From: Beroe forskalii | Taxonomy: Eukaryota; Ctenophora; Nuda; Beroida; Beroidae | Direction: 5' to 3' | NCBI GenBank assembly: GCA_011033025.1 | Contig: WFMF01000025.1 | Location: forward strand, 607,018 to 671,017 | Length of the DNA stretch: 64,000 nucleotides | Part shown: positions 1-64,000 of the stretch, piece by piece | Layout of the letters: the number at the start of each line of letters is the position of its first letter | Position numbering within the stretch: the stretch's first letter is position 1 | Translations under genes and position numbers: made by a program | Notes under the pieces: generated by a model | The model's database searches: none | What the model was told of the DNA's origin: nothing | The model's input: only the letters and a program-made list of their open reading frames with translations

Positions 1-136
1 TCCGATAGACCTCATCACCATATTACCATCGTCTGGGGGAAGGAGATCGGACCCATCAGCCTGGCAGCGTCAGGAGTAAAGAGTAATTGTCGAGTTAAAA
101 CTTGCCTCGAGAATTGATTTCTGCCAGAAAGAAGGG

Positions 137-751
137 GCTTTAAAAAGGACTTGGATCGAATGATCAATATATACCACGTGATTGTAAGTTCTTTGCATTG
201 GATCGTTTTGATTTGTCCACTTTTGTTTCAAAAGGACGTTTCTCCAGATGGCCAGCTTTTTCCCGTAGTGCAATCACAATGGACCTCTATAGTTTATGAT
301 AAAAAATATATATTATATCGAATAGAATTTATATTCAGTTTTTCTTAAGGGCCTTTCTGCGGAAATTATTTTCAGTCTCCGAAAAATTTGCAGAGTTTTG
401 AGCGGTTTCGTTTTCTCGGAAATTAGTTGTTTTTCATAAAATTTTATGTTAATTTTCGTAATTTGCATTGATGGTCTAATACTTTCACTATTGTTATAAT
501 TCTTAGTAAAGGAAAGGAATGAAAGAAAGAGGGGGTGGGGTGAAAAGGATTTGGATCGAATGATCAATATATACCACGTGATTGTAAGACCGTTGTGATT
601 TCCTACTTCTGTTTCATTAGCTCGTAAGGGTGTTTCTCCAGATGTCCTGCTTTTGTCTTTGTTGGGGAATTTATTTTTAGTCTCCGAAAAATTTGCAGAG
701 TTTTGGGCGTTAACGTTTTCTCGAAAATTATGTGTTTTTCATAAACTTTAA
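137..751 (+). repeat. 400-bp tandem duplication, second copy interrupted
   Basis: A block beginning with ggatcgaatgatcaatatat at 152 recurs at 552, so two diverged copies lie in tandem with a period of 400 bp. Shared landmarks are a ccacgtgattgtaag string, a tttctccagatg string and tctccgaaaaatttgcagag. The second copy stops at about 751 and resumes at 4546 with atgttaattttcgtaatttg, which matches copy 1 near 447. The gap is filled by the TTAA-flanked element. No coding capacity was seen. Confidence 0.85.
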
Positions 752-1619
752 GGGGGGGGGGTTCAACCCAAATTTTTTGGAAAACACGTTTCTGAGATAA
801 TGGTTGACCCAAAAGGTACACCACATGGGCCAACTTTTTGGCCGGGTTTGGTACCCCCAGACCCACTGGCGCCGCCGTGGCGCCATGCCCAAATATGGGC
901 CTAAAATGGGCATATTTTTTCAAAAGCGACTTGGACGAGATCTGGTGTGCAATCGATAGATAATGGTCCCCTGAGTTACCATAAAAAAATTTGAAGTCGA
1001 TATCTCAAAAAATGGCCGAGTTATGGCCGAAAACGTATGCCCATATATGGGCATACGCGCGTCACCGCAAAGCTTATTTTGGCCCATAACGGCCAAATAT
1101 CAATATTTTGAATGAAACCAACTTTATTCGATAGATGGCATTGGTTTATGTATTCTCTGCAAGTATGGGGTTGATTGCTACTGAAATGGCTATTTGAGGT
1201 CCAAAAACCTCTAAAAACCACAAAATCGCCATTTTCTCGGTTTGCGGTTTTTGCGAAAATCGACTTTACATTTTTCGCTACTCCTCCGCCATTTTTTAAT
1301 ATTTTTGCACGAAATTTTCAGAATCGCTTTGAAACTTAATTTTCGCTTATGTATTGATCGAAATTTTGAGTTGGAGGCCCCAAAAATTTTTTTGGTCCGG
1401 ACCAAAATCCCAGATTTTGGTCCGAGGACCAAAAAATTTTTTGGGGCCTAACAAAAATTTTTTTCAAAGGGGTAAAAAGTGGACAAATTCTACACCAAGC
1501 GATTTTTGTATGGATTCTATAGTTTTTGCATGAAAATCGATCTAACAACTTTCCACACCTCTCCGGAGTGGAAAGTGCCGAAAAATCGATTTTAGCTGAG
1601 GCGCAGCCGACTGATATGT

Positions 1620-2280
1620 AAAAATCGTATCTCTCGCTCAGGAAGGTCGTAGAGACTTCATCTTGGGCGGAAAAATGCGCAATGAGCATGTTTATATACT
1701 GGTGTCAATTAAAAATTATAAAATGCTCAGGAACGGAGTTAGGCGAAAAACAGATTTTTTGGGCAGGCAAGACCTGCATAAGGCGAATTTTGTATCTCAG
1801 TCCAGGAAGGTCATAGAGACTTCATCTTGGGCGGAAAATGTGCAATGGCCATGTTTATAGACAATTGATGACAAAAAATATGCCCCTAAAATGCTAAGGA
1901 ACGGAGTAACGGGCGAAAACTGATTTTTTGGGCCAACACAAGACCTGCATAAGGCGAATTTGTATCTCAGTCCAGGAAGGTCGTGAGACTTCATCTTGGG
2001 CGGAAAATGCGCAATGACCATGTTTATATACAATTGTTCACAAAAATATGCCCTAAAATGCTAAGGAACGGAGTAACGGGCTAGAAAAACTGATTTTGGG
2101 CCAACACAAGACCTGATTTAGGCCAATTTTGTATCTCAGTCCAGGAAGGTTGTAGAGAGTTCATCTTGGGCGGAAAATGTGCGCAATGGCCATGTTTATT
2201 CTGTACGACTTGCTGATAAAAAGAGTAAAGGATAACCATGTGCCCTGAAATTCTCAGGAAGAAAGTTATAGGCGAAAAAT
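1620..2280 (+). repeat. Satellite D, left array (~165-170 bp unit)
   Basis: Four diverged units marked by ggaaggtc(g/a)tagagacttc at 1641, 1805, 1975 and 2144. Each contains tcttgggcggaaaatg(t/c)gcaatg and a catgtttatatacaattg string. The array lies inside the left arm of the TTAA element. Confidence 0.85.
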
Positions 2281-2324
2281 GAAATTTGGCGATGGTTTGA
2301 GACGATTTTCATATAATCACTGTC

Positions 2325-2535
2325 CAGTAAAAGAGACGGGTAACGGACATTTGATCTCATGACATTTCATCTCACGGCACTTTATCTTGTAATATTTCAA
2401 CCCCACGCAAAGGTAAGGATCTGGGTTAGGGTAATGGTTAGCGTATGGGTAAGAGTTAGGATTCGGAGTAAGGTTTTAGGGTCAGGTTTAGGGTCAGGAC
2501 AGGGAGATGAAGTATCCTGACATGAAATTTCGTAC
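2325..2535. repeat. Foldback/MITE-like copy with telomere-like core
   Basis: Ends read gacatttgatctcatgacat on the left and tcctgacatgaaatttcg on the right; the interior is a degenerate run of GGTTAGGGT-like motifs. It is related to copies near 5080-5225, 28865-28985 and 54333-54533. It sits at the centre of the TTAA element, between the two satellite D arrays. Confidence 0.6.
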
Positions 2536-2539
2536 ACCC

Positions 2540-3115
2540 ATAGAGACTTCCGACTGAGCAGAAAATAATTGGAATGGTCAACTCAGGAAGTAGGAAGAGA
2601 GTACAGAAATGTGTCTAAAACGAGGTAAGGATTAACCACCATAGAGGACTGGGCTTTGCCCATTGAGCCCAGTTAAATTCCAATCGATGGGAATAATATT
2701 TACACAGTCTGGCTGGGTCAGACCTCCCAGTGAATCATCTAGACAAAGAGAGGTGGTGCATTATAGTCGCCTTTGGCAGATCTCTGACTTAATCTGCAGG
2801 CAAGCCTTGTCTTGCTTTGCAGTCTGATTGTTGCCACGGGCGTTGGCAGCCCGCCGGTCCAGAGGGGTCCAGGAACGGCTGGCTGCTCTCAGCTGAGGAT
2901 ATCCCTGGCAGTAGGGTGGCCTAAAAAACCACCCAGGAGTTCACCCTTAGCCTAGCGTATTAGGGATAGTCTGATGCTCAGCATGGCTGCCACCGGCCTG
3001 GCTGATTAAACCGACCCTGGCCGTTTTACTAAGACTAAGACCATACAGGACTGGAATAAATGTCTGGACCAAGATAGAAAAATCTTCTATATCAGGCCTG
3101 TTAGCTGCCAATAAA
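2540..3115. other. Unassigned centre of the TTAA element
   Basis: Mixed-composition sequence between the MITE-like copy and the right satellite D array. It includes a gggctttgcccattgagccc segment that can pair locally. No open frame of note, no RNA polymerase III box pair that I can defend, and no transposase motif. Confidence 0.4.
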
Positions 3116-3119
3116 TTAT

Positions 3120-3780
3120 TTTTTCGCCCGTTACTCCGTTCCTGAGCATTTTAGGGCATATTTTTGTCAACAATTGTATATAAACATGGCCATTGCGCAC
3201 ATTTTCCGCCTAAGATGAAGTTTCTACGACCTTCCTAGACTGAGATACAAAATTCTCCTTAAGCAGGTCTTGCGCCTGCCCAAAAAATCTGTTTTTCGCC
3301 CGTAACTCCATTCCTGAGCATTTTAGGGCATATTTTTGTTGACAATTGTATATAAACATGGCCATTGCGCACATTTTCCGCTTAAGATGAAGTCTCTACG
3401 ACCTTCCTGGACTGAGATACAAAATTCGCCTAAATCAGGTCTTGCGTCTGCCCGAAAAAAAAAAAAAAACAGTTTTTCACCCGTTACTCCATTCCTTAGC
3501 TTTTTAGGGCATATTTTTGTGAACAATTGTATATAAACATGGCCATTGCGCACATTTTCCGCCCAAGATGAAGTCTCTACGACCTTCCTGGACTGAGATA
3601 CAAAATTCGCCTTATGCAGGTCTTGCGCCTGCCCAAAAATCTGTTTTCGCCTGTAACTCCGTTCCTGAGCATTTGAGGCATATTTTGTTAACAATTGTAT
3701 ATAAACATGCTCATTGCACATTTTCCGCCCAAGATGAAGTCTCTACGACCTTCCTGAGCCGAGATACGATTTTTACATAT
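3120..3780 (-). repeat. Satellite D, right array (inverted)
   Basis: Four units in the orientation opposite to the left array, each with ctacgaccttcct followed by gagatac(a/g)a. Spacing is about 170-178 bp; one unit carries a 14-base A run near 3456. The right arm continues to 4541. Confidence 0.85.
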
Positions 3781-4639
3781 CAGTCGGCTGCGCCTCAGCT
3801 AAAATCGATTTTCGGCACTTTCCACACTCCGGAGGGGTGTGGAAAGTTAATAGATCGATTTTTCATGCAAAAACTATAGAATCCATACAAAATCGCTTGG
3901 TGTAGAATTTGTCCACTTTTAAATCCAATTTTGACTGTATTATAAGTGCGAAATTAAGTTTCAAAGCGATTCTGAAATTTCGTGCAAAAATATTAAAAAA
4001 TGGCGGAGGAGTAGCGAAAAATGTAAAGTCGATTTTCGCAAAACCGCAAGCTGAGAAAATGGCGATTTTGTGGTTTTTTAGAGGTTTTTTGGACCTCAAA
4101 TGGCCATTTTAGTAGCAATCAACCCCATACTTGCAGAGAATACATAAACCAATGCTATCTATCGAATAAAGTTGGTTTCATTCAAAAATATTGATATTTG
4201 GGCAAGTTATGGGCCAAAATAAGCTTACGCGACGCGCGTATGCCCATATATGGGCATACGTTTTTCGGCCATAACTCGGCCATTTTTTGAGATATCGACT
4301 TCAAATTTTTTATGGTAACTCAGGGGACCATTATCTATTGATTGCACACCTCAGATCTCGTCCAAGTCGCTTTTGAAAAAATATGCCCATTTTAGGCCCA
4401 TATTTGGGCATGGCGCCACGGCGGCGCCAGTGGGTCTGGGGGTACCAAACCCGGCCAAAAAGTTGGCCCATGTGGTGTACCTTTTGGGTCAACCATTATC
4501 TCAGAAACGTGTTTTCCAAAAAATTTGGGTTGAACCCCCCCTTAATGTTAATTTTCGTAATTTGCACTTATGATCTAATACTATCACTATTGCTGTAATG
4601 CTTAGTAAAGAAAAGGAAAAGAAGGAAGATTTGAAGATA

Positions 4640-5080
4640 ATAATTTTCAACCAGCATCAGCGTGTTGAATTTGAGTATTATATTGAACATACATGTTGAG
4701 CTTTCTGGGTCACAGGACACAAAAGTCTAAAGTACGCAGTATTTTCAAAATTGATGGATCACAACGCAAATTGAACAGAAATGAACGCGCGTGTCGGTAG
4801 TCGGTCATTTGACCTAACTGGACAGTCGGCCTAACTGGACAAATGGCCTAAAAATCTGTACTAAAATTAGCGGTCATCTGGCCTAACTGGACATTTAGCC
4901 TAAAACTCATTCCTACTTTCATTCCACCTTTAATGTTACTGTTTAGGCCATACATCCTTTACCTAATCGTGGACCTCCAAATACATAGCTCACTCTGCGC
5001 TGCTAAGCAGCACCTCGTTCGCAAATTTTAAACACTACAATTCAAATGGATTGAGTACCGCATCAAAAAATTCCAATCAG
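4640..5080. repeat. Non-coding spacer with GGCCTAACTGGACA motifs
   Basis: Between 4795 and 4910 the motif cctaactggaca occurs three times with gtcatttg/gtcggcc/gtcatctg neighbours, giving a short diverged tandem repeat. At about 4996-5030 is an inverted copy of an interspersed repeat (gctgctaagcagcacctcgttcgc without the gap bases) also present near 13476 and 16346. No gene was seen. Confidence 0.5.
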
Positions 5081-5225
5081 ATCAAAAGTTCCTTAGCACC
5101 AAAATCAAAACAACATTAAACAGTATTAAACGCACGTGCAAACCCAAACCCTTACCTTTGCGTAGAGCTGACATATTGCGAGATAAAGTTTCCTGAGATG
5201 AAGTGTCGTGAGATGAAATGTCCGT
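5080..5225. repeat. Partial copy of the telomere-like MITE family
   Basis: Contains cccaaacccttacctttgcg and then gacatattgcgagataaa, followed by cctgagatgaagtgtcgtga. The same strings occur in order at 54440-54520. It lies about 30 bp before the first KIF21-like exon and may form part of that intron's 3' end. Confidence 0.65.
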
Positions 5226-5255
5226 TCCCCATTTCTTCGTAATCCACGTCTTCAG

Positions 5256-8200
5256 AACGACGAGAAACTGCAGGAAATGGATGAAAACATTGAGGGGCTG
5301 AGTGCCCAAGTGGAGTACCTCCAGGAGAGCATAAACGAGCACCAGTCTGATATTGTGGAGATGATGGATGGCAGAGAGGGGGGCGACACCATCGACCTAC
5401 AGGTATCATAGTCCGGGGAGTGGTGAATACCATAAACAATCGACCCTTATCGTCATGCATTTTTGTTTGTTTGTTCTTTGAAGCTACCAAAACTTGAGAA
5501 AGTGGGGATTGATATAACATGTCACAATTATGGGGGGAGGGGGGGGGGCGTACGAATTTTAAATCCTTGGCTATATCGATGAATATCCTTCACCCATGCC
5601 TCTCCCTGTCAGGATATCATTGACAGCAGTACGTTGTCAGACTGCAAGTACCTGCTAGAACACTTCCTATCATTCGCCACCAACAAAGGTCTCTTTCTCC
5701 GTTTAGTTAGTTGTATAGTTGGTTTAATGTCGGCAGTGTATTGACCTCTGAAGATTTAATCGGCGTCTATTATAGATGGGCAGTTGCTTGATCAGATGGG
5801 CATATTGGTTTAAACCCTGTCCGTGTGGGCTGTGGGTCTAAACCGGATACATCTGCGGGCTGCGCCCTCGAGAAGTATCCCAAAATGGACCCTATATAAA
5901 GCTATAGGCGCGGGAAAATGTTCTTTAATAAAACGAAAACGAGTGCTGCATTTTTCTATCTCCTCAGGTCTCGCTGCTGCCCAAAGTAACACTAAGATCA
6001 AAGAGACGGAAGCCACTGTCAAGTCTCTGAAACAAGCCTTGGAGGAGACAGAACACAAGCTCCTGGAACAACTCAACAAAGAGAAGAAACTCGAGGAACA
6101 GAGGAATGCTGAGAGGGTACGAAGTTTATTTCATTCCTAAATCCCGCGCGCGAAAATTTCGAAACGTCATCAATCTGTGGCTGTGTTGAGAAACACACTT
6201 TGTATGTACCAACATTTGACACAATAGCTGCCCGGACTGAACGGAACCTCTCAGTTTCAGTTCCTTGTTTAACATGCCGTTCAGCAAGGACATCCACTAG
6301 CGCAAGTTATTCCATTGCGCTGATTATCACGGCGGCATCTTACCCACCTATTTCTTCCGTGCGCGCACATTTTTTCAAAGAATGTTTCTTGCGAGGAAGA
6401 CGTTCTCATTAAAATTATAAAGTTTTTTGTGTTTTAATTTAGAATCCTAACCGTTTAAAGCAGCAAAGAAGGTTGATACTAATCGTTGCATCCCAGAAAT
6501 TCTAACCTTATTTCCTCACTTCTCCAGGAGATGCAAAAGGCGGATGCAGACTTTTAGCGTATTTATTAATAACCTCTATTCAGACTTGGTGTTTACATTC
6601 CTTGTCGTGCAATTTTGAGAAAGGTACCCTATCTTTCTCCAGGAACCAATACGCCGTACTTTTTCACGATTTTTGCACCCGTATTTAACCCTGATCTCCA
6701 GGAGATGCAAGAAGCGGATGCGGACTTCAACGTCTCCATGTTCCAGACACCCAACAAAACTCACTCCATGCTACTCAGTAACGCCAGCTCTGGGAGAAAG
6801 TTCTTCCCTCCTCTAAAAGCTTCCGTGAGTCATTACACAATTATTATATTCAATAAAACCCTGAGGGACACGAAGTGGGCATTTTCAATGAATTTTCTAT
6901 TAGAAAATGCCCAAAAAAGATCTATTTACTGTCGTCTATGGTACGGGCGTGGGAGTTGAGGGGATTTGCCCCCCATTGGAATTCAGTCCATCAGAATATC
7001 CGTTAGGGTGAAGGGAATTACCCCCACTAAATTCAGTCCATCAGGTCCCTTGGTCACTCCTCCATTACGTCTACTACATCATTCTAGGGCTCGTCTTCTG
7101 GCTTAATCAAATTGATGTGGTACAAGAGGTAGACTCTTGTGTGGAATTTTGTTGGTTTTTGGAGTGAATTTTAGAAGTAAACCATTGGATTTGAGTGATT
7201 TGATTGCGAGTGATAAACTCTTTTTGACTTTTGTTTTCTTTGAATCTTTTTTAAGTTTTTCGTTTAAGAGTGTGAATTTATGAAGTGGTTTGTACCCTTT
7301 ATCATTTATGGTATTTTGTTCGTTTCTTGAATAACGTTAAGAAAGCGTGATTTCATCATTCGAATAAGTAAATGATAAAGAAATTTCATTTATCTTGAGA
7401 AATATAAACACCTAAAACTTTCATCAGTTTGTAATTACCTCAACTTACAATAATTTTACGTTTGAGGTATCCTACATTACTACATATATGATTACTAAAG
7501 TAATAATTGAAAAATATTATTAATTTTCGCTCGTTTAAATTAATTTTTACCCATTTTGCTCTATATCATCTCTTTGCGTGGTATTGCAGTGTGACTCACT
7601 TTCGTGATATGACGTGTAGTTTACTAGTTTCACAGTTTGACTTGCAATTACTCAATTGATTCGACCCCACATACTAACCCATCACCCAGGATTTGACCCC
7701 ACATTCTAACCCCTCACCCAGGATTTGACCCCAAATTCTAAGCCCTCGCCCAGGATTTGACCCCACATTCTAACCCCTCGCCCAGGATTTGAAAGGATCG
7801 CTGTACTCCAGAATTACCGGAAGAATGGTGAATTTCCAGCTAACACTTTGATTTATTTTAGGCTGTGCTCGATTTACCGACCGAATGCCGGCCTGAGTGA
7901 CTCAATAGCATCATTGATTGAAGGAATGATGAGAAGCTATGATTCTTAAATGATATTGCGCGCGGCTCTGAGACCCTGGATTGTGTATATTTGAGTATTT
8001 GGGTCTATTCAGAATGCTGTCATCTTTATACCTTAAAATGATTCAAATTTCACGGGAAGATTTCAGAGATTTGTGCTACGCATGTAATTCTCGAATCCTA
8101 AAATGTATTGGAATTCTTTACGCTCGAAACATGCATTTGATTTGATTGCAGAGATTTTCGAGCTTGCCGGGGCCATGCAGTCTATGAAACGATTATGTCG

Positions 8201-8434
8201 TTCAATTCAAAACATTGGACATGCTCCTTTCCATAATATCCTTGATTTGACTCCCTCTTAAAAACCAGGAATCACCCCCGGTGCTGGAATCCCGGCTATC
8301 CGCTGTGCTGGAAGAGGACCCACTAAACTCTGCACGACGCAGAACAGCTAACCCGGCAGACCTGAGAACTACTACCCTGACTGAGAACCTGCTTAGGACA
8401 CCCTCAAGGGAGGGGGCTATATCTCCTACTAGAG
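5256..8434 (+). CDS. KIF21: KIF21-like kinesin, stalk exons (partial gene)
   Basis: Five exons join in frame: 5256-5402, 5613-5688, 5968-6116, 6702-6824 and 8269-8434, about 220 residues. Exons 1-2 encode NDEKLQEMDENIEGLSAQ and KYLLEHFLSFATNKGL, which line up with the vertebrate KIF21A/B region containing a similar LLDHFLS-x-NKGL-x-AAQ block. In vertebrate KIF21 this is the regulatory coiled coil that folds back to inhibit the motor. Exon 3 is a classic Lys/Glu-rich coiled coil; the last two are Ser/Pro/Arg-rich linkers. Introns are GT-AG with phases 0, 1, 0, 0, and the last donor leaves phase 1. The motor domain would lie upstream of the window. The WD40 half expected for KIF21 was not found downstream, so the gene may be shorter, interrupted or continue through small exons. 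KIF4/KIF27-type stalks fit less well. Confidence 0.72.
6528..6557 (+). CDS. Short duplicated exon ending in an in-frame stop
   Basis: After a good acceptor (cacttctccag) the sequence reads EMQKADADF then TAG in the same phase as the neighbouring exons. It is a near copy of the start of the real exon at 6702 (EMQEADADFNV). If spliced in, it would end the KIF21-like protein after the coiled coil. It may be a dead partial duplication or a used alternative 3' end or poison exon; nothing here separates these. Confidence 0.45.
   Translation, partial: EMQKADADF
6825..8268. other. Intron of the KIF21-like gene
   Basis: AT-rich sequence. It holds a four-copy 33-bp tandem repeat at 7662-7795 and otherwise no repeat or exon I can support. 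Confidence 0.6.
7662..7795. repeat. 33-bp tandem repeat, four copies
   Basis: Units read cacccaggatttgacccc followed by acattctaacccct with small changes. Intronic. Confidence 0.85.
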
Positions 8435-8956
8435 GTAGGGTTTTGTCACTGATTTGTATAAGTTGTATTTCATAATGATCAGGGTTAAAGACGTTCTGTA
8501 TTGCCTCTCTTGGGCTATTTCCCCAACTAGAGGAAAATCGTCTGATATCGACGGCTGACGCCGTTTTGTGTATTAGCTTAGCCAACCAATATTTCAATTT
8601 AACTGCCATTCCTACATCGATTTCTCCCACGATTGTTAGAAGGTTTGAAGAAGCATTTAATTTAAGAAGGGTTTGTATTGTATTGTACTTTTCTTTCTTT
8701 CAGCAGGAACCCACTGCACTCTGATATTGTTACATGCAGCACAAGCTTTAAACCGCTCTTAGTTCCCCGATTATATACTGCTCCTTCTTTGGACTTTTTT
8801 AAAATCATGCTACTTAATTATCTTGGTATTTCTGAATGCCAGAAAACTTGCTATATATCCCAGCACACAGCAATCAATGTTTCAGATTTATCTGACATTC
8901 CCGCACACAGCATATCAATGTTTCAGATTTATCGCCCTGTGGATCTCCTACCTTAG

Positions 8957-8989
8957 AGCGCAGGGACAGCACTAGGAAGCGAAGAGAAG
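8957..8989 (+). CDS. Possible KIF21-like microexon
   Basis: A 33-nt segment between ctcctaccttag and gtgtga encodes ERRDSTRKRRE and enters and leaves in phase 1, matching the phase 1 end of the exon at 8434. Phase agreement and a basic composition are the only support. Confidence 0.35.
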
Positions 8990-9021
8990 GTGTGATTACC
9001 TTTCCTTTATAATAACTTGGG

Positions 9022-9321
9022 CATTGACCAATCAGCGTGTGTGTTGAGTTTTAACTCGCACGCTGATTGGTCAATGTCACCCACATATATATGTCTGATT
9101 ACCTTTCCTTTATGGCGACAGTTCGAACTGCAATTTTGTGTGCGCGGCGTAAGTTTGCGCGGCGTAAAGACATATAAATAACATGTCTGTACGCCGCGCA
9201 AACTTACGCCGCGCGCACAAAACTGCAGTTCGAACTGCCTCTGCTACCTTTGTTAATAAGTGTACCTTGACATTGACCAATCAACGAGATGACTATTAAC
9301 TTGCGCGCTGATTGGTCAATG
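9022..9321. repeat. Nested foldback elements with CCAAT boxes
   Basis: Three inverted repeats lie in series. At 9022-9076 cattgaccaatcagcgtg pairs with cacgctgattggtcaatg. At 9119-9237 a 119-bp hairpin is bounded on each side by the palindrome cagttcgaactg, with long gcgcggcgtaagtttgcgcg arms. At 9271-9321 there is a second CCAAT inverted repeat. The 18-bp string tgattacctttcctttat occurs on both sides of the first inverted repeat (8994 and 9097). No coding content. Confidence 0.85.
9119..9237. mobile_element. Foldback MITE, CAGTTCGAACTG family, copy 1
   Basis: Near-perfect hairpin with about 50-bp arms. The same ends and the gcggcgtaag core recur at 32867-32998 and about 34450-34573, so this is a dispersed family. 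Comparing copies, the terminal repeat extends to roughly CGGTGACAGTTCGAACTGC. Confidence 0.85.
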
Positions 9322-10341
9322 TGTGCAGATGGATCGATCTAATAAGGGATCGATGAAGACTCGCAATTTTTAGCCGTACGGAAACATTGCGCGCCTTACT
9401 TGATCGATACACCTGCGTCTAGTATTAAATGTCTTAAATCACTTCCTTCAATGTCTCAATATTCCGTCACTAACCATTTGAGAATGTCCTTAATTTATGT
9501 CGGGGTTTCAATCAATCAGGTTTCTTCGTTTGATTTCCTTGTTAACGTTTTATTCTGTTCGATTATACTACGCTACTCTGCTATTGGCCCCAGAACGCCC
9601 AGGCCGCGCGAGGAGGCGTTATACCCTACGGCCCCAATTCGGTGGGCTGCTGATAGATCTAACCATTTCAATCTGAAATGAATTTTGTAGTCCAGTTAAG
9701 ATCGGGGTAAAGCTGGCTGCAATAAGACTAGCGATAATGATTTTTGTCGACTTAATGGAAAATATAAGATTTATTTTCTTCGGGAAATTTTGCTGGTGGG
9801 ATAATCAATGATGTAACAGCTATCGCTATCTTTGTCTAATTTTATCTGTGCTACTGAATTTATATCTGTGCTACTGAATATTCAGTATCGAAAAAATGTC
9901 TGTGCTAAGGAATTACTGTGCTCAATTCATATTCAGTTACTGAATAAATATCTGTGCTAGAATAAATATCCTTTTTACTTTAATACATATCGGTTTATCG
10001 AATAAATATCTTTGCTACCAAAGATATCTGTGCTACTGAAAAATATCTGTCGTTTAAACCAACTCGACTGGCTAGGGCTTTGTTCGGGGCCGGGGGCGGT
10101 TTTTTCCCCTCTTTTTGAAACCCGCTGGTTTTTCCTATCCCTGACGACCCGCTCTGAATGATGATTAAGGGGGCGTTAGTAATATAAGATAAAGTTGTCA
10201 GTGGGCAATTGTTACAAAAAGGGCTCATGGTAGACACTTTCTTAAATTTCGTGAAAAAATACTGTTTGGAGAAAGCAGGAGCAACGAAAATTTGATTTAT
10301 AGAAGAGCAATTTTCAATATTAAAATCATGGAAACACTCAC
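9322..10341. other. Non-coding interval with degenerate repeats
   Basis: Between about 9835 and 10050 the phrase tatctgtgctactgaat recurs in several imperfect forms. The rest shows no exon I can support. Confidence 0.5.
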
Positions 10342-10595
10342 CACAGACACATCAAGATCTGCTGCTGACTTTTCGTCGCTGATGAAGGATATTCTGAAGA
10401 GTCGGGGCACGTACTTGGCGCTGATTCGCCACAGTTCGCCGTGCTCCACAGGCCGGATGCTCTCCACCTTGTTGATATCGATGGCAAGGGACACCTTGTC
10501 GGACTTCTCGGGCTCGTTGTCGTACATTAGGATCTGTGTGGGAGTACACACGACCAGGGACTGCTTCCAGTTCGTCGGTTTCTTCAGATGCTTAC
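10342..10595 (-). CDS. ROCK-like PH-domain exon
   Basis: Minus-strand exon of 254 nt, acceptor at 10596-10600 and donor gtgagt below 10342, entering in phase 1 and leaving in phase 0. Its 84 codons include WKQSLVVCTPTQILMYDNEP, LAIDINKVESIRPVEHGEL and YVPRLFRISFISDEK. This order and spacing match the first half of the Rho-kinase PH domain (vertebrate ROCK has WKKQYVVVSS, LDIDKLFHVRPV and IPKIFQILYANEGE at the same places). The C1 insert and second PH half should follow at lower coordinates but I could not find them, nor upstream ROCK exons. It is either one exon of a widely spaced gene on the strand opposite the KIF21-like gene, or a stranded gene fragment. Confidence 0.72.
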
Positions 10596-10679
10596 CTGAC
10601 GAAACAACAGTAGATTTGAGGCAGTTCTAAGTTTCTAACATTCTGATAATGGAGGCAGATCTGGTCACAACTTCGCATG

Positions 10680-10728
10680 AATGCATCAGTATTTGGTTCT
10701 AGTGCACTCTCTGGAAATCAGTCACATG
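10680..10728 (+). repeat. 49-bp fragment of satellite A
   Basis: Matches the aatgcatcagtatttggttc to gtcacatg portion of the ~339-bp satellite found at 14.2-18.0 and 43.3-45.8 kb. It ends at the cagtcacatg point where other arrays also begin or end. Confidence 0.85.
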
Positions 10729-11084
10729 TTTCATCTCTGACAGTTAGGTCTGAGCTGACGAGTCGCTAGCATTGCACTATGCTAGCAAATTCCACTACTG
10801 AACTCACCAGTAGTGGAATGCATCCAACGCGCTCTATTGGTTTTTGTAACTTGTGAGTATATTGATGTGTCAAGAGTCCTCTCTATGATATGTCATACAA
10901 GTTGCATCATCATCAGTGCAGCAAAACCAGTAAGGATCAATATGAAGATAATAACTACCATTATATATACCATCTAACCACCACTATTGCAGGAACCACA
11001 TTATCCTGAAAGCCCAACAGCTACATTTGACCGCGCATTTTTGTGACAGCATGTGATCTCAACAACTTAGTAGATCTCCTTATG
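10729..11084. other. Non-coding spacer
   Basis: Contains an inverted pair at about 10793-10820 (attccactact against agtagtggaat). No gene was seen. Confidence 0.4.
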
Positions 11085-12000
11085 AACCCAACAACCCAAT
11101 AGCTTTTATGTAAACCCAATAGCTCCTACTGAGCCCAACAACCCAATAGCTCCGTGAGAGCCCAACACCCCAATAGCTCCGTGAGGGCCCACAACCCAAT
11201 AGCTCCTACTGAGCCCAACAACCCAATAGCTCCGTGAGAGCCCACAACCCAATAGCTCTGTGAGAGCCCAACAACCCAATAGCTCCTTGTGAGCCCAACA
11301 ATATGTGAGAGCCCAACAACCCAATAGCTCCGTGAGAGCCCAACAACCCAATAGCTCCTTGTGAGCCCAACAACCCAATAGCTCCGTGAGCCCAACAATC
11401 AATAGCTCCTTGTGAGCCCAACAACCCAATAGCTCCTTGTGAGCCCAACAACCAATAGCTCCGTGATAGCCCGACAACCCAATAGCTCCGTGAAACCCAA
11501 ACAACCCAATATCTCCGTGTGAGCCCAACAACCCAATAGCTCCCTCAGAGCCCAACAACCCAATAGCTCTGTGAGAGCCCAACATTCCAATAGCTCCTTG
11601 TGAGCCCAACAACCCAATAGCTCCTTGTGAGCCCAACAACCCAATAGCTCCGTGAGACCCAAACAACCCAATATCTCCGTGTGAGCCCAACAACCCAATA
11701 GTTCCTTGTGAGCCCAACAACCCAATAGCTCCGTGATAGCCCGACAACCCAATAGCTCCTTGTGAGCCCAACAACCCAATAGTTCCTTGTGAGCCCAACA
11801 ACCCAATAGCTCCGTGATAGCCCGACAATCCAATAGCTCATTGTGAGCCCAACTACCCAATAGCTCCAGGGGAGCCCAAAAACCCAATAGCTCATTGTGA
11901 GCCCAACAACCCAATAGCTTCTTGAGAGCCCAACAACCCAGTAGCTCCTTGTGAGCCCATCAACCCAATAGCTCCTTATGAGCCCACAACTCAGTAGCTC
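11085..12000. repeat. 27-bp minisatellite, more than 30 copies
   Basis: Unit consensus is caacccaatagctcc followed by (t/g)tgagagcc. Unit length is a multiple of three and free of stops on the minus strand in several frames, which produces long IGLLGSQGA-type frames in three phases at once. Diverged units continue to about 12130 and again at 12340-12480. I read it as a non-coding array. Confidence 0.9.
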
Positions 12001-12229
12001 CAAGTAACCTCAACAACTCAACAACCAATAAGCTTCAAGAGAGACCAACAACACAAAATCTCTATGTCAGCCCAAAAACTCCATTTGACCCCAATAACTC
12101 CATTTGAGCAAAATTAACAATCTGAGCTCAACGACCCACTTACCCATCAACTTCATGTGATAAACATCTACACTACATCCCTAAAACTCATCCATTTGCG
12201 AAACTGCCTCCAGTATTAATCTAAGCAGA

Positions 12230-12690
12230 TCACCATGGTCTTTGGCTTTTGGCAACACCTCACTCTCTTTTGGAAGTGGGGTGGGTGGAGAATAACAGTG
12301 TTATCCTCCTCCCCAAGAACCAGGACATGGAAACAGAACCTCAAAAAACCCAATAGCTCCATGTGAGCCCAACAAACTTATAGCTTCATCAAACCGAATA
12401 GCTCCATAACTGCACTTGTCATTTTAGCCTAGAAACTCAACAGCTCCATATGAGCCAAATAGTTCCGTGAGAGCTCAGCTATGAAATAGCTCCTCAAGTC
12501 CTCAACCATGCAACTTCCCAACACAATCCAATAACTCTTCACTACTTCATTAGTACGAAACTGCTGCCAGTTATAAACTGCCTACATCAGGTCACAGTTT
12601 TTGGCAACACCCTACTTTCTTTTCAAGTGGGGTGGGTGGAGAATAACAGTGTTGTTCTCTGCCCCAAGAACCAAGACCTGGAAGCTCTTT
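12230..12690. repeat. Direct repeat pair flanking diverged minisatellite units
   Basis: The block aagtggggtgggtggagaat with aacagtgtt and ccccaagaacca occurs at about 12272-12330 and again at about 12630-12680, about 360 bp apart. This suggests a larger duplicated unit containing the minisatellite edge. Confidence 0.7.
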
Positions 12691-13022
12691 ACTCCAAACA
12701 AACTTGCTGTTTCCAGTTAACACATGAACGATATGTACCAAGAAGTGCAACATTGTTATACTACGACATATACGTGATAAAGTCGCACATCATTAAACAA
12801 AAACAAAAAAAAACCTCGCTCCAAAATTTACTTCAACCTAATACAAATTCTTTAAAAAATTGTATTACAAATTAATTAAATTCACCAATTTACCAAATCA
12901 ACTTTAATACTAGGACCACTTTGTCTTACGACTTTGATTTAACTCTATTGATAACAAATATCATTGCACACTAACTTAGTTGAACGGGAATCTAAATCTT
13001 GGCTGTTTACTCACATTTGTCG

Positions 13023-13307
<285 letters not shown>

Positions 13308-13909
13308 AATAATGTCGTACAGTAAGGATCTAATCTGAGTTCATGATGGTTAGTTTTAAACTAACTACTGCCCTGAAACCATTGGTTAATAAAAAAAAAT
13401 TCAGGCATTAGAAACGTATAAAACACTATCACCGTTAGAGAAAATATCAAGTTTGAATTAAGTTTAGAATTTGCAAACGAAGTGCTGTGTAGCTGTGTAT
13501 TTGTAGGCTCAACAGGCTTGCTAGTTAGACATAATTTTTGCTATGAAAGTTGAACCCACATGAGAGTACATCAATAAAACACCCGACTGTTTATGTACTT
13601 ATGTAATCTGCAAACTGCAAAAATCATAAATTAGCAGGAGAAAAGGCAAGGTAACTCATAATACAGTAAACACTAAAACATCAGCTGAAAAATATGGAAG
13701 TACTGACGGAATCTTTGATTAAGTAAACCATGAATCATCAAAAATGAAAGGGAAACAAGAAATAACTTAATAATAATATGCTAAGCCACGCTTGTGGGGA
13801 TAATCAAAACAAAACCCCAAAATAAATCCAAACCAAATCACGGGATGTCCCTCTGTTCGCCCCAGAATACTAACATGATTCAGGACACTCTTTCCCGTTT
13901 CTTGTCCAG
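13308..13909. other. AT-rich spacer with an interspersed repeat
   Basis: At about 13476-13530 the sequence gcaaacgaagtgctgtgtag and following bases match 16346-16410 and, inverted, 4996-5030. Nothing else was identified. Confidence 0.45.
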
Positions 13910-13968
13910 ATAAAGGAGAACGGGAGGAGAATATTTGGTTGCTTCATCGCCTCAAAAAGAAGCAAACC
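13910..13968 (+). CDS. Possible exon, Lys/Glu-rich
   Basis: A strong pyrimidine tract and acceptor (cgtttcttgtccag) precede 59 nt that end at gtatgt. Entered in phase 1 it reads DKGEREENIWLLHRLKKKQT. The entry phase matches the KIF21-like exons at 8434 and 8989, so it could be a distant exon of that gene, but the sequence alone is not diagnostic. Confidence 0.4.
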
Positions 13969-14212
13969 GTATGTTTTCGGCTCAAGTTGAACAGACAGAT
14001 AACTGCTTGAGTTGGGGCCATTGGGGTCTATTACCCAATTGGAGAATATAGTTAAGCGAACAATATTCTATATAGATATCTGTCCTCTACTATATAGACT
14101 ATTAGTTATGCCAACATATCAGCCAAACCGCGACCGTTGCCCCTCAGACTATGAGGGGCCATGTCGTATGGCACTGCGCCTCCGCGGAAGCGCACTTTAC
14201 CTACCTACCTAC

Positions 14213-16165
14213 AGTCACATGGGAAAAAGCAGTTTTCACCCTTATTTTTGGTCCTTGTGGCCCATTATAGACGAAAAAGTCCATTTTCAGCACAAAAATG
14301 GGGGTTTTCGAGAGGCTGTAAATCGTGAAAATGGTCGAAATTCAAAATTCTGAAAGCAGCATTTTCTTAGTTGGATCAAACTGTACTGACCTGCAAAATT
14401 TCATGAGTTAACTAGTAAGTTTATTAGGACGACCCCCCCCTCCAGCCAGACACTGATCAAAATTCAGAAAATTCTCGGACATACTTGGACTTGGGGATAA
14501 TTATGGTTAAAAATGCATCAGTATTTGGTTCTAGCGCACTCTCTGGAAATCAGTCACATGGGAAAAAGCAGTTTTCAGCCCTATTTTTGGTCCCTGTGGC
14601 CCATTATAGACGAAAAAGTCCATTTTTAGCCCAAAAATGGGGGGTTTTCGAGAGGCTGTAAATCGTGAAAATGGTCGAAATTCAAAATTCTGAAAGGAGC
14701 ATTTTCTTAGTTGGATCAAACTGTACTGACCTGCAAAATTTCATGAGTTAACTAGTAAGTTTATTAGGACGACCCCCCTCCAGCCAGACACTGATCAAAA
14801 ATTCAGAAAATTCTCGGACATACTTGGACTTGGGGATAATTATGGTTAAAAATGCATCAGTATTTGGTTCTAGTGCACTCTCTGGAAATCAGTCACATGG
14901 AAAAAGCAGTTTTCAGCCTTATTTTGGTCCTTGTGGCCCATTATAGGCGAAAAAGTCCATTTTCAGCCCAAAAATGGGGGTTTTCGAGAGGCTGTAAATC
15001 GTGAAAATGGTCGAAATTCAAAATTCTGAAAGCAGCATTTTCTTAGTTGGATCAAACTGTACTGACCTGCAAAATTTCATGAGTTAACTAGTAAGTTTAA
15101 TAGGACGACCCCCCCCCCTCCGGCCAGACACTGATCAAAATTCAGAAAATTCTCAGACATACTTGGACTTGGGGATAATCATGGTTAAAAATGCATCAGT
15201 ATTTGGTTCTAGTGCACTCTCTGGAAATCAGTCACATGGGAAAAAGCAGTTTTCAGCCTTATTTTTGGTCCTTGTGGCATATTATAGACGAAAAAGTCCA
15301 TTTTTAGCACAAAAATGGGGGTTTTTGAGAGGCTGTAAATCGTGATAATGGTCGAAATTCAAAATTCTGAAAGCAGCATTTTCTTAGTTGGATCAAACTG
15401 TACTGACCTGCAAAATTTCATGAGTTAACTATTAAGTTTATTAGGACGACCCCCCCTCCAGCCAGACACTGATCAAAATTCAGAAAATTCTCGGACATAC
15501 TTGGACTTGGGGATAATTATGGTTAAAAATGCATCAGTATTTGGTTCTAGTGCACTCTCTGGAAATCAGTCACATGGGAAAAAGCAGTTTTCAGCCTTAT
15601 TTTTGGTCCTTGTGGCATATTATAGACGAAAAAGTCCATTTTTAGCACAAAAATGGGGGTTTTTGAGAGGCTGTAAATCGTGATAATGGTCGAAATTCAA
15701 AATTCTGAAAGCAGCATTTTCTTAGTTGGACCAAACTGTACTGACCTGCAAAATTTCATGAGTTAACTAGTAAGTTTATTAGGACGACCCCCCCCCCCTT
15801 AGGCCAGACATTGATCATAATTCAGAAAATTCTCGGACATCCTTGGACTTGGGGATAATTATGGTTAAAAATGCATCAGTATTTGGTTCTAGTGCACTCT
15901 CTGGAAATCAGTCACATGGGAAAAAGCAGTTTTCAGCCTTATTTTTGGTCCTTGTATTCATTATAGACGAAAAAGTCCATTTTCAGCACAAAAATGGGGG
16001 TTTTCGAGGCTGTAAATCGTGAAAATGGTCGAAATTCAAAATTCTGAAAGCAGCATTTTTTTAGTTGGATCAAACTGTACTGACCTGCAAAATTTCATGA
16101 GTTAACTAGTAAGTTTATTAGGACGACCCAACCCCCACCCCCCCCCCCCCCCCCCCCCCTTAGGC
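14213..16165 (+). repeat. Satellite A, array 1 (~339-bp unit, about 5.7 copies)
   Basis: The marker ttggggataa recurs at 14491, 14830, 15169, 15507 and 15849, a period of 338-342 bp. Each unit contains aatgcatcagtatttggttc, a caaaattcatgag-like stretch and a C run of variable length (accccccct). The array starts abruptly at cagtcacatgggaaaaagca after three ctac repeats and ends in a C-rich tract. The 60-codon frame [15 protein letters not shown] repeats with each unit but is broken in many, so it is not a gene. Confidence 0.95.
16126..16162. repeat. Long cytosine tract
   Basis: The satellite's C run is expanded here to more than 20 consecutive C with two A interruptions before it. Homopolymers of this length are prone to assembly error. 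Confidence 0.9.
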
Positions 16166-17365
16166 CAGAAACATCTTCGGAACGCGCGCGCATTACGATT
16201 TGTGCGGGTAACCATGGTGACACGTGCACGGAGAATTGCGCGCTCATTTCTATTAATGGTGTTTTGATTACGTTGCGATGTTTAACTTATGAACGGATCG
16301 GAGTTTTTTGATGCGGTAAAAAGTATTCAGCTGATCTGAAATTTGCGAACGAGGTGCTGCGTAGCAGCGCCGAGTGAGCTGTGTATTTGCATGCCCGACG
16401 GGCCTGCTAGTCTCTTATATAATTTCGTAAGCGCACGTGAATTATGTTTGTCTGTGCCGCCGTATACAATTAAATTTGACCTTGCCAAGAAAATATCAAG
16501 AGAAATGAATGCAAACTGGAGAAAAGAGGTGCCGTTGCTATGGAGATTGGATATTTGCGCACGTGCAGCATAAAGTAGTTCTTAAAGTAGTGTTACTATT
16601 ACGTTAGTGATTAAAGCTGTCGAGATGTTGCTTTTAGATGTTCGTGTTTTTAAATTCGTAGTTCATGATGCATGTAGGAATATTTAGGACGACAGTTATT
16701 GGAAGTTTAGGAAAGTAGGAAGTTATTACAAAAGATCTCTAAGCGGTAGAATTCAACCGATGAAATAAATTCGCATCGAACGTTGTCCGTACGTCTCGGT
16801 GTGTTTGAAAATTAATGAGAAGTTCATGAAGTTCAATTTCGAACACTTCACGTAATTTAAGGGAAAACAAAATTGTTGAACTAACGAAATGAACAAAACG
16901 CGACACGCGCGCATTTTAATCTTGCGCGCAACACAGAAACTCTGCGCGCGTCGCAAAGTTATTTCAGATAGAGTAAGGAACTTAAAAGAGAAAATGCGCG
17001 GCGTAAAATTATGAATATGATTTTGCGCTTTAGCCTGAGCGCGCACAGGCAGGCCTAAAATTAATTTTATTTATTTCCATTTCTTACGCAGCTTTACTCA
17101 GTATACAAATGAAGGAAAAATAATAATTCACGGTGGTCGGTGAGACCAGTCAAACAATGCTTTAGTGTTCCTAATGCCTAGCCACGCGCGCGTCGCAACT
17201 TTCGTCGTTGCTCCTTTGTCATCAACATTCAACTTTTCATATCAAAGTATCGCGCCGGCAGCTTTAGTTCTTATCAACCTATCTTTTTACTTACTTCATT
17301 CTGCTGGCTTTTGGTTTCCGCACTAATCACTAACGGCAACAAATGCTTACGTGCGCGCGGCCGAG
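16166..17365. other. Unique centre between inverted satellite A arrays
   Basis: CpG-rich (many gcgcgc strings) compared with its surroundings. It includes an interspersed-repeat copy at 16346-16410 (gcgaacgaggtgctgcgtag). Short frames on both strands show no recognisable domain or splice structure. Confidence 0.5.
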
Positions 17366-18047
17366 AGGAATAATAAACTTACTAGTAACTCATGAAATTT
17401 GCAGGTCAGTACAGTTTGATCAACTAAGAAAATGCTGCTTTCAGAATTTTGGATTTCGACCATTTTCACGATTTACAGCCTCTCGAAAACCCCCATTTTC
17501 GGGCTAAAAATGGACTTTTTCGTCTATAATGGGCCACAAGGACCAAAATAGGGCTGAAAACTGCTTTTCCCATTTGACTGATTTCAGAGAGTGCACTAGA
17601 ACCAAATACTGATGCATTTTTAACCATAATTATCCCCAAGTCCAAGGATGTCCGAGAATTTTCTGAATTTTGATCAGTGTCTAACTGAAGGGGGGGGGGT
17701 CGTCCTAATAAACTTACTAGTTAACTCATGAAATTTTGCAGGTCAGTACAGTTTGATCCAACTAAGAAAATGCTGCTTTCAGAATTTTGAATTTCGACCA
17801 TTTTCACGATTTACAGCCTCTCGAAAACCCCCATTTTTGGGCTGAAAATGGACTTTTTGGTCTATAATGGGCCACAAGGACCAAAAATAAGGCTGAAAAC
17901 TGCTTTTTCCCATGTGACTGATTTCCAGAGAGTGCACTAGAACCAAATACTGATGCATTTTTAACCATAATTATCCCCAAGTCCAAGTATGTCCGAGAAT
18001 TTTCTGAATTTTGATCAGTGTCTGGCTGGAGGGGGGGGGGGTCGTCC
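17366..18047 (-). repeat. Satellite A, array 2 (inverted, two copies)
   Basis: Two units in the orientation opposite to array 1, beginning at aataaacttactag and ending at ggtcgtcctaa. With array 1 it forms a head-to-head pair about 1.2 kb apart. Confidence 0.95.
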
Positions 18048-18053
18048 TAATTC

Positions 18054-18370
18054 CCGCCCTGGCCAGGGCGGTAACCCCCCGCGGTAATAGAAAAGACTGG
18101 CCAGGGTATATATTAGACGAACGAGTGTCACAGGGTGATCAGGGCGCTGGCAAGCGCCCGCAGCCACGGAAAAAAAACACCGAGGGCATCTGCCCGAAGG
18201 GCAGATGCCCTCGGCCCGAAGGGCCGAGGGCATCCCAAAGCCAGCATCCCCGGCCCGAAGGGCCGGGGATGTATCAGCATCTGCCCGAAGGGCAGATGCC
18301 CTCGGCCCGAAGGGCCGAGGGCAGCCGAACAGGCCAGCAGTCCCGGCCCGAAGGGCCGGGACTGCTGGCC
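18054..18370. repeat. Cluster of perfect GC-rich hairpins with CCCGAAGGG core
   Basis: At least six perfect inverted repeats share the centre CCCGAAGGG (loop GAA): 18182-18212, about 18207-18231, 18245-18271, 18278-18300, about 18298-18322 and 18332-18370 (18-bp arms). Stem sequences differ between hairpins (gcatctg, cctcgg, tccccgg, cagtcccgg) yet remain fully paired. Two more perfect inverted repeats without this core precede them (18054-18071 and 18139-18156). A C-GAA-G triloop is a known exceptionally stable DNA mini-hairpin. GC content is far above the neighbourhood. Frames through this block are by-products of the repeats. Confidence 0.95.
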
Positions 18371-18815
18371 AGACAGTTCAAACAAGCCAGTAGTACCAGC
18401 ATGAAGTGCTAAAAGTGGTAGCGGAACCGTCTTTCAAGTATTGAAAAATACGTTTGCCAGCGCCTATTATATAAAAATACAATGAATTGCGAAAATCGCG
18501 ATTTTCGAGTCGCGTTTTCAACCTGTTAATTTGATCTGTTTGTCGCGAAAATTTGTACAGACATAGTCGTCCACACGAATAACAAACCCTGAAAATTTCA
18601 TGAAAATCGACCGCGTCGTTTTCTCACAATAAATTATCAAAAAAACGCTATTTTATCAAAAATTAGAAGATGGACTACGACCCGACTCGATGATAAAAAT
18701 TGTGTTTGAGTGTTCTCGAGAACTATAAAAGATACAATTATAATCTCAACGGCATATGAAACTTCAGAATGATGTGCGTGCATTAGGCTATATGAAATTT
18801 TAAAATGACAATTCC
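18371..18815. other. Non-coding spacer
   Basis: Contains a local palindrome gcgaaaatcgcgattttcg near 18490. No gene or other repeat was assigned. Confidence 0.4.
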
Positions 18816-19408
18816 TTAATTGGTTAATTAGCCAATTAAAGTAATTATCGCGTATATCTCAAAAAGTAAAAAGGATATCGTCTTAATTCTAACGGCATTA
18901 TTAACTTACGTCGAAACTACAATTTATTCGTTTCATTTAAGTACCGGTTGCCAAATGCTTAATTAGTTAATTGGCCAATTAAAGTAATTATCGCAATTAA
19001 CTCGAAAAGTAAAAATGATAGCGTCCCAATTCCAACGGCATCATTAATTCAAGCCAAAATTATGATTTGTTCGTTTCATTTAAGTACCGGTTGCCAACCG
19101 CTTAATTAGTTAATTGGCCAATTAAAGTAATTATCGCGTATAACTCAGAAACTAAAAATGTTAGCTTCTTAATTCTAACGGGATCATTAACTTAAGCCGA
19201 TACTACGATTTATTCGTTTCATTCAAGAACCGGTTACCAACCGATTAATTAGTTAATTGGCCAATTAAAGTAATTATCGCCTATAACTGAAAAAGAAAGA
19301 ATGATAGCTACTTAATTTATACGGCATCAGTTACTTACGTCGAAATTACGATTTATTCGTTTAATCTAAATACCGGTTGCCCGCCGCTTAATTAGTTAAT
19401 TGGCCTAT
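18816..19408. repeat. Satellite E, 143-bp unit, about four copies
   Basis: The palindromic marker ttaattagttaattggcc (first copy slightly different) recurs at 18816, 18959, 19102, 19245 and 19388, exactly 143 bp apart. The array is cut off at 19408 by the 3' end of the LINE. Confidence 0.95.
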
Positions 19409-20345
19409 TAATAATAATAATAAGTTACATTTATAATTTATAGTGGCACAACTTCTATCAAACTCAGGTGAGCCACGAAAAATATCAGTCATTAATTCAT
19501 AAACAGTGCGATATATATTCATAAGTCCTGATCAAATTCACCATGATTAAAATATAAGATTCAGCAAACTTGCACCATTTAATAATAATACTAATTACAT
19601 CCAATGTGTAAGCTAATTTTAAACGCATACTACTAGTATTCACTAAAAGCTTCTAAAAACAGATGAGACTTTAATGCGGTTTTAAATAATGATATGTCAG
19701 AACATTGCTTGACATGTAGAGGAAGCAGATTCCAAAGCTTAGGTCCAATTTTGGAAAAACATCTATCACCATAATTAGTAGCCATTCTTGGCTCTACCAG
19801 ATAAACATTAGATCCTAATACATTTGCATAACATAGTTCATTTGAAAGATAGTCTGGGCCAAGGTTATTCATGGCTTTATAAACTAACAATATAATTTTG
19901 TACTTGATTCGCTGTTTGACTGGAAGCCAATGCAGATCTTTCAGTGTTTTGCCTACATGATCATGTTTATAAAGTCCAACAACACACTTGGCTGCAGCAT
20001 TCTGTATTCTCTGAAGTTCAAGCAAAGTGGTCTCATTCACTCCATAGTACAAGGCATTGCAATAGTCAAGTTTACAAACAATTAGGCTGTTGATGATCAG
20101 CTTGAGTTGATCTTGATCAAACAAGAATCTACGTTTATTTATATTTCGCAGCATTCTGAAGGAGTCCTGCTTGACTTTTATAACCTGACTTTTAAAACTC
20201 AAGCTTTCATCAAACAGTATTCCCAAGTTCTTAGCAGTGTTGGTGAATCGAACACAGATGTTCCCAGGAAGGAATACCCCTTTAATGGATAAGTTTTTGA
20301 GAACATTAGGTGGAGCAAACACAATAATTTGTGTTTTACCAGGAC
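19405..20345 (-). mobile_element. 5'-truncated non-LTR retrotransposon (LINE)
   Basis: Minus-strand element with a 3' tail of TTATTA repeats abutting satellite E at 19405-19420. Its 5' end joins satellite B at about 20345. Inside is the C-terminal part of a reverse transcriptase frame. Satellite sequence on both sides suggests insertion into, or recombination between, satellite arrays. Confidence 0.85.
19633..20345 (-). pseudogene. Reverse transcriptase C-terminal fragment of a LINE
   Basis: About 236 codons remain. Motifs typical of CR1/Jockey-like elements after the catalytic palm are visible: KNLGILFDESLSFKSQV, LDYCNALYYGV, LQRIQNAAAKCV, LHWLPVKQRIKYKI, and near the end FSKIGPKLWNLLPLHVKQC. 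The catalytic (F/Y)xDD motif and the endonuclease are missing because the element is 5'-truncated. The annotated frame can be extended to 20415, but those first residues come from satellite B and are not part of the enzyme. The fragment has no internal stop, which suggests a fairly recent insertion. Confidence 0.88.
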
Positions 20346-21150
20346 CTAGAGAACTCAACGAGGACACTATTCTATGCAGAATCATCACATTATGGGGGGT
20401 AGAACATGGTTTCAAAGCCCTAACCCCTTTAGTTTCAGAGTTATGGACGAAAAACCCCTTTTAAGCCCTATGCGTAGCCCCAAAATTGCCCCTATTTAAT
20501 ATATAAGATCTGAAGGTCGAAGAGAACTGAACGAGGACTCTAGCCTATGCAGAATCATCACATTATGGGGGGTAGAACATGGTTTCAAAGTCCTTACCCC
20601 TTTCGTTGAGGAGTTATGGACGAAAAACCCTTTTTTAGCCCTACGCTCAACCCAAAATTGCCCCTATTTAATAAATGATATCTGAAGGTCGTAGAGAACT
20701 GAACGAGGACTCTAGCCTATGCAGAATCATCACATTATGGGGGTAGAACATGGTTTCAAAGTCTTAACCCCTTTCGTTTCAGAGTTATGGACGAAAAACC
20801 CCTTTTTAGCCCTACACATAGCCCCAAAATTGCCCCTATTTAATATATAAAATCTAAAGGTCGTAGAGAACTGAACGAGGACTCTAGCCTATGCAGAATC
20901 ATCACATTATGGGGGGTAGAACATGGTTTCAAAGCCCTAACCCCTTTAGTTTCAGAGTTATGGACGAAAAACCCCTTTTAAGCCCTACGCGTAGCCCCAA
21001 AATTGCCCCTATTTAATATATAAAATCTGAAGGTCGTAGAGAACTGAACAAGGACTCTAGCCTATGCAGAATCATCACATTATGGGGGTAGAACATGGTT
21101 ATATAGTCCTAACCACTTTCGTTTCAGAGTTATGGACGAAAAACATATTT
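20345..21150 (+). repeat. Satellite B, array 1 (~173-bp unit, five copies)
   Basis: The marker atgcagaatcatcacattat recurs at 20374, 20547, 20719, 20891 and 21064. Each unit also has gttatggacgaaaaaccc and aaaattgcccctatttaata. Confidence 0.95.
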
Positions 21151-22435
21151 TAACATTTCATCTATTGCTAGAAACAAACAATACTAACTTAAGGATTTCC
21201 ATTCTCTATAATGTAAACCTGCATCTTTTTCTTCTTGCAGTAGATTACGACTACAGCTATTGCAACCAAGACAAGTACAAAACCTATCAATCAAAATCGA
21301 GATTGTTAAGTGTGTCCCTTCATGTATCATATTTTGATTGAAGAGCCTGAAAGGCAAGCGACATCATGAAAAGATCCATTTTCATAAGCGAGAGATTTTG
21401 GCAGATCTAATTTCAGGCATGCCCACCATTATTTGGGATGAACCCAATCTGATGTACAGCATAGACCGGAATAGTGTTTATTTTATATGAGCCCAAGGAA
21501 TTTCAATACTCAGTGTCATACTCACAGGGAATGGACTCTAGGTCAGGGGACTATAGGTCGGGAGACTCTGGGTTGGGGGACTCTGGGTCAGGGGCGGCAA
21601 ACCAGGGTGGACTCTGGGTCGGGAGCATCTTTACTTTATATATACACTATCTAAAGCTTTTCACTTATAAGGTGACTCTTTCGGTTAACCCTGATAATGG
21701 ACCCCGGATAACCGGTGCAATCATGTGACCCAATGGATCATTGCTGACACTATCCCATACCGCTTGTTGGACTCATATCCCGGATGTCATCAGAGCGGAT
21801 TCATTATACAAGAGGGTCATGCGGGCACGACTGCATGCATATGATTATGCAGACACTATGCCTACGGCTCTACTTTTGGAAATCTTGTCGCTGCCAACGC
21901 TGTCCTCAACGCAGACTCTCCCCCTCTCCACGGCCACCCTGATCCCCCAGCCAACCGTCCCTCCTCCCAACCCTCCCCCTGCAGACACTTCCATGATCAA
22001 GATCATCCAAGGAAGAACCTTCACTTTCAAATCCCTCCTCTTGAGCTCAAGGCTACTCTAGAGATAGCAAGCCCTTATAAGGTGGAACACAAGCTTGGAG
22101 GTGTATCAAGTGGAGCTGCAAGTGTACTGGAAGATTCTAGACCATCAATCTTTCACTCCTTTGCTAAACCTCACTGCCACCCTGCTGATGCTGCTGACTC
22201 CAATGCTGCTGAGGCCCGCTTCTAGATCAAGTAGTTGGCTTCCACCACCATTCTTGCTTCCAACTGCCTGATCCTGGCTCCTCAAACTCAGAGTCCCCTG
22301 ACCTAGAGTCCCCCGACCTAGAGTCATATACCACCGAGCATCATCGTCCAGTTTTTCAAATGCTTTCGATTTCAAATTTTCAATCTATGAAAAATTTTTA
22401 ATTATATAAACTCCTTTCATCGTTCGGCTTTATGA
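21151..22435. other. Centre between inverted satellite B arrays
   Basis: Near its left side, 21535-21620, gactctgggt(c/t)gggg repeats; near its right side, 22285-22325, the inverse (agagtcccc(t/c)gacctagagtc) appears. The symmetry therefore continues into the centre. A proline-rich frame at 21741-22061 shows no recognisable domain. Confidence 0.55.
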
Positions 22436-22439
22436 CGTT

Positions 22440-23800
22440 CACAGAAAAAGGACTATTTTGTAGTTACCCATAGGGCTGAAAATGGGGTTTTTAGTCCATC
22501 ACTCAAGAACAAAAGGGTGTAGGACTTTTAAACCATGTTCTTCCCCATAATGTGATGATTCTGCATAGGCTAGAGTACTCGTTCAGTTCTCTGTAGCGAC
22601 CTTCAGATTTTATTTATTAAATAGGGGCAATTTTGGGGTTACACGTAGGGCTAAAAAGGGGGTTTCCGTCCATAACTCTGAAACGAAAGGGGTTAGGACT
22701 TTGAAACCATGTTCTACCCCCCATAATGTGATGATTCTGCATAGGCTAGGGTCCTCGTTCAGTTCTCTACGACCTTCAGATTTTATATATCAAATAGGGG
22801 CAATTTTGGGGCTATGTGTAGGGCTAAAAAGGGGTTTTTCGTCCATAACTCTGAAACGAAAGGGGTTAGGACTTTGAAACCATGTTCTACCCCCCATAAT
22901 GCGATGATTCTGCATAGGCTAGAGTTCTTGTTCAGTTCTCTACGACCTTCAGATTTTATATATTAAATAGGGGCAATTTTGGGGCTACGCATAGGGCTCA
23001 AAAGGGGTTTTTCGTCCATAACTCTGAAACTAAAGGGGTTAGGGCTTTGAAACCATGTTCTACCCCCCATAATGTGATGATTCTGCATAGGCTGGAGTCC
23101 TCGTTCAGTTCTCTACGACCTTCAGATTTTATATATTAAATAGGGGCAATTTTGGGGCTATGTGTAGGGCTAAAAAGGGGTTTTTCGTCCATAACTCTGA
23201 AACGAAAGGGGTTAAGACTTTGAAACCATGTTCTACCCCCCATAATGCGATGATTCTGCATAGGCTAGAGTCCTTGTTCAGTTCTCTACGACCTTCAGAT
23301 TTTATATATTAAATAGGGGCAATTTTTGGGCTACGTGTAGGGCTTAAAAGGGGTTTTTCGTCCATAACTCTGAAACTAAAGGGGTTAGGGCTCTGAAACC
23401 ATGTTCTACCCCCCATAATGTGATGATTCTGCATAGGCTGGAGTCCTCGTTCAGTTCTCTACGACCTTCAGATTTTATATATTAAATAGGGGCAATTTTG
23501 GGGCTATGTGTAGGGCTAAAAAGGGGTTTTTCGTCCATAACTCTGAAACGAAAGGGGTTAAGACTTTGAAACCATGTTCTACCCCCCATAATGCGATGAT
23601 TCTGCATAGATCAGTGTCCTCGTTGAGTTCTCTAGGTCCTTCGGATTCTATTTATTAAAAAGGGGCAGTTTTGGGGTTATGCGTAGGGCTAAAAAGAGGT
23701 TTTTCGTCCATAACTCCAAAATTAAGGGGTTTACGACTTTGAAACTATGCTCCGCCGCCTATGATGTGCTCATCCTGCATAGTTTGGTGTAGCGAAGTGG
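22440..23800 (-). repeat. Satellite B, array 2 (inverted, about eight copies)
   Basis: The inverse marker ctgcatag recurs at 22561, 22737, 22910, 23083, 23256, 23429, 23602 and, degenerate, 23775, again a 173-bp period. The units decay toward the right edge. Confidence 0.95.
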
Positions 23801-24900
23801 TCTGTATCTCAATCAGAAGCTGAGATATTGGCAGTCGAAGTTTTTGCCCCAATTCGGGAGAAAAGGGGTCCAAAAAAGGGATTTCCCCAACTCGGAATCC
23901 GGTGATCTTTTTTTTTGGTAAATCTGAGGACTATGAACTACCGAAAAACGTTCTCAGACCTACTTAACTATTTAGTTCACAGGGGGTTACAGTCGTACCC
24001 TTACTATTTGGCTATCCATATAATATATATAGATATATCATGATAATTGGGACCCATCTTAAAACGATGAGATCTCAATAACGGGAAATGGTACAGCCAT
24101 GATCGAGGTCACGTTTTGTTCATCTAAGATGGAAGTTTGGCTTAGGCTATAAGAGAAGTTCTGGTGACGTCATTTTCACGTCACTATTACGTCATCAACT
24201 TAGCAAAATTTTATTGCTTTTTAGCGAAAATAGGCCATTTTCGAGCGCATTTTTCACCAAGAAGGAAAGGAGATAGCTCTCTGATTTTCAGAATGATTTT
24301 AGCAAATTCAAAGAGCTTTCAGAAAATCATATGGATTATTGGGCTATCTCGATTTTTCATCGAGATATACGCGATTTTCTAAGGTACGGTGAAAAATCAA
24401 TTTCCAAATTATTGGACAAAACTTAAACGAGTGAGATGTCAAGAACTGCGACTTATCTTGAGATGAGACCGGCCAAAGTATGTTGTGCTAAGGCGGAGTT
24501 GTGGCTTAGGCTATATTGGAAGTTGGTTTGAGCCTATTTGGGTGCTGTGATGACGTCATCAAAATGTAAAACCACTAAAATAGCCTATATTTTGCGATAG
24601 AACGCTATTTTGTGCTACTTTTGGACATCTCTAACTCAAAGAGTTTTTTATCGGATTATGTTTTACTTTTAATATGCTGCTTTTTGACCTTGAGATTTAG
24701 CTGTAAAACGATTTTCAGGGAAGCGATTGGTCGAAGATTGTTGTCGTGGAAGCCAAAAATTTAACTGCAAATTGATTGAAATAATGTTTATGACGAAATT
24801 TTTTACTGTAGTCCTATTCTGTGATACGATGGTGAACTGATAATGGTTTCTCCATGTCTCGCAGTGAAAAGGGATGGGAAATATACGATGGACTAGTAGT
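23801..24900. repeat. Diverged duplicated non-coding blocks
   Basis: Two related blocks at about 24030-24400 and 24400-24720 share gtttggcttaggctata-type strings, tgacgtcat sites (24165 and 24551) and taggccatttt/tagcctatatt segments. No coding signal. Confidence 0.45.
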
Positions 24901-25215
24901 TAATGAGTTCACGCGGACGTTTTGTAGAAATTAGGGGACTTGGAAGAAATTGATATTTACACGGGATTTTTGACATGATCACGTTGCAATGAGTTTAAAT
25001 ACGACTAATGCACGTGAAATTAGATCTGGTTATATATTTCAGCACGTGAGTACACACGGACGTTTTGTAGAAATTAGGGGATTTGAAGAAATTGATATTT
25101 ACACGGGATTTTCGACTTGGTTAGGTTGAAATAGAGTTCAACACGACTAATGCACGTGAAATTGAATCTGGTTGCTATATTTCAGCACGTGAGTTCACGT
25201 GAACGATTTGTAGAA
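24901..25215. repeat. ~148-bp tandem repeat, two and a half copies
   Basis: Units share gacgttttgtagaaattagg, attgatatttacacgggatt and atttcagcacgtgag. Confidence 0.85.
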
Positions 25216-25529
25216 ATAAGAAATATATCATTTCTAGTAATTCCTAATAGAATAATGTAGTTTTGACCTCTGTCAGGTGAGCTGAGCTAGTTAGACTTTC
25301 GTGGGGCTTAGTAATGAGGGTTCGACTACGTGAGGCAAGTTGTTACTTTTTGGGTTCAAACTATATACATCTGTCAAGATATCACCACTAAACCGTTGGA
25401 CGAAGTTAACGAAACTTCAAGGGTTTGATGACAACGAACTCGAAAAGAGGCAAAATGGAACGATCACATCCAAACCAGCGGGGTTACTAGACCAACTGTC
25501 CAACGGTCGGTGGTGTAAACTTAATAGTT

Positions 25530-25640
25530 AACTGCTCATGAAATTTTGCAGGTCAGTACAGTTTGATCCAACTAAGAAAATGCTGCTTGTGAATTTTGAA
25601 TTTACCATTTTCAAGATTTACAGCCTCTCGAAAAACCCGC
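25530..25640 (-). repeat. Satellite A fragment
   Basis: Contains aactgctcatgaaattttgc and cagtttgatccaactaagaa, then tacagcctctcgaaaaaccc, matching array 2 orientation with small deletions. Confidence 0.9.
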
Positions 25641-25743
25641 AGCTCAGAGCAACACAAGGAAACGATCGTGACAATGAAATGAGTGCTCTGTGTAAGCTAC
25701 TCACTGTGTCACGCACGTGACCTGGTTCTTGTGCGGTCACGTG

Positions 25744-25918
25744 ACGCTCTCTCATGGGTCAGCTCAACAGAGTTGCGCGCTGATTGGCTGGCTTGAATAC
25801 GTGACCTGAATTCGCGTCTCCTATTGGTTAGAGATTATTCTACCATGGAGTTGTAGTTCAACCAATAGGAGCGCGCATCCAGTTCACGTGACACGCGAGC
25901 TGACCAATAAGAGAGCGT
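25744..25918. mobile_element. Foldback MITE-like element with CCAAT boxes
   Basis: Outer arms acgctctct...gtcagctc pair with gagctgaccaataagagagcgt; inner arms gcgtctcctattggtt pair with aaccaataggagcgcgc. The loop is about 25 bp. No reading frame. Confidence 0.75.
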
Positions 25919-26363
25919 CTCGTTTAGCACTTGAAGGAACAAGAGAGAAGCGCCATGAGACTGCTCTACCTCGTTACACACCAGACACACTGACGCCATG
26001 AGCAAGATAAATAAAGCATTGAATACATTGAAAAATTTAATAAGTAGTGAAATAGGTAATGAAGTAGAAACAAATTAACATTGAAAAACATTGGTAATTG
26101 AGGAAATACTTAAACTTTTAACGGTTAATTTGTTAATACAAACCAAATTAACATTGTTTAACAATGATGGCGTTTTAGCGGGCGGTGTTATGTCCCAAAA
26201 AGCGTACAAAGAGCAAAAGTAGAGCACTGAATAATAATACCTTCAAGCACGTTATTTCCGATAACCCTCATGGTGCTTCATGATTGATAACCTTCATGTG
26301 CGTGGAGAGTGGATTGTCAGCATACGGTGATAATCCGTTCTCATGAGAGAATTATAATACCTT

Positions 26364-27334
26364 CAAGCAGGTCCCATTGGGTCCCACCAGGTCCAACACA
26401 GCTTCCATTAGGTCCCATTAGGTCCCACAACGTCCCACACAGCTTCCATTAGGTCCCACCAGGCCCATTAGGTCCCACGATGGTTGTATCAGGTCCATTA
26501 GGTCCCACAGGTCCCACGGAGCTCCTATTAGGTCCCACGATGGTTGTATCAGGTCCCATTAGGTCCCACAGGTCCCACGGAGCTCCTATTAGGTCCCATT
26601 AGGTCCCACGATGGTTGTATCAGGTCTCATTAGGTCCCACAGGTCCCACGGAGCTCCTATTAGGTCCCATTAGGTCCCACGATGGTTGTCCCACCAGGTC
26701 CGATTTAGGTTCTGCAGGACTGTCACTGGGACCCTGGCTCATAATCACGTGGGATCCGACCGAAACTTTAAAGTGCCGTAATTTGAACCTTTGAGCTAGG
26801 TCCCATAAAACCCGATAGTGGGGTATATATCAGGTGGAATGGATGGAATATGTAAACTTCCACTGGGTCTCATTAGGTCAAAAAAAGGTCACCGAATTTT
26901 CTGGGGGAAACATTTTGGCTAAATTTTGTTCCCTTTTCAGGACTTATTGGAAAGGTCCCACCAGGTTGGATTACTCCAGTGGGACTGTCATTTAGGTGAC
27001 TGCCTGCTAGTATACCTACAGGAGGATCGTTGGGCGCCTGCCGGTCGTGGGATCCAGTGACCTAAACTTTAAAGTGCCATAACTTTTGAACCGTTTGAGC
27101 TAGAGATCATCATAAAACTTCTGGATGGCAGGGGTGTAGGGGTATATGGTGTGCTCAAGACCTTATGGAATGGAAGGGGAGAAAATATGATATAATTATA
27201 AACTGAAAACTGGAAAGGAAATCGGCCTAAATAGGTGTTTCCAAAAAAAGGGCATGCCCATCGTATACAGAATTTTCTGCAGAAATATTTTGGCTAAATT
27301 TTGACCCAATTATCGAGGATGAACTCTCTTTCAG
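26364..27334. repeat. AGGTCCCA-rich tandem repeats and duplicated spacer
   Basis: From 26364 to 26705 the phrase aggtcccattaggtcccac and relatives repeat, with a higher-order unit containing cacggagctcctatt. From 26740 to 26950 and 27045 to 27310 a block with aaactttaaagtgcc and attttggctaaatttt is present twice, so the spacer itself is duplicated. Confidence 0.8.
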
Positions 27335-27493
27335 GACTTCGCATTCCACTGCCTCCGGAGTAGTCTTAGTGAAGACCTCAAATCACAGCTGTTCAGCGGT
27401 GGCAGCTGCATTCAAACACACTGCAGAACTAGGAAGATTCCTCAGGAAGGTCAACAAAGGGTTCTGAAGAAGTCCAAGGAAAGGATCAAATAA
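27335..27493 (+). CDS. Possible terminal exon, product unknown
   Basis: After gaactctctttcag an open frame of 52 codons begins DFAFHCLRSSLSEDLKSQLF and ends KKSKERIK then TAA; AATAAA overlaps the stop at 27489. Good splice acceptor, amphipathic and basic composition and an immediate polyadenylation-like signal support a last exon. I do not recognise the family and no upstream exon can be tied to it with confidence. The phase 0 exit of the candidate exon at 13910-13968 would fit. Confidence 0.4.
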   Translation, partial: DFAFHCLRSSLSEDLKSQLFSGGSCIQTHCRTRKIPQEGQQRVLKKSKERIK

Positions 27494-28194
27494 AAAGGGC
27501 AGTCAGCTAAATCAGCACAATACCCGCTGCCAGCATATATGGGATCAGATGTATTATTATGGAGATTTCGGTATACCTTTGTTTTGTTTTGTATACACTA
27601 AATACGGTAAATTTTTCTTGATTGGTAATGGAAATTTAAACCGACCGGAACTGAAACTTAAACTCAGTTTTTAGTCTTGGGGACCCGGGATAAAAACGTA
27701 TTTCAGTAACTAAGATTAGGGAGATGGACCGAACCTAGCACATTTGTGCCCTTCCAGACAAGAGATTTTGTACTCCGATTTGGTGCATAGTTACGGTGGT
27801 AGTTGGGACCTTCTTATACTTTTTTTTATCCAGTTTAACATCACACGGATTTTCATTTCGGTCGTTTTTTCGGATTTTTAAATGGACTATACACCAACAC
27901 TGAAATGTACTGAAACAGACATGGGAATTATACAGACACACATGGCTTTACTACCTACTTTACCTACTTTACCTACTTGGTGCTTGAAATAAATATTAAT
28001 AAAACAGTCTGTTTTAAAATTAGCTGATTCGGGCACACCTAATCCACATGTGACATTTTTGAGTATGTAAATTTAATCTTGTGGTGAAAATTTTACACAG
28101 AAGGGCAGCCTTATACCTATTCATATTGATTAATATATGAAATGATTTGATAGTGAAGTGCCGAAAAAGTAATTAAAAGTAGTTTCTCTGCGTG
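27494..28194. other. AT-rich spacer
   Basis: A short tacctactt repeat lies at 27950-27980. Nothing else was identified. Confidence 0.4.
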
Positions 28195-28385
28195 GAGGCT
28201 GAGTAGAGGCTAATGGGGGCTAATGGGGGCTAATAGGCCTCCATAATGGAGGCTATTTTTCAAAAATTAGCCTATTGCAAGCATTAGCTTCCATGGAGCT
28301 ATGGAGGCTAATTCTTGAAATTGGCGTCCACTCAGCCTCCACTCAGCCTCCACTCAGCCTCCGTGGAGGCTAATGGAGACTAATT
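28195..28385. mobile_element. Foldback element rich in GGAGGCTA motifs
   Basis: The left side has (g)gaggctaatgggggctaat; the right side has the inverse cactcagcctcc three times and then ggaggctaatgg. The whole can fold on itself. No coding content. Confidence 0.65.
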
Positions 28386-28864
28386 TTGTTCATGTTCCTG
28401 TGGTACCCCCCCCCCCTGTGGTAACACTTTACCCTATCTGAGTGTCTGCTTGTTCATTCTTTCATTGTTCATTGTTCATGAAGCCCAAGGTCTCAAATCA
28501 CTATCATCAACTGATTCCCATTACAGCTGACAGCCGATTATGTCTCACTAAATGTATTTAATACTCTCCCATTTATAATTGATGTGCCCTTTCAGAGCTT
28601 CAGCCAATGAGAGCAGAGAACAGTTCGTGTTGCCAGCCAATCACAAAGCTCCATTACAGCCACGTGGACCAAAGGAGGGATTGCTAGTGGGTAACCTTAG
28701 CAACGCATTATACCCAGTATACATTGTATGTAGGTAAAGTAACAGCAGCTCGCCGTATAATTAGCATTTCCTTGGCGTTATGATATACATATCTTAATAC
28801 ACATGGCAGTATTGAATTTCACTTTGACTTTGGAGTGCTGGGCGTTTTGTGTGTGTATTACTGT

Positions 28865-28985
28865 GCTTTACCCTGTTACGCAGCTCTACGCGAAGGTTAG
28901 GGTCTGGGTTAGATTAGGGTTAGGGTTTTGTTAGGGGTTATGGTTTCAGGACGGCTGACGTGTCGTGAGTTTCGAGATGTCGCCC
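28865..28985. repeat. Partial telomere-like MITE copy
   Basis: Contains aaggttagggtctgggttag and agggttagggttttg, followed by gtgtcgtgag; related to the copy at 54333-54533. Confidence 0.55.
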
Positions 28986-31440
28986 ACCCCGTTGTACAGT
29001 GTAGATGATGAGTTATTTTCGTAACTTGTACCAAAGTGTACTTGACGGTTTACCTGTATACAGGTACCTTAGGAGGTTTATTTATGGAGGTTATAATTTG
29101 AGGATTTTTCAGACAAATCCCCATTTTTTCACCCACCATGATGCCGTAATTATCATATGTTACCAAAGGTAATGGCTTGAGAAAATCCTCCTATTTTTAA
29201 CAGACCAAAATTTGAAACACCGAAATTTTTTCCCCACATAAGTACACCTCCTAAGGTAAACTGTTCAGAGTGACGTCATCTCAAAGTTAATCCTGGAATT
29301 TAAATTGTAAACATTTCTAAAATTCCCACATATTCTCATCATTCACACCTCAAATGAGTGTGCTTTACGGTTTTTGTGTGTACTGTGCTTTACCCTTTTT
29401 GTGTGTATAGTGTAGATACTTACCTGTATAAACACACCAATGCTAGATCTCAAGTTTTAGAACTACAAAACTCGCCTCTTCACTGTTCATTACTGCCTTG
29501 AGTTGTTTTAGTTGCGTTTTAGTTGCTCGTATCAGAGTGTAATTGACTATTTAACTATCATACTATCATAGTATTGCTAATTCCTCACAGGATAGTGATA
29601 CCTATCAGCCATGAAATCGCCTTTAGTTGGTGAGGCTGTTTTAAAAGTATGGGTCATTCCTTCATTCGGAAATGATTGTCACTACTGGCATAAAATGACA
29701 CATTTCAAAATTTCAGCATATTCGAGAGCAATAGGTACTTCTTATATCAATACTTCAAACTCTGATTCAATCTTACATTCCAACACTGAATGTTACACAG
29801 ACATCTCTTTTCTCGCGCATACTTCCAACATTCCTCTAGATATCACACGGAAAGTAGGCTGTTTAGCACACCATTTAAGCTTTAATGATGACGTCATCAA
29901 CTCACCACTTTGAGCTATGATAATGAGTAATGACGTCATCAAATCACCACTTTGAGATATGATAATGACGTCAGCCTATGCTTTTACAAAGGTGACAGGT
30001 CACATTATTCGAACTTGCCTTACTTGGTCAAATCGCCACAGAATCAGTGGGCAGTGTTGCAGTGTATAGTGTGTGCCTTTGAACGATGTAAGGTTGTATA
30101 GCTATATGATTTGCCGATTTGGCAATATTAGAATATTGTATAGTGTGTGTAATTAATTTGATTAATTGCATACAGATTCTTTTTTTACAGTTTCTGCCCC
30201 ATAATCACTTGTGTTGGTTAGTGTAGTGGTGTAGATTAGGGACTCTTTTCAGTTGTACTATAGTGAGCGCCTCTGTGTGTTGTACCTACGAGATTTGGCA
30301 ATATTGTATAGTTAAGTAATGTGTACATTCGGCTGATGACTTTAATACATTTGTGTACATTATACACAATACATTTTGTACCCTATGATGATACGTGTGC
30401 AGATATATACTCGTTTTAGGTTTTAAGACTCATTTTTGACGCATTTTAGACGCATTTATACTTTTATACCTACCTTGTATAAATGTAATGTGTATGGTAG
30501 AATAATTTTAGACGCACTTAGACGCATTTACAAGCTGCAATATTATACGACAGCAGCTTATTGTGTATGCACTCTCAATTTAGACTGTTTATACACTGTT
30601 TATACACTGTGTTTATACACTGTGTTTATACACTGTGTTTATACACTGTGTTTATACACTGTGTTAATACACTGTGTTAATACACTGTGTTTATACACTG
30701 TGTTTATACACTGTGATTATACACTGTGTTTATACAATTCAGACAGTGATTACGGCCTCTAACTCAACACATCTGTTGAGTCCTCTACACTCAGTGTACA
30801 CTCTGTGTACATTCTCGTTTTCTGATGTTGTTGACTTCAACAGCTTTTATTATGTCTTCTTAGAAACAGTATACATTTTATTTTATCTTCTGTCAGTTAA
30901 TTTGAAGTACTTTGCTAGATTTATCGAATCTCTTGTCGCTTAGCTACAAACCCACACAGTTTATAAAATTCAGTTACTTTGAATGAATCTCGTGTCAATA
31001 TCAGTGATTACTACTTCTTGATAAGGCTTGATTGACTTGGACTCAGCAGCATGAGTCGAGAGGTTTAGTTCAACGAAAGACAAATAGGGTCAATCGATTA
31101 AGCCTAATTGGCTAATTGAATTAGAGCCTTTGTTGAAATTTGAGCACGTCAAAGTTGTAAGTACATTCTTGCCTAATCAGGTTGCTTTATCAGTTTGTAC
31201 TTATACAATTTTCGCCATTTTCTCAACTTTGCTCAATCTGTTTGATTATGTTTTCTAGTGTTGGCGTGAATGACATGATATATAGGGTAGACTGATTAAT
31301 TTTATCAAACATTGAACAGCCCATAATAGGAATCTTTGCTTCACAATATAAGCGACTCAGTAACAATTAAAAATGCCCTAAATCAGATTCCTGCTATTTC
31401 ATAGGATCCACCATGCTAACGGGAGAGGTTTTATTTTCAG
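28986..31440. other. AT-rich interval upstream of the TRIR-like exon
   Basis: Holds four TGACGTCA palindromes (29271, 29889, 29931, 29966), the middle pair inside a local duplication containing tcaccactttgag. A 13-bp minisatellite lies at 30589-30736. The upstream exon(s) and promoter of the TRIR-like gene should be here, but I could not place them. Confidence 0.45.
30589..30736. repeat. 13-14 bp minisatellite
   Basis: Repeated tgtttatacactg units, about ten copies. Confidence 0.9.
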
Positions 31441-34235
31441 TTAGATATGGTTTACACCGGCATCCAGCACTCCAGGTCTCCAAATAGACCCCCTGATGGG
31501 CAGCCCTTCGGTGGTCATGGCAACAGAGATAGTGGTAACTATGGTAACAGCGGTAACAGCGGTAACTATGGTAACAGCGGTAACTATGGTAACAGCGGTA
31601 ACTTTGGTAACAGCGGTAACTTTGGTAACAGCGGTAACTTTGGTAACAGCGGTAACTATGGTAACACTGATAACTATGGTAACACTGGCAACCATGGTAA
31701 CAGCGGTAACTTTGGTAACAGCAGTAACTATGGTAACAGCGGTAACTATGGTAACAGCGGTAACACTGGATACAATAATTACCATGACAACAGTGATAAC
31801 AACAGTTACCATGGCAACAGCGGGAATAGCAATAATAGTAATCACAACTACCAAGGTAGCAATAATCACCAAGGCAGCAGTGGGGCGTACGGTTGTCAAG
31901 GAAACGGACAATATAGCCAAGCTAATGACAGGATGACACATCCTCCCTCTCAAGATGGTTATCAGAATCCTATGATGAATCATCAGCAACCTTTCAACAA
32001 TCATCAGCCCGGCAATCAGTACAATCCGCCAATAAATCAGTACAATCCGCCAATAAATCAGTACAATCCGCCTATAAATCAGTACAATCAGTCAGGCGGC
32101 AACAGTGCAAGTGGTAACATGCCCAATAACTCTTCCAATGATTACCAAAGTCACATGGAGGGAAGGACTCACCAAGCAGCATTCGGCAGTGAGACTCGAA
32201 GTGAACCCTTCAGACAGGGGGAAGGTCCTCCAGGATCTGATTCCAGGAACCCAGACAGTGGATCAAAGCACGGCTCCCCACGACGCAGGGAGAGTCCAAG
32301 GAGCAGGGGCAGTCCAAGGAGAGACCGGAGTCAGAGGAAGGACAGGAGTCCTCGAAGGGATAGGAGCCCGCGAAGAGATCGAAGTCCGAGGAGAGATAGA
32401 AGTCCGAGAAGAAATAGAAGTCCGAGGAAGGATCGGAGTCCGAAAAAAGATCGAAGTCCCAGAAGGGATCGAAGTTCGAGAAGTCCCAAACGTCACCGAA
32501 GTTCTCGGAGGGACCGAACCCGCAGCCCCAGACGGCGGGACAGCCGCGAGCGAAGTCCGCGGCGGAAGCACGAAAGTCCTCGCAGGGCTCGAGAGAACCC
32601 CCGATCATCGTTTGAAGAACGGGAGAATGTAGATCATCATCAGCAGCAGCAGGGGTCTGGAGGGCAGCTTCAGGGTCCAGGGGGCCTGGGATGGTGGATG
32701 CGGCAGGGAACGCTTTCCAGAACGATGGCAGCTTCATGGAGATGTTCAAGAGGAGGATGGAGGAGCAGAAGCGACAGGAGGAGGAGAAGAAAAAGGCCGA
32801 AATGAAGGTAGTGTTCTCAGGGGGTTGGGAAATGAAACTTGTAAAGCAACATTACGGTTACGGTGACAGTTGGAACTGCAGTTTGCGCGTCTTTGTTATG
32901 TGCGGCTTAAGTTTGCGCGGCGTAAAGACTTATTAAGTCTATACGCCGCGCAAACTTGAGCCGCGCACAAAAAGACGTGCAAATAGCAGTTCCAACTGCT
33001 CTGTTATCATATTCGGTGCATGGGATTAGATTAAGATTATCGACTAATCAAACACTGCAACTAATTTAAACACTGCAACATGAATTTCATTTCCCACAAT
33101 TATTTTGAAAACTTAAGCCATGATACATCATGGGCATGATGACTTCAAGTCAAAATGATAGCATGCTATCATTTTGACTTAATGTCATCTTGGCATTTCT
33201 CATCGGGGAATGTTTTTAAGATGAGGCTGCGCTGAAGTATTGAGCAGGTAAAAGTAGTACGCAGGTTTGTTTCAGTTTTTATCCGAACTTGAAAATTCGT
33301 TAGGCTTTCGTTTTATCGGGGTCCAATTTCGGGATCTAATTTCGGGGTCTAATTTCGGGGTCTAATTTCGATATAATCAAACAATTACCCTCCTAAAATA
33401 ACGTTTGAGTTTCTTTTCAGACGGAGAAAAAGTCGCTGATATTTAGAAAAATCCCCCAAAAGAAGCGGCCCGTGACTGTTCGAACTCTTAGTAATCCAGT
33501 TAAAAAGGTACTCTCCTTGACCAGCATGTGTAATGTGCATTGATTGCTCCCGAAATCTATTTTGCAAAGGACAAAAAAGGGAAAAGTTTTTGTCCTGAAC
33601 AGTTTTTTATGATCAAAGCATGATTTATGTTAAATTGTAAAACCGGTCAACTGGTCTTTGTGTATTGGTTTTTGAGTAAATTAATGATGGTTGAGTAAAA
33701 TGGTTTCAGAAAAAAACTGTTGTAGGAGTAAAATGGTATCAGAGTAAACTGGTGTCAGAGTATACAGGTGTCAGTGTTAACCGGTGCCATAGTAACTGTA
33801 AGCTGATGTAAGAGTGAACTGTTGTCAGAGTAAATTAAACTGTTGTCAGGGTGAAATTGTTGTCACAGTTAGTCAGAGTAATCTGGTGGCAAAGTAAACT
33901 GGTTTCAGAGTCATCTGTTGTCAGACTAAGCTGTTGTCACTTGTCAGACTAATATCATAATCCGGTGTCAGAGACTAGGTTTCCTCTGATCAGTGAGTAA
34001 CGGTACAGTTGTTGTCACAGTTAAGTTGTCACACTAAGAGTAATCTGGTGTCATTGTAAACTGGTGTCAGAGTCTGTGATCAGTGAGTAACGGTACAGTA
34101 CTGTTCCAGGGCGCTGCAAAGAAGCCAGCAGAGGAGGAGGATAATGCGTGGGCAGCCTACATGAGGGAGGTGGAGGCTTACAAAACCAACAGCTGCGCTG
34201 ACGATGACAGGTTCAGCAGGCCCCTGTGTAAGTGA
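31441..34235 (+). CDS. TRIR: TRIR (C19orf43) homologue with repeat and RS domains
   Basis: Coding exons: 31441-32807, 33421-33507 and 34110-34235 (stop TGA). The conserved core reads AFQNDGSFMEMFKRRMEE in exon 1 and NAWAAYMREVEAYKTNSC with DDDRFSRPLCK at the end. This matches vertebrate TRIR (ANDGSFLELFKRKMEEE; DAWAKYMAEVKKYK, CGDDDKTRPLVK), a small nuclear protein reported to interact with telomerase RNA. Upstream in exon 1, an open frame from 31447 encodes NSGNYG-type repeats, QYNPPIN repeats and then an RS domain (SPRRDRSPRRDRS). That frame is one base off the TRIR core; the switch falls near the G run at 32680-32684. A missing G there would fuse them. Otherwise translation may start at Met 32691. 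All later introns are phase 0. No upstream start exon was found; the acceptor at 31440 is good. Confidence 0.82.
31530..31780 (+). repeat. Coding minisatellite (NSGNYG/NSGNFG repeats)
   Basis: Repeated ggtaacagcggtaacta/ttt units within the TRIR-like exon give an Asn/Ser/Gly/Tyr-rich, low-complexity tract of prion-like composition. Long mirror frames on the other phases and strand result from the same repeat. Confidence 0.9.
32867..32998. mobile_element. Foldback MITE, CAGTTCGAACTG family, copy 2
   Basis: Bounded by cagttggaactgc and its diverged inverse gcagttccaactg, with the family's gcgcggcgtaaag core. It lies in the intron after the first TRIR core exon, 60 bp from the donor. Confidence 0.85.
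33147..33180. repeat. 34-bp perfect palindrome
   Basis: aagtcaaaatgatagca is followed directly by its exact inverse. Weaker pairing extends outward (gatgac against gtcatc). Intronic in the TRIR-like gene. Confidence 0.95.
33650..34080. repeat. Degenerate ~20-bp repeats (GTAAACTGGTGTCAGA)
   Basis: Many imperfect copies of agagtaaactggtgtcag in the last TRIR intron. A related inverse form (gacaccagtttacag) is seen at 50513-50585. Confidence 0.8.
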
Positions 34236-34401
34236 CACCAAGTGAGGGGAACTATGGTTACTCTGTGAGGTACACCATGGCAACAAGGGGTACCAAGAAA
34301 CACCGGTAAATGGACTTTCAAGGGAGGCCATGGTGTATGAGCGGAAAGGAATTAGCTTTAAATCAAAATAACTAAGTCCGGACATTCGACAAACTGTAGT
34401 G

Positions 34402-34407
34402 AATAAA
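34402..34407 (+). terminator. Candidate polyadenylation signal of the TRIR-like gene
   Basis: AATAAA 167 nt after the stop codon and before the third foldback MITE copy. Confidence 0.55.
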
Positions 34408-34449
34408 ATTCATGTGACTGATTTGTCCTAGTTTTGTCTTGGTGATGCA

Positions 34450-34573
34450 GTGGGAGGTCGAACAGCATTTTTTGTGTGCGCGGCGTAAGTTTGCGCGGCG
34501 TACAGACATGTTATTTATATGTTTTTATGCCGCGCGAACTTCCGCCGCACACACAAATCTGCAGTTCGAACTG
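34450..34573. mobile_element. Foldback MITE, CAGTTCGAACTG family, copy 3
   Basis: The right end is intact (gcagttcgaactgtcaccg); the left end is mutated (ggtcgaacagc). The gcgcggcgtaagtttgcgcg arm is conserved. Confidence 0.85.
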
Positions 34574-34959
34574 TCACCGTTACGTTCGATCATGCTGACT
34601 TCGATATAAAGGTTTCTTGATCAATCACACCGAAAATTTTGTATTTAATTTTTTGAGCAAGTGAATTTGTCAGTCAAATCAAGACCTTAGATTTACTCAT
34701 TGAATTAATAACTTATTATGATTGATTAATTGGTTGACAGTTTTGATATATTCGAATTATTATAATTCTACATTTTCAATTTCAATTTTTGATAAAACGA
34801 GTATTCATCATTGACTGCTGTGATATGAAAATTAAGATGATTTTCAGTCTGCTATTGAATAATTGAATATTTGGGGAGGGGTCGTGTCACTCCTCGGGAG
34901 TTTTAGCTTTTTATAACAAAACATTGGATGTTGAGGGTGAAAGGGAGTGAAAGGGAGTG

Positions 34960-35151
34960 TCTTGAATTTTGGGGCGTAGCGCGTTACGCCGCGCTTGGGT
35001 ACTTTTTCAGTTTTTCACGGCGCGTGATAGCGCGCAAATGTGCTGTTACAAGTGTACTATGAGTATGATTTGCTTCCATAGAATGTACATTGCACGTTGT
35101 AACGCGCCGCGAAAAAGTACCGAAGCGCGGCGTATTACGCCGCACCTCCAA
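34960..35151. mobile_element. CpG-rich foldback element
   Basis: Arms read tcttg...cgttacgccgcgcttgg-gtactttttc on the left and gaaaaagtaccgaagcgcgg, cgtattacgccgc on the right. About 190 bp in all, no frame. Confidence 0.75.
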
Positions 35152-35310
35152 GACCGAAGGTCGAGACACCAGGGTAACACTAACACGTAATTTTGTGCTA
35201 TGTTTTCGATCAATGAACTCATATCACGTTCATGTCATCTTTAAGTAAAATCTGAAGCTGATTCTTATTTTTTGTACTCTGCCGTTTTTATATGCCCACG
35301 TTTGGGTAAA

Positions 35311-35392
35311 AGGGTCACAAGGACAAAAGAGTTGTGATTGTGAATCTTGTCCAATGCTGATTCACAACTCTTGTGAGACCCTTTTTGCCCCG
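35311..35392. repeat. Small foldback repeat
   Basis: agggtcacaagg...gagttgtga pairs with ttcacaactcttgtgagaccct. Confidence 0.75.
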
Positions 35393-36970
35393 GCCCCAGC
35401 TTTGTGATCGGCATATTTAGACCCCGATCAGTTGCCAGACGCTGCCCAATAAATACAAGGATTAGGCCACACCTTCATCTTCGTACTAACGTCTGTAGTG
35501 CACGTACTTAAGAGTACATTCCATAGAACCATGAGACACAGGAATCTATGATATGGAGGTCACGGATTAAACGTAGACGTCGTTTAGAAGCTTAAATTAT
35601 GAGCTTCAATCCGCCTAGTATCCCCGCACGACCATATGATATCCTAGTGCAGTGCGCCAGTGCATATTGGAAACATTTAGACATTTGTGCGTATACATAC
35701 ATAATTAGTTGCTTGTCTTATCCTCGATTACCTAATATTAATAGCAGAATATAATCTTAAAAAATACTGTCTGATCCGATATCTACTCGCGATCACTATC
35801 TTATGTTTTTCTTGCAGCCATGTGTGTCACACACATTGATATAAACGCACGAAATATTGTCACACGTTGTTTTACCGTCGCGAAAAACGCATCACGTGCC
35901 CGTTGCCATGACAACCCGTGACCCCCGGACTGAACGCGTCGTATACAAATCACGACACGTGGTACTATCTGCTGATCACGTGACATATCCACGACTTTCC
36001 TGATTGGCTGATCCTCCATTAGTTAACTGGTGCATGTTGTGAGCTGACCGCCTAGGAGGACCTAGTCACAGTGTGTTGTAACATGTGCTGTTGTTGGTTC
36101 GCTCAGAGGAGGCCTGCTCTCAGGGGGTACCCCCTGGCTAGATTCATCCCTCCAGGGAGCTGCTGAGGTGATCCAGGTGGCTCAGGGAAAATATAGCAAC
36201 CGGAACAGAGCCAGTCAGAAGCTTTAGCCGGGAATTTATGTGCGCCGTGTGATGGAATTTTTGTAGAATATTTGTGAATTTATGTGTGGCGTACAAATTT
36301 TGAGTATTTTTGGTTGCAATTGCATGGAGTTGGTTGAATATTGATTTAAAGTCAGGATCAGATATAGTCAAACTTTCAGGGAATTTGTGCCGTGAGCGTT
36401 TTGATTTTTCTTTGTAATTTGTGAATTTATGGGTGGTACGTATCATGGCGTACGTAAAACGTGTTTTTTAGTTTCATGGAGATTCTTGGACAGGAATTGA
36501 AATTCTGATACGCAGCGGATTTTGTGCGAAAAAATTAGAAAGTTGTAAAAAAGTAAATTTTATAGTTCTGTCCATGAAATTGATCGATGAGCGATTTTAT
36601 TACAAAATCATGAATGAGGTAAGATCAGGAAAAGTTTTCTTCTCAACGTCCCAAGCCTCAGCAGCTCCCTGGACATGATTCCTATCCCGATTTCAATATT
36701 TGCAATTTGAATGCTTGATTACTGAATAATTTTATGGAATGCGTAGAATGCAAATCAGCTTTTTGTGCAATACTGACGCAATTTTGGCCATGGAACGTCA
36801 TTTCCATCTCCTCTTCAAATAATGTCTGTGTGAATACAAAGCATTCCTCAATAGAATCCTCAGACCATTCCTCAATTATATCCTCAGACGTACAGACTTA
36901 GTTTTCATCCTCAAACAATTTCCCGATTCCATTCTCAGTCTATTCCCCAATCCTCATTGCCCTATCTCAG
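35393..36970. other. Spacer between the TRIR-like and GLIS-like genes
   Basis: Mostly unique sequence, possibly including the GLIS promoter or 5' exons. A near-match to an RFX X-box (gttgccatgacaac) is at 35902-35915. A duplicated aatttgtgaatttatg phrase occurs around 36260-36430. No coding exon can be supported. Confidence 0.4.
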
Positions 36971-36984
36971 CAGTTCGGTGAGAG

Positions 36985-39900
36985 ATGATAGACTCCAAAG
37001 CAGACAAGGACAACACGGTCTCTTCAACCACTGACATTCCATGGCCAGCGCCTCAAACTTTACAGGTAACAGTGAAGCACGCGACTTGCTATCGATTCAC
37101 CTTGTCCGATGATATCAGAATTGAAAATCTGAAGCAAGCCGCTTCTCAATCGGACCTTTCAGCAATTCACCATTCCGTACAAAGTCTTACCTCTCATGGA
37201 TGGCACCTGTTCTTATGACAAATTTATCATTCTTAAGCCGATCTCCCACTCTTAGATCGATCACTCAAAAGATCAGATTGTCCAAATTTCTTTCTTCTCT
37301 AACCCCTCCCCTCTCTAACCCCCTCCTCCCCCAGAACCCCCAGCAGTGGAGCTGCTCCACTACCTGCCAGACACCTCCTCCCTCATGCACCACCACCTCT
37401 CTCTCTAACAACCCTTCCTCCTCTCTAACCCCTCCTCTCTAACCCCTCCCTTCGTCCTCTAACCACCCCTCTCTCTAACCCCTCCTATCTAACCCCTCCC
37501 TCTCTAACAACTCCCTCCTCTCTAACCCCCTCTCTCTAACAACCCCCTCTCTAACCCCCTCTCTCTAACACCCTCGTCCCTCTAACCACACCCTCTCTCT
37601 AACCCCCTCCTCTCTAACAACCCCTCCTCTCTCTAACCCCCTCCTCTCTAACCCCCTCCTTCTCTAACCCTCCTCTCTCTAACCACCTCCTCACTCTCTA
37701 ACCCCCTCCTTTCTCTAACAACCCTCCCCCTTCTCTAACCCCCTCCTCTCTAACAACCCTCCCCCTTCTCTAACCCCCCCCCTTCTAACCCCATCCTCTC
37801 AACTCCCCTCCTCTCTCTAACCCCTCCACTTCTCTCTAACCCCCCTCCTCTCTAACCCCCTCTCTCTAACCCCCTCCTCTCTCTAACCCCCTAACCCTCT
37901 CTCTCTAACTCCTCCTCTAACCCTCCTCTAACTCACCTCCTCTCTCTCTAAACCTCCCCAAGACCCTCATGGAACTCCATCTAACAACCTCCTCCTCTAA
38001 CATCACCCTCTCTCAGGATGGAAACCAGGATCCGCCGTTAGAGAATCCTGCTCTCCTGCACAGCCCCCTCCCTTGATGGGTCCCCTCTAACCCCTCCTCT
38101 CTCTAAGAGACAGGTTCCTCCCCCTCTAACCCCCTCCTTCTGGGTGAGACAGGTTCCAGCGCTGTTTAACCCCCCTCTCTCTAGTAGGTTCCAGCGCTGT
38201 TTAATATGTATTTTTTGAATAAGGCACCCCCTCCTCTCTCTCTAACCCCTCTTTAGTATTTTCCTTCAGAAGCAAATAAGTGGTATTTTTGGCGATTTTC
38301 GCACATACTTCGCAGATAATGAGAAACCACCTCCGTAGAGCTGTTGCCGCTTTACGGATCTGTAAAATACTGGAACTTTATAACCAACAAATCTTCTAAA
38401 ACATGCCACATTCCCCTATAATATTGCCAACAACAGTACTTACTCACCTTTCAGAGGGCGTAGCGCCGCGTGGTTTTCGGCGATTTTTAGTAACCCTTCG
38501 GCGATTTTTGTACGTATTTAGTAACCCTTCACTCTTCAGTTGATAAAAACAACCCAGCGGCAAAGGGTGAGCAAACTTGGATGTTTATTAAAATGGCGAA
38601 TCGTGGAGGTCTTTTTCGCTTTTGGTGACTCAAAAAATACTGGAACTTTATAATCAACAAATTTAAAACAGTCCGGCAATAAGACTCACGTTTCAGAGGG
38701 TGTGGCACCGCGTGGTGAGGTCGTGGCCCCCAGACATGACGGGTATTCGGCAGTGTTTCTAACTCCCGATACTCCGAGTGCAGAACAGTTCTATCTTCCT
38801 GATAAGGTATTTATTCTGATCAGAAGAATTCAAATACCGAGCTTTTTGACTAAGTTGAATCTGAAATGATCATTAGATTTACTGGTTAAGTATCTCAAAC
38901 ACCGTCTATAATGGTCGAACGGACGACTGAGAGCAATTTTTGGGACCGAGGCCTCGTTGAAATTTTTTCGCCTCGGTAAAAAAGTAAAAAACCGAAGCCG
39001 AAGACTCGGTTGTTCCTTGTATCGTCCAATCACCACCCACCAAATTGATGACGTCACTTGTTTCGTCCAATCACAACCCCACAAACTTGATGCAACAACC
39101 AATCACAACCCACCAAATTGACAACATCGCCCCCAGGATGAGAACTGTAAGAAAGTGGTTTCTGTTCCCAACATTTTCTACGGAGCAGTGTCTGACCCGT
39201 CCCTCCAGAGTGAAGAGACGGTCAGCAGGAAGAGACACCTCACTTCCTGCAACATTCAGGTAAATCGCGGTGGAACATTTCACCATTTCTTTAAATTCAT
39301 CGGTTTTTGAAGGGGACAAAAAGCATTCCATGCTACCAACCATGGCCCGGGTATCCCTCTCTGGGCCTATAATTCAATTGCTGATTGAACCTGAGCAGTG
39401 AGCACCATTCAGGTTAAACGGGTGCAGCTCTATATCTTCAAATTCATTGGTTTCGAAGGGGACAAAAACGGAAAACATTCCACGTCCGACTCCCCATTAA
39501 AGCACTCAATTTAACCCTTGATCAATGATCATCCCTGAGATGATACCATCTGCGTTGTGACTTCTCACGCTACTCAATTCATTGACGATCTGCATTCAGT
39601 AGACTATTCTTCCGTAGTTGGCTGACACCTAGATGATGTCATCACTTTAAAATGACATCATCACTTTATCACTTAATTAAAGAGCTGCCACCTACTATAA
39701 TCACTAATGAGCGAACAAGTGCTACAATTTAATGGGAAAGATCAAGGAACTACCAGGAGCTGCTAAACACACTAATTAGAAAGCAGGGAAGGTCTACTAC
39801 CACCCTGTTATAATGTCATGGTGCTTGTCGTTACCTAGCAACCTGGGGTTGCTTAGCAACCAGAGTGGCAGGTGTCGGTTGTCGTTGGTAACTTATTACT

Positions 39901-42900
39901 ATTAGCCGCAGTGTGATATACTAATTAATCACTGAGTACTCAGTCTCGTCAATGGTCAGACTCATTCATGATGGCACGAAGCTAATTAAGTGATTAGTGG
40001 GGATTATTAAAGTAGCCAGAGTCAGGATAAGCCATGGTCGGTGGTGTGAAGGATGGAAAGATGGTCGGGGTTAGGAGATGTCAGGGTTGAAATGATAAAG
40101 GGCTAGAAGAACTCAGAGTACAATGGGTCCGAAAGGACGGTGCGAATGGATATTTTTGAGATTTTTGTCTGATTATACTAGTCGAGCTACCATTCCTCCA
40201 CTTTATCCTACCTGATTTTGTGTCTTGAAAATGCAACCTTAAACTTAACTGGGAACGGCAGCATAGTTCACAGTTCACACTTTCATGATTTGAAATTATG
40301 TCTGAATAACAACCGTTGTTATTTATAGAAAATCTTCAGGCGTAAATCACAACAATCGACTACCTGATCAACATGCTCTACCCGAACCAGCCTGTACCAT
40401 GCATGCCATTGAGAAATGACTGCCATTCATAAAATGAATTTACGAAAGACCCACCCCAGTACCACCCAACAGAACAGTCATTTGATTAGCCTGAAACTAA
40501 CAAGCATTTCATAAACAAGCCAACTGCTTAGCAACCGTTGCCTAGCAACCATTGCCTAGCAACCAATGCACAGCCAATGTACCTTTGCACACCTTAAGAA
40601 CCGTAGCAAAGTGCAAAAATATACCAAGAAAATTTAAATAGTTACTTTAAGAGAAAAAAACAATTAATGATGATAATTTAACTTTCCCTTCAGATCACAG
40701 AAGCTGATAGCAGTACTTTTGTTGTGGAGGAAACCATCAACAAACGGGTCACAGAACACCACAAACTCTATGGTAACCATGGTAGCCATGGTAACAAGGT
40801 GTACCGGTGCAGATGGACGGGTTGTGAGAGACCATTCAACTCGCAGGAACATTTCGTCAGACACATAGAAAAGGTTCGTTAGAACATCCTGAATTCTGAT
40901 TTCATGAAGGATGAAACTTTGAATCAGAATGCCCAGCCATTCGGGCTTATGGAAGGAGAAAGATATCAGTGTTTTCTGTCTACCCCCCTCCTCTCCAAAT
41001 ATGTTTATGACTAAACTACCAAACTGCCCTGTCGAAAGCAGGGTATTTTGGCAGCTATATCTAAAATATAATGATCAATGATCATGTATATTGTATGATC
41101 ATTAAACTCTCGATTGCCTGCGCAGGTGCACGTGGACCAGAAGAAGGGAGACGAGTTTACCTGTTACTGGGCGAACTGCTGTCGGAGGACAAAGCCCTTC
41201 AACGCCCGGTACAAACTCCTCATTCACATGAGAGTGCACAGCGGCGAGAAACCCAACAAGTGCACGGTGAGTGGGTTCCTTGATCGGGTCTTAAAAGAGC
41301 GCTGATAGTAATAAGGGTGTGAGTGGATTCTTTGATTCTTCTTTTAAGTCTCCGTAGGACTTAAGAGACTTTAGATTGGGCTACTCAGAAAGGTTACTGA
41401 GAAACCTGGAATGGGGCCAGATTGGATCAGTTCTCAGTACCATGCTTGGCTTGGCAACAGTAAGTACCATGGTATGCTAGTTGCCATGGCAACAGTAAGT
41501 ACCACGGTATTCAGGTATCCCCATATTAAGTTGGGTCCTGTTGTCGCGTGCGCGCCATTACTCCTCTAATTGAGTGGCAAGTAACACCCTCTCAGTTACT
41601 TAGACATTGGAGAGATAGAAAACATCCAGGCGTCGTCTTTGAAAATTAGGCAGGATGACATGATCAAACCTACATCTAAAACCTTGATAATGACACTACT
41701 CCAACCACCTCTAGTTCCTCTCCGACTTAATTTTACAACCAGAGCCTGAATGATAGTGAATAATGGCTTGTAGACAGGCTTCAAGTGGATAATTAATAGC
41801 TTATTTACAGACAGTCAAGTAGATAATTAATAACTTGTTCTACCTTGGATCAAACAGTCCGAGCAAAGTATGAAAAACTTGGCAATAACATTGGTTCTTC
41901 AAAGAATCAACCTTGATTCCAACTTCCAAGCTGCTATAAAATGTTGGTGTACTGAAATGTGAGAAAAGCAGCAAAACTCAACCACCGATTAATCCCTGTT
42001 ACCCCATTGCAGTACATCGGGTGCCCCAAAGCGTTCAGCCGGTTAGAGAACCTGAAAATACACCTCCGTTCCCACACTGGGGAACGCCCCTACCTGTGCA
42101 CCCAAGCAGGGTGCATGAAGAGCTTCAGCAACTCATCGGACAGGGCGAAACACTTGAGGACTCATCAGGATACCGTGAGTATGGAAAGGAACAGAAGTTA
42201 CTTTGACAACCCTATGGTTACATGGTTACCGATAATTCACAAACCGTTACCATGGCAACCCTATAGTTACCATGGCGATGTTTCAGAAGCCCTACGCGTG
42301 TCAGGTGCCAGGCTGTTTGAAGCGGTACACAGACCCCTCCTCTCTCAGAAAGCACGCCAAAGCTCACTCGAACAAGGAGTGCTCTCCCTCCAAAAAGGTG
42401 GGAAATATCCGTCAACCGGGGCACTGCATGGTAATCAAGTAATCCAACAGTCTTGAAAAATACAGACATTGGATTGTATTGTTTAATTCTGCTCGTAATC
42501 TAATTAGTATTAAGATATGCTGGCCCTCTAACTCTTAATCTTACCACCTCTAAGCAAGCAATTATTGTCTCAGATTCCTCAATCGAAAGAAAACGAAGAA
42601 ACGCTCTGGACACCAGAAAATCTCCCATCCTTTGAACCAAGGAATTTCAAGACCATGGACCAAAGTAAGTTTGACGGGAAATGAAATGGCTTGAAATTCA
42701 AGACGACGAATCAAAAGGAATTTCAATGATGCAATTGTTGTCAATTCAGTGTAAGTGATAGCGCAAAACACTCCGAAATTTGGAGGGTTCCCCGCCAAAA
42801 AAGAGCGCGCGACGGAGGGTAAAATCTTACCATGATTTTGACATTTATTTTGAAGCTTTAAGAATTTTCCTTCTAATTACAACTCCCTCAGCGCCGTTCT

Positions 42901-45900
42901 ACCTGGACACGACCTACACTCACGCAGCTCTGGGTGGTCTGTACGACACCACCAGCTACATGTATACCTCCCCCTTCAGCCAGCCCATGGATAACAAGGT
43001 ATCTTTTGAGACCTGGCCTTATCGTTGGACAACAAGGTATCTTTTGTAGACTTGTATTATGCCACATTTCGTCATTCCAATTCCATCTATCTGTCCATAT
43101 AATATTCCGAGCTGTTCCCTCGCTCAGCGCGGGCATTTAAACCTTAGTTGTAGTGAACTCACGTTCCAATCATCTTTTAGTGAATGTTTGTGAACGTCAG
43201 TGAACGTTCATAATTGAGGAACAATTTTCTGCTGAAGTATGTTATAAAGTAACGCCCAGGAAACAAACTTCATGTTCCAAACGGCTAACTATAGGAATGA
43301 TTTCAGTTTCATAATCTCAGTTTGATCCAACTAAGAAAATGCTGCTTTCAGAATATTGAATTTCGGCCATTTTCACGATTTACAGCCTCTTGAAAAATGG
43401 GCTTTTTCGTCAACAATTGGCCACAAGGACCCAAAATAAGGCTGAAAACTGCTTTTCCCACTGATTTCCAGAGAGTGCATTAGGACCAAATAAGGATGCA
43501 TTTTTACGCAGAGTTATCCCCAAGTCCAAGTATGTCAGAGAATTTTCTGAATTTTGATCAGTGTCTGGCCGGGGGGTCATCCTAATAAACTTACTAGTTA
43601 ACTCATGAAATTTTGCAGGTCAGTACAGTTTGACTCAACTAAGAAAATGCTGCTTTCAGAATTTTGAATTTCGACCATTTTCACGATTTACAGCCTCTCA
43701 AAAACCCAATTTTTGGCCTAGAAATGGACTTCTTCGGTTATAATTGTCCACAGGGACCAAATATAAGGCTGAAAACTGCTTTTTCCCATGTGACTGATTT
43801 CCAGAGAGTGCACTAGAACCAAATAATGATGCATTTTTACGCAGAGTATTCCCCAAGTCCAAGTATGTCGGAGAATTTTCTGAATTTTGATCAGTGTCTG
43901 GCCGGGGGGGTCATCCTAATAAACTTACTAGTTAACTCATGAAATTTTGCAGGTCAGTACAGTTTGACCCAACTAAGAAAATGCTGCTTTCAGAATTTTG
44001 AATTTCGACCATTTTCATGATTTACAGCCTCTCGGAAAGCCCCATCTTTGGGCTAAAAATGGACTTTTTCGTCTACAATTGGCCACAAGGACCAAAAATA
44101 AGGCTGAAGCATGCTTTTTCCCATGTGACTGATTTCCAGAGAGTGCACTAGAACCAAATACTGATGCATTTTTAACCATAATTATCCCCAAGTCCAAGTA
44201 TGTCGGAGAATTTTCTGAATTTTGATCAGTGTCTGGCCGGGGGGGGGTCGTCCTAATAAACTTACTAGTTAACTCATGAAATTTTGCAGGTCAGTACAGT
44301 TTGACCCAACTAAGAAAATGCTGCTTTCAGAATTTTGAATTTCGACCATTTTCACGATTTGCAGCCTCTCGAAAACCCCCATTTTTGGGCTAAAAATGGA
44401 CTTTTTCGTCTATAATGGGCCAAAAATAAGGCTGAAAACTGCTTTTTCCCATGTGACTGATTTCCAGAGAGTGCACAAGAACCAAATAATGATGCATTTT
44501 TAACCATAATTATCCCCAAGTCCAAGTATGTCCGAGAATTTTCTGATCAGCTTGTCTGGCCGGAGGGGGGGGGGTCGTCCTAATAAACTTACTAGTTAAC
44601 TCATGAAATTTTGCAGGTCAGTACAGTTTGACCCAACTAAGAAAATGCTGCTTTCAGAATTTTGAATTTCGACCATTTTCACGATTTACAGCCTCTCGGA
44701 AAGCCCCATCTTTGGGCTAAAAATGGACTTTTTCGTCTACAATTGGCCACAAGGACCAAAAATAAGGCTGAAGCATGCTTTTTCCCATGTGACTGATTTC
44801 CAGAGAGTGCACTAGAACCAAATAATGATGCATTTTTACGCAGAGTATTCCCCAAGTCCAAGTATGTCGGAGAATTTTCTGAATTTTGATCAGTATCTCG
44901 CCGGGGGGGGTCGTCTAATAAACTTACTAGTTAACTCATGAAATTTTGCAGGTCAGTACAGTTTGATCCAACTAAGAAAATGCTGCTTTCAGAATTTTGA
45001 ATTTCGACCATTTTCACGATTTACAGCCTCTCGGAAAGCCCCATCTTTGGCTAAAAATGGACTTTTTCGTCTATAATGGGCCACAAGGACCAAAAATAAG
45101 CTTGAAAACTGCTTTTTCCCATGTGACTGATTTCCAGAGAGTGCACTAGAACCAAATAATGATGCATTTTTAACCATAATTACCCTTAAGTCCAAGTATG
45201 TCCGAGAATTTTCTGAATTTTGATCAGTGTCTGGCCGGAGGGGGGGTCGTCCTATTAAACTTACTAGTTAACTCATGAAATTTTGCAGGTCAGTACAGTT
45301 TGATCCAACTAAGAAAATGCTGCTTTCAGAATTTTGAATTTCGACCATTTTCACGATTTACAGCCTCGAAAAACCCCCATTTCTGGGCTAAAATGGACTT
45401 TTCGTCTATAATGGGCCACAAGGACCAAAAAATAAGGCTGAAAACTTCTTTTTCCCATGTGACTGATTTCAGAGAGTGCACTAGAACCAAATACTGATGC
45501 ATTTTTTAACCATAATTATCCCTAAGTCCAAGTATGTCCGAGAATTTTCTGAATTTTGATCAGTGTCTGGCCGGAGGGGGGGTCGTCTAATAAACTTACT
45601 AGTTAACTCATGAAATTTTGCAGGTCAGTACAGTTTGATCCAACTAAGAAAATGCTGCTTTCACAATTTTGAATTTCGACCATTTTCGATATAGCCTTTC
45701 GAAAACCCCCATTTTTGGGCTAAAAATGGACTTTTTCGTCTATAATGGGCCACAAGGACCAAAAATAAGGCTGAAAACTTCTTTTTCCCATGTGACTGAT
45801 TTCCAAGTCTGACACGTCACTGACTTGTGTCAGTGATGTGTCAGACTTGTGTCAGTGATGTGTCAGACTTGTGTCAGTGATGTGTCAGACTTGTGTCAGT

Positions 45901-48900
45901 GATGTGTCAGTGATGTGTCAGACTTGTGTCAGACTTGTGTCAGTGATGTGTCAGACTTGTGTCAGTGATGTGTCAGACTTGTGTCAGTGATGTGTCAGAC
46001 TTGTGTCAGTGATGTGTCAGACTTGTGTCAGTGATGTGTCAGACTTGTGTCAGTGATGTGAACCATGCCGGTCTTCATTTCTGAGGAATTTGCACGCCAT
46101 CCATGGACGTCCTAAGAAAGACATACCATACTTCAGAATCCCGAAATCAGCCATTTTCCGTCTGTTATTGGGGTTAAAATCGCGTTTTCGGCTTAAAACT
46201 GCCTTTTTCGCCCCTTATTGGGCGTAGATGTCTCATGGGTGGTCAAATAGAAGTGTATCTGGTCACAAATTATGCGCCTGAAACCACTGAACCAATGATA
46301 TTCGCTAGTTTTCCTTTGTTTTCCTGTAAAATCCAAAAAACCCTATTTTTACCTCTAAAAAAAGTGATCCAGGACGTTCTTCATTTCTGAGGCACCCAAG
46401 ATCCGAAATCGAAAAGCTTTGGCCGATTGAGCTGAAAATTTGCACGCCATCCATGGACGACCTAAGAAAGACATACCATACTTCAGAATCCCGAAATCAG
46501 CCATTTTCTGTCTGTTATGGGGGGTTAAAATAGCGTTTTTCGGCTTAAAAACTGCCTTTTTTCGCCCCTTATTGGGCGTAGATGTCTCATGGATGGTCAA
46601 ATAGAAGTGTATCTGGTCATAAATTATGCGCCTGAAACCACTGAACTAATGATATTCGCCAGTTTTCCTTTGTTTTCCTGTAAATTCCAAAAAAGCCTAT
46701 TTTTACCTCTCAAAACAGTGATCCAGGACGTGCTTCATTTCTGAGGCACCCGAGATCCGAAATCGAAAAGCTTTGGCCGATTGAGCTGAAAATTTGCACG
46801 CCATCCATGGACGACCTAAGAAAGACATATCATACTTCAGAATCCCGAAATCAGCCATTTTCTGTCTGTTATGGGGGGTTAAAATCGCGTTTTCGGCTTA
46901 AAAACTGCCTTTTTTCGCCCTTATTGGGCGTAGATGTCTCATGGGTGGTCAAATAGAAGTGTATCTGGTCATAAATTATGCGCCTGAAACCACTGAACCA
47001 ATGGTATTCGCCAGTTTTCCTTTGTTTTCCTGTAAAATCCAAAAAAACCCTATTTTACCTCTCAAAACAGTGATCCAGGATGTTCTTCATTTCTGAGGCA
47101 CCCAAGATCCGAAATCGAAAAGCTTTGGCTGATTGAGCTGAAAATTTGCACGCCATCCATGGACGACCTAAGAAAGACATACCATACTTCAGAATCCCAA
47201 AATCAGCCATTTTCCGTCTGTTATGGGGGGTTAAAATCGCGTTTTTGGGCTTAAAACTGCCTTTTTTCGCCCCTTATTGGGCGTAGATGTCTCATGGGTG
47301 GTCAAATAGAAGTGTATCTGGTCATAAATTATGCGCCTGAAACCACTGAACCAATGATATTCGCCAGTTTTCCTTTGTTTTCCTGTAAAATCCAAAAAAC
47401 CCTATTTTTTCCTCTCAAAACAGTGATCCAGGACGTTCTTGTTTCTGAGGCACCCAAGATCCGAAATCGAAAAGCTTTGGCCGATTGAGCTGAAAATTTG
47501 CACTTCATCCATGGACGACCTAAGAAAGACATATCATACTTCAGAATCCCGAAATCAGCCATTTTCTGTCTGTTATGGGGGTTAAAATCGCGTTTTCGGC
47601 TTAAAAACTGCCTTTTTCGCCCCTTATTGGGCGTAGATGTCTCATGGGTGGTCAAATAGAAGTGTATCTGGTCATAAATTATGCGCCTGAAACCACTGAA
47701 CCAATGGTATTCGCCAGTTTTCCTTTGTTTTCCTGTAAAATCAAAAACCCTATTTTACCTTTCAAAACAGTGATCCAGGACGTTCTTCATTTCTGAGGCA
47801 CCCAAGATCGAAATCGAAAAGCTTTGGCCGATTGAGCTGAAAATTTGCACGCCATCCATGGACGACCTAAGAAAGACATACCATACCTCAGAATCCCGAA
47901 ATCAGCCATTTTCTGTCTGTTATGGGGGTTAAAATCGCGTTTTGGGCTTAAAACGCCTTTTTTCGCCCTTATTGGGCGTAGATGTCTCATGGGTGGTCAA
48001 ATAGAAGTGTATCTGGTCATAAATTATGCGCCTGAAACCACTGAACCAATGATATTCGCTAGTTTTCCTTTGTTTTCCTGTAAAATCCAAAAAACCTATT
48101 TTTACCTCTCAAAACAGTGATCCAGGACGTTCTTCATTTCTGAGGCACCCAAGATCCGAAATCGAAAAGCTTTGGCCGATTGAGCTGAAAATTTGCACGC
48201 CATCCATGGACGACCTAAAAAAGACATACCATACTTCAGAATCCCGAAATCAGCCATTTTCCGTCTGTTATGGGGGGTTAAAATCGCGTTTTTCGGCTTA
48301 AAAACTTCCTTTTTTGGCCCCTTATTGGGCGTAGATGTCTCACGGGTGGTCAAATGGAAGTGTATCTGGTCATAAATTATGCGCCTGAAACCACTGAACC
48401 AATGATATTCGCCAGTTTTCTTTTGTTTTCCTGTAAAATTCAAAAAACCCTATTTTTACCTCTCAAAACAGTGATCCAGGCCGGTCTTCATTTCTGAGGC
48501 ACCCAAGATCCCAAATCGAAAAGCTTTGGCCGATTGAGCTGAAAATTTGCACGCCAACCATGGACGACCTAAGAAAGACATACCATACTTCAGAATCCCG
48601 AAATCAGCCATTTTCTGTCTGTTATGGGGGTTAAAATCTCGTTTTCGGCTTAAAACTGCCTTTTTGGCCCCTTATTGGACGTAGATGTCTCATGGGTGGT
48701 CAAATGGAATTGTATCTGGTCATAAATTATGCGTCTGAAACCACTGAACCAATGATATTCGCCAGTTTTCCTTTGTTTTCCTGTAAAATCCAAAAACCCC
48801 TATTTTACCTCTCAAAACAGTGATCCGGGCCGGTCTTCATTTCTGAGGCACCCAAGATCCGAAATCGAAAAGCTTTGACCGATTGAGCTGAAAATTTGCA

Positions 48901-50104
48901 CGCCATCCATGGACGACCCCAAAATCAGCCATTTTATGTCTGTTATGGGGAGTTAAAATCGCGTTTTTCGGCTTAAAAACTGCCTTTTTTGGCCCCTTAT
49001 TGGGCGTAGATGTCTCACGGGTGGTCAATAGAAGTGTATCTGGTCATAAATTATGCGTCTGAAACCACTGAACCAATGATATTCGCCAGTTTTCTTTTGT
49101 TTTCGCGTAAAATTCAAAAAACCCTATTTTTACCTCTCAAAACAGTGAACCAGGCCGGTCTTCATTTCTGAGGCACCCAAGATCCCAAATCGAAAAGCTT
49201 TGGCCGATTGAGCTGAAAATTTGCACGCCATCCATGGACGACCTAAGAAAGACATACCATACTTCAGAATCCCGAAATCAGCCATTTTCTGTCTGTTATG
49301 GGGGGTTAAAATCTCGTTTTTCGGCTTAAAAACTGCCTTTTTTGGCCCCTTATTGGACGTAGATGTCTCACGGGTGGTCAAATGGAATTGTATCTGGTCA
49401 TAAATTATGCGTCTGAAACCACTGAACCAATGATATTCGCCAGTTTTCCTTTGTTTTCCTGTAAAATCCAAAAAACCCTATTTTTACCTCTCAAAACAGT
49501 GATCCAGGCCGGTCTTCATTTCTGAGGCACCCAAGATCCGAAATCGAAAAGCTTTGACCGATTGAGCTGAAAATTTGCACGCCATCCATGGACGACCTAA
49601 GAAAGACATACCATACTTCAGAATCCCGAAATCAGCCATTTTCTGTCTGTTATGGGGGTTAAAATCGCGTTTTCGGCTTAAAACTGCCTTTTCCATGGGT
49701 AGTCAAAATCAGCCATTTTCTGTCTGTTATGCCAAAACAAAATGATTTTACTGTTATTTCATTAAATTTTCAAATCCAGTATCGCGTGATAAACCAACTC
49801 GTTCTACCCTCAGCTAGAGATGAGTGGGATAGTGGATCCCTCCCGGTCCCTCTGTGCTCTCCTGGAGGAGAACGACCAGTTCCACCTCAACCCAGACTGC
49901 AACCTGATGACGCAATCTAACCTCATGTCATCCCTTTCCATCCCCTGGGAGACTAACAATCTCCATGGCAACAGAGACTCCCTCCATGGCAACAGAGACT
50001 CTCTGCATGGGTCCTGCGGAGGGTTAGACCAGGGCTCCCAACACTCAGGACTCATCGGGCAGACTGTCAAGTATTCCGATATCTTGCTACAACATGCCGA
50101 ATGA
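36985..50104 (+). CDS. GLIS: GLIS-family zinc-finger transcription factor
   Basis: Coding exons: 36985-37065 (tentative first), 39137-39259, 40694-40873, 41126-41266, 42013-42174, 42287-42397, 42574-42664, 42892-42998 and 49814-50104 (TGA). All join in phase, about 428 residues. Five C2H2 fingers of the GLI/GLIS/ZIC type occupy the middle: CRWTGC...HIEKVH, CYWANC...HMRVH, CTYIGC...HLRSH, CTQAGC...HLRTH and CQVPGC...HAKAH. The stretch [20 protein letters not shown] is the signature of GLIS1/GLIS3 rather than GLI or ZIC. Such proteins are nuclear DNA-binding regulators; in vertebrates GLIS3 also localises to cilia. Finger 1 is split just before its last His by an intron. The first exon assignment and possible exons near 37.33 and 38.03 kb are uncertain. 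The last exon rests on phase, acceptor and plausible composition. Confidence 0.88.
37280..38270. repeat. CTCTCTAACCCC minisatellite
   Basis: Long pyrimidine-rich array of variable 12-17 bp units in the first GLIS intron. Its left edge abuts a frame reading [20 protein letters not shown] and its right edge one reading [20 protein letters not shown]; both look like coding sequence. Confidence 0.85.
39830..42259. promoter_or_regulatory. Cluster of RFX X-box motifs in the GLIS locus
   Basis: Five exact matches to GTNRCC-N(0-3)-RGYAAC lie within 2.4 kb: 39830-39842, 40537-40549, 40782-40795 (inside coding exon 3), 41480-41493 and 42246-42259. Two of them (gttgccatggcaac and its t/a variant) are near-perfect palindromes. 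RFX factors bind such sites, often in ciliary genes. Function here is inference. Confidence 0.5.
40694..40873 (+). CDS. GLIS: GLIS exon with zinc finger 1
   Basis: 60 codons, phase 0 at both ends. Encodes an acidic lead-in, a short GNHGSHGN segment made by ggtaacc/atggtagcc repeats, then [18 protein letters not shown] and HIEK; the second zinc-binding His is the second residue of the next exon. Confidence 0.92.
41126..42397 (+). CDS. GLIS: GLIS exons with zinc fingers 2-5
   Basis: Three phase 0 exons, 41126-41266, 42013-42174 and 42287-42397. Finger 2 is C-x4-C-x15-H-x3-H, as in GLIS. Fingers 3-5 keep the TGERPY-type linker and the DPSSLRKH helix that contacts DNA in GLI proteins. The last residues, [10 protein letters not shown], are basic and could help nuclear import. 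Confidence 0.92.
43315..45805 (-). repeat. Satellite A, array 3 in the last GLIS intron
   Basis: About seven units of ~335 bp in array 2 orientation, with cctaataaacttactag recurring. The array ends at cccatgtgactgatttcca, the same unit position at which array 1 starts. Confidence 0.95.
45806..46058. repeat. 22-bp minisatellite (GTGTCAGTGAT...CAGACTT)
   Basis: Regular alternation of gtgtcagtgat and gtgtcagactt, about eleven copies with one irregular spot near 45905. It bridges satellites A and C. Confidence 0.95.
46062..49725. repeat. Satellite C (~350-bp unit, 11 copies)
   Basis: The marker catccatggacgacctaag recurs at 46098, 46448, 46802, 47154, 47506, 47853, 48201, 48554 (variant), 48904, 49229 and 49583. 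Units differ by a few percent and by small indels. The last unit is cut about 90 bp before the final GLIS exon. Confidence 0.95.
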
Positions 50105-50500
50105 TTTCAATCTGCTTCCCGAATTGATGTTACTCGATTGGACGAGGGATCGATAGATTCGCAGAATTTATTTTTAGCGCTATTACAGTAAATCGCGCGT
50201 CTTTATCTATATCGATCCCTCATTCAATCGATGGAGGTGAAGTGTGCACCCATATGCGACATGCTCGAACAACGTCGATGATTCGAAGGAAAACCAAACT
50301 TAATAATAATTTAAACTGTTTAATGTTGATATTATGACCTTGCCCATATTTATTGTTATCGGTTATATTTTAAGTTGATTGTCGATATTTATTGTTGAAT
50401 ACTTATCCTGTTGTTAACATTATTTCAATATTTGATTAATCTATGCTTACAATCAGCGATACGTTTTACTTTTTTTGTTCAGCCAATTTCTATAATTCAA

Positions 50501-50506
50501 TTTATT
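50501..50506 (-). terminator. Candidate polyadenylation signal of the minus-strand gene
   Basis: AATAAA on the minus strand, 143 nt past the stop codon at 50649-50651. Confidence 0.5.
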
Positions 50507-50648
50507 TTCTGACACCAGTTTACAGTTTGAGACCAGTCTGGTAGTCAACTCGCTGACACCAGTCCATAGCCTGACACCAGTTTAATTACTGACACAACTT
50601 ATTCCCGATCCTAAGTTCCTACTTAACACTTTACATTTTACAAATGAA

Positions 50649-53600
50649 TTACCTGCAGCTGAAAGTTGACATGTCCAGATTGCGAAGAGTCCGGGTCCTC
50701 TCTTTCGTCTTTTCATCAGAAACTAAACTCTGCTTCGCCTCAGTAACAGTAACACTCGGCTTCTCCTCAACGGTTAACTTGACCTGGTGACGGGTGTGAA
50801 TGTGAATGAAGGAATGAGCTTCAGTGAGCGAGGGTAGTGAGCGAGGGTAGACGTAGTTAGCGATGTTTGGTTTAGGAAATGGAGGGTGTACTAAAAATCG
50901 AAATATGCCAAGCCGCGTACTCTTACAGAACCTAAAAACGTACCGAACCTGCCTAAAGTTCAGCACTGTTACCGCCTACCTTCACAATTTCTATAACTCC
51001 GGACTGATCTTGTAGACAGCTTCAGTTCCAAGTTTCATCATGTCCGCTGCTTCAGAGCAAGGAATCTATCATGCTGGATGGATATCATGATTTTATAATT
51101 GTTACATTGTTCTCTATCTCAACTTCATGGTCAGCACCTTTGAAATTCGCCTACCGGTCTTGATTTACAGCAAAAATAAATTCCAAATTGAAACATCCTG
51201 TTTATTACTAGTCCCCACTAGTTTTCTTTCAAGTATTGAATTTGAACTGCAAAATGTAAAAACTAATGATAAAATATTCATCAATTGTAAGTATTGTAGA
51301 ATTATTGACGAAAATACAACCATCATATCATCAAATATTATCGTCCATAATCATCCTGTTATGCGTTAAATTCAGGAAACATTCAATTTCAACTAACTAA
51401 TTCTGACTCTTGTTTAAAATTAAGATTTGGATTTGACTCTATAATAACATAATTTCACTCAGACATAACATATCACCCACAAAACAGTTTGTAATGGACT
51501 CCAATCAAGATGTATCTAGATAGAATATTCAATTACTAAAACATTCAGATTCCTAATTTAAATGAAAAATCTGTCACCTAGAATTATCAAATGTATGAGT
51601 GTACCTACTGCCTAAATGTCACACTGAAATCATCCTATGATCCGAGAAATCATTGTCTTCAAACGTTCCTGATCATCCGGCGAATCTCAAGCATCGAGTG
51701 ATGCGTGTGCTGTATGTATCTGATATGTCCGTTCAATCTCACATTCAATTTCAGACTATTATATCTGAGACTTTGTAGCTCACAAGGCAGATTAAAATTG
51801 CAGCAGACTTCAGATTTACTGACTACAAATGAAAGTAGTTCAATGATAAAGTTTCTCCAAGATTCTGAGATATTTCGATGGAGCAAGAGAAAAATTTCAG
51901 AATCATCTTTTTTAATCGTTGATGCATATCTTGGGTCTCCTTATACTCTTATAGACTTGTATCTCCTTGACGCGTGTCTCCTAGACGTATATCTCCTAAG
52001 TTCCACAACTTTTCCTTCTTTCATCATCCGTTCCTCAATCTGAGGCTGTTCACATCGTACCAGGTGAGATCCGGTGACTCCTCCCCCGACCCTAACTCCT
52101 CGTCCAAATCAACCGGCTTCACTCCACACGCCCTCGCTCGGGTCTCGCGCCGTTTCTTTTCAGTGAACACGGTGGGAGATCTGACAAAGAGTTCATGTTT
52201 ATAGGTAAATGCAGTGGGGGTGATAAGACAACGAGAACTTCTTCATTTATGATTTAAATAGATTCATTTTACCTTAAAAACAGCGTTTTACCGGATCATA
52301 AGGAAATAACCTGAGTTTCGTAGATTTCTTTGTCCTCCTTTGTCTCTGGGAGCCGCTCATGTCGAGAGCTCCGTCAGCAATGTTAGTTACCATGTCCTCC
52401 CAATCCAGCAGCCCTGACTTGTTGCCTGATAAAGTTAAGCCGTTAGTTGCTGATTGGTCTACGGCCAAAATTGCAGTCACTGTTGAATCATAGATTTATG
52501 ACTTAAATAAATATCTTCAAAATATTTTAATCCAAATGGCTTAGTATCTGTGCTTTCTTAGTTGCCTGATGAAACACGTTGATAAGTTAAGATTGACAAC
52601 TGATCGAATGGATCAGGAATTAGGCGATTTCACGATGTTGCCATTAACTTATTTAAGTGAAATGTGCCAAGGTTATAGCTAAAACATGTGGGATTCCATC
52701 ACATTTCTCTAAGTTCGATCGATGTCCAAATATGGAGTGGAACATTTGTCCGCGGTCGCACAAAAACGGTAAATCTTGCTGTGAACGGTGACAAATTCGG
52801 CGCGCGCGATGACAAAAACTTGATCAAAGGCTGCGCGCGTACTTGTCTCAAACATGTGTGCAAACGATCAATCCGATGACGATGAAGTAAGTGAAGTGGT
52901 GGAAAGGCAACAGAGCTGATACCAGACTGAAGTGGCCTTGATAGGGCTGGTGAAATTCTACCATTCAATTACAAGGCACAGCGCTCGGTGTCAACTGCAT
53001 ATGACAATTCATTTGGGGTAAAATCTGCTCGGCTCTGGAACTTGCTCCCGAAGCAAATTAACACGGTGAAGGAGCTAGAGGCATTCAAGATAGCCCTGGG
53101 AGAATTCCTCGCCCAATACCCGGATAAGCCACCGGTTCCGGGTTACACACCTCCAAACACTCAAACAGCAACTCCTTACTCGACTGGAGCTGTGAACGAG
53201 TAGGTACGTGGACATCACTGATCCCAACTGCGATCCCTGCTAAACCCTTCAAAATGTATCAAAATGTATGTATGTATCACAGGCTTTCACCCGGTGGGTG
53301 ACAATACTTGCAGTGCCTTGACTCCTTACCATTGATGGTACTAAATATGCGCCGCCAGAAATGGCGAGGAAGTATTGGGAGTAGGGTGCGGTTTTCTAGG
53401 TCATGACAACACTTTACACACTTTGATACTTATTATTGATATGATAGTTGGAAAATGTTTCCTAAGAAATCGCAAAAACACTTGATAGGATCCCCACCTG
53501 GGGCTTCCGTTCGAGAAAAGTACTAAAACATCCACCAACCTCCGGATCTGTACTTGGTTGCGATTCTCTGGATATCGTTCTGAGCATTATGTACGTGGTC

Positions 53601-55190
53601 ATCGTTATCACTGTCGAACTTGTCCAGCATGAAATCCAGCTCCACATTAAACGATCCAGCGTCACTAAAAACGGGGTGAAAATAAGGATAAGTCTTTAAA
53701 TTGGCTATACTTACACTTTTAGAAAGAAGTTTCAATGTTGTAGATCAATACTGGACTGTACCACGGGCCTGGTGCAGGTGGTCTAATTGGGTCTCCGGAG
53801 GAAGCAGACAAGGGGTAGATATTCCTAGTTTCACAAGTCAGGGATTGGTGAGCAGAGTTGCAGATCGCTATCGAGGGGGAGAGTTTGAGCATCGATTGAA
53901 ATAGTCAGCCAATAGGGAATAGGGATATTAGGGTTCTTTATAAAAACTCAAAACCCATGATTATTTAATTATTTAAGTCATGCTTACACTTTGGCGGTAT
54001 AACAGCGGGGCTCTTCGAGTTCTGGACCTTGGCATCGTGCTCATAGACATAGCACTCCTCTGCGTTAAACATGCCGTACCTGCGATCCAAGTGAATGTTA
54101 AAGAGAATAAATAAAGTACTCATTTATTGGATGTCAACACCAAGAAAACAGTTAGGTTAGGGTGAGTCAGCCTTAGGTCTAATTCAGTATCGTTTGATGA
54201 CCGTATTACAGTTTTTGCCAAATTCATGGTATTTAAAAATTGGAATATATCTTTGAATCTTTCGGATGTTCAGTTAAGCAAATATCCGACTCGAAAGAAA
54301 TTAATGAGATTTACAGTCCTGGGCTCGGGTGTACAATTCATCTCACGACATTTCATCTCAGGACACTTCATCTCCCTGTCCTGACCCTAACCATAACCGT
54401 AACCAAAACACTAACTCTTACCCATACCCAAACACTAACCCTAACCCAGACCCTAACCTTTGCGTAGAGTTGACATATTGCGAGATAAACAATAAAGTGT
54501 CGTGAGATGAAGTGGGTGTGATGAAATATCCATTCTCCCTGGACTCACCGGGGTATCATGACGTTGTGTTGGGCGGGAGCACTGGTGCTGGAGCCTGGGA
54601 CATTGTAGTGTCCGCAGAACTGAGCGGACAGACACTTGTACTTCGTCTGAAGGGGGTTATGTGGTTAGGAGAGGGGTTATTAGGGGGTTATATTAGGGGG
54701 TTATCAGCTATTGGGTCAAGTGTTGGTATACCTACGAAATGTGTTTCTCAACACAACCCCAGATTTATTAGGGGGGTTATTAGGTTATTAGAGGGGTTAG
54801 GGTGAGAAGTGCTCAAGGAGGACTCTTTTTCTTAGTCTAAGGGTGCTAAGGTGCGTAAATGGCATTCGGACAAAAGGAGGGCCCGACCACCATTGCTGGC
54901 ATCGGTATTCAACCTCAAGGTAACATAGTACAGAAGAGCTCCATATCAATTTGTCCCGATTTTGTCAGAGATTGTCGGATACAATCCGAGTTTTGCTTTG
55001 CTTGATTTTCTCGAGGATTTTGTAAGTTAACTCGTCATTATATCCTGTGGTGAGTTTAAAAAAGTTAATAAGGAATTCCTCAATGATAGATTCGAAGGGT
55101 ATATAATTACCTCCAGAACAGCATTAGAGCTCTTCCCCACCGTTATCTTGCGGATTGGGGACAGGGAGTTTTCATAGTTCATGGTCGTTT
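50649..55190 (-). CDS. Unrecognised seven-exon gene, C-terminal part
   Basis: Minus-strand exons, in transcript order: 55111-55190, 54549-54646, 53990-54079, 53540-53664, 52311-52425, 52054-52180 and 50649-50783 (TAA). Every junction is GT-AG and keeps one frame through mixed phases (0, 2, 2, 1, 2, 0), strong evidence for a real gene. About 254 residues are visible. Notable stretches: NYENSLSPIRKITVGKSS, a Cys-bearing KYKCLSAQFCGHYNVPG, YGMFNAEECYVYEHD, an acidic FMLDKFDSDNDDHVHNAQ, LLDWEDMVTNIADGALDM, a basic SQRQRRTKKSTK and a charged tail ending LDMSTFSCR. No family comes to mind; no transmembrane segment or catalytic motif is visible. The donor after exon 6 (gtgaac) is weak but the only in-phase choice. 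The last exon could instead splice at gtaatt after Cys. More 5' exons are expected above 55190. Confidence 0.7.
50784..52053. other. Last intron of the minus-strand gene
   Basis: AT-rich, with no repeat family recognised. Short frames on either strand are not supported by splice sites. Confidence 0.5.
52895..53290 (+). mobile_element. 3' fragment of a second LINE
   Basis: Plus-strand frame ends with AYDNSFGVKSARLWNLLPKQ and INTVKELEAFKIALGEFL, the usual C-terminal RT-tail signature (xxSARLWNLLPxxIxxxxxLxxFKxxL). A tgtatgtatcacaggctttc tail follows. It lies in an intron of the minus-strand gene and is a different lineage from the element at 19.4-20.3 kb. Confidence 0.75.
54333..54533. mobile_element. 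MITE with telomere-like interior, best copy
   Basis: Left end catctcacgacatttcatct, right end agtgtcgtgagatgaagtg, forming terminal inverted repeats. Interior is a run of ccctaacc-like hexamers and heptamers. It lies in an intron of the minus-strand gene. Relatives at 2325, 5080 and 28865. Confidence 0.75.
54655..54805. repeat. Short GGGGTTATTAG repeats
   Basis: Several copies of ttagg(g)ggttatta flank a unique patch; intronic. Confidence 0.6.
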
Positions 55191-55319
55191 CTGAAAAAGG
55201 AAACAGATGGGTCAATGGTTTGAGCAATTTATCTCGAGGGATATCTTGATCTAAAGGAACAAGAATAGGTTTGCGACTTCAGACTTGGCGTAGTAAAATG
55301 TGCCCTCGGCTCATCACTC

Positions 55320-55440
55320 GTCAGAAGTTGTCAGGCCCCCTTCGCGCGCACCCATAAAATGATGCGCTTGCGCGGCACTAATCTGTGCCGCGCAGTAGTG
55401 CGCGCGCGTGGTAATTAAACATCCTGCGCCACTCTGCATG
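55320..55440. repeat. CpG-rich foldback
   Basis: ttgcgcggcacta pairs with its near-inverse tgtgccgcgcagtag around 55378; the flanks are gcgcgc-rich. Confidence 0.5.
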
Positions 55441-58176
55441 GACGAATAAAGTTAGATTTCGCGCGCTACGTAAAGTACTGGAGTCTTTCCTCTGTCGAAT
55501 GGAACTGCGAACAAGATAGCTGTACGGAACAAACCCGGATCAATGAACTATTGCACCAGGCAAGACAAATAAAGAACCCTGAACCATGATTAGTAATTAC
55601 TGAGCTAGTTTAACAGTATATTTAAGGAAGCAATAATAATTGAATTCACTAAAAAGGGTTGAGAATCTCGATCTCAAGAATTAAAAGACGAATTTCAGTT
55701 TAACAGAACGGAAGTTCTGAAAACACCGCCATTTCAACAAATCTACAAAAAATAAAAAAGAAAAAACATTCTACCAAGCATAAGGAATATTCATTCATCT
55801 TATTACAGTACTATGTTTACAGATGTGCAGTATTGCCCCATGTTGTGGTTACTTATGAATGAATATTGTCATTGAATATTGTTATAGCGTTAAGAAAATA
55901 TGCACTTTATTTTGATGTGTATCATACTATCGGTCCAGTAAGAATGATACCATGGTTAAGAGTTGTGAGTTGATGTCGTGAAATCGCCACTTTTATGTGT
56001 CAGCCAACATGAGGCAACATTCAAAGATAACATGCTTAAGCTAAGCTGTGGATATCGCAAGAAAACGTGAAAATGTGTGTCAATTAATATAACTCATAGC
56101 GACACACACAGTTGACAGTTACAAATGGTTCATACTCTGAGGAAATGAGGGCTGATTTCATGAAACGATGACACCATTTTCATGACAGTGACGTTTCCAA
56201 TTTGTACGATTTGTATAGACTGAAGATTAAAGATTTTCTAAAACTTTTCCAATATTTCTGAACCCCACAGAACGCCAGTTATATCGTTGTTACAGTGTAC
56301 ACAGCAGCAATTAATTAAGGTGAGTTAAACAGAAGCAAAAGTAGCATATAATGTGTAGTAACAGTGCTTGGCGAATGGCTGGAGTTAACGTGTACAGTAG
56401 GATGATAAGTGTGCCAGCCTACTAACTTACTAAGCTAATTTCTAACTTTTCTACGCTATGAGTGGAATGGAATGGGGTGAGCTTCATCTAACTAGATGCT
56501 TACGCCGAAACGGCAAAGTGGATTGTGGAACTTTCAAAAGAGGGCTCTGGTTAGAGTTGCAAATCCTGATCACTCTGTCACACTGTTACGGCTCAGACTG
56601 GTGTGTTGCAAGTTAAAACTTAAAACCACATGGCCGAATATAGCAATTGTCGCCCACTTTTAATTTAATTGGAACATCAAAGAAAGGTTAGCTGTTCTAT
56701 CACACTGGCTTAACTTCAAGCAGTAACTTGACACAGAATGCCACTAGTCAGATGTAACGTCGTAACGGGAATATCAAATGACAAACACCACATGTGCTAC
56801 TACAGATAGTGTAAGAATAGTAAGTGGATAAAGTGACGTCATTATCATGAATGAGAGTGGTTAATTCTGGGCATAACATCGCCTATTCATTACAAATTGA
56901 TGACGTCACACCGCCTATTAACTTCGCACAACATGTAGTAATATCAGTCGTACCAGTGTAACTGACTGTCACAGTGCTGTGTATAGGGGCATGTCACCAT
57001 GGTAATTTGTAGTACTCAGAACACTGGATATATCAGGGATAAGTGCACCACAGTTACCATGGTTACCTACACTAATCTGTGTTGACTGCTACCTTATACC
57101 TACAGATTATTATAACGCCAAGTCAATAGCATGATTTATGAACTATAAAGTACAGATTAATACAGATAGGTAGTCAAATAGTGCCCACTAATCATCCTCA
57201 ACATAAAAATTCTTGCAACGAGGTGAGGCAGCCAATTTGCAAAAAATTCGTATTATATAAGAAAGTTGCGGTTGTTGAACAAAAATATCAATGGACATCT
57301 ACTAAAACTAACAACAAAACTAGAGACACATAAACCTCAATGCCAACTACCAAAACAACCATTCTATCGAAACACAGCAAAAAATATGTGTAGGCGGTTA
57401 CTAAAGAGAACCAGCACTGTCAAAAGAGCACTGTCAGATCTCAAAGATGAGCTAATTGACTCCGGCACCTCTTAAGAACACCATCTCTGAGAGCTCCAAG
57501 GAGCAAAGGGGGCTCGAAACAAGAAACTGCGGTAAAACAAGCCTCAGAGACGCCCTTGTGATGACGTCATCATCATGAATTGGCAAGATGATTTGGTGAC
57601 GTCACAGCTCATAGACGCCCGTGGGGGCGTGTGTCTGATCTTAATTGTTGAGAGTGCGGTTAGGTCAGCTGTTCCGGCGTCGGTACTTTCAGAGTGCAAA
57701 ACTAAGCGGGGCTTCGTCATCAATAGCACAGTTTAATCAGTAATACCAGCGCAGTTTTGTGTGTGTCTGCGATTCATGCATGACTCAGTACATATGTGTG
57801 CTATATTTATATTTTGCTTTTTTGTGAATTATGAGAAAATTTAGAGACGCAAGAGCACCATGATGATGTATTTTGTTGTGCGTGGGTGTGAAAGAGAAAA
57901 AGGTGTGTTTGTTTTTGTGATGTAATCCAGTTTTTACATGAATAGGTTCATGAATCATTTTCAACTGTCATTGTAGTGAGGTGGCAACACCACTTCAAGT
58001 TGTCATAATGTTTACTATTTGGATGACGCAACTAAAAGATTTCGGATAATTCTGCATGTAGATTGATCTTTGAAGGAAGGTATCATACATTATTTTACAG
58101 AATCCCTAAGAAGGGATTCAAGGGTAAGCCGGTAAAGGATTTGGCAATAAGACACCCCGTTGTCATGGCAACTTAC
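55441..58176. other. AT-rich interval
   Basis: Four TGACGTCA sites are present (56834, 56901, 57562, 57597). A 69-codon plus-strand frame at 57266-57475 is Lys/Arg/Leu-rich (RRLLKRTSTVKRALSDLKDE) but has no splice or database-style support; it could be a transposon remnant. Confidence 0.4.
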
Positions 58177-58291
58177 CCTTCCTGTAAGGCCTCCTGTACA
58201 CGTTATCGAGCACAATGTCGTCAGCACTCCTACTCGTACTACCCTGGGAGGGATGGACAGTTCTTTAAACATATCAGAACTAATTGGATTC
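58177..58291 (-). CDS. Possible minus-strand exon
   Basis: Acceptor cttggcag, strong donor AGG-gtaagt, and an open frame reading NPISSDMFKELSIPPRVVRV and then GVLTTLCSITCTGG. It could be an upstream exon of the gene at 50.6-55.2 kb, though its phase 0 exit does not fit that gene's exon at 55190 without another exon between. Confidence 0.35.
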
Positions 58292-58864
58292 CTGCCAAGA
58301 GTCAACAGACGATTTGTGAGGCACTCATCTATGAATGGTTACTATTTAAGTCGGTACTGGAGACTTGAATAGAAATGCAAGATAGGTCATAGATACATCA
58401 ATCAAAGAATAGATTGGTAGAGGATAAGATGAAAAGTAGTCCCATCTGACTAACTAGTTGACTATAAGAGTCAGAAGACTGACCTTTGAAGCAACTTTCC
58501 TCCCTCGTGTATCAGCAGGAGTAGATACTGAAACCATTTTATGTTTAGCTCATTTTATGTTTAGCTAGATCAACAACGCAGTTGAATATTGAATAATAAT
58601 GGAAATGAAATGGAACTGATAAGAACGTATTTATCTATTTCAAGATGATTGGAATGATTCAAAAACAAGAGCGGTTTTTTACAAATTTTAGACTGCTCAC
58701 TTACAGGAAAGTTTACCAAGTTCAAATAGTACGTGTTGCAGGAATGAAACCTATTCGAAATTCATGTTGACACAAAACAAAGTGATGATGCAGCAATTAA
58801 AGCTTCTCAATTGAAACAAAAGAAACACATACGGTGTATTGTGATGTTAGAGTACAGAAACAAC

Positions 58865-58985
58865 GACACTCTCTAACTCTCTTTCAACCTCTCTTTCTCA
58901 CTCTCTTTCTCACTCTCTTTCTATCTCTCTTTCTACCTCTCTTTCTCACTCTCTTTCTACCTCTCTTTCTCACTCTCTTTGTCTC
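58865..58985. repeat. CTCTCTTTCTC minisatellite
   Basis: 12-18 bp pyrimidine units; the RKRGRKR-type minus-strand frame is its by-product. Confidence 0.85.
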
Positions 58986-60989
58986 TTCAATAGCAGCGTG
59001 TTCAATCCAGTGATTATAAGTGGCTGTAGACATTTGATATATATTAGTTCGTACGGTAGCCCCGCATGGCTCAAGTGGCTTTATATATTGCTGCGAGGAG
59101 CCTAGATTGGACGGATATTTAGCGTAAGAATACAGTTCAAGAAGTGTAAAAATAGACAATATAATATTATCCTTCATTTTGTGGAATCCAGGGTTAAAAG
59201 ACCCTGCTTCCAATATACCGGCTATATCATGAAATATTCTATACATGTGATAAGACTTTAATACAGTCTGAGTGGTGCTGGTCTATTCATATTCTACAAT
59301 GTGTCGCTATATATAATGGACCATATATATATTATGATGCTGACAATAGTCTTTATCAACAAGTCCCATACTTCTGAGCAAGCATCTCATTAAACACTTA
59401 TCAAGCAGATCCAACACTGCTCTCCTCCACAGAGAGTCTCTATTGTATTCTCCGAGTTGCTTGCAATCAGACTCATCAGCAAGTCAGACGAATTATAGTG
59501 CACTCGGGCGTCAGTACTCAGAATTAGAAAATTGGGTAACGGAATGGAGGGTTTCTGGGTTATGAAAGTTCTGAGGAACTCATTATTGGAGGTTGGACAA
59601 TGATTGTACCATGTAGGTACTGAATAACTAAAGGGTAGAAATGAGATGCCCATAAATGCATATTGGATGAGGCGCAGCCGAGTTTATTATGCATAATAAT
59701 GAATTTGGATGGAAGCGAGATAGTATATACTGGGTGAGCTGACGATTTGCACTGCATAGACATACATAATATGCATGTAAGAAGTGAGGGATTCTAAGAA
59801 TTAAAGATCTTCTGATTCTTTTGCAATAATAACCTCGTCTGAAATCTCGTCTTAAGTAACTGTTTTGTAGAATCACCATTCATTTACAACAGCTACAGAT
59901 CTTCTCACCATTTACGCATTACAAAACTATATCTACCATTTCACTGGCCGTTTCACTACACGATACCATTACACTGGCATGGTCCACGATACACGTGTAA
60001 ATTTATTGCAATAAAATCTTCAATACGGCGTGTTTTGGATTATGCTATCAAAATCATAAGCAAACATTGGTGGGTTGATTACCTGCTTACCAAGCAAGAG
60101 GAGTAAAAACTCTGTCTTTAATAAAGTTAAGAAAACAAAATGTTTTTGAAGGAAAATGTACGCAATGATATTTTTGTCTCACAGTGTGTTAGCATATTAT
60201 TTGGGCCATGGTGATTAATCATACTTGCAATTTTTGCTCATGACCAATTGGAATATTTTCATGAATGATAACACACTGTGCTGTGCATGTTTCCCTTAAT
60301 AACTGCACTTAAATCGCTCGAGAGTTACACAGGTGTAGTACGATTACAGGTGGCACTTGCAACGAATTGCTTGCATGAATTTCCAGCAATTCAACTTGTA
60401 AACAAAGAGAAAGTAACTATGTGGTTAAAAACGATGATGGCATTTTCTATATGAAATCACGAAAAAGTATGTAAATTGTATATAATTGGTAAAACTCAAC
60501 ATCAATTGGTTGATTGGTAAGATAAATGTGAATATTTATTCAAATAAAGTCATAGCCCTCTTCACTCTGATTGATAAGATAATTTTCTCTTGTGATGAAA
60601 TAATTGGGCTGATGTGGCCGTGAACAGGTGGAGAACTTGGATTTGCTTCCTTTCCCTGTTGCTCAAACTTATTAATAGATCCATGAATTATGTCTCTTGA
60701 ACTTGATCTTGTGATCTTTGTGGTGTGAGTGAGATGAGATTGAACGTTTTGTAGGAGGTACCTGAGGGTTGGGTGGGTGACGATTCAGACTTCTTTTCTT
60801 CTCTCTGTCAAAGCAACATGTGAGTAAACTCAATCAATAATCATAGTTATCAGCATGGGTAAGAGCTACTTATAAGTTGATATTTGATATGATGTCAAAA
60901 ATTGATTTGGTATGAAAACGGCATAAGGAACTTCATGATTCATGAAACAAGGGCTGTTAGTTGTCTATAAACTCCACTTTAATTGGGTA
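58986..60989. other. AT-rich interval, nothing assigned
   Basis: No repeat family, exon or RNA gene that I can support. Confidence 0.4.
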
Positions 60990-61490
60990 GGGTATGATGG
61001 GGTAAAATGGGCAGTCGGGAAAAGTGGGCAGAAATAGGGAAAAGTGGGCACCCCAAATTTTCACTAATAATTCCCAATTTTATACGAGAGGAAAAAGTGG
61101 GCACCTTGAATAGAGAACAAAAAATTCAATAAAAGAATAGATAATGTAGAGAATGCATGTTAAATTCACTGAACTTATGACCTAATGGGCAGCAACTAAT
61201 GATCTGTACATAATTCACTTCCTATTTATATCAGAAATAGCAAGCCCACTTTTCCCAAACCCCAGGTGCCCACTTTTCCCTAACATGGGGTAAAGTGGGC
61301 ATACCCAATTAGAATTTTTAATTGATCATAACTGGGTGAAAATATTGACTAAAAACTTCAAAAAATGTCCCAATAGATAGCCAAAAGGCTGAATGGAAAG
61401 AATATCTAAATTTTATAAGGATTTGATTTTAAATCGTTATAGGCAATAGGTTTTACTGCAAAAGTATGCCCACTTTACCCCACCATACCC
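60990..61490. mobile_element. 501-bp MITE with TA target duplication
   Basis: Terminal inverted repeats gggtatg(a/g)tggggtaaa(a/g)tgggc run inward from both ends and are flanked by TA at 60988-60989 and 61491-61492. Subterminal aaagtgggc(a/c) motifs repeat in both directions. TA duplication and these features fit a Tc1/mariner-type non-autonomous element. No transposase frame. Confidence 0.85.
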
Positions 61491-61563
61491 TAGTATATTA
61501 TCTTTACATATACATGGGATATCTTAGATATACAAGGGATAAGTAACAAATAAAAGCAGGTAC

Positions 61564-61699
61564 TGGAGTAAGATTTGGTGTTGTGTTGATTCTCCTAGAA
61601 TACTTTGGTGGCTTTGGAACATGGCAACAGCCAACAATACCACGACATTCACTTGCAGTGGGGGTTAGAGGTTTTTCTGTAATCATAAGTGGTTGTAAC
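61564..61699 (-). CDS. Possible minus-strand exon, Pro/Thr-rich
   Basis: Acceptor ctggtcctttcag; 136 nt coding 45 residues, including MITEKPLTPTASECRG and HVPKPPKYSRRINTTPNL; donor gtacct. It probably belongs with the exon at 62332-62526, but an intermediate exon would be needed to reconcile phases. Confidence 0.4.
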
Positions 61700-62331
61700 C
61701 TGAAAGGACCAGAGCACAATATCAATAAAAATATTTATGAAAGATATAGAACTCTGAATCCCACAAAATAGGTCTTGTTAATTGCCTTGAACCTGAAATT
61801 ATACCTGACAGTTGTGGCAAGTTGTAGCAGTTGTGGCAATTGTTATATGATCAAGAGGAGATGAGGAATTTGTGTATGAATCATGGTGTAATGCACTACA
61901 AGATGTAAATTATTTGTTTTATTAAGTTGCAACACCATTTTTACTCATCATATTAGGACTGGCAGGACAATTTTTCCAAAAGTATAAGTCGTCTTCACCT
62001 TCTGACATACTTTAAAAACTTTATGAACATAAGTAGGTGGATGCATATTTAATGATCAATGAATTTGGAAGATCATAACATGTACAGTAAACCTTGCTTT
62101 AAGAAGCCAGCCCATGTACTGGCTATTATCTTTCCTGCTATGTGTTTCCATTCTTTTCACAACTGCACTCTTGACCCGCCTAACACTTGCATCAATACTT
62201 GCAACCATTTCTTTGCTTGGGCTTGGAATCTAGAAGAAAAGCCCTTGATGAAGATAAAATTATTAATATTATACATGAGATTTTGACAATATTTCAGGAT
62301 TTAAGAGTGAATACCGAATTAGCAGATCTAC

Positions 62332-62526
62332 CTTTTTCCGAGAAAGGGCACTTTCTGCAGGAGGAATCTGTTTGAAGGGCTGCTGGATTGGAGATATTGG
62401 AGTCTTAGTGATCTTCGTGGGAAAAAGTGGAACTGGTTTCATAAAACAATGACCTTGATCAATTTTAGATGGGAACACAATTGTCCTTGTAGAAATTCTG
62501 CTTTGTACCATGTTGGCTTCATCAAG
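62332..62526 (-). CDS. Minus-strand exon, Pro/Lys-rich, family unknown
   Basis: Exactly 65 codons between ttcatcttttag and gtagat, phase 0 at both ends: begins LDEANMVQSRISTRTIVFPS and later KPVPLFPTKITKTPISPI. S/T-P and K-rich composition resembles a disordered region of a nuclear protein. No domain was recognised. Confidence 0.55.
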
Positions 62527-63063
62527 CTAAAAGATGAATCATTATTCAATTCATGCTGTCCAAAGAGAATTATGTCTTAAGAAAATTTACTCAATTGTTG
62601 AACGAAAGTTTTCATGAAACAAGAAGTTAATATTTTGAGCAGCAGTAGACCAATGGGGGTAAGCTATACCCATCCTTACTATGCAACCCTTGAACATTTT
62701 TATTTGTGCAGAAAATTGATAAATTGCAGAATAAAGTTTATACTGTTGCAAGCCAGAAATGGGAAAGCCTAGTTATATTTCAACTAGTACCCAACTCATG
62801 AGAGAAGTATGGCTATGGGTCTGTTTTAATTGTAAGCAAAGTGTCAAATGTTTAGGACCTCAAAAAACGAAGGAAACATTTTATTAAGTCTATAATTATG
62901 TAGAATTGTATAATGAACTGGCAGTACTTGTAATATACATTCATAGCTCCACTAGCTCCAGCTCTTATGATAAATCACTGTAATTGCCCAGTTCTGCACA
63001 ACACGAAAAACCACAACGAGCTGACTTTTGAATGCAAAGTACTTTCAAATCATCATCAGTGCA

Positions 63064-63150
63064 AAAGTCCTTTGTCAGACGTTGTCTGACCCCTTCGCCT
63101 TCGGCGGGCGCACTGAAATAATGGTCAGACAACGTCTGACAAAAAGTCCT
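63064..63150. repeat. Foldback with GTCAGACNNNGTCTGAC arms
   Basis: ttgtcagacgttgtctgacc on the left and its inverse ggtcagacaacgtctgacaa on the right; each arm is itself a near-palindrome, and the loop contains cgccttcggcg. Confidence 0.85.
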
Positions 63151-63379
63151 TGAGTTACCTCAAATTTGATTGTAATAAGTAGTTTTGTTAAGCTCTTATG
63201 ATGCAATTTAATTACATAATTACATAATGCTGTAATGCATTATTTCAAGAAGCTAGAATTACAATTTGAACTGTGTGAACACTATTTGGCGTTGCCAACT
63301 TGCCAATTTACAATGTACAAATTTAAATTTTGTCAGTTTTCTATCTAAGTGCAAGACTTGCTGTAACAAAAATACCCTA

Positions 63380-63900
63380 GTTTTGCGGTTTTACGCGCGC
63401 GACGTGCATGGCAAGTGGCAACTCCTCGCTCCCAAAATATAGGAAGTGCAAAACTTTTTTATTTGATTATATTTGTCCATCGATGATTGACCCTTCCGAG
63501 TTCCTAAGCCCGCATAGGTGTGTGTACGCGCCGCGCGCTTCCCTACGGGACACGCTGTGCTGGGGAAGCGCGCCGCGCGAGCCACACAGGGATATACGTG
63601 TTTAGCAACCTTCCGAGTGACGCCGCGCGCGCGCGACGCACGCGCAGCTCAGTTCGTTTCCCTAACCAGGGGTGTAGCAAGACCGATTTAGCGCTTGCCG
63701 CGCGCGCACTCCATGCGCGTAACCAGGGTCCTGATCAAGGCAAACTAAAATTGTAACGGACATTGCCTTGATGCGTTCGGCTCCCCGACCTTACTTGCTT
63801 TATGCTGTGCTTCCCCTAACCAGTGGTGTCGCGAGACGCACCGCGCACTCCGTGCGCGAAACCAGGGCGCTGGTTAGGGCAAATGCTGTGCGCGCGGTGA
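63380..63900. repeat. CpG-rich block with repeated AACCAGNGGTGT ends
   Basis: taaccaggggtgtagcaag at 63663 and taaccagtggtgtcgcgag at about 63817 are each followed by gcgcactcc(a/g)tgcgcg and an accaggg(t/c)(c/g)c string. The caggggtgt-type end resembles hAT terminal repeats; target duplications were not resolved. Short frames here show no domain. Confidence 0.5.
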
Positions 63901-64000
63901 AAATTACAAAATCAAAATATGAAATTGTCGTAATTTTGTTTGGCTTGGGTTTTAATTTCAATGCAAATAATAACAAGCACTTTTTCTATAATTCATTATT

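Follow-up and report, generated by a model that had tools for sequence, protein, structure and literature searches.

Non-autonomous Helentrons of the HINE or DINE-1 type are non-coding and reach high copy numbers (PMC4067079). According to the accessible part of that description, a palindromic subterminal inverted repeat is located 2-4 nt inward of the 5' end and recurs inside the element, at 38-60 nt from the 3' end; there is also a 3' palindrome, and the central part consists of tandem repeats and a microsatellite. Insertion occurs between two T residues (T^T). For the Helitron2-like elements FoHeli1 and FoHeli2 of Fusarium oxysporum, the available text (PMC5148889) reports a TCAG start and a terminal hairpin that recurs in inverted form inside the element; in FoHeli1, this hairpin is TCAGCC-GAA-GGCTGAC. 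In Helraiser, the left end has been described as essential and the right hairpin as a terminator (PMC5876387, in the portion available). Bacterial REP/BIME sequences, in the partial accounts consulted, are dispersed short palindromes tied to TnpA-REP, a transposase acting on hairpins of single-stranded DNA. Mitochondrial GC clusters and palindromic hairpin elements are short, GC-rich palindromes of mobile appearance in AT-richer DNA.

The locus described here lies in contig C303, which is 960 kb long and belongs to an assembly of 216 Mb from the ctenophore Beroe forskalii; in the part of the literature seen (PMC11184263), the assembly of Beroe ovata comprises 92 Mb, far below this size. Within a 64-kb stretch of this contig, hereafter the window, an earlier note had described six perfect C-GAA-G hairpins with co-varying arms. 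We consider it probable, at roughly two chances in three (0.68), that this cluster forms the 5' end of a family of rolling-circle transposons in the nuclear genome that are Helitron-like and non-autonomous. The hairpins themselves were confirmed as described. The motif CCCGAAGGG occurs six times in the window, each time on the plus strand (18193, 18215, 18254, 18284, 18306, and 18347), with a chance expectation of 0.15 and without any of 100 shuffled sequences reaching six. The block spans 18180-18370, starting at 18180 instead of the 18182 given before. It consists of hairpin 1 (18180..18214, 16-bp stem), hairpin 2 (18204..18234, 14 bp), hairpin 3 (18245..18271, 12 bp), hairpin 4 (18277..18299, 10 bp), hairpin 5 (18297..18323, 12 bp), and hairpin 6 (18332..18370, 18 bp), all on the plus strand and all with a GAA loop on a perfect stem.

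The six hairpins are not independent of each other. The left arm of hairpin 2 overlaps the right arm of hairpin 1, and hairpins 4 and 5 (18277-18299 and 18297-18323) overlap as well, so that the full stems cannot all form simultaneously. Hairpins 4 and 5 repeat the inner parts of hairpins 1 and 2, respectively, as a duplicate within a 53-nt direct repeat of 96% identity, and hairpins 3 and 6 are 93% alike across 28 nt; thus, there are about four independent stem types rather than six. The paralogous hairpins 3 and 6 carry differences at neighboring positions in each of their two arms, and this is the co-variation that had been noticed earlier. A search of the window against Rfam at gathering score gave no match, and a tRNA scan of the window found none.

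The hairpin array is not free-standing but belongs to a dispersed element without coding sequence, termed family A, of which it fills the initial ~330 nt. Copies were searched for with a DNA query covering 18040-18520; from 1162 candidates, 40 copies were scored and 30 were fetched. These 30 copies, on which the counts of starts, divergence, arm changes, and singleton and shared changes given below are based, were picked by their similarity to the window copy, so that shorter or older arrays are under-represented. All 30 have the start (A)TCAGGGCGCTGG in common, while 2 of the 40 scored matches begin slightly inside, at query positions 104 and 113 and not at 99. The DNA upstream of this start differs among the 30 copies, save where a copy follows a family C or B element (see below) or another repeat. 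The window copy represents the 5' part of the element (18139..19421, plus strand); its likeness to other family A copies stops at ~19421, where the 3' tail is cut off. Four other copies that could be traced end to end have a full length of 2358-2384 bp.

The 5' terminus of family A (18139..18159, plus strand) consists of TCA followed by the palindrome GGGCGCT-GGCA-AGCGCCC, which forms subterminal inverted repeat 1. Its sequence GGGCGCTGGCAAGCGCCC starts 3 nt inside the 5' end, behind TCA, and thus at the distance of 2-4 nt that is typical of such repeats in HINEs. Subterminal inverted repeat 2, CGTTTGCCAGCGCC (18451..18464, plus strand), is an inverted copy of the 5' end and can close the entire hairpin domain; its core GCCAGCGCC is intact in each of the 30 fetched copies. 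In full copies, this second end repeat is located ~310 nt from the 5' end and ~2 kb from the 3' end. The array is followed downstream by a short AT-rich part, by tandem repeats of 143 bp, and by a long inverted repeat at the 3' end. In the window copy, the tandem repeats comprise 4.2 units (18815..19411, plus strand), and such units are present in 29 of the 30 fetched copies, the exception being L029. The 3' inverted repeat, read in five copies, has arms of ~135 bp flanking ~390 bp. Four of these five copies terminate in ...GGCTATCCA, and the fifth (L041) in ...GGCTATCC followed by T. The outer ends of the element are not inverted repeats of each other. In one of the five copies (L040, 779-1171), the ~390-bp middle of the 3' inverted repeat has the reversed orientation compared to L039 and L041-L043.

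Hairpins of the same kind are found in a second family. Family B starts with TCAGGGGGCTGGCAAGCCCCC; the one copy read to its 3' end is ~1.66 kb long and ends with ...GGGAAA. The family carries GAA hairpins of its own, many of them with an internal GA/GA tandem mismatch: where the inner stem of a GAA hairpin has six pairs, GA/GA comes next in 34 of 41 cases. From position 886 of L026 onward, there is a B variant in which some arms are fully Watson-Crick paired (GCTC...GAGC), while other B copies read GCGA...GAGC with tandem G-A mismatches. L037 (190-1502) contains a chain of three B elements followed by one A element (B-B-B-A) in a single orientation, separated only by short AT repeats.

Directly upstream of the window copy lies a separate 88-bp element, family C (18051..18138, plus strand), which has a palindromic end (CCGCCCTGGCCAGGGCGG) and to whose 3' A the family A copy is joined. 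At least 81 places match family C, of which 42, including that of the window, have 99-100% identity; these places derive from 40 scored among 807 candidates. Neighboring C elements share the same orientation, head-to-tail, in all 41 pairs listed, and they often form runs whose members are -1 to 28 nt apart. With 88 bp, family C is unusually small for a mobile element. It starts with TTCC, unlike the TC of the A and B ends, it has no hairpin array, and its DNA fold alone is not unusual (z -1.19). The array of the larger elements is itself of variable length and is shorter in L082, L085, L086, and L105. As copies with short arrays and the array-less family C are dispersed as well, a large number of hairpins is not essential. 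Three blocks of the window (14212-16129, 17371-18051, and 43393-45805) contain tandem repeats with units of ~335-339 bp, and the C and A elements begin where the second block ends.

In the whole genome (216 Mb), the A/B end pattern has 625 matches compared to 0 for the reversed control, and CCCGAAGGG has 2892 matches compared to 832. The motif is nuclear, as the earlier note had supposed, and repeated throughout the genome. A sample of 43 loci, taken in contig order among the first ~100 listed of the 2892 places and omitting L001/L002 (2 motifs, stems of 4) and L005-L007 (3 motifs, stems of 6), contains 76 motifs. Stems have at least 6 bp in 48 of them and at least 9 bp in 24, and the remaining 28 stems have 3-5 bp. 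The mean number of extra pairs around CCCGAAGGG is 4.6 of 7 in this sample compared to 1.75 expected with equal base use, a value that is too low for GC-rich DNA.

Two empty sites, both read in paralogous sequence, reveal where the elements insert. A B copy in L053 (3928-5584) interrupts one of two paralogous genes encoding Helitron_like_N, while the paralogue L054 (5450-5600) is uninterrupted and reads ...GGCCAACAA^TCCCTTATATG at the junction, i.e., ...CAACAA^TCCC. In contig C570, an A copy is inserted into the microsatellite of a B element; the B copy L006 is uninterrupted at this position and reads ...GTATATGTATA^TACCTCTATAT, i.e., ...GTATA^TACC. In both cases, the insertion is between A and T without a clear duplication, with room for a 1-2 nt duplication of A/AA. 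A constant target-site duplication, as for a TIR transposon or MITE, is found at neither of the two sites. The base preceding TC is A in all 55 distinct A/B ends fitting TCAGGGNNCTGGC; L086, which falls outside this count, has an altered end (TCAGGGTGCCAGC) with a C before TC. The window copy of family C is preceded by ...CCTAA, and at the corresponding place the adjoining satellite has CCTAATAAAC, indicating A^T on that side, too. The mobile unit is not the hairpin itself but the larger element around it, of ~1.7 kb in family B and ~2.4 kb in family A.

Several features of these families point to a rolling-circle mode of transposition: the TC start, the A^T insertion, the non-inverted ends, the head-to-tail runs of family C, and the palindromic subterminal repeats. 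With the canonical Helitrons (Helitron1) including Helraiser, the A/B elements share the 5' TC, the insertion between A and T without target-site duplication seen at the two empty sites, and a structured end, as far as the consulted portion of the Helraiser study extends (PMC5876387). They differ in the lack of coding sequence and of a 3' CTRR with a hairpin ~10-12 nt upstream, an arrangement absent in the plus orientation from the 3' ends of five A copies and one B copy. The long 3' inverted repeat of family A is also not a standard Helitron feature. The likeness to HINE/DINE-1 elements comprises the palindromic subterminal repeat, its second inner copy, and the central repeats. In contrast to these elements and to Helentrons and Helitron2 in general, the target at both empty sites is A^T instead of T^T or a T-rich sequence, and the second repeat lies ~310 nt from the 5' end instead of ~20-60 nt from the 3' end. 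Where a HINE has a short palindrome near the 3' end, family A carries a long inverted repeat with ~135-bp arms. Neither the hairpin array nor such a 3' inverted repeat appears in the accessible part of the HINE description (PMC4067079). The GAA loop in the terminal hairpin of FoHeli1 is a striking parallel to families A and B, but FoHeli1 and FoHeli2 have one terminal hairpin as opposed to a nearby array, their inverted repeat is located 38-51 bp from the 3' end, and autonomous members are known, according to the same partial source as above (PMC5148889). The REP/BIME sequences offer a parallel as dispersed palindromes tied to a transposase that acts on hairpins of single-stranded DNA, but they are short and bacterial. 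As the CTRR end, the TT target, and a second repeat near the 3' end are lacking, the families are likened to the Helitron type, with Helitron2/HINE as the most similar in anatomy, and not filed as members.

An autonomous partner was searched for among Helitron genes of the assembly. Helitron_like_N has 20 matches in the genome, and among nine frames scanned, three contain Helitron_like_N and two PIF1. The A/B ends are not shared by 11 upstream (L053-L056, L057-L063) and 6 downstream (L064-L069) flanks of Helitron genes, taken from some of these 20 matches, nor by L110; the flanks extend over 2-6 kb and may miss the ends of the elements. The sole end match is the B insertion in L053. BLAST matches between the flanks and A/B loci (L060-L029, 201 bp; L069-L030, 123 bp; L068-L028, 624 bp with 76% identity; L068-L025, 56 bp) fall in DNA flanking the A and B copies, outside the elements. 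In L068 (4620-4712), a GC-rich hairpin cluster with a GGA triloop and CCAGGG/CCCTGG palindromes is located ~2.8 kb past the frame for a Helitron helicase.

The predicted DNA fold of 18139-18464, in which the two end repeats pair and close the domain, has -116 kcal/mol compared to -58.8 +/- 4.3 kcal/mol for 100 shuffled sequences (z -13.3). Divergence among the 30 A copies is 0.4% in the first 36 columns, 2.5% in the stems, 4.4% in the loops, and 5.3% after the array; linkers inside the array diverge by 12%, partly through alignment. The ratio of singleton to shared changes is 56:27 in the stems compared to 32:62 downstream (Fisher p 1e-5), in a test that takes changes to be independent and leaves out columns holding fewer than 20 letters; errors of the assembly within hairpins would inflate its result. 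Loops also have few shared changes (14:3), and the two end repeats together (2:1) do not differ significantly from the downstream part (p 0.28). Thus, stems mutate at least as readily and yet pass on fewer of their changes, which is what one would expect if copies that are still moving depend on pairing. The depletion of shared stem variants relative to singletons suggests selection on structure and lends some support to this part of the earlier note.

Between copies, however, the arms do not change together. Among the stem changes in the 30 A copies, 100 are one-sided, whereas 4 cells are compensated on both sides and 4 are changed on both sides without compensation (105 gap cells were set aside). 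The compensated cells belong to L021, L026, and L034, and the arrays of L021 and L034 are visibly rearranged. That nearly all stem changes are one-sided is the expectation for dead copies. Ongoing arm-to-arm correction in family A was rejected on the basis of these 100 one-sided and 4 compensated changes. Consequently, the joint change of both arms holds for the hairpins within the window array but not for copies of the element, and the fold-back copying proposed in the earlier note is not seen as arm-to-arm copying in the 30 copies, although it could have built the array originally.

A coordinated change is visible at the level of families. Of 36 CG-type ends, 34 are matched by an inner GCCAGCGCC, as is the single TG-type end, while 14 of 18 GG-type ends are matched by an inner GCCAGCCCC. 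The other six ends have neither of the two inside, and none is crossed in type. Thus, the terminus, its second arm, and the inner copy changed together between A and B, which amounts to one family-level event. A putative compensatory intermediate, GCCATCGG/CCGAGGGC, is present in L084 and L098 and stands between the C-G form and the A-T form (L071, L092), in a direction that is not polarizable.

Within the preferred reading, transposition of these elements may be envisaged as follows. A Rep-helicase supplied in trans by Helitrons elsewhere in the genome would nick the TC end and peel off one strand. On the peeled strand, pairing of the two end repeats and folding of the hairpins would yield a compact single-stranded DNA domain that could serve end recognition, protection, or the start of the second strand. 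The array may have grown via duplication and template switching, in line with the chained arms and with GAA to TTC loop flips in L031, L082, and L084, and inserted copies would then simply decay. Tentatively, and with rather low confidence, we suggest that the multi-hairpin end is itself selected, its stable GAA triloops, joined in family B by stacks of tandem G-A mismatches, acting together with the pairing of terminus and inner copy to license or start second-strand synthesis, similar to single-stranded replicon origins and hairpin signals of bacteria. For a Helitron, an end made up of several very stable single-strand hairpins in series would be unusual, and the enzyme linked to it is a proposed one.

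This functional part of the preferred reading, though not the class of the element, competes with the possible but somewhat doubtful alternative that the array is a neutral by-product. CCC-GAA-GGG would snap back during rolling-circle synthesis and prime copying of its neighbor, so that paired arms need no function. The chained inverted repeats of hairpins 1 and 2, the differences on both arms of the paralogous hairpins 3 and 6, the GAA to TTC flips, and the variable array length all fit such an origin, while the scarcity of shared stem changes compared to singletons argues against it, as does the preference for GAA, which forms the loop in 151 of 177 GC-rich triloop hairpins on one strand, although most of the loci counted had been selected because they contain the motif or copies carrying it. 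It is unlikely, to a greater degree, that the same element has to be read on the minus strand as a canonical Helitron1, with a 3' end ...CGCCCTGA|T and the hairpins as an elaborated 3' terminator. CTGA|T would fit CTRR plus a host T, with an adjacent hairpin and A^T insertion, and since TCAG and CTGA are the same bases on opposite strands, sequence alone cannot decide the orientation. However, no gap of ~10-12 nt separates the hairpin from the end, which it touches directly, and the other end would begin with TGGATAGCC in family A or TTTCCC in family B and not with TC.

Other readings have less in their favor. The long perfect stems would form in RNA, too, and might act in a transcript of the element as a small-RNA precursor or a terminator, but this is improbable in view of the absence of Rfam matches in the window and of the position of the array, which is fixed at one end of the DNA element and bound up with the boundary of the insertion. 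The two inverted repeats could also delimit a TIR transposon of ~326 bp, either a MITE or a foldback element, whose 14-bp ends would lie at 18143 and 18464, beside unrelated DNA. All 30 fetched copies run past 18464 in shared sequence (one to ~18570, two to ~18900, and the rest further), although a query reaching to 18520 favored such copies; the empty site of family A places the boundary at the long 3' repeat, and there is no constant target-site duplication. A stand-alone element of this kind was therefore judged highly improbable.

An origin from mitochondrial or other organelle GC hairpins, or from contamination, has a negligible probability. The mitochondrial contig C1134 (13,339 bp) has ~17.5% GC, its COX1 is read with TGA=W, and ARAGORN, run with the bacterial code, found no tRNA in it. 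These properties agree with the Beroe forskalii mitochondrial genome, for which the part of the publication seen gives 17.3% GC, no tRNAs, and the mould/coelenterate code (PMC6991124). C1134 contains no copy of CCCGAAGGG; thus, the organelle reading fails, and the likeness to organelle GC clusters is superficial, the hairpins of B. forskalii being nuclear and part of an element of 1.7-2.4 kb with defined ends. Contamination or vector sequence is likewise not supported: plasmid and phage collections gave no match, and the 21-nt end had none in a collection of bacterial and archaeal genomes. Two open reading frames of C1134 (L050-L052), at 4311 and 7546, have a stretch of ~50 aa near the start in common, which suggests a partial gene duplication fused to another frame.

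The DNA structures that guide Helitron ends are poorly known. With its hundreds of copies, its legible empty sites, the co-varying A and B types of end, and its very stable hairpin array, the family provides natural variants with which it can be asked whether the enzyme or the second-strand machinery reads the folding of single-stranded DNA rather than its sequence. Such an element would add an unusual repeat type to comb-jelly genomes. Among open-access publications on Helitrons and ctenophores, judged by title and the start of the abstract, no such element is described; a search combining ctenophore, hairpin, transposable element, and GC-rich found nothing, and literature on GNA triloops, DNA hairpins, and transposons contained nothing relevant.

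Further repeats and frames lie in the window beside these elements. A repeat of 354 bp occupies 46087-49692. Perfect palindromes comprise one of 34 bp at 33147-33180 and two identical ones of 24 bp (CGTATGCCCATATATGGGCATACG) at 1034-1057 and 4237-4260, 3.2 kb apart. Downstream of the truncated family A copy, an open frame of 275 aa on the minus strand (19633-20460) looks like the end of a putative LINE-type reverse transcriptase.
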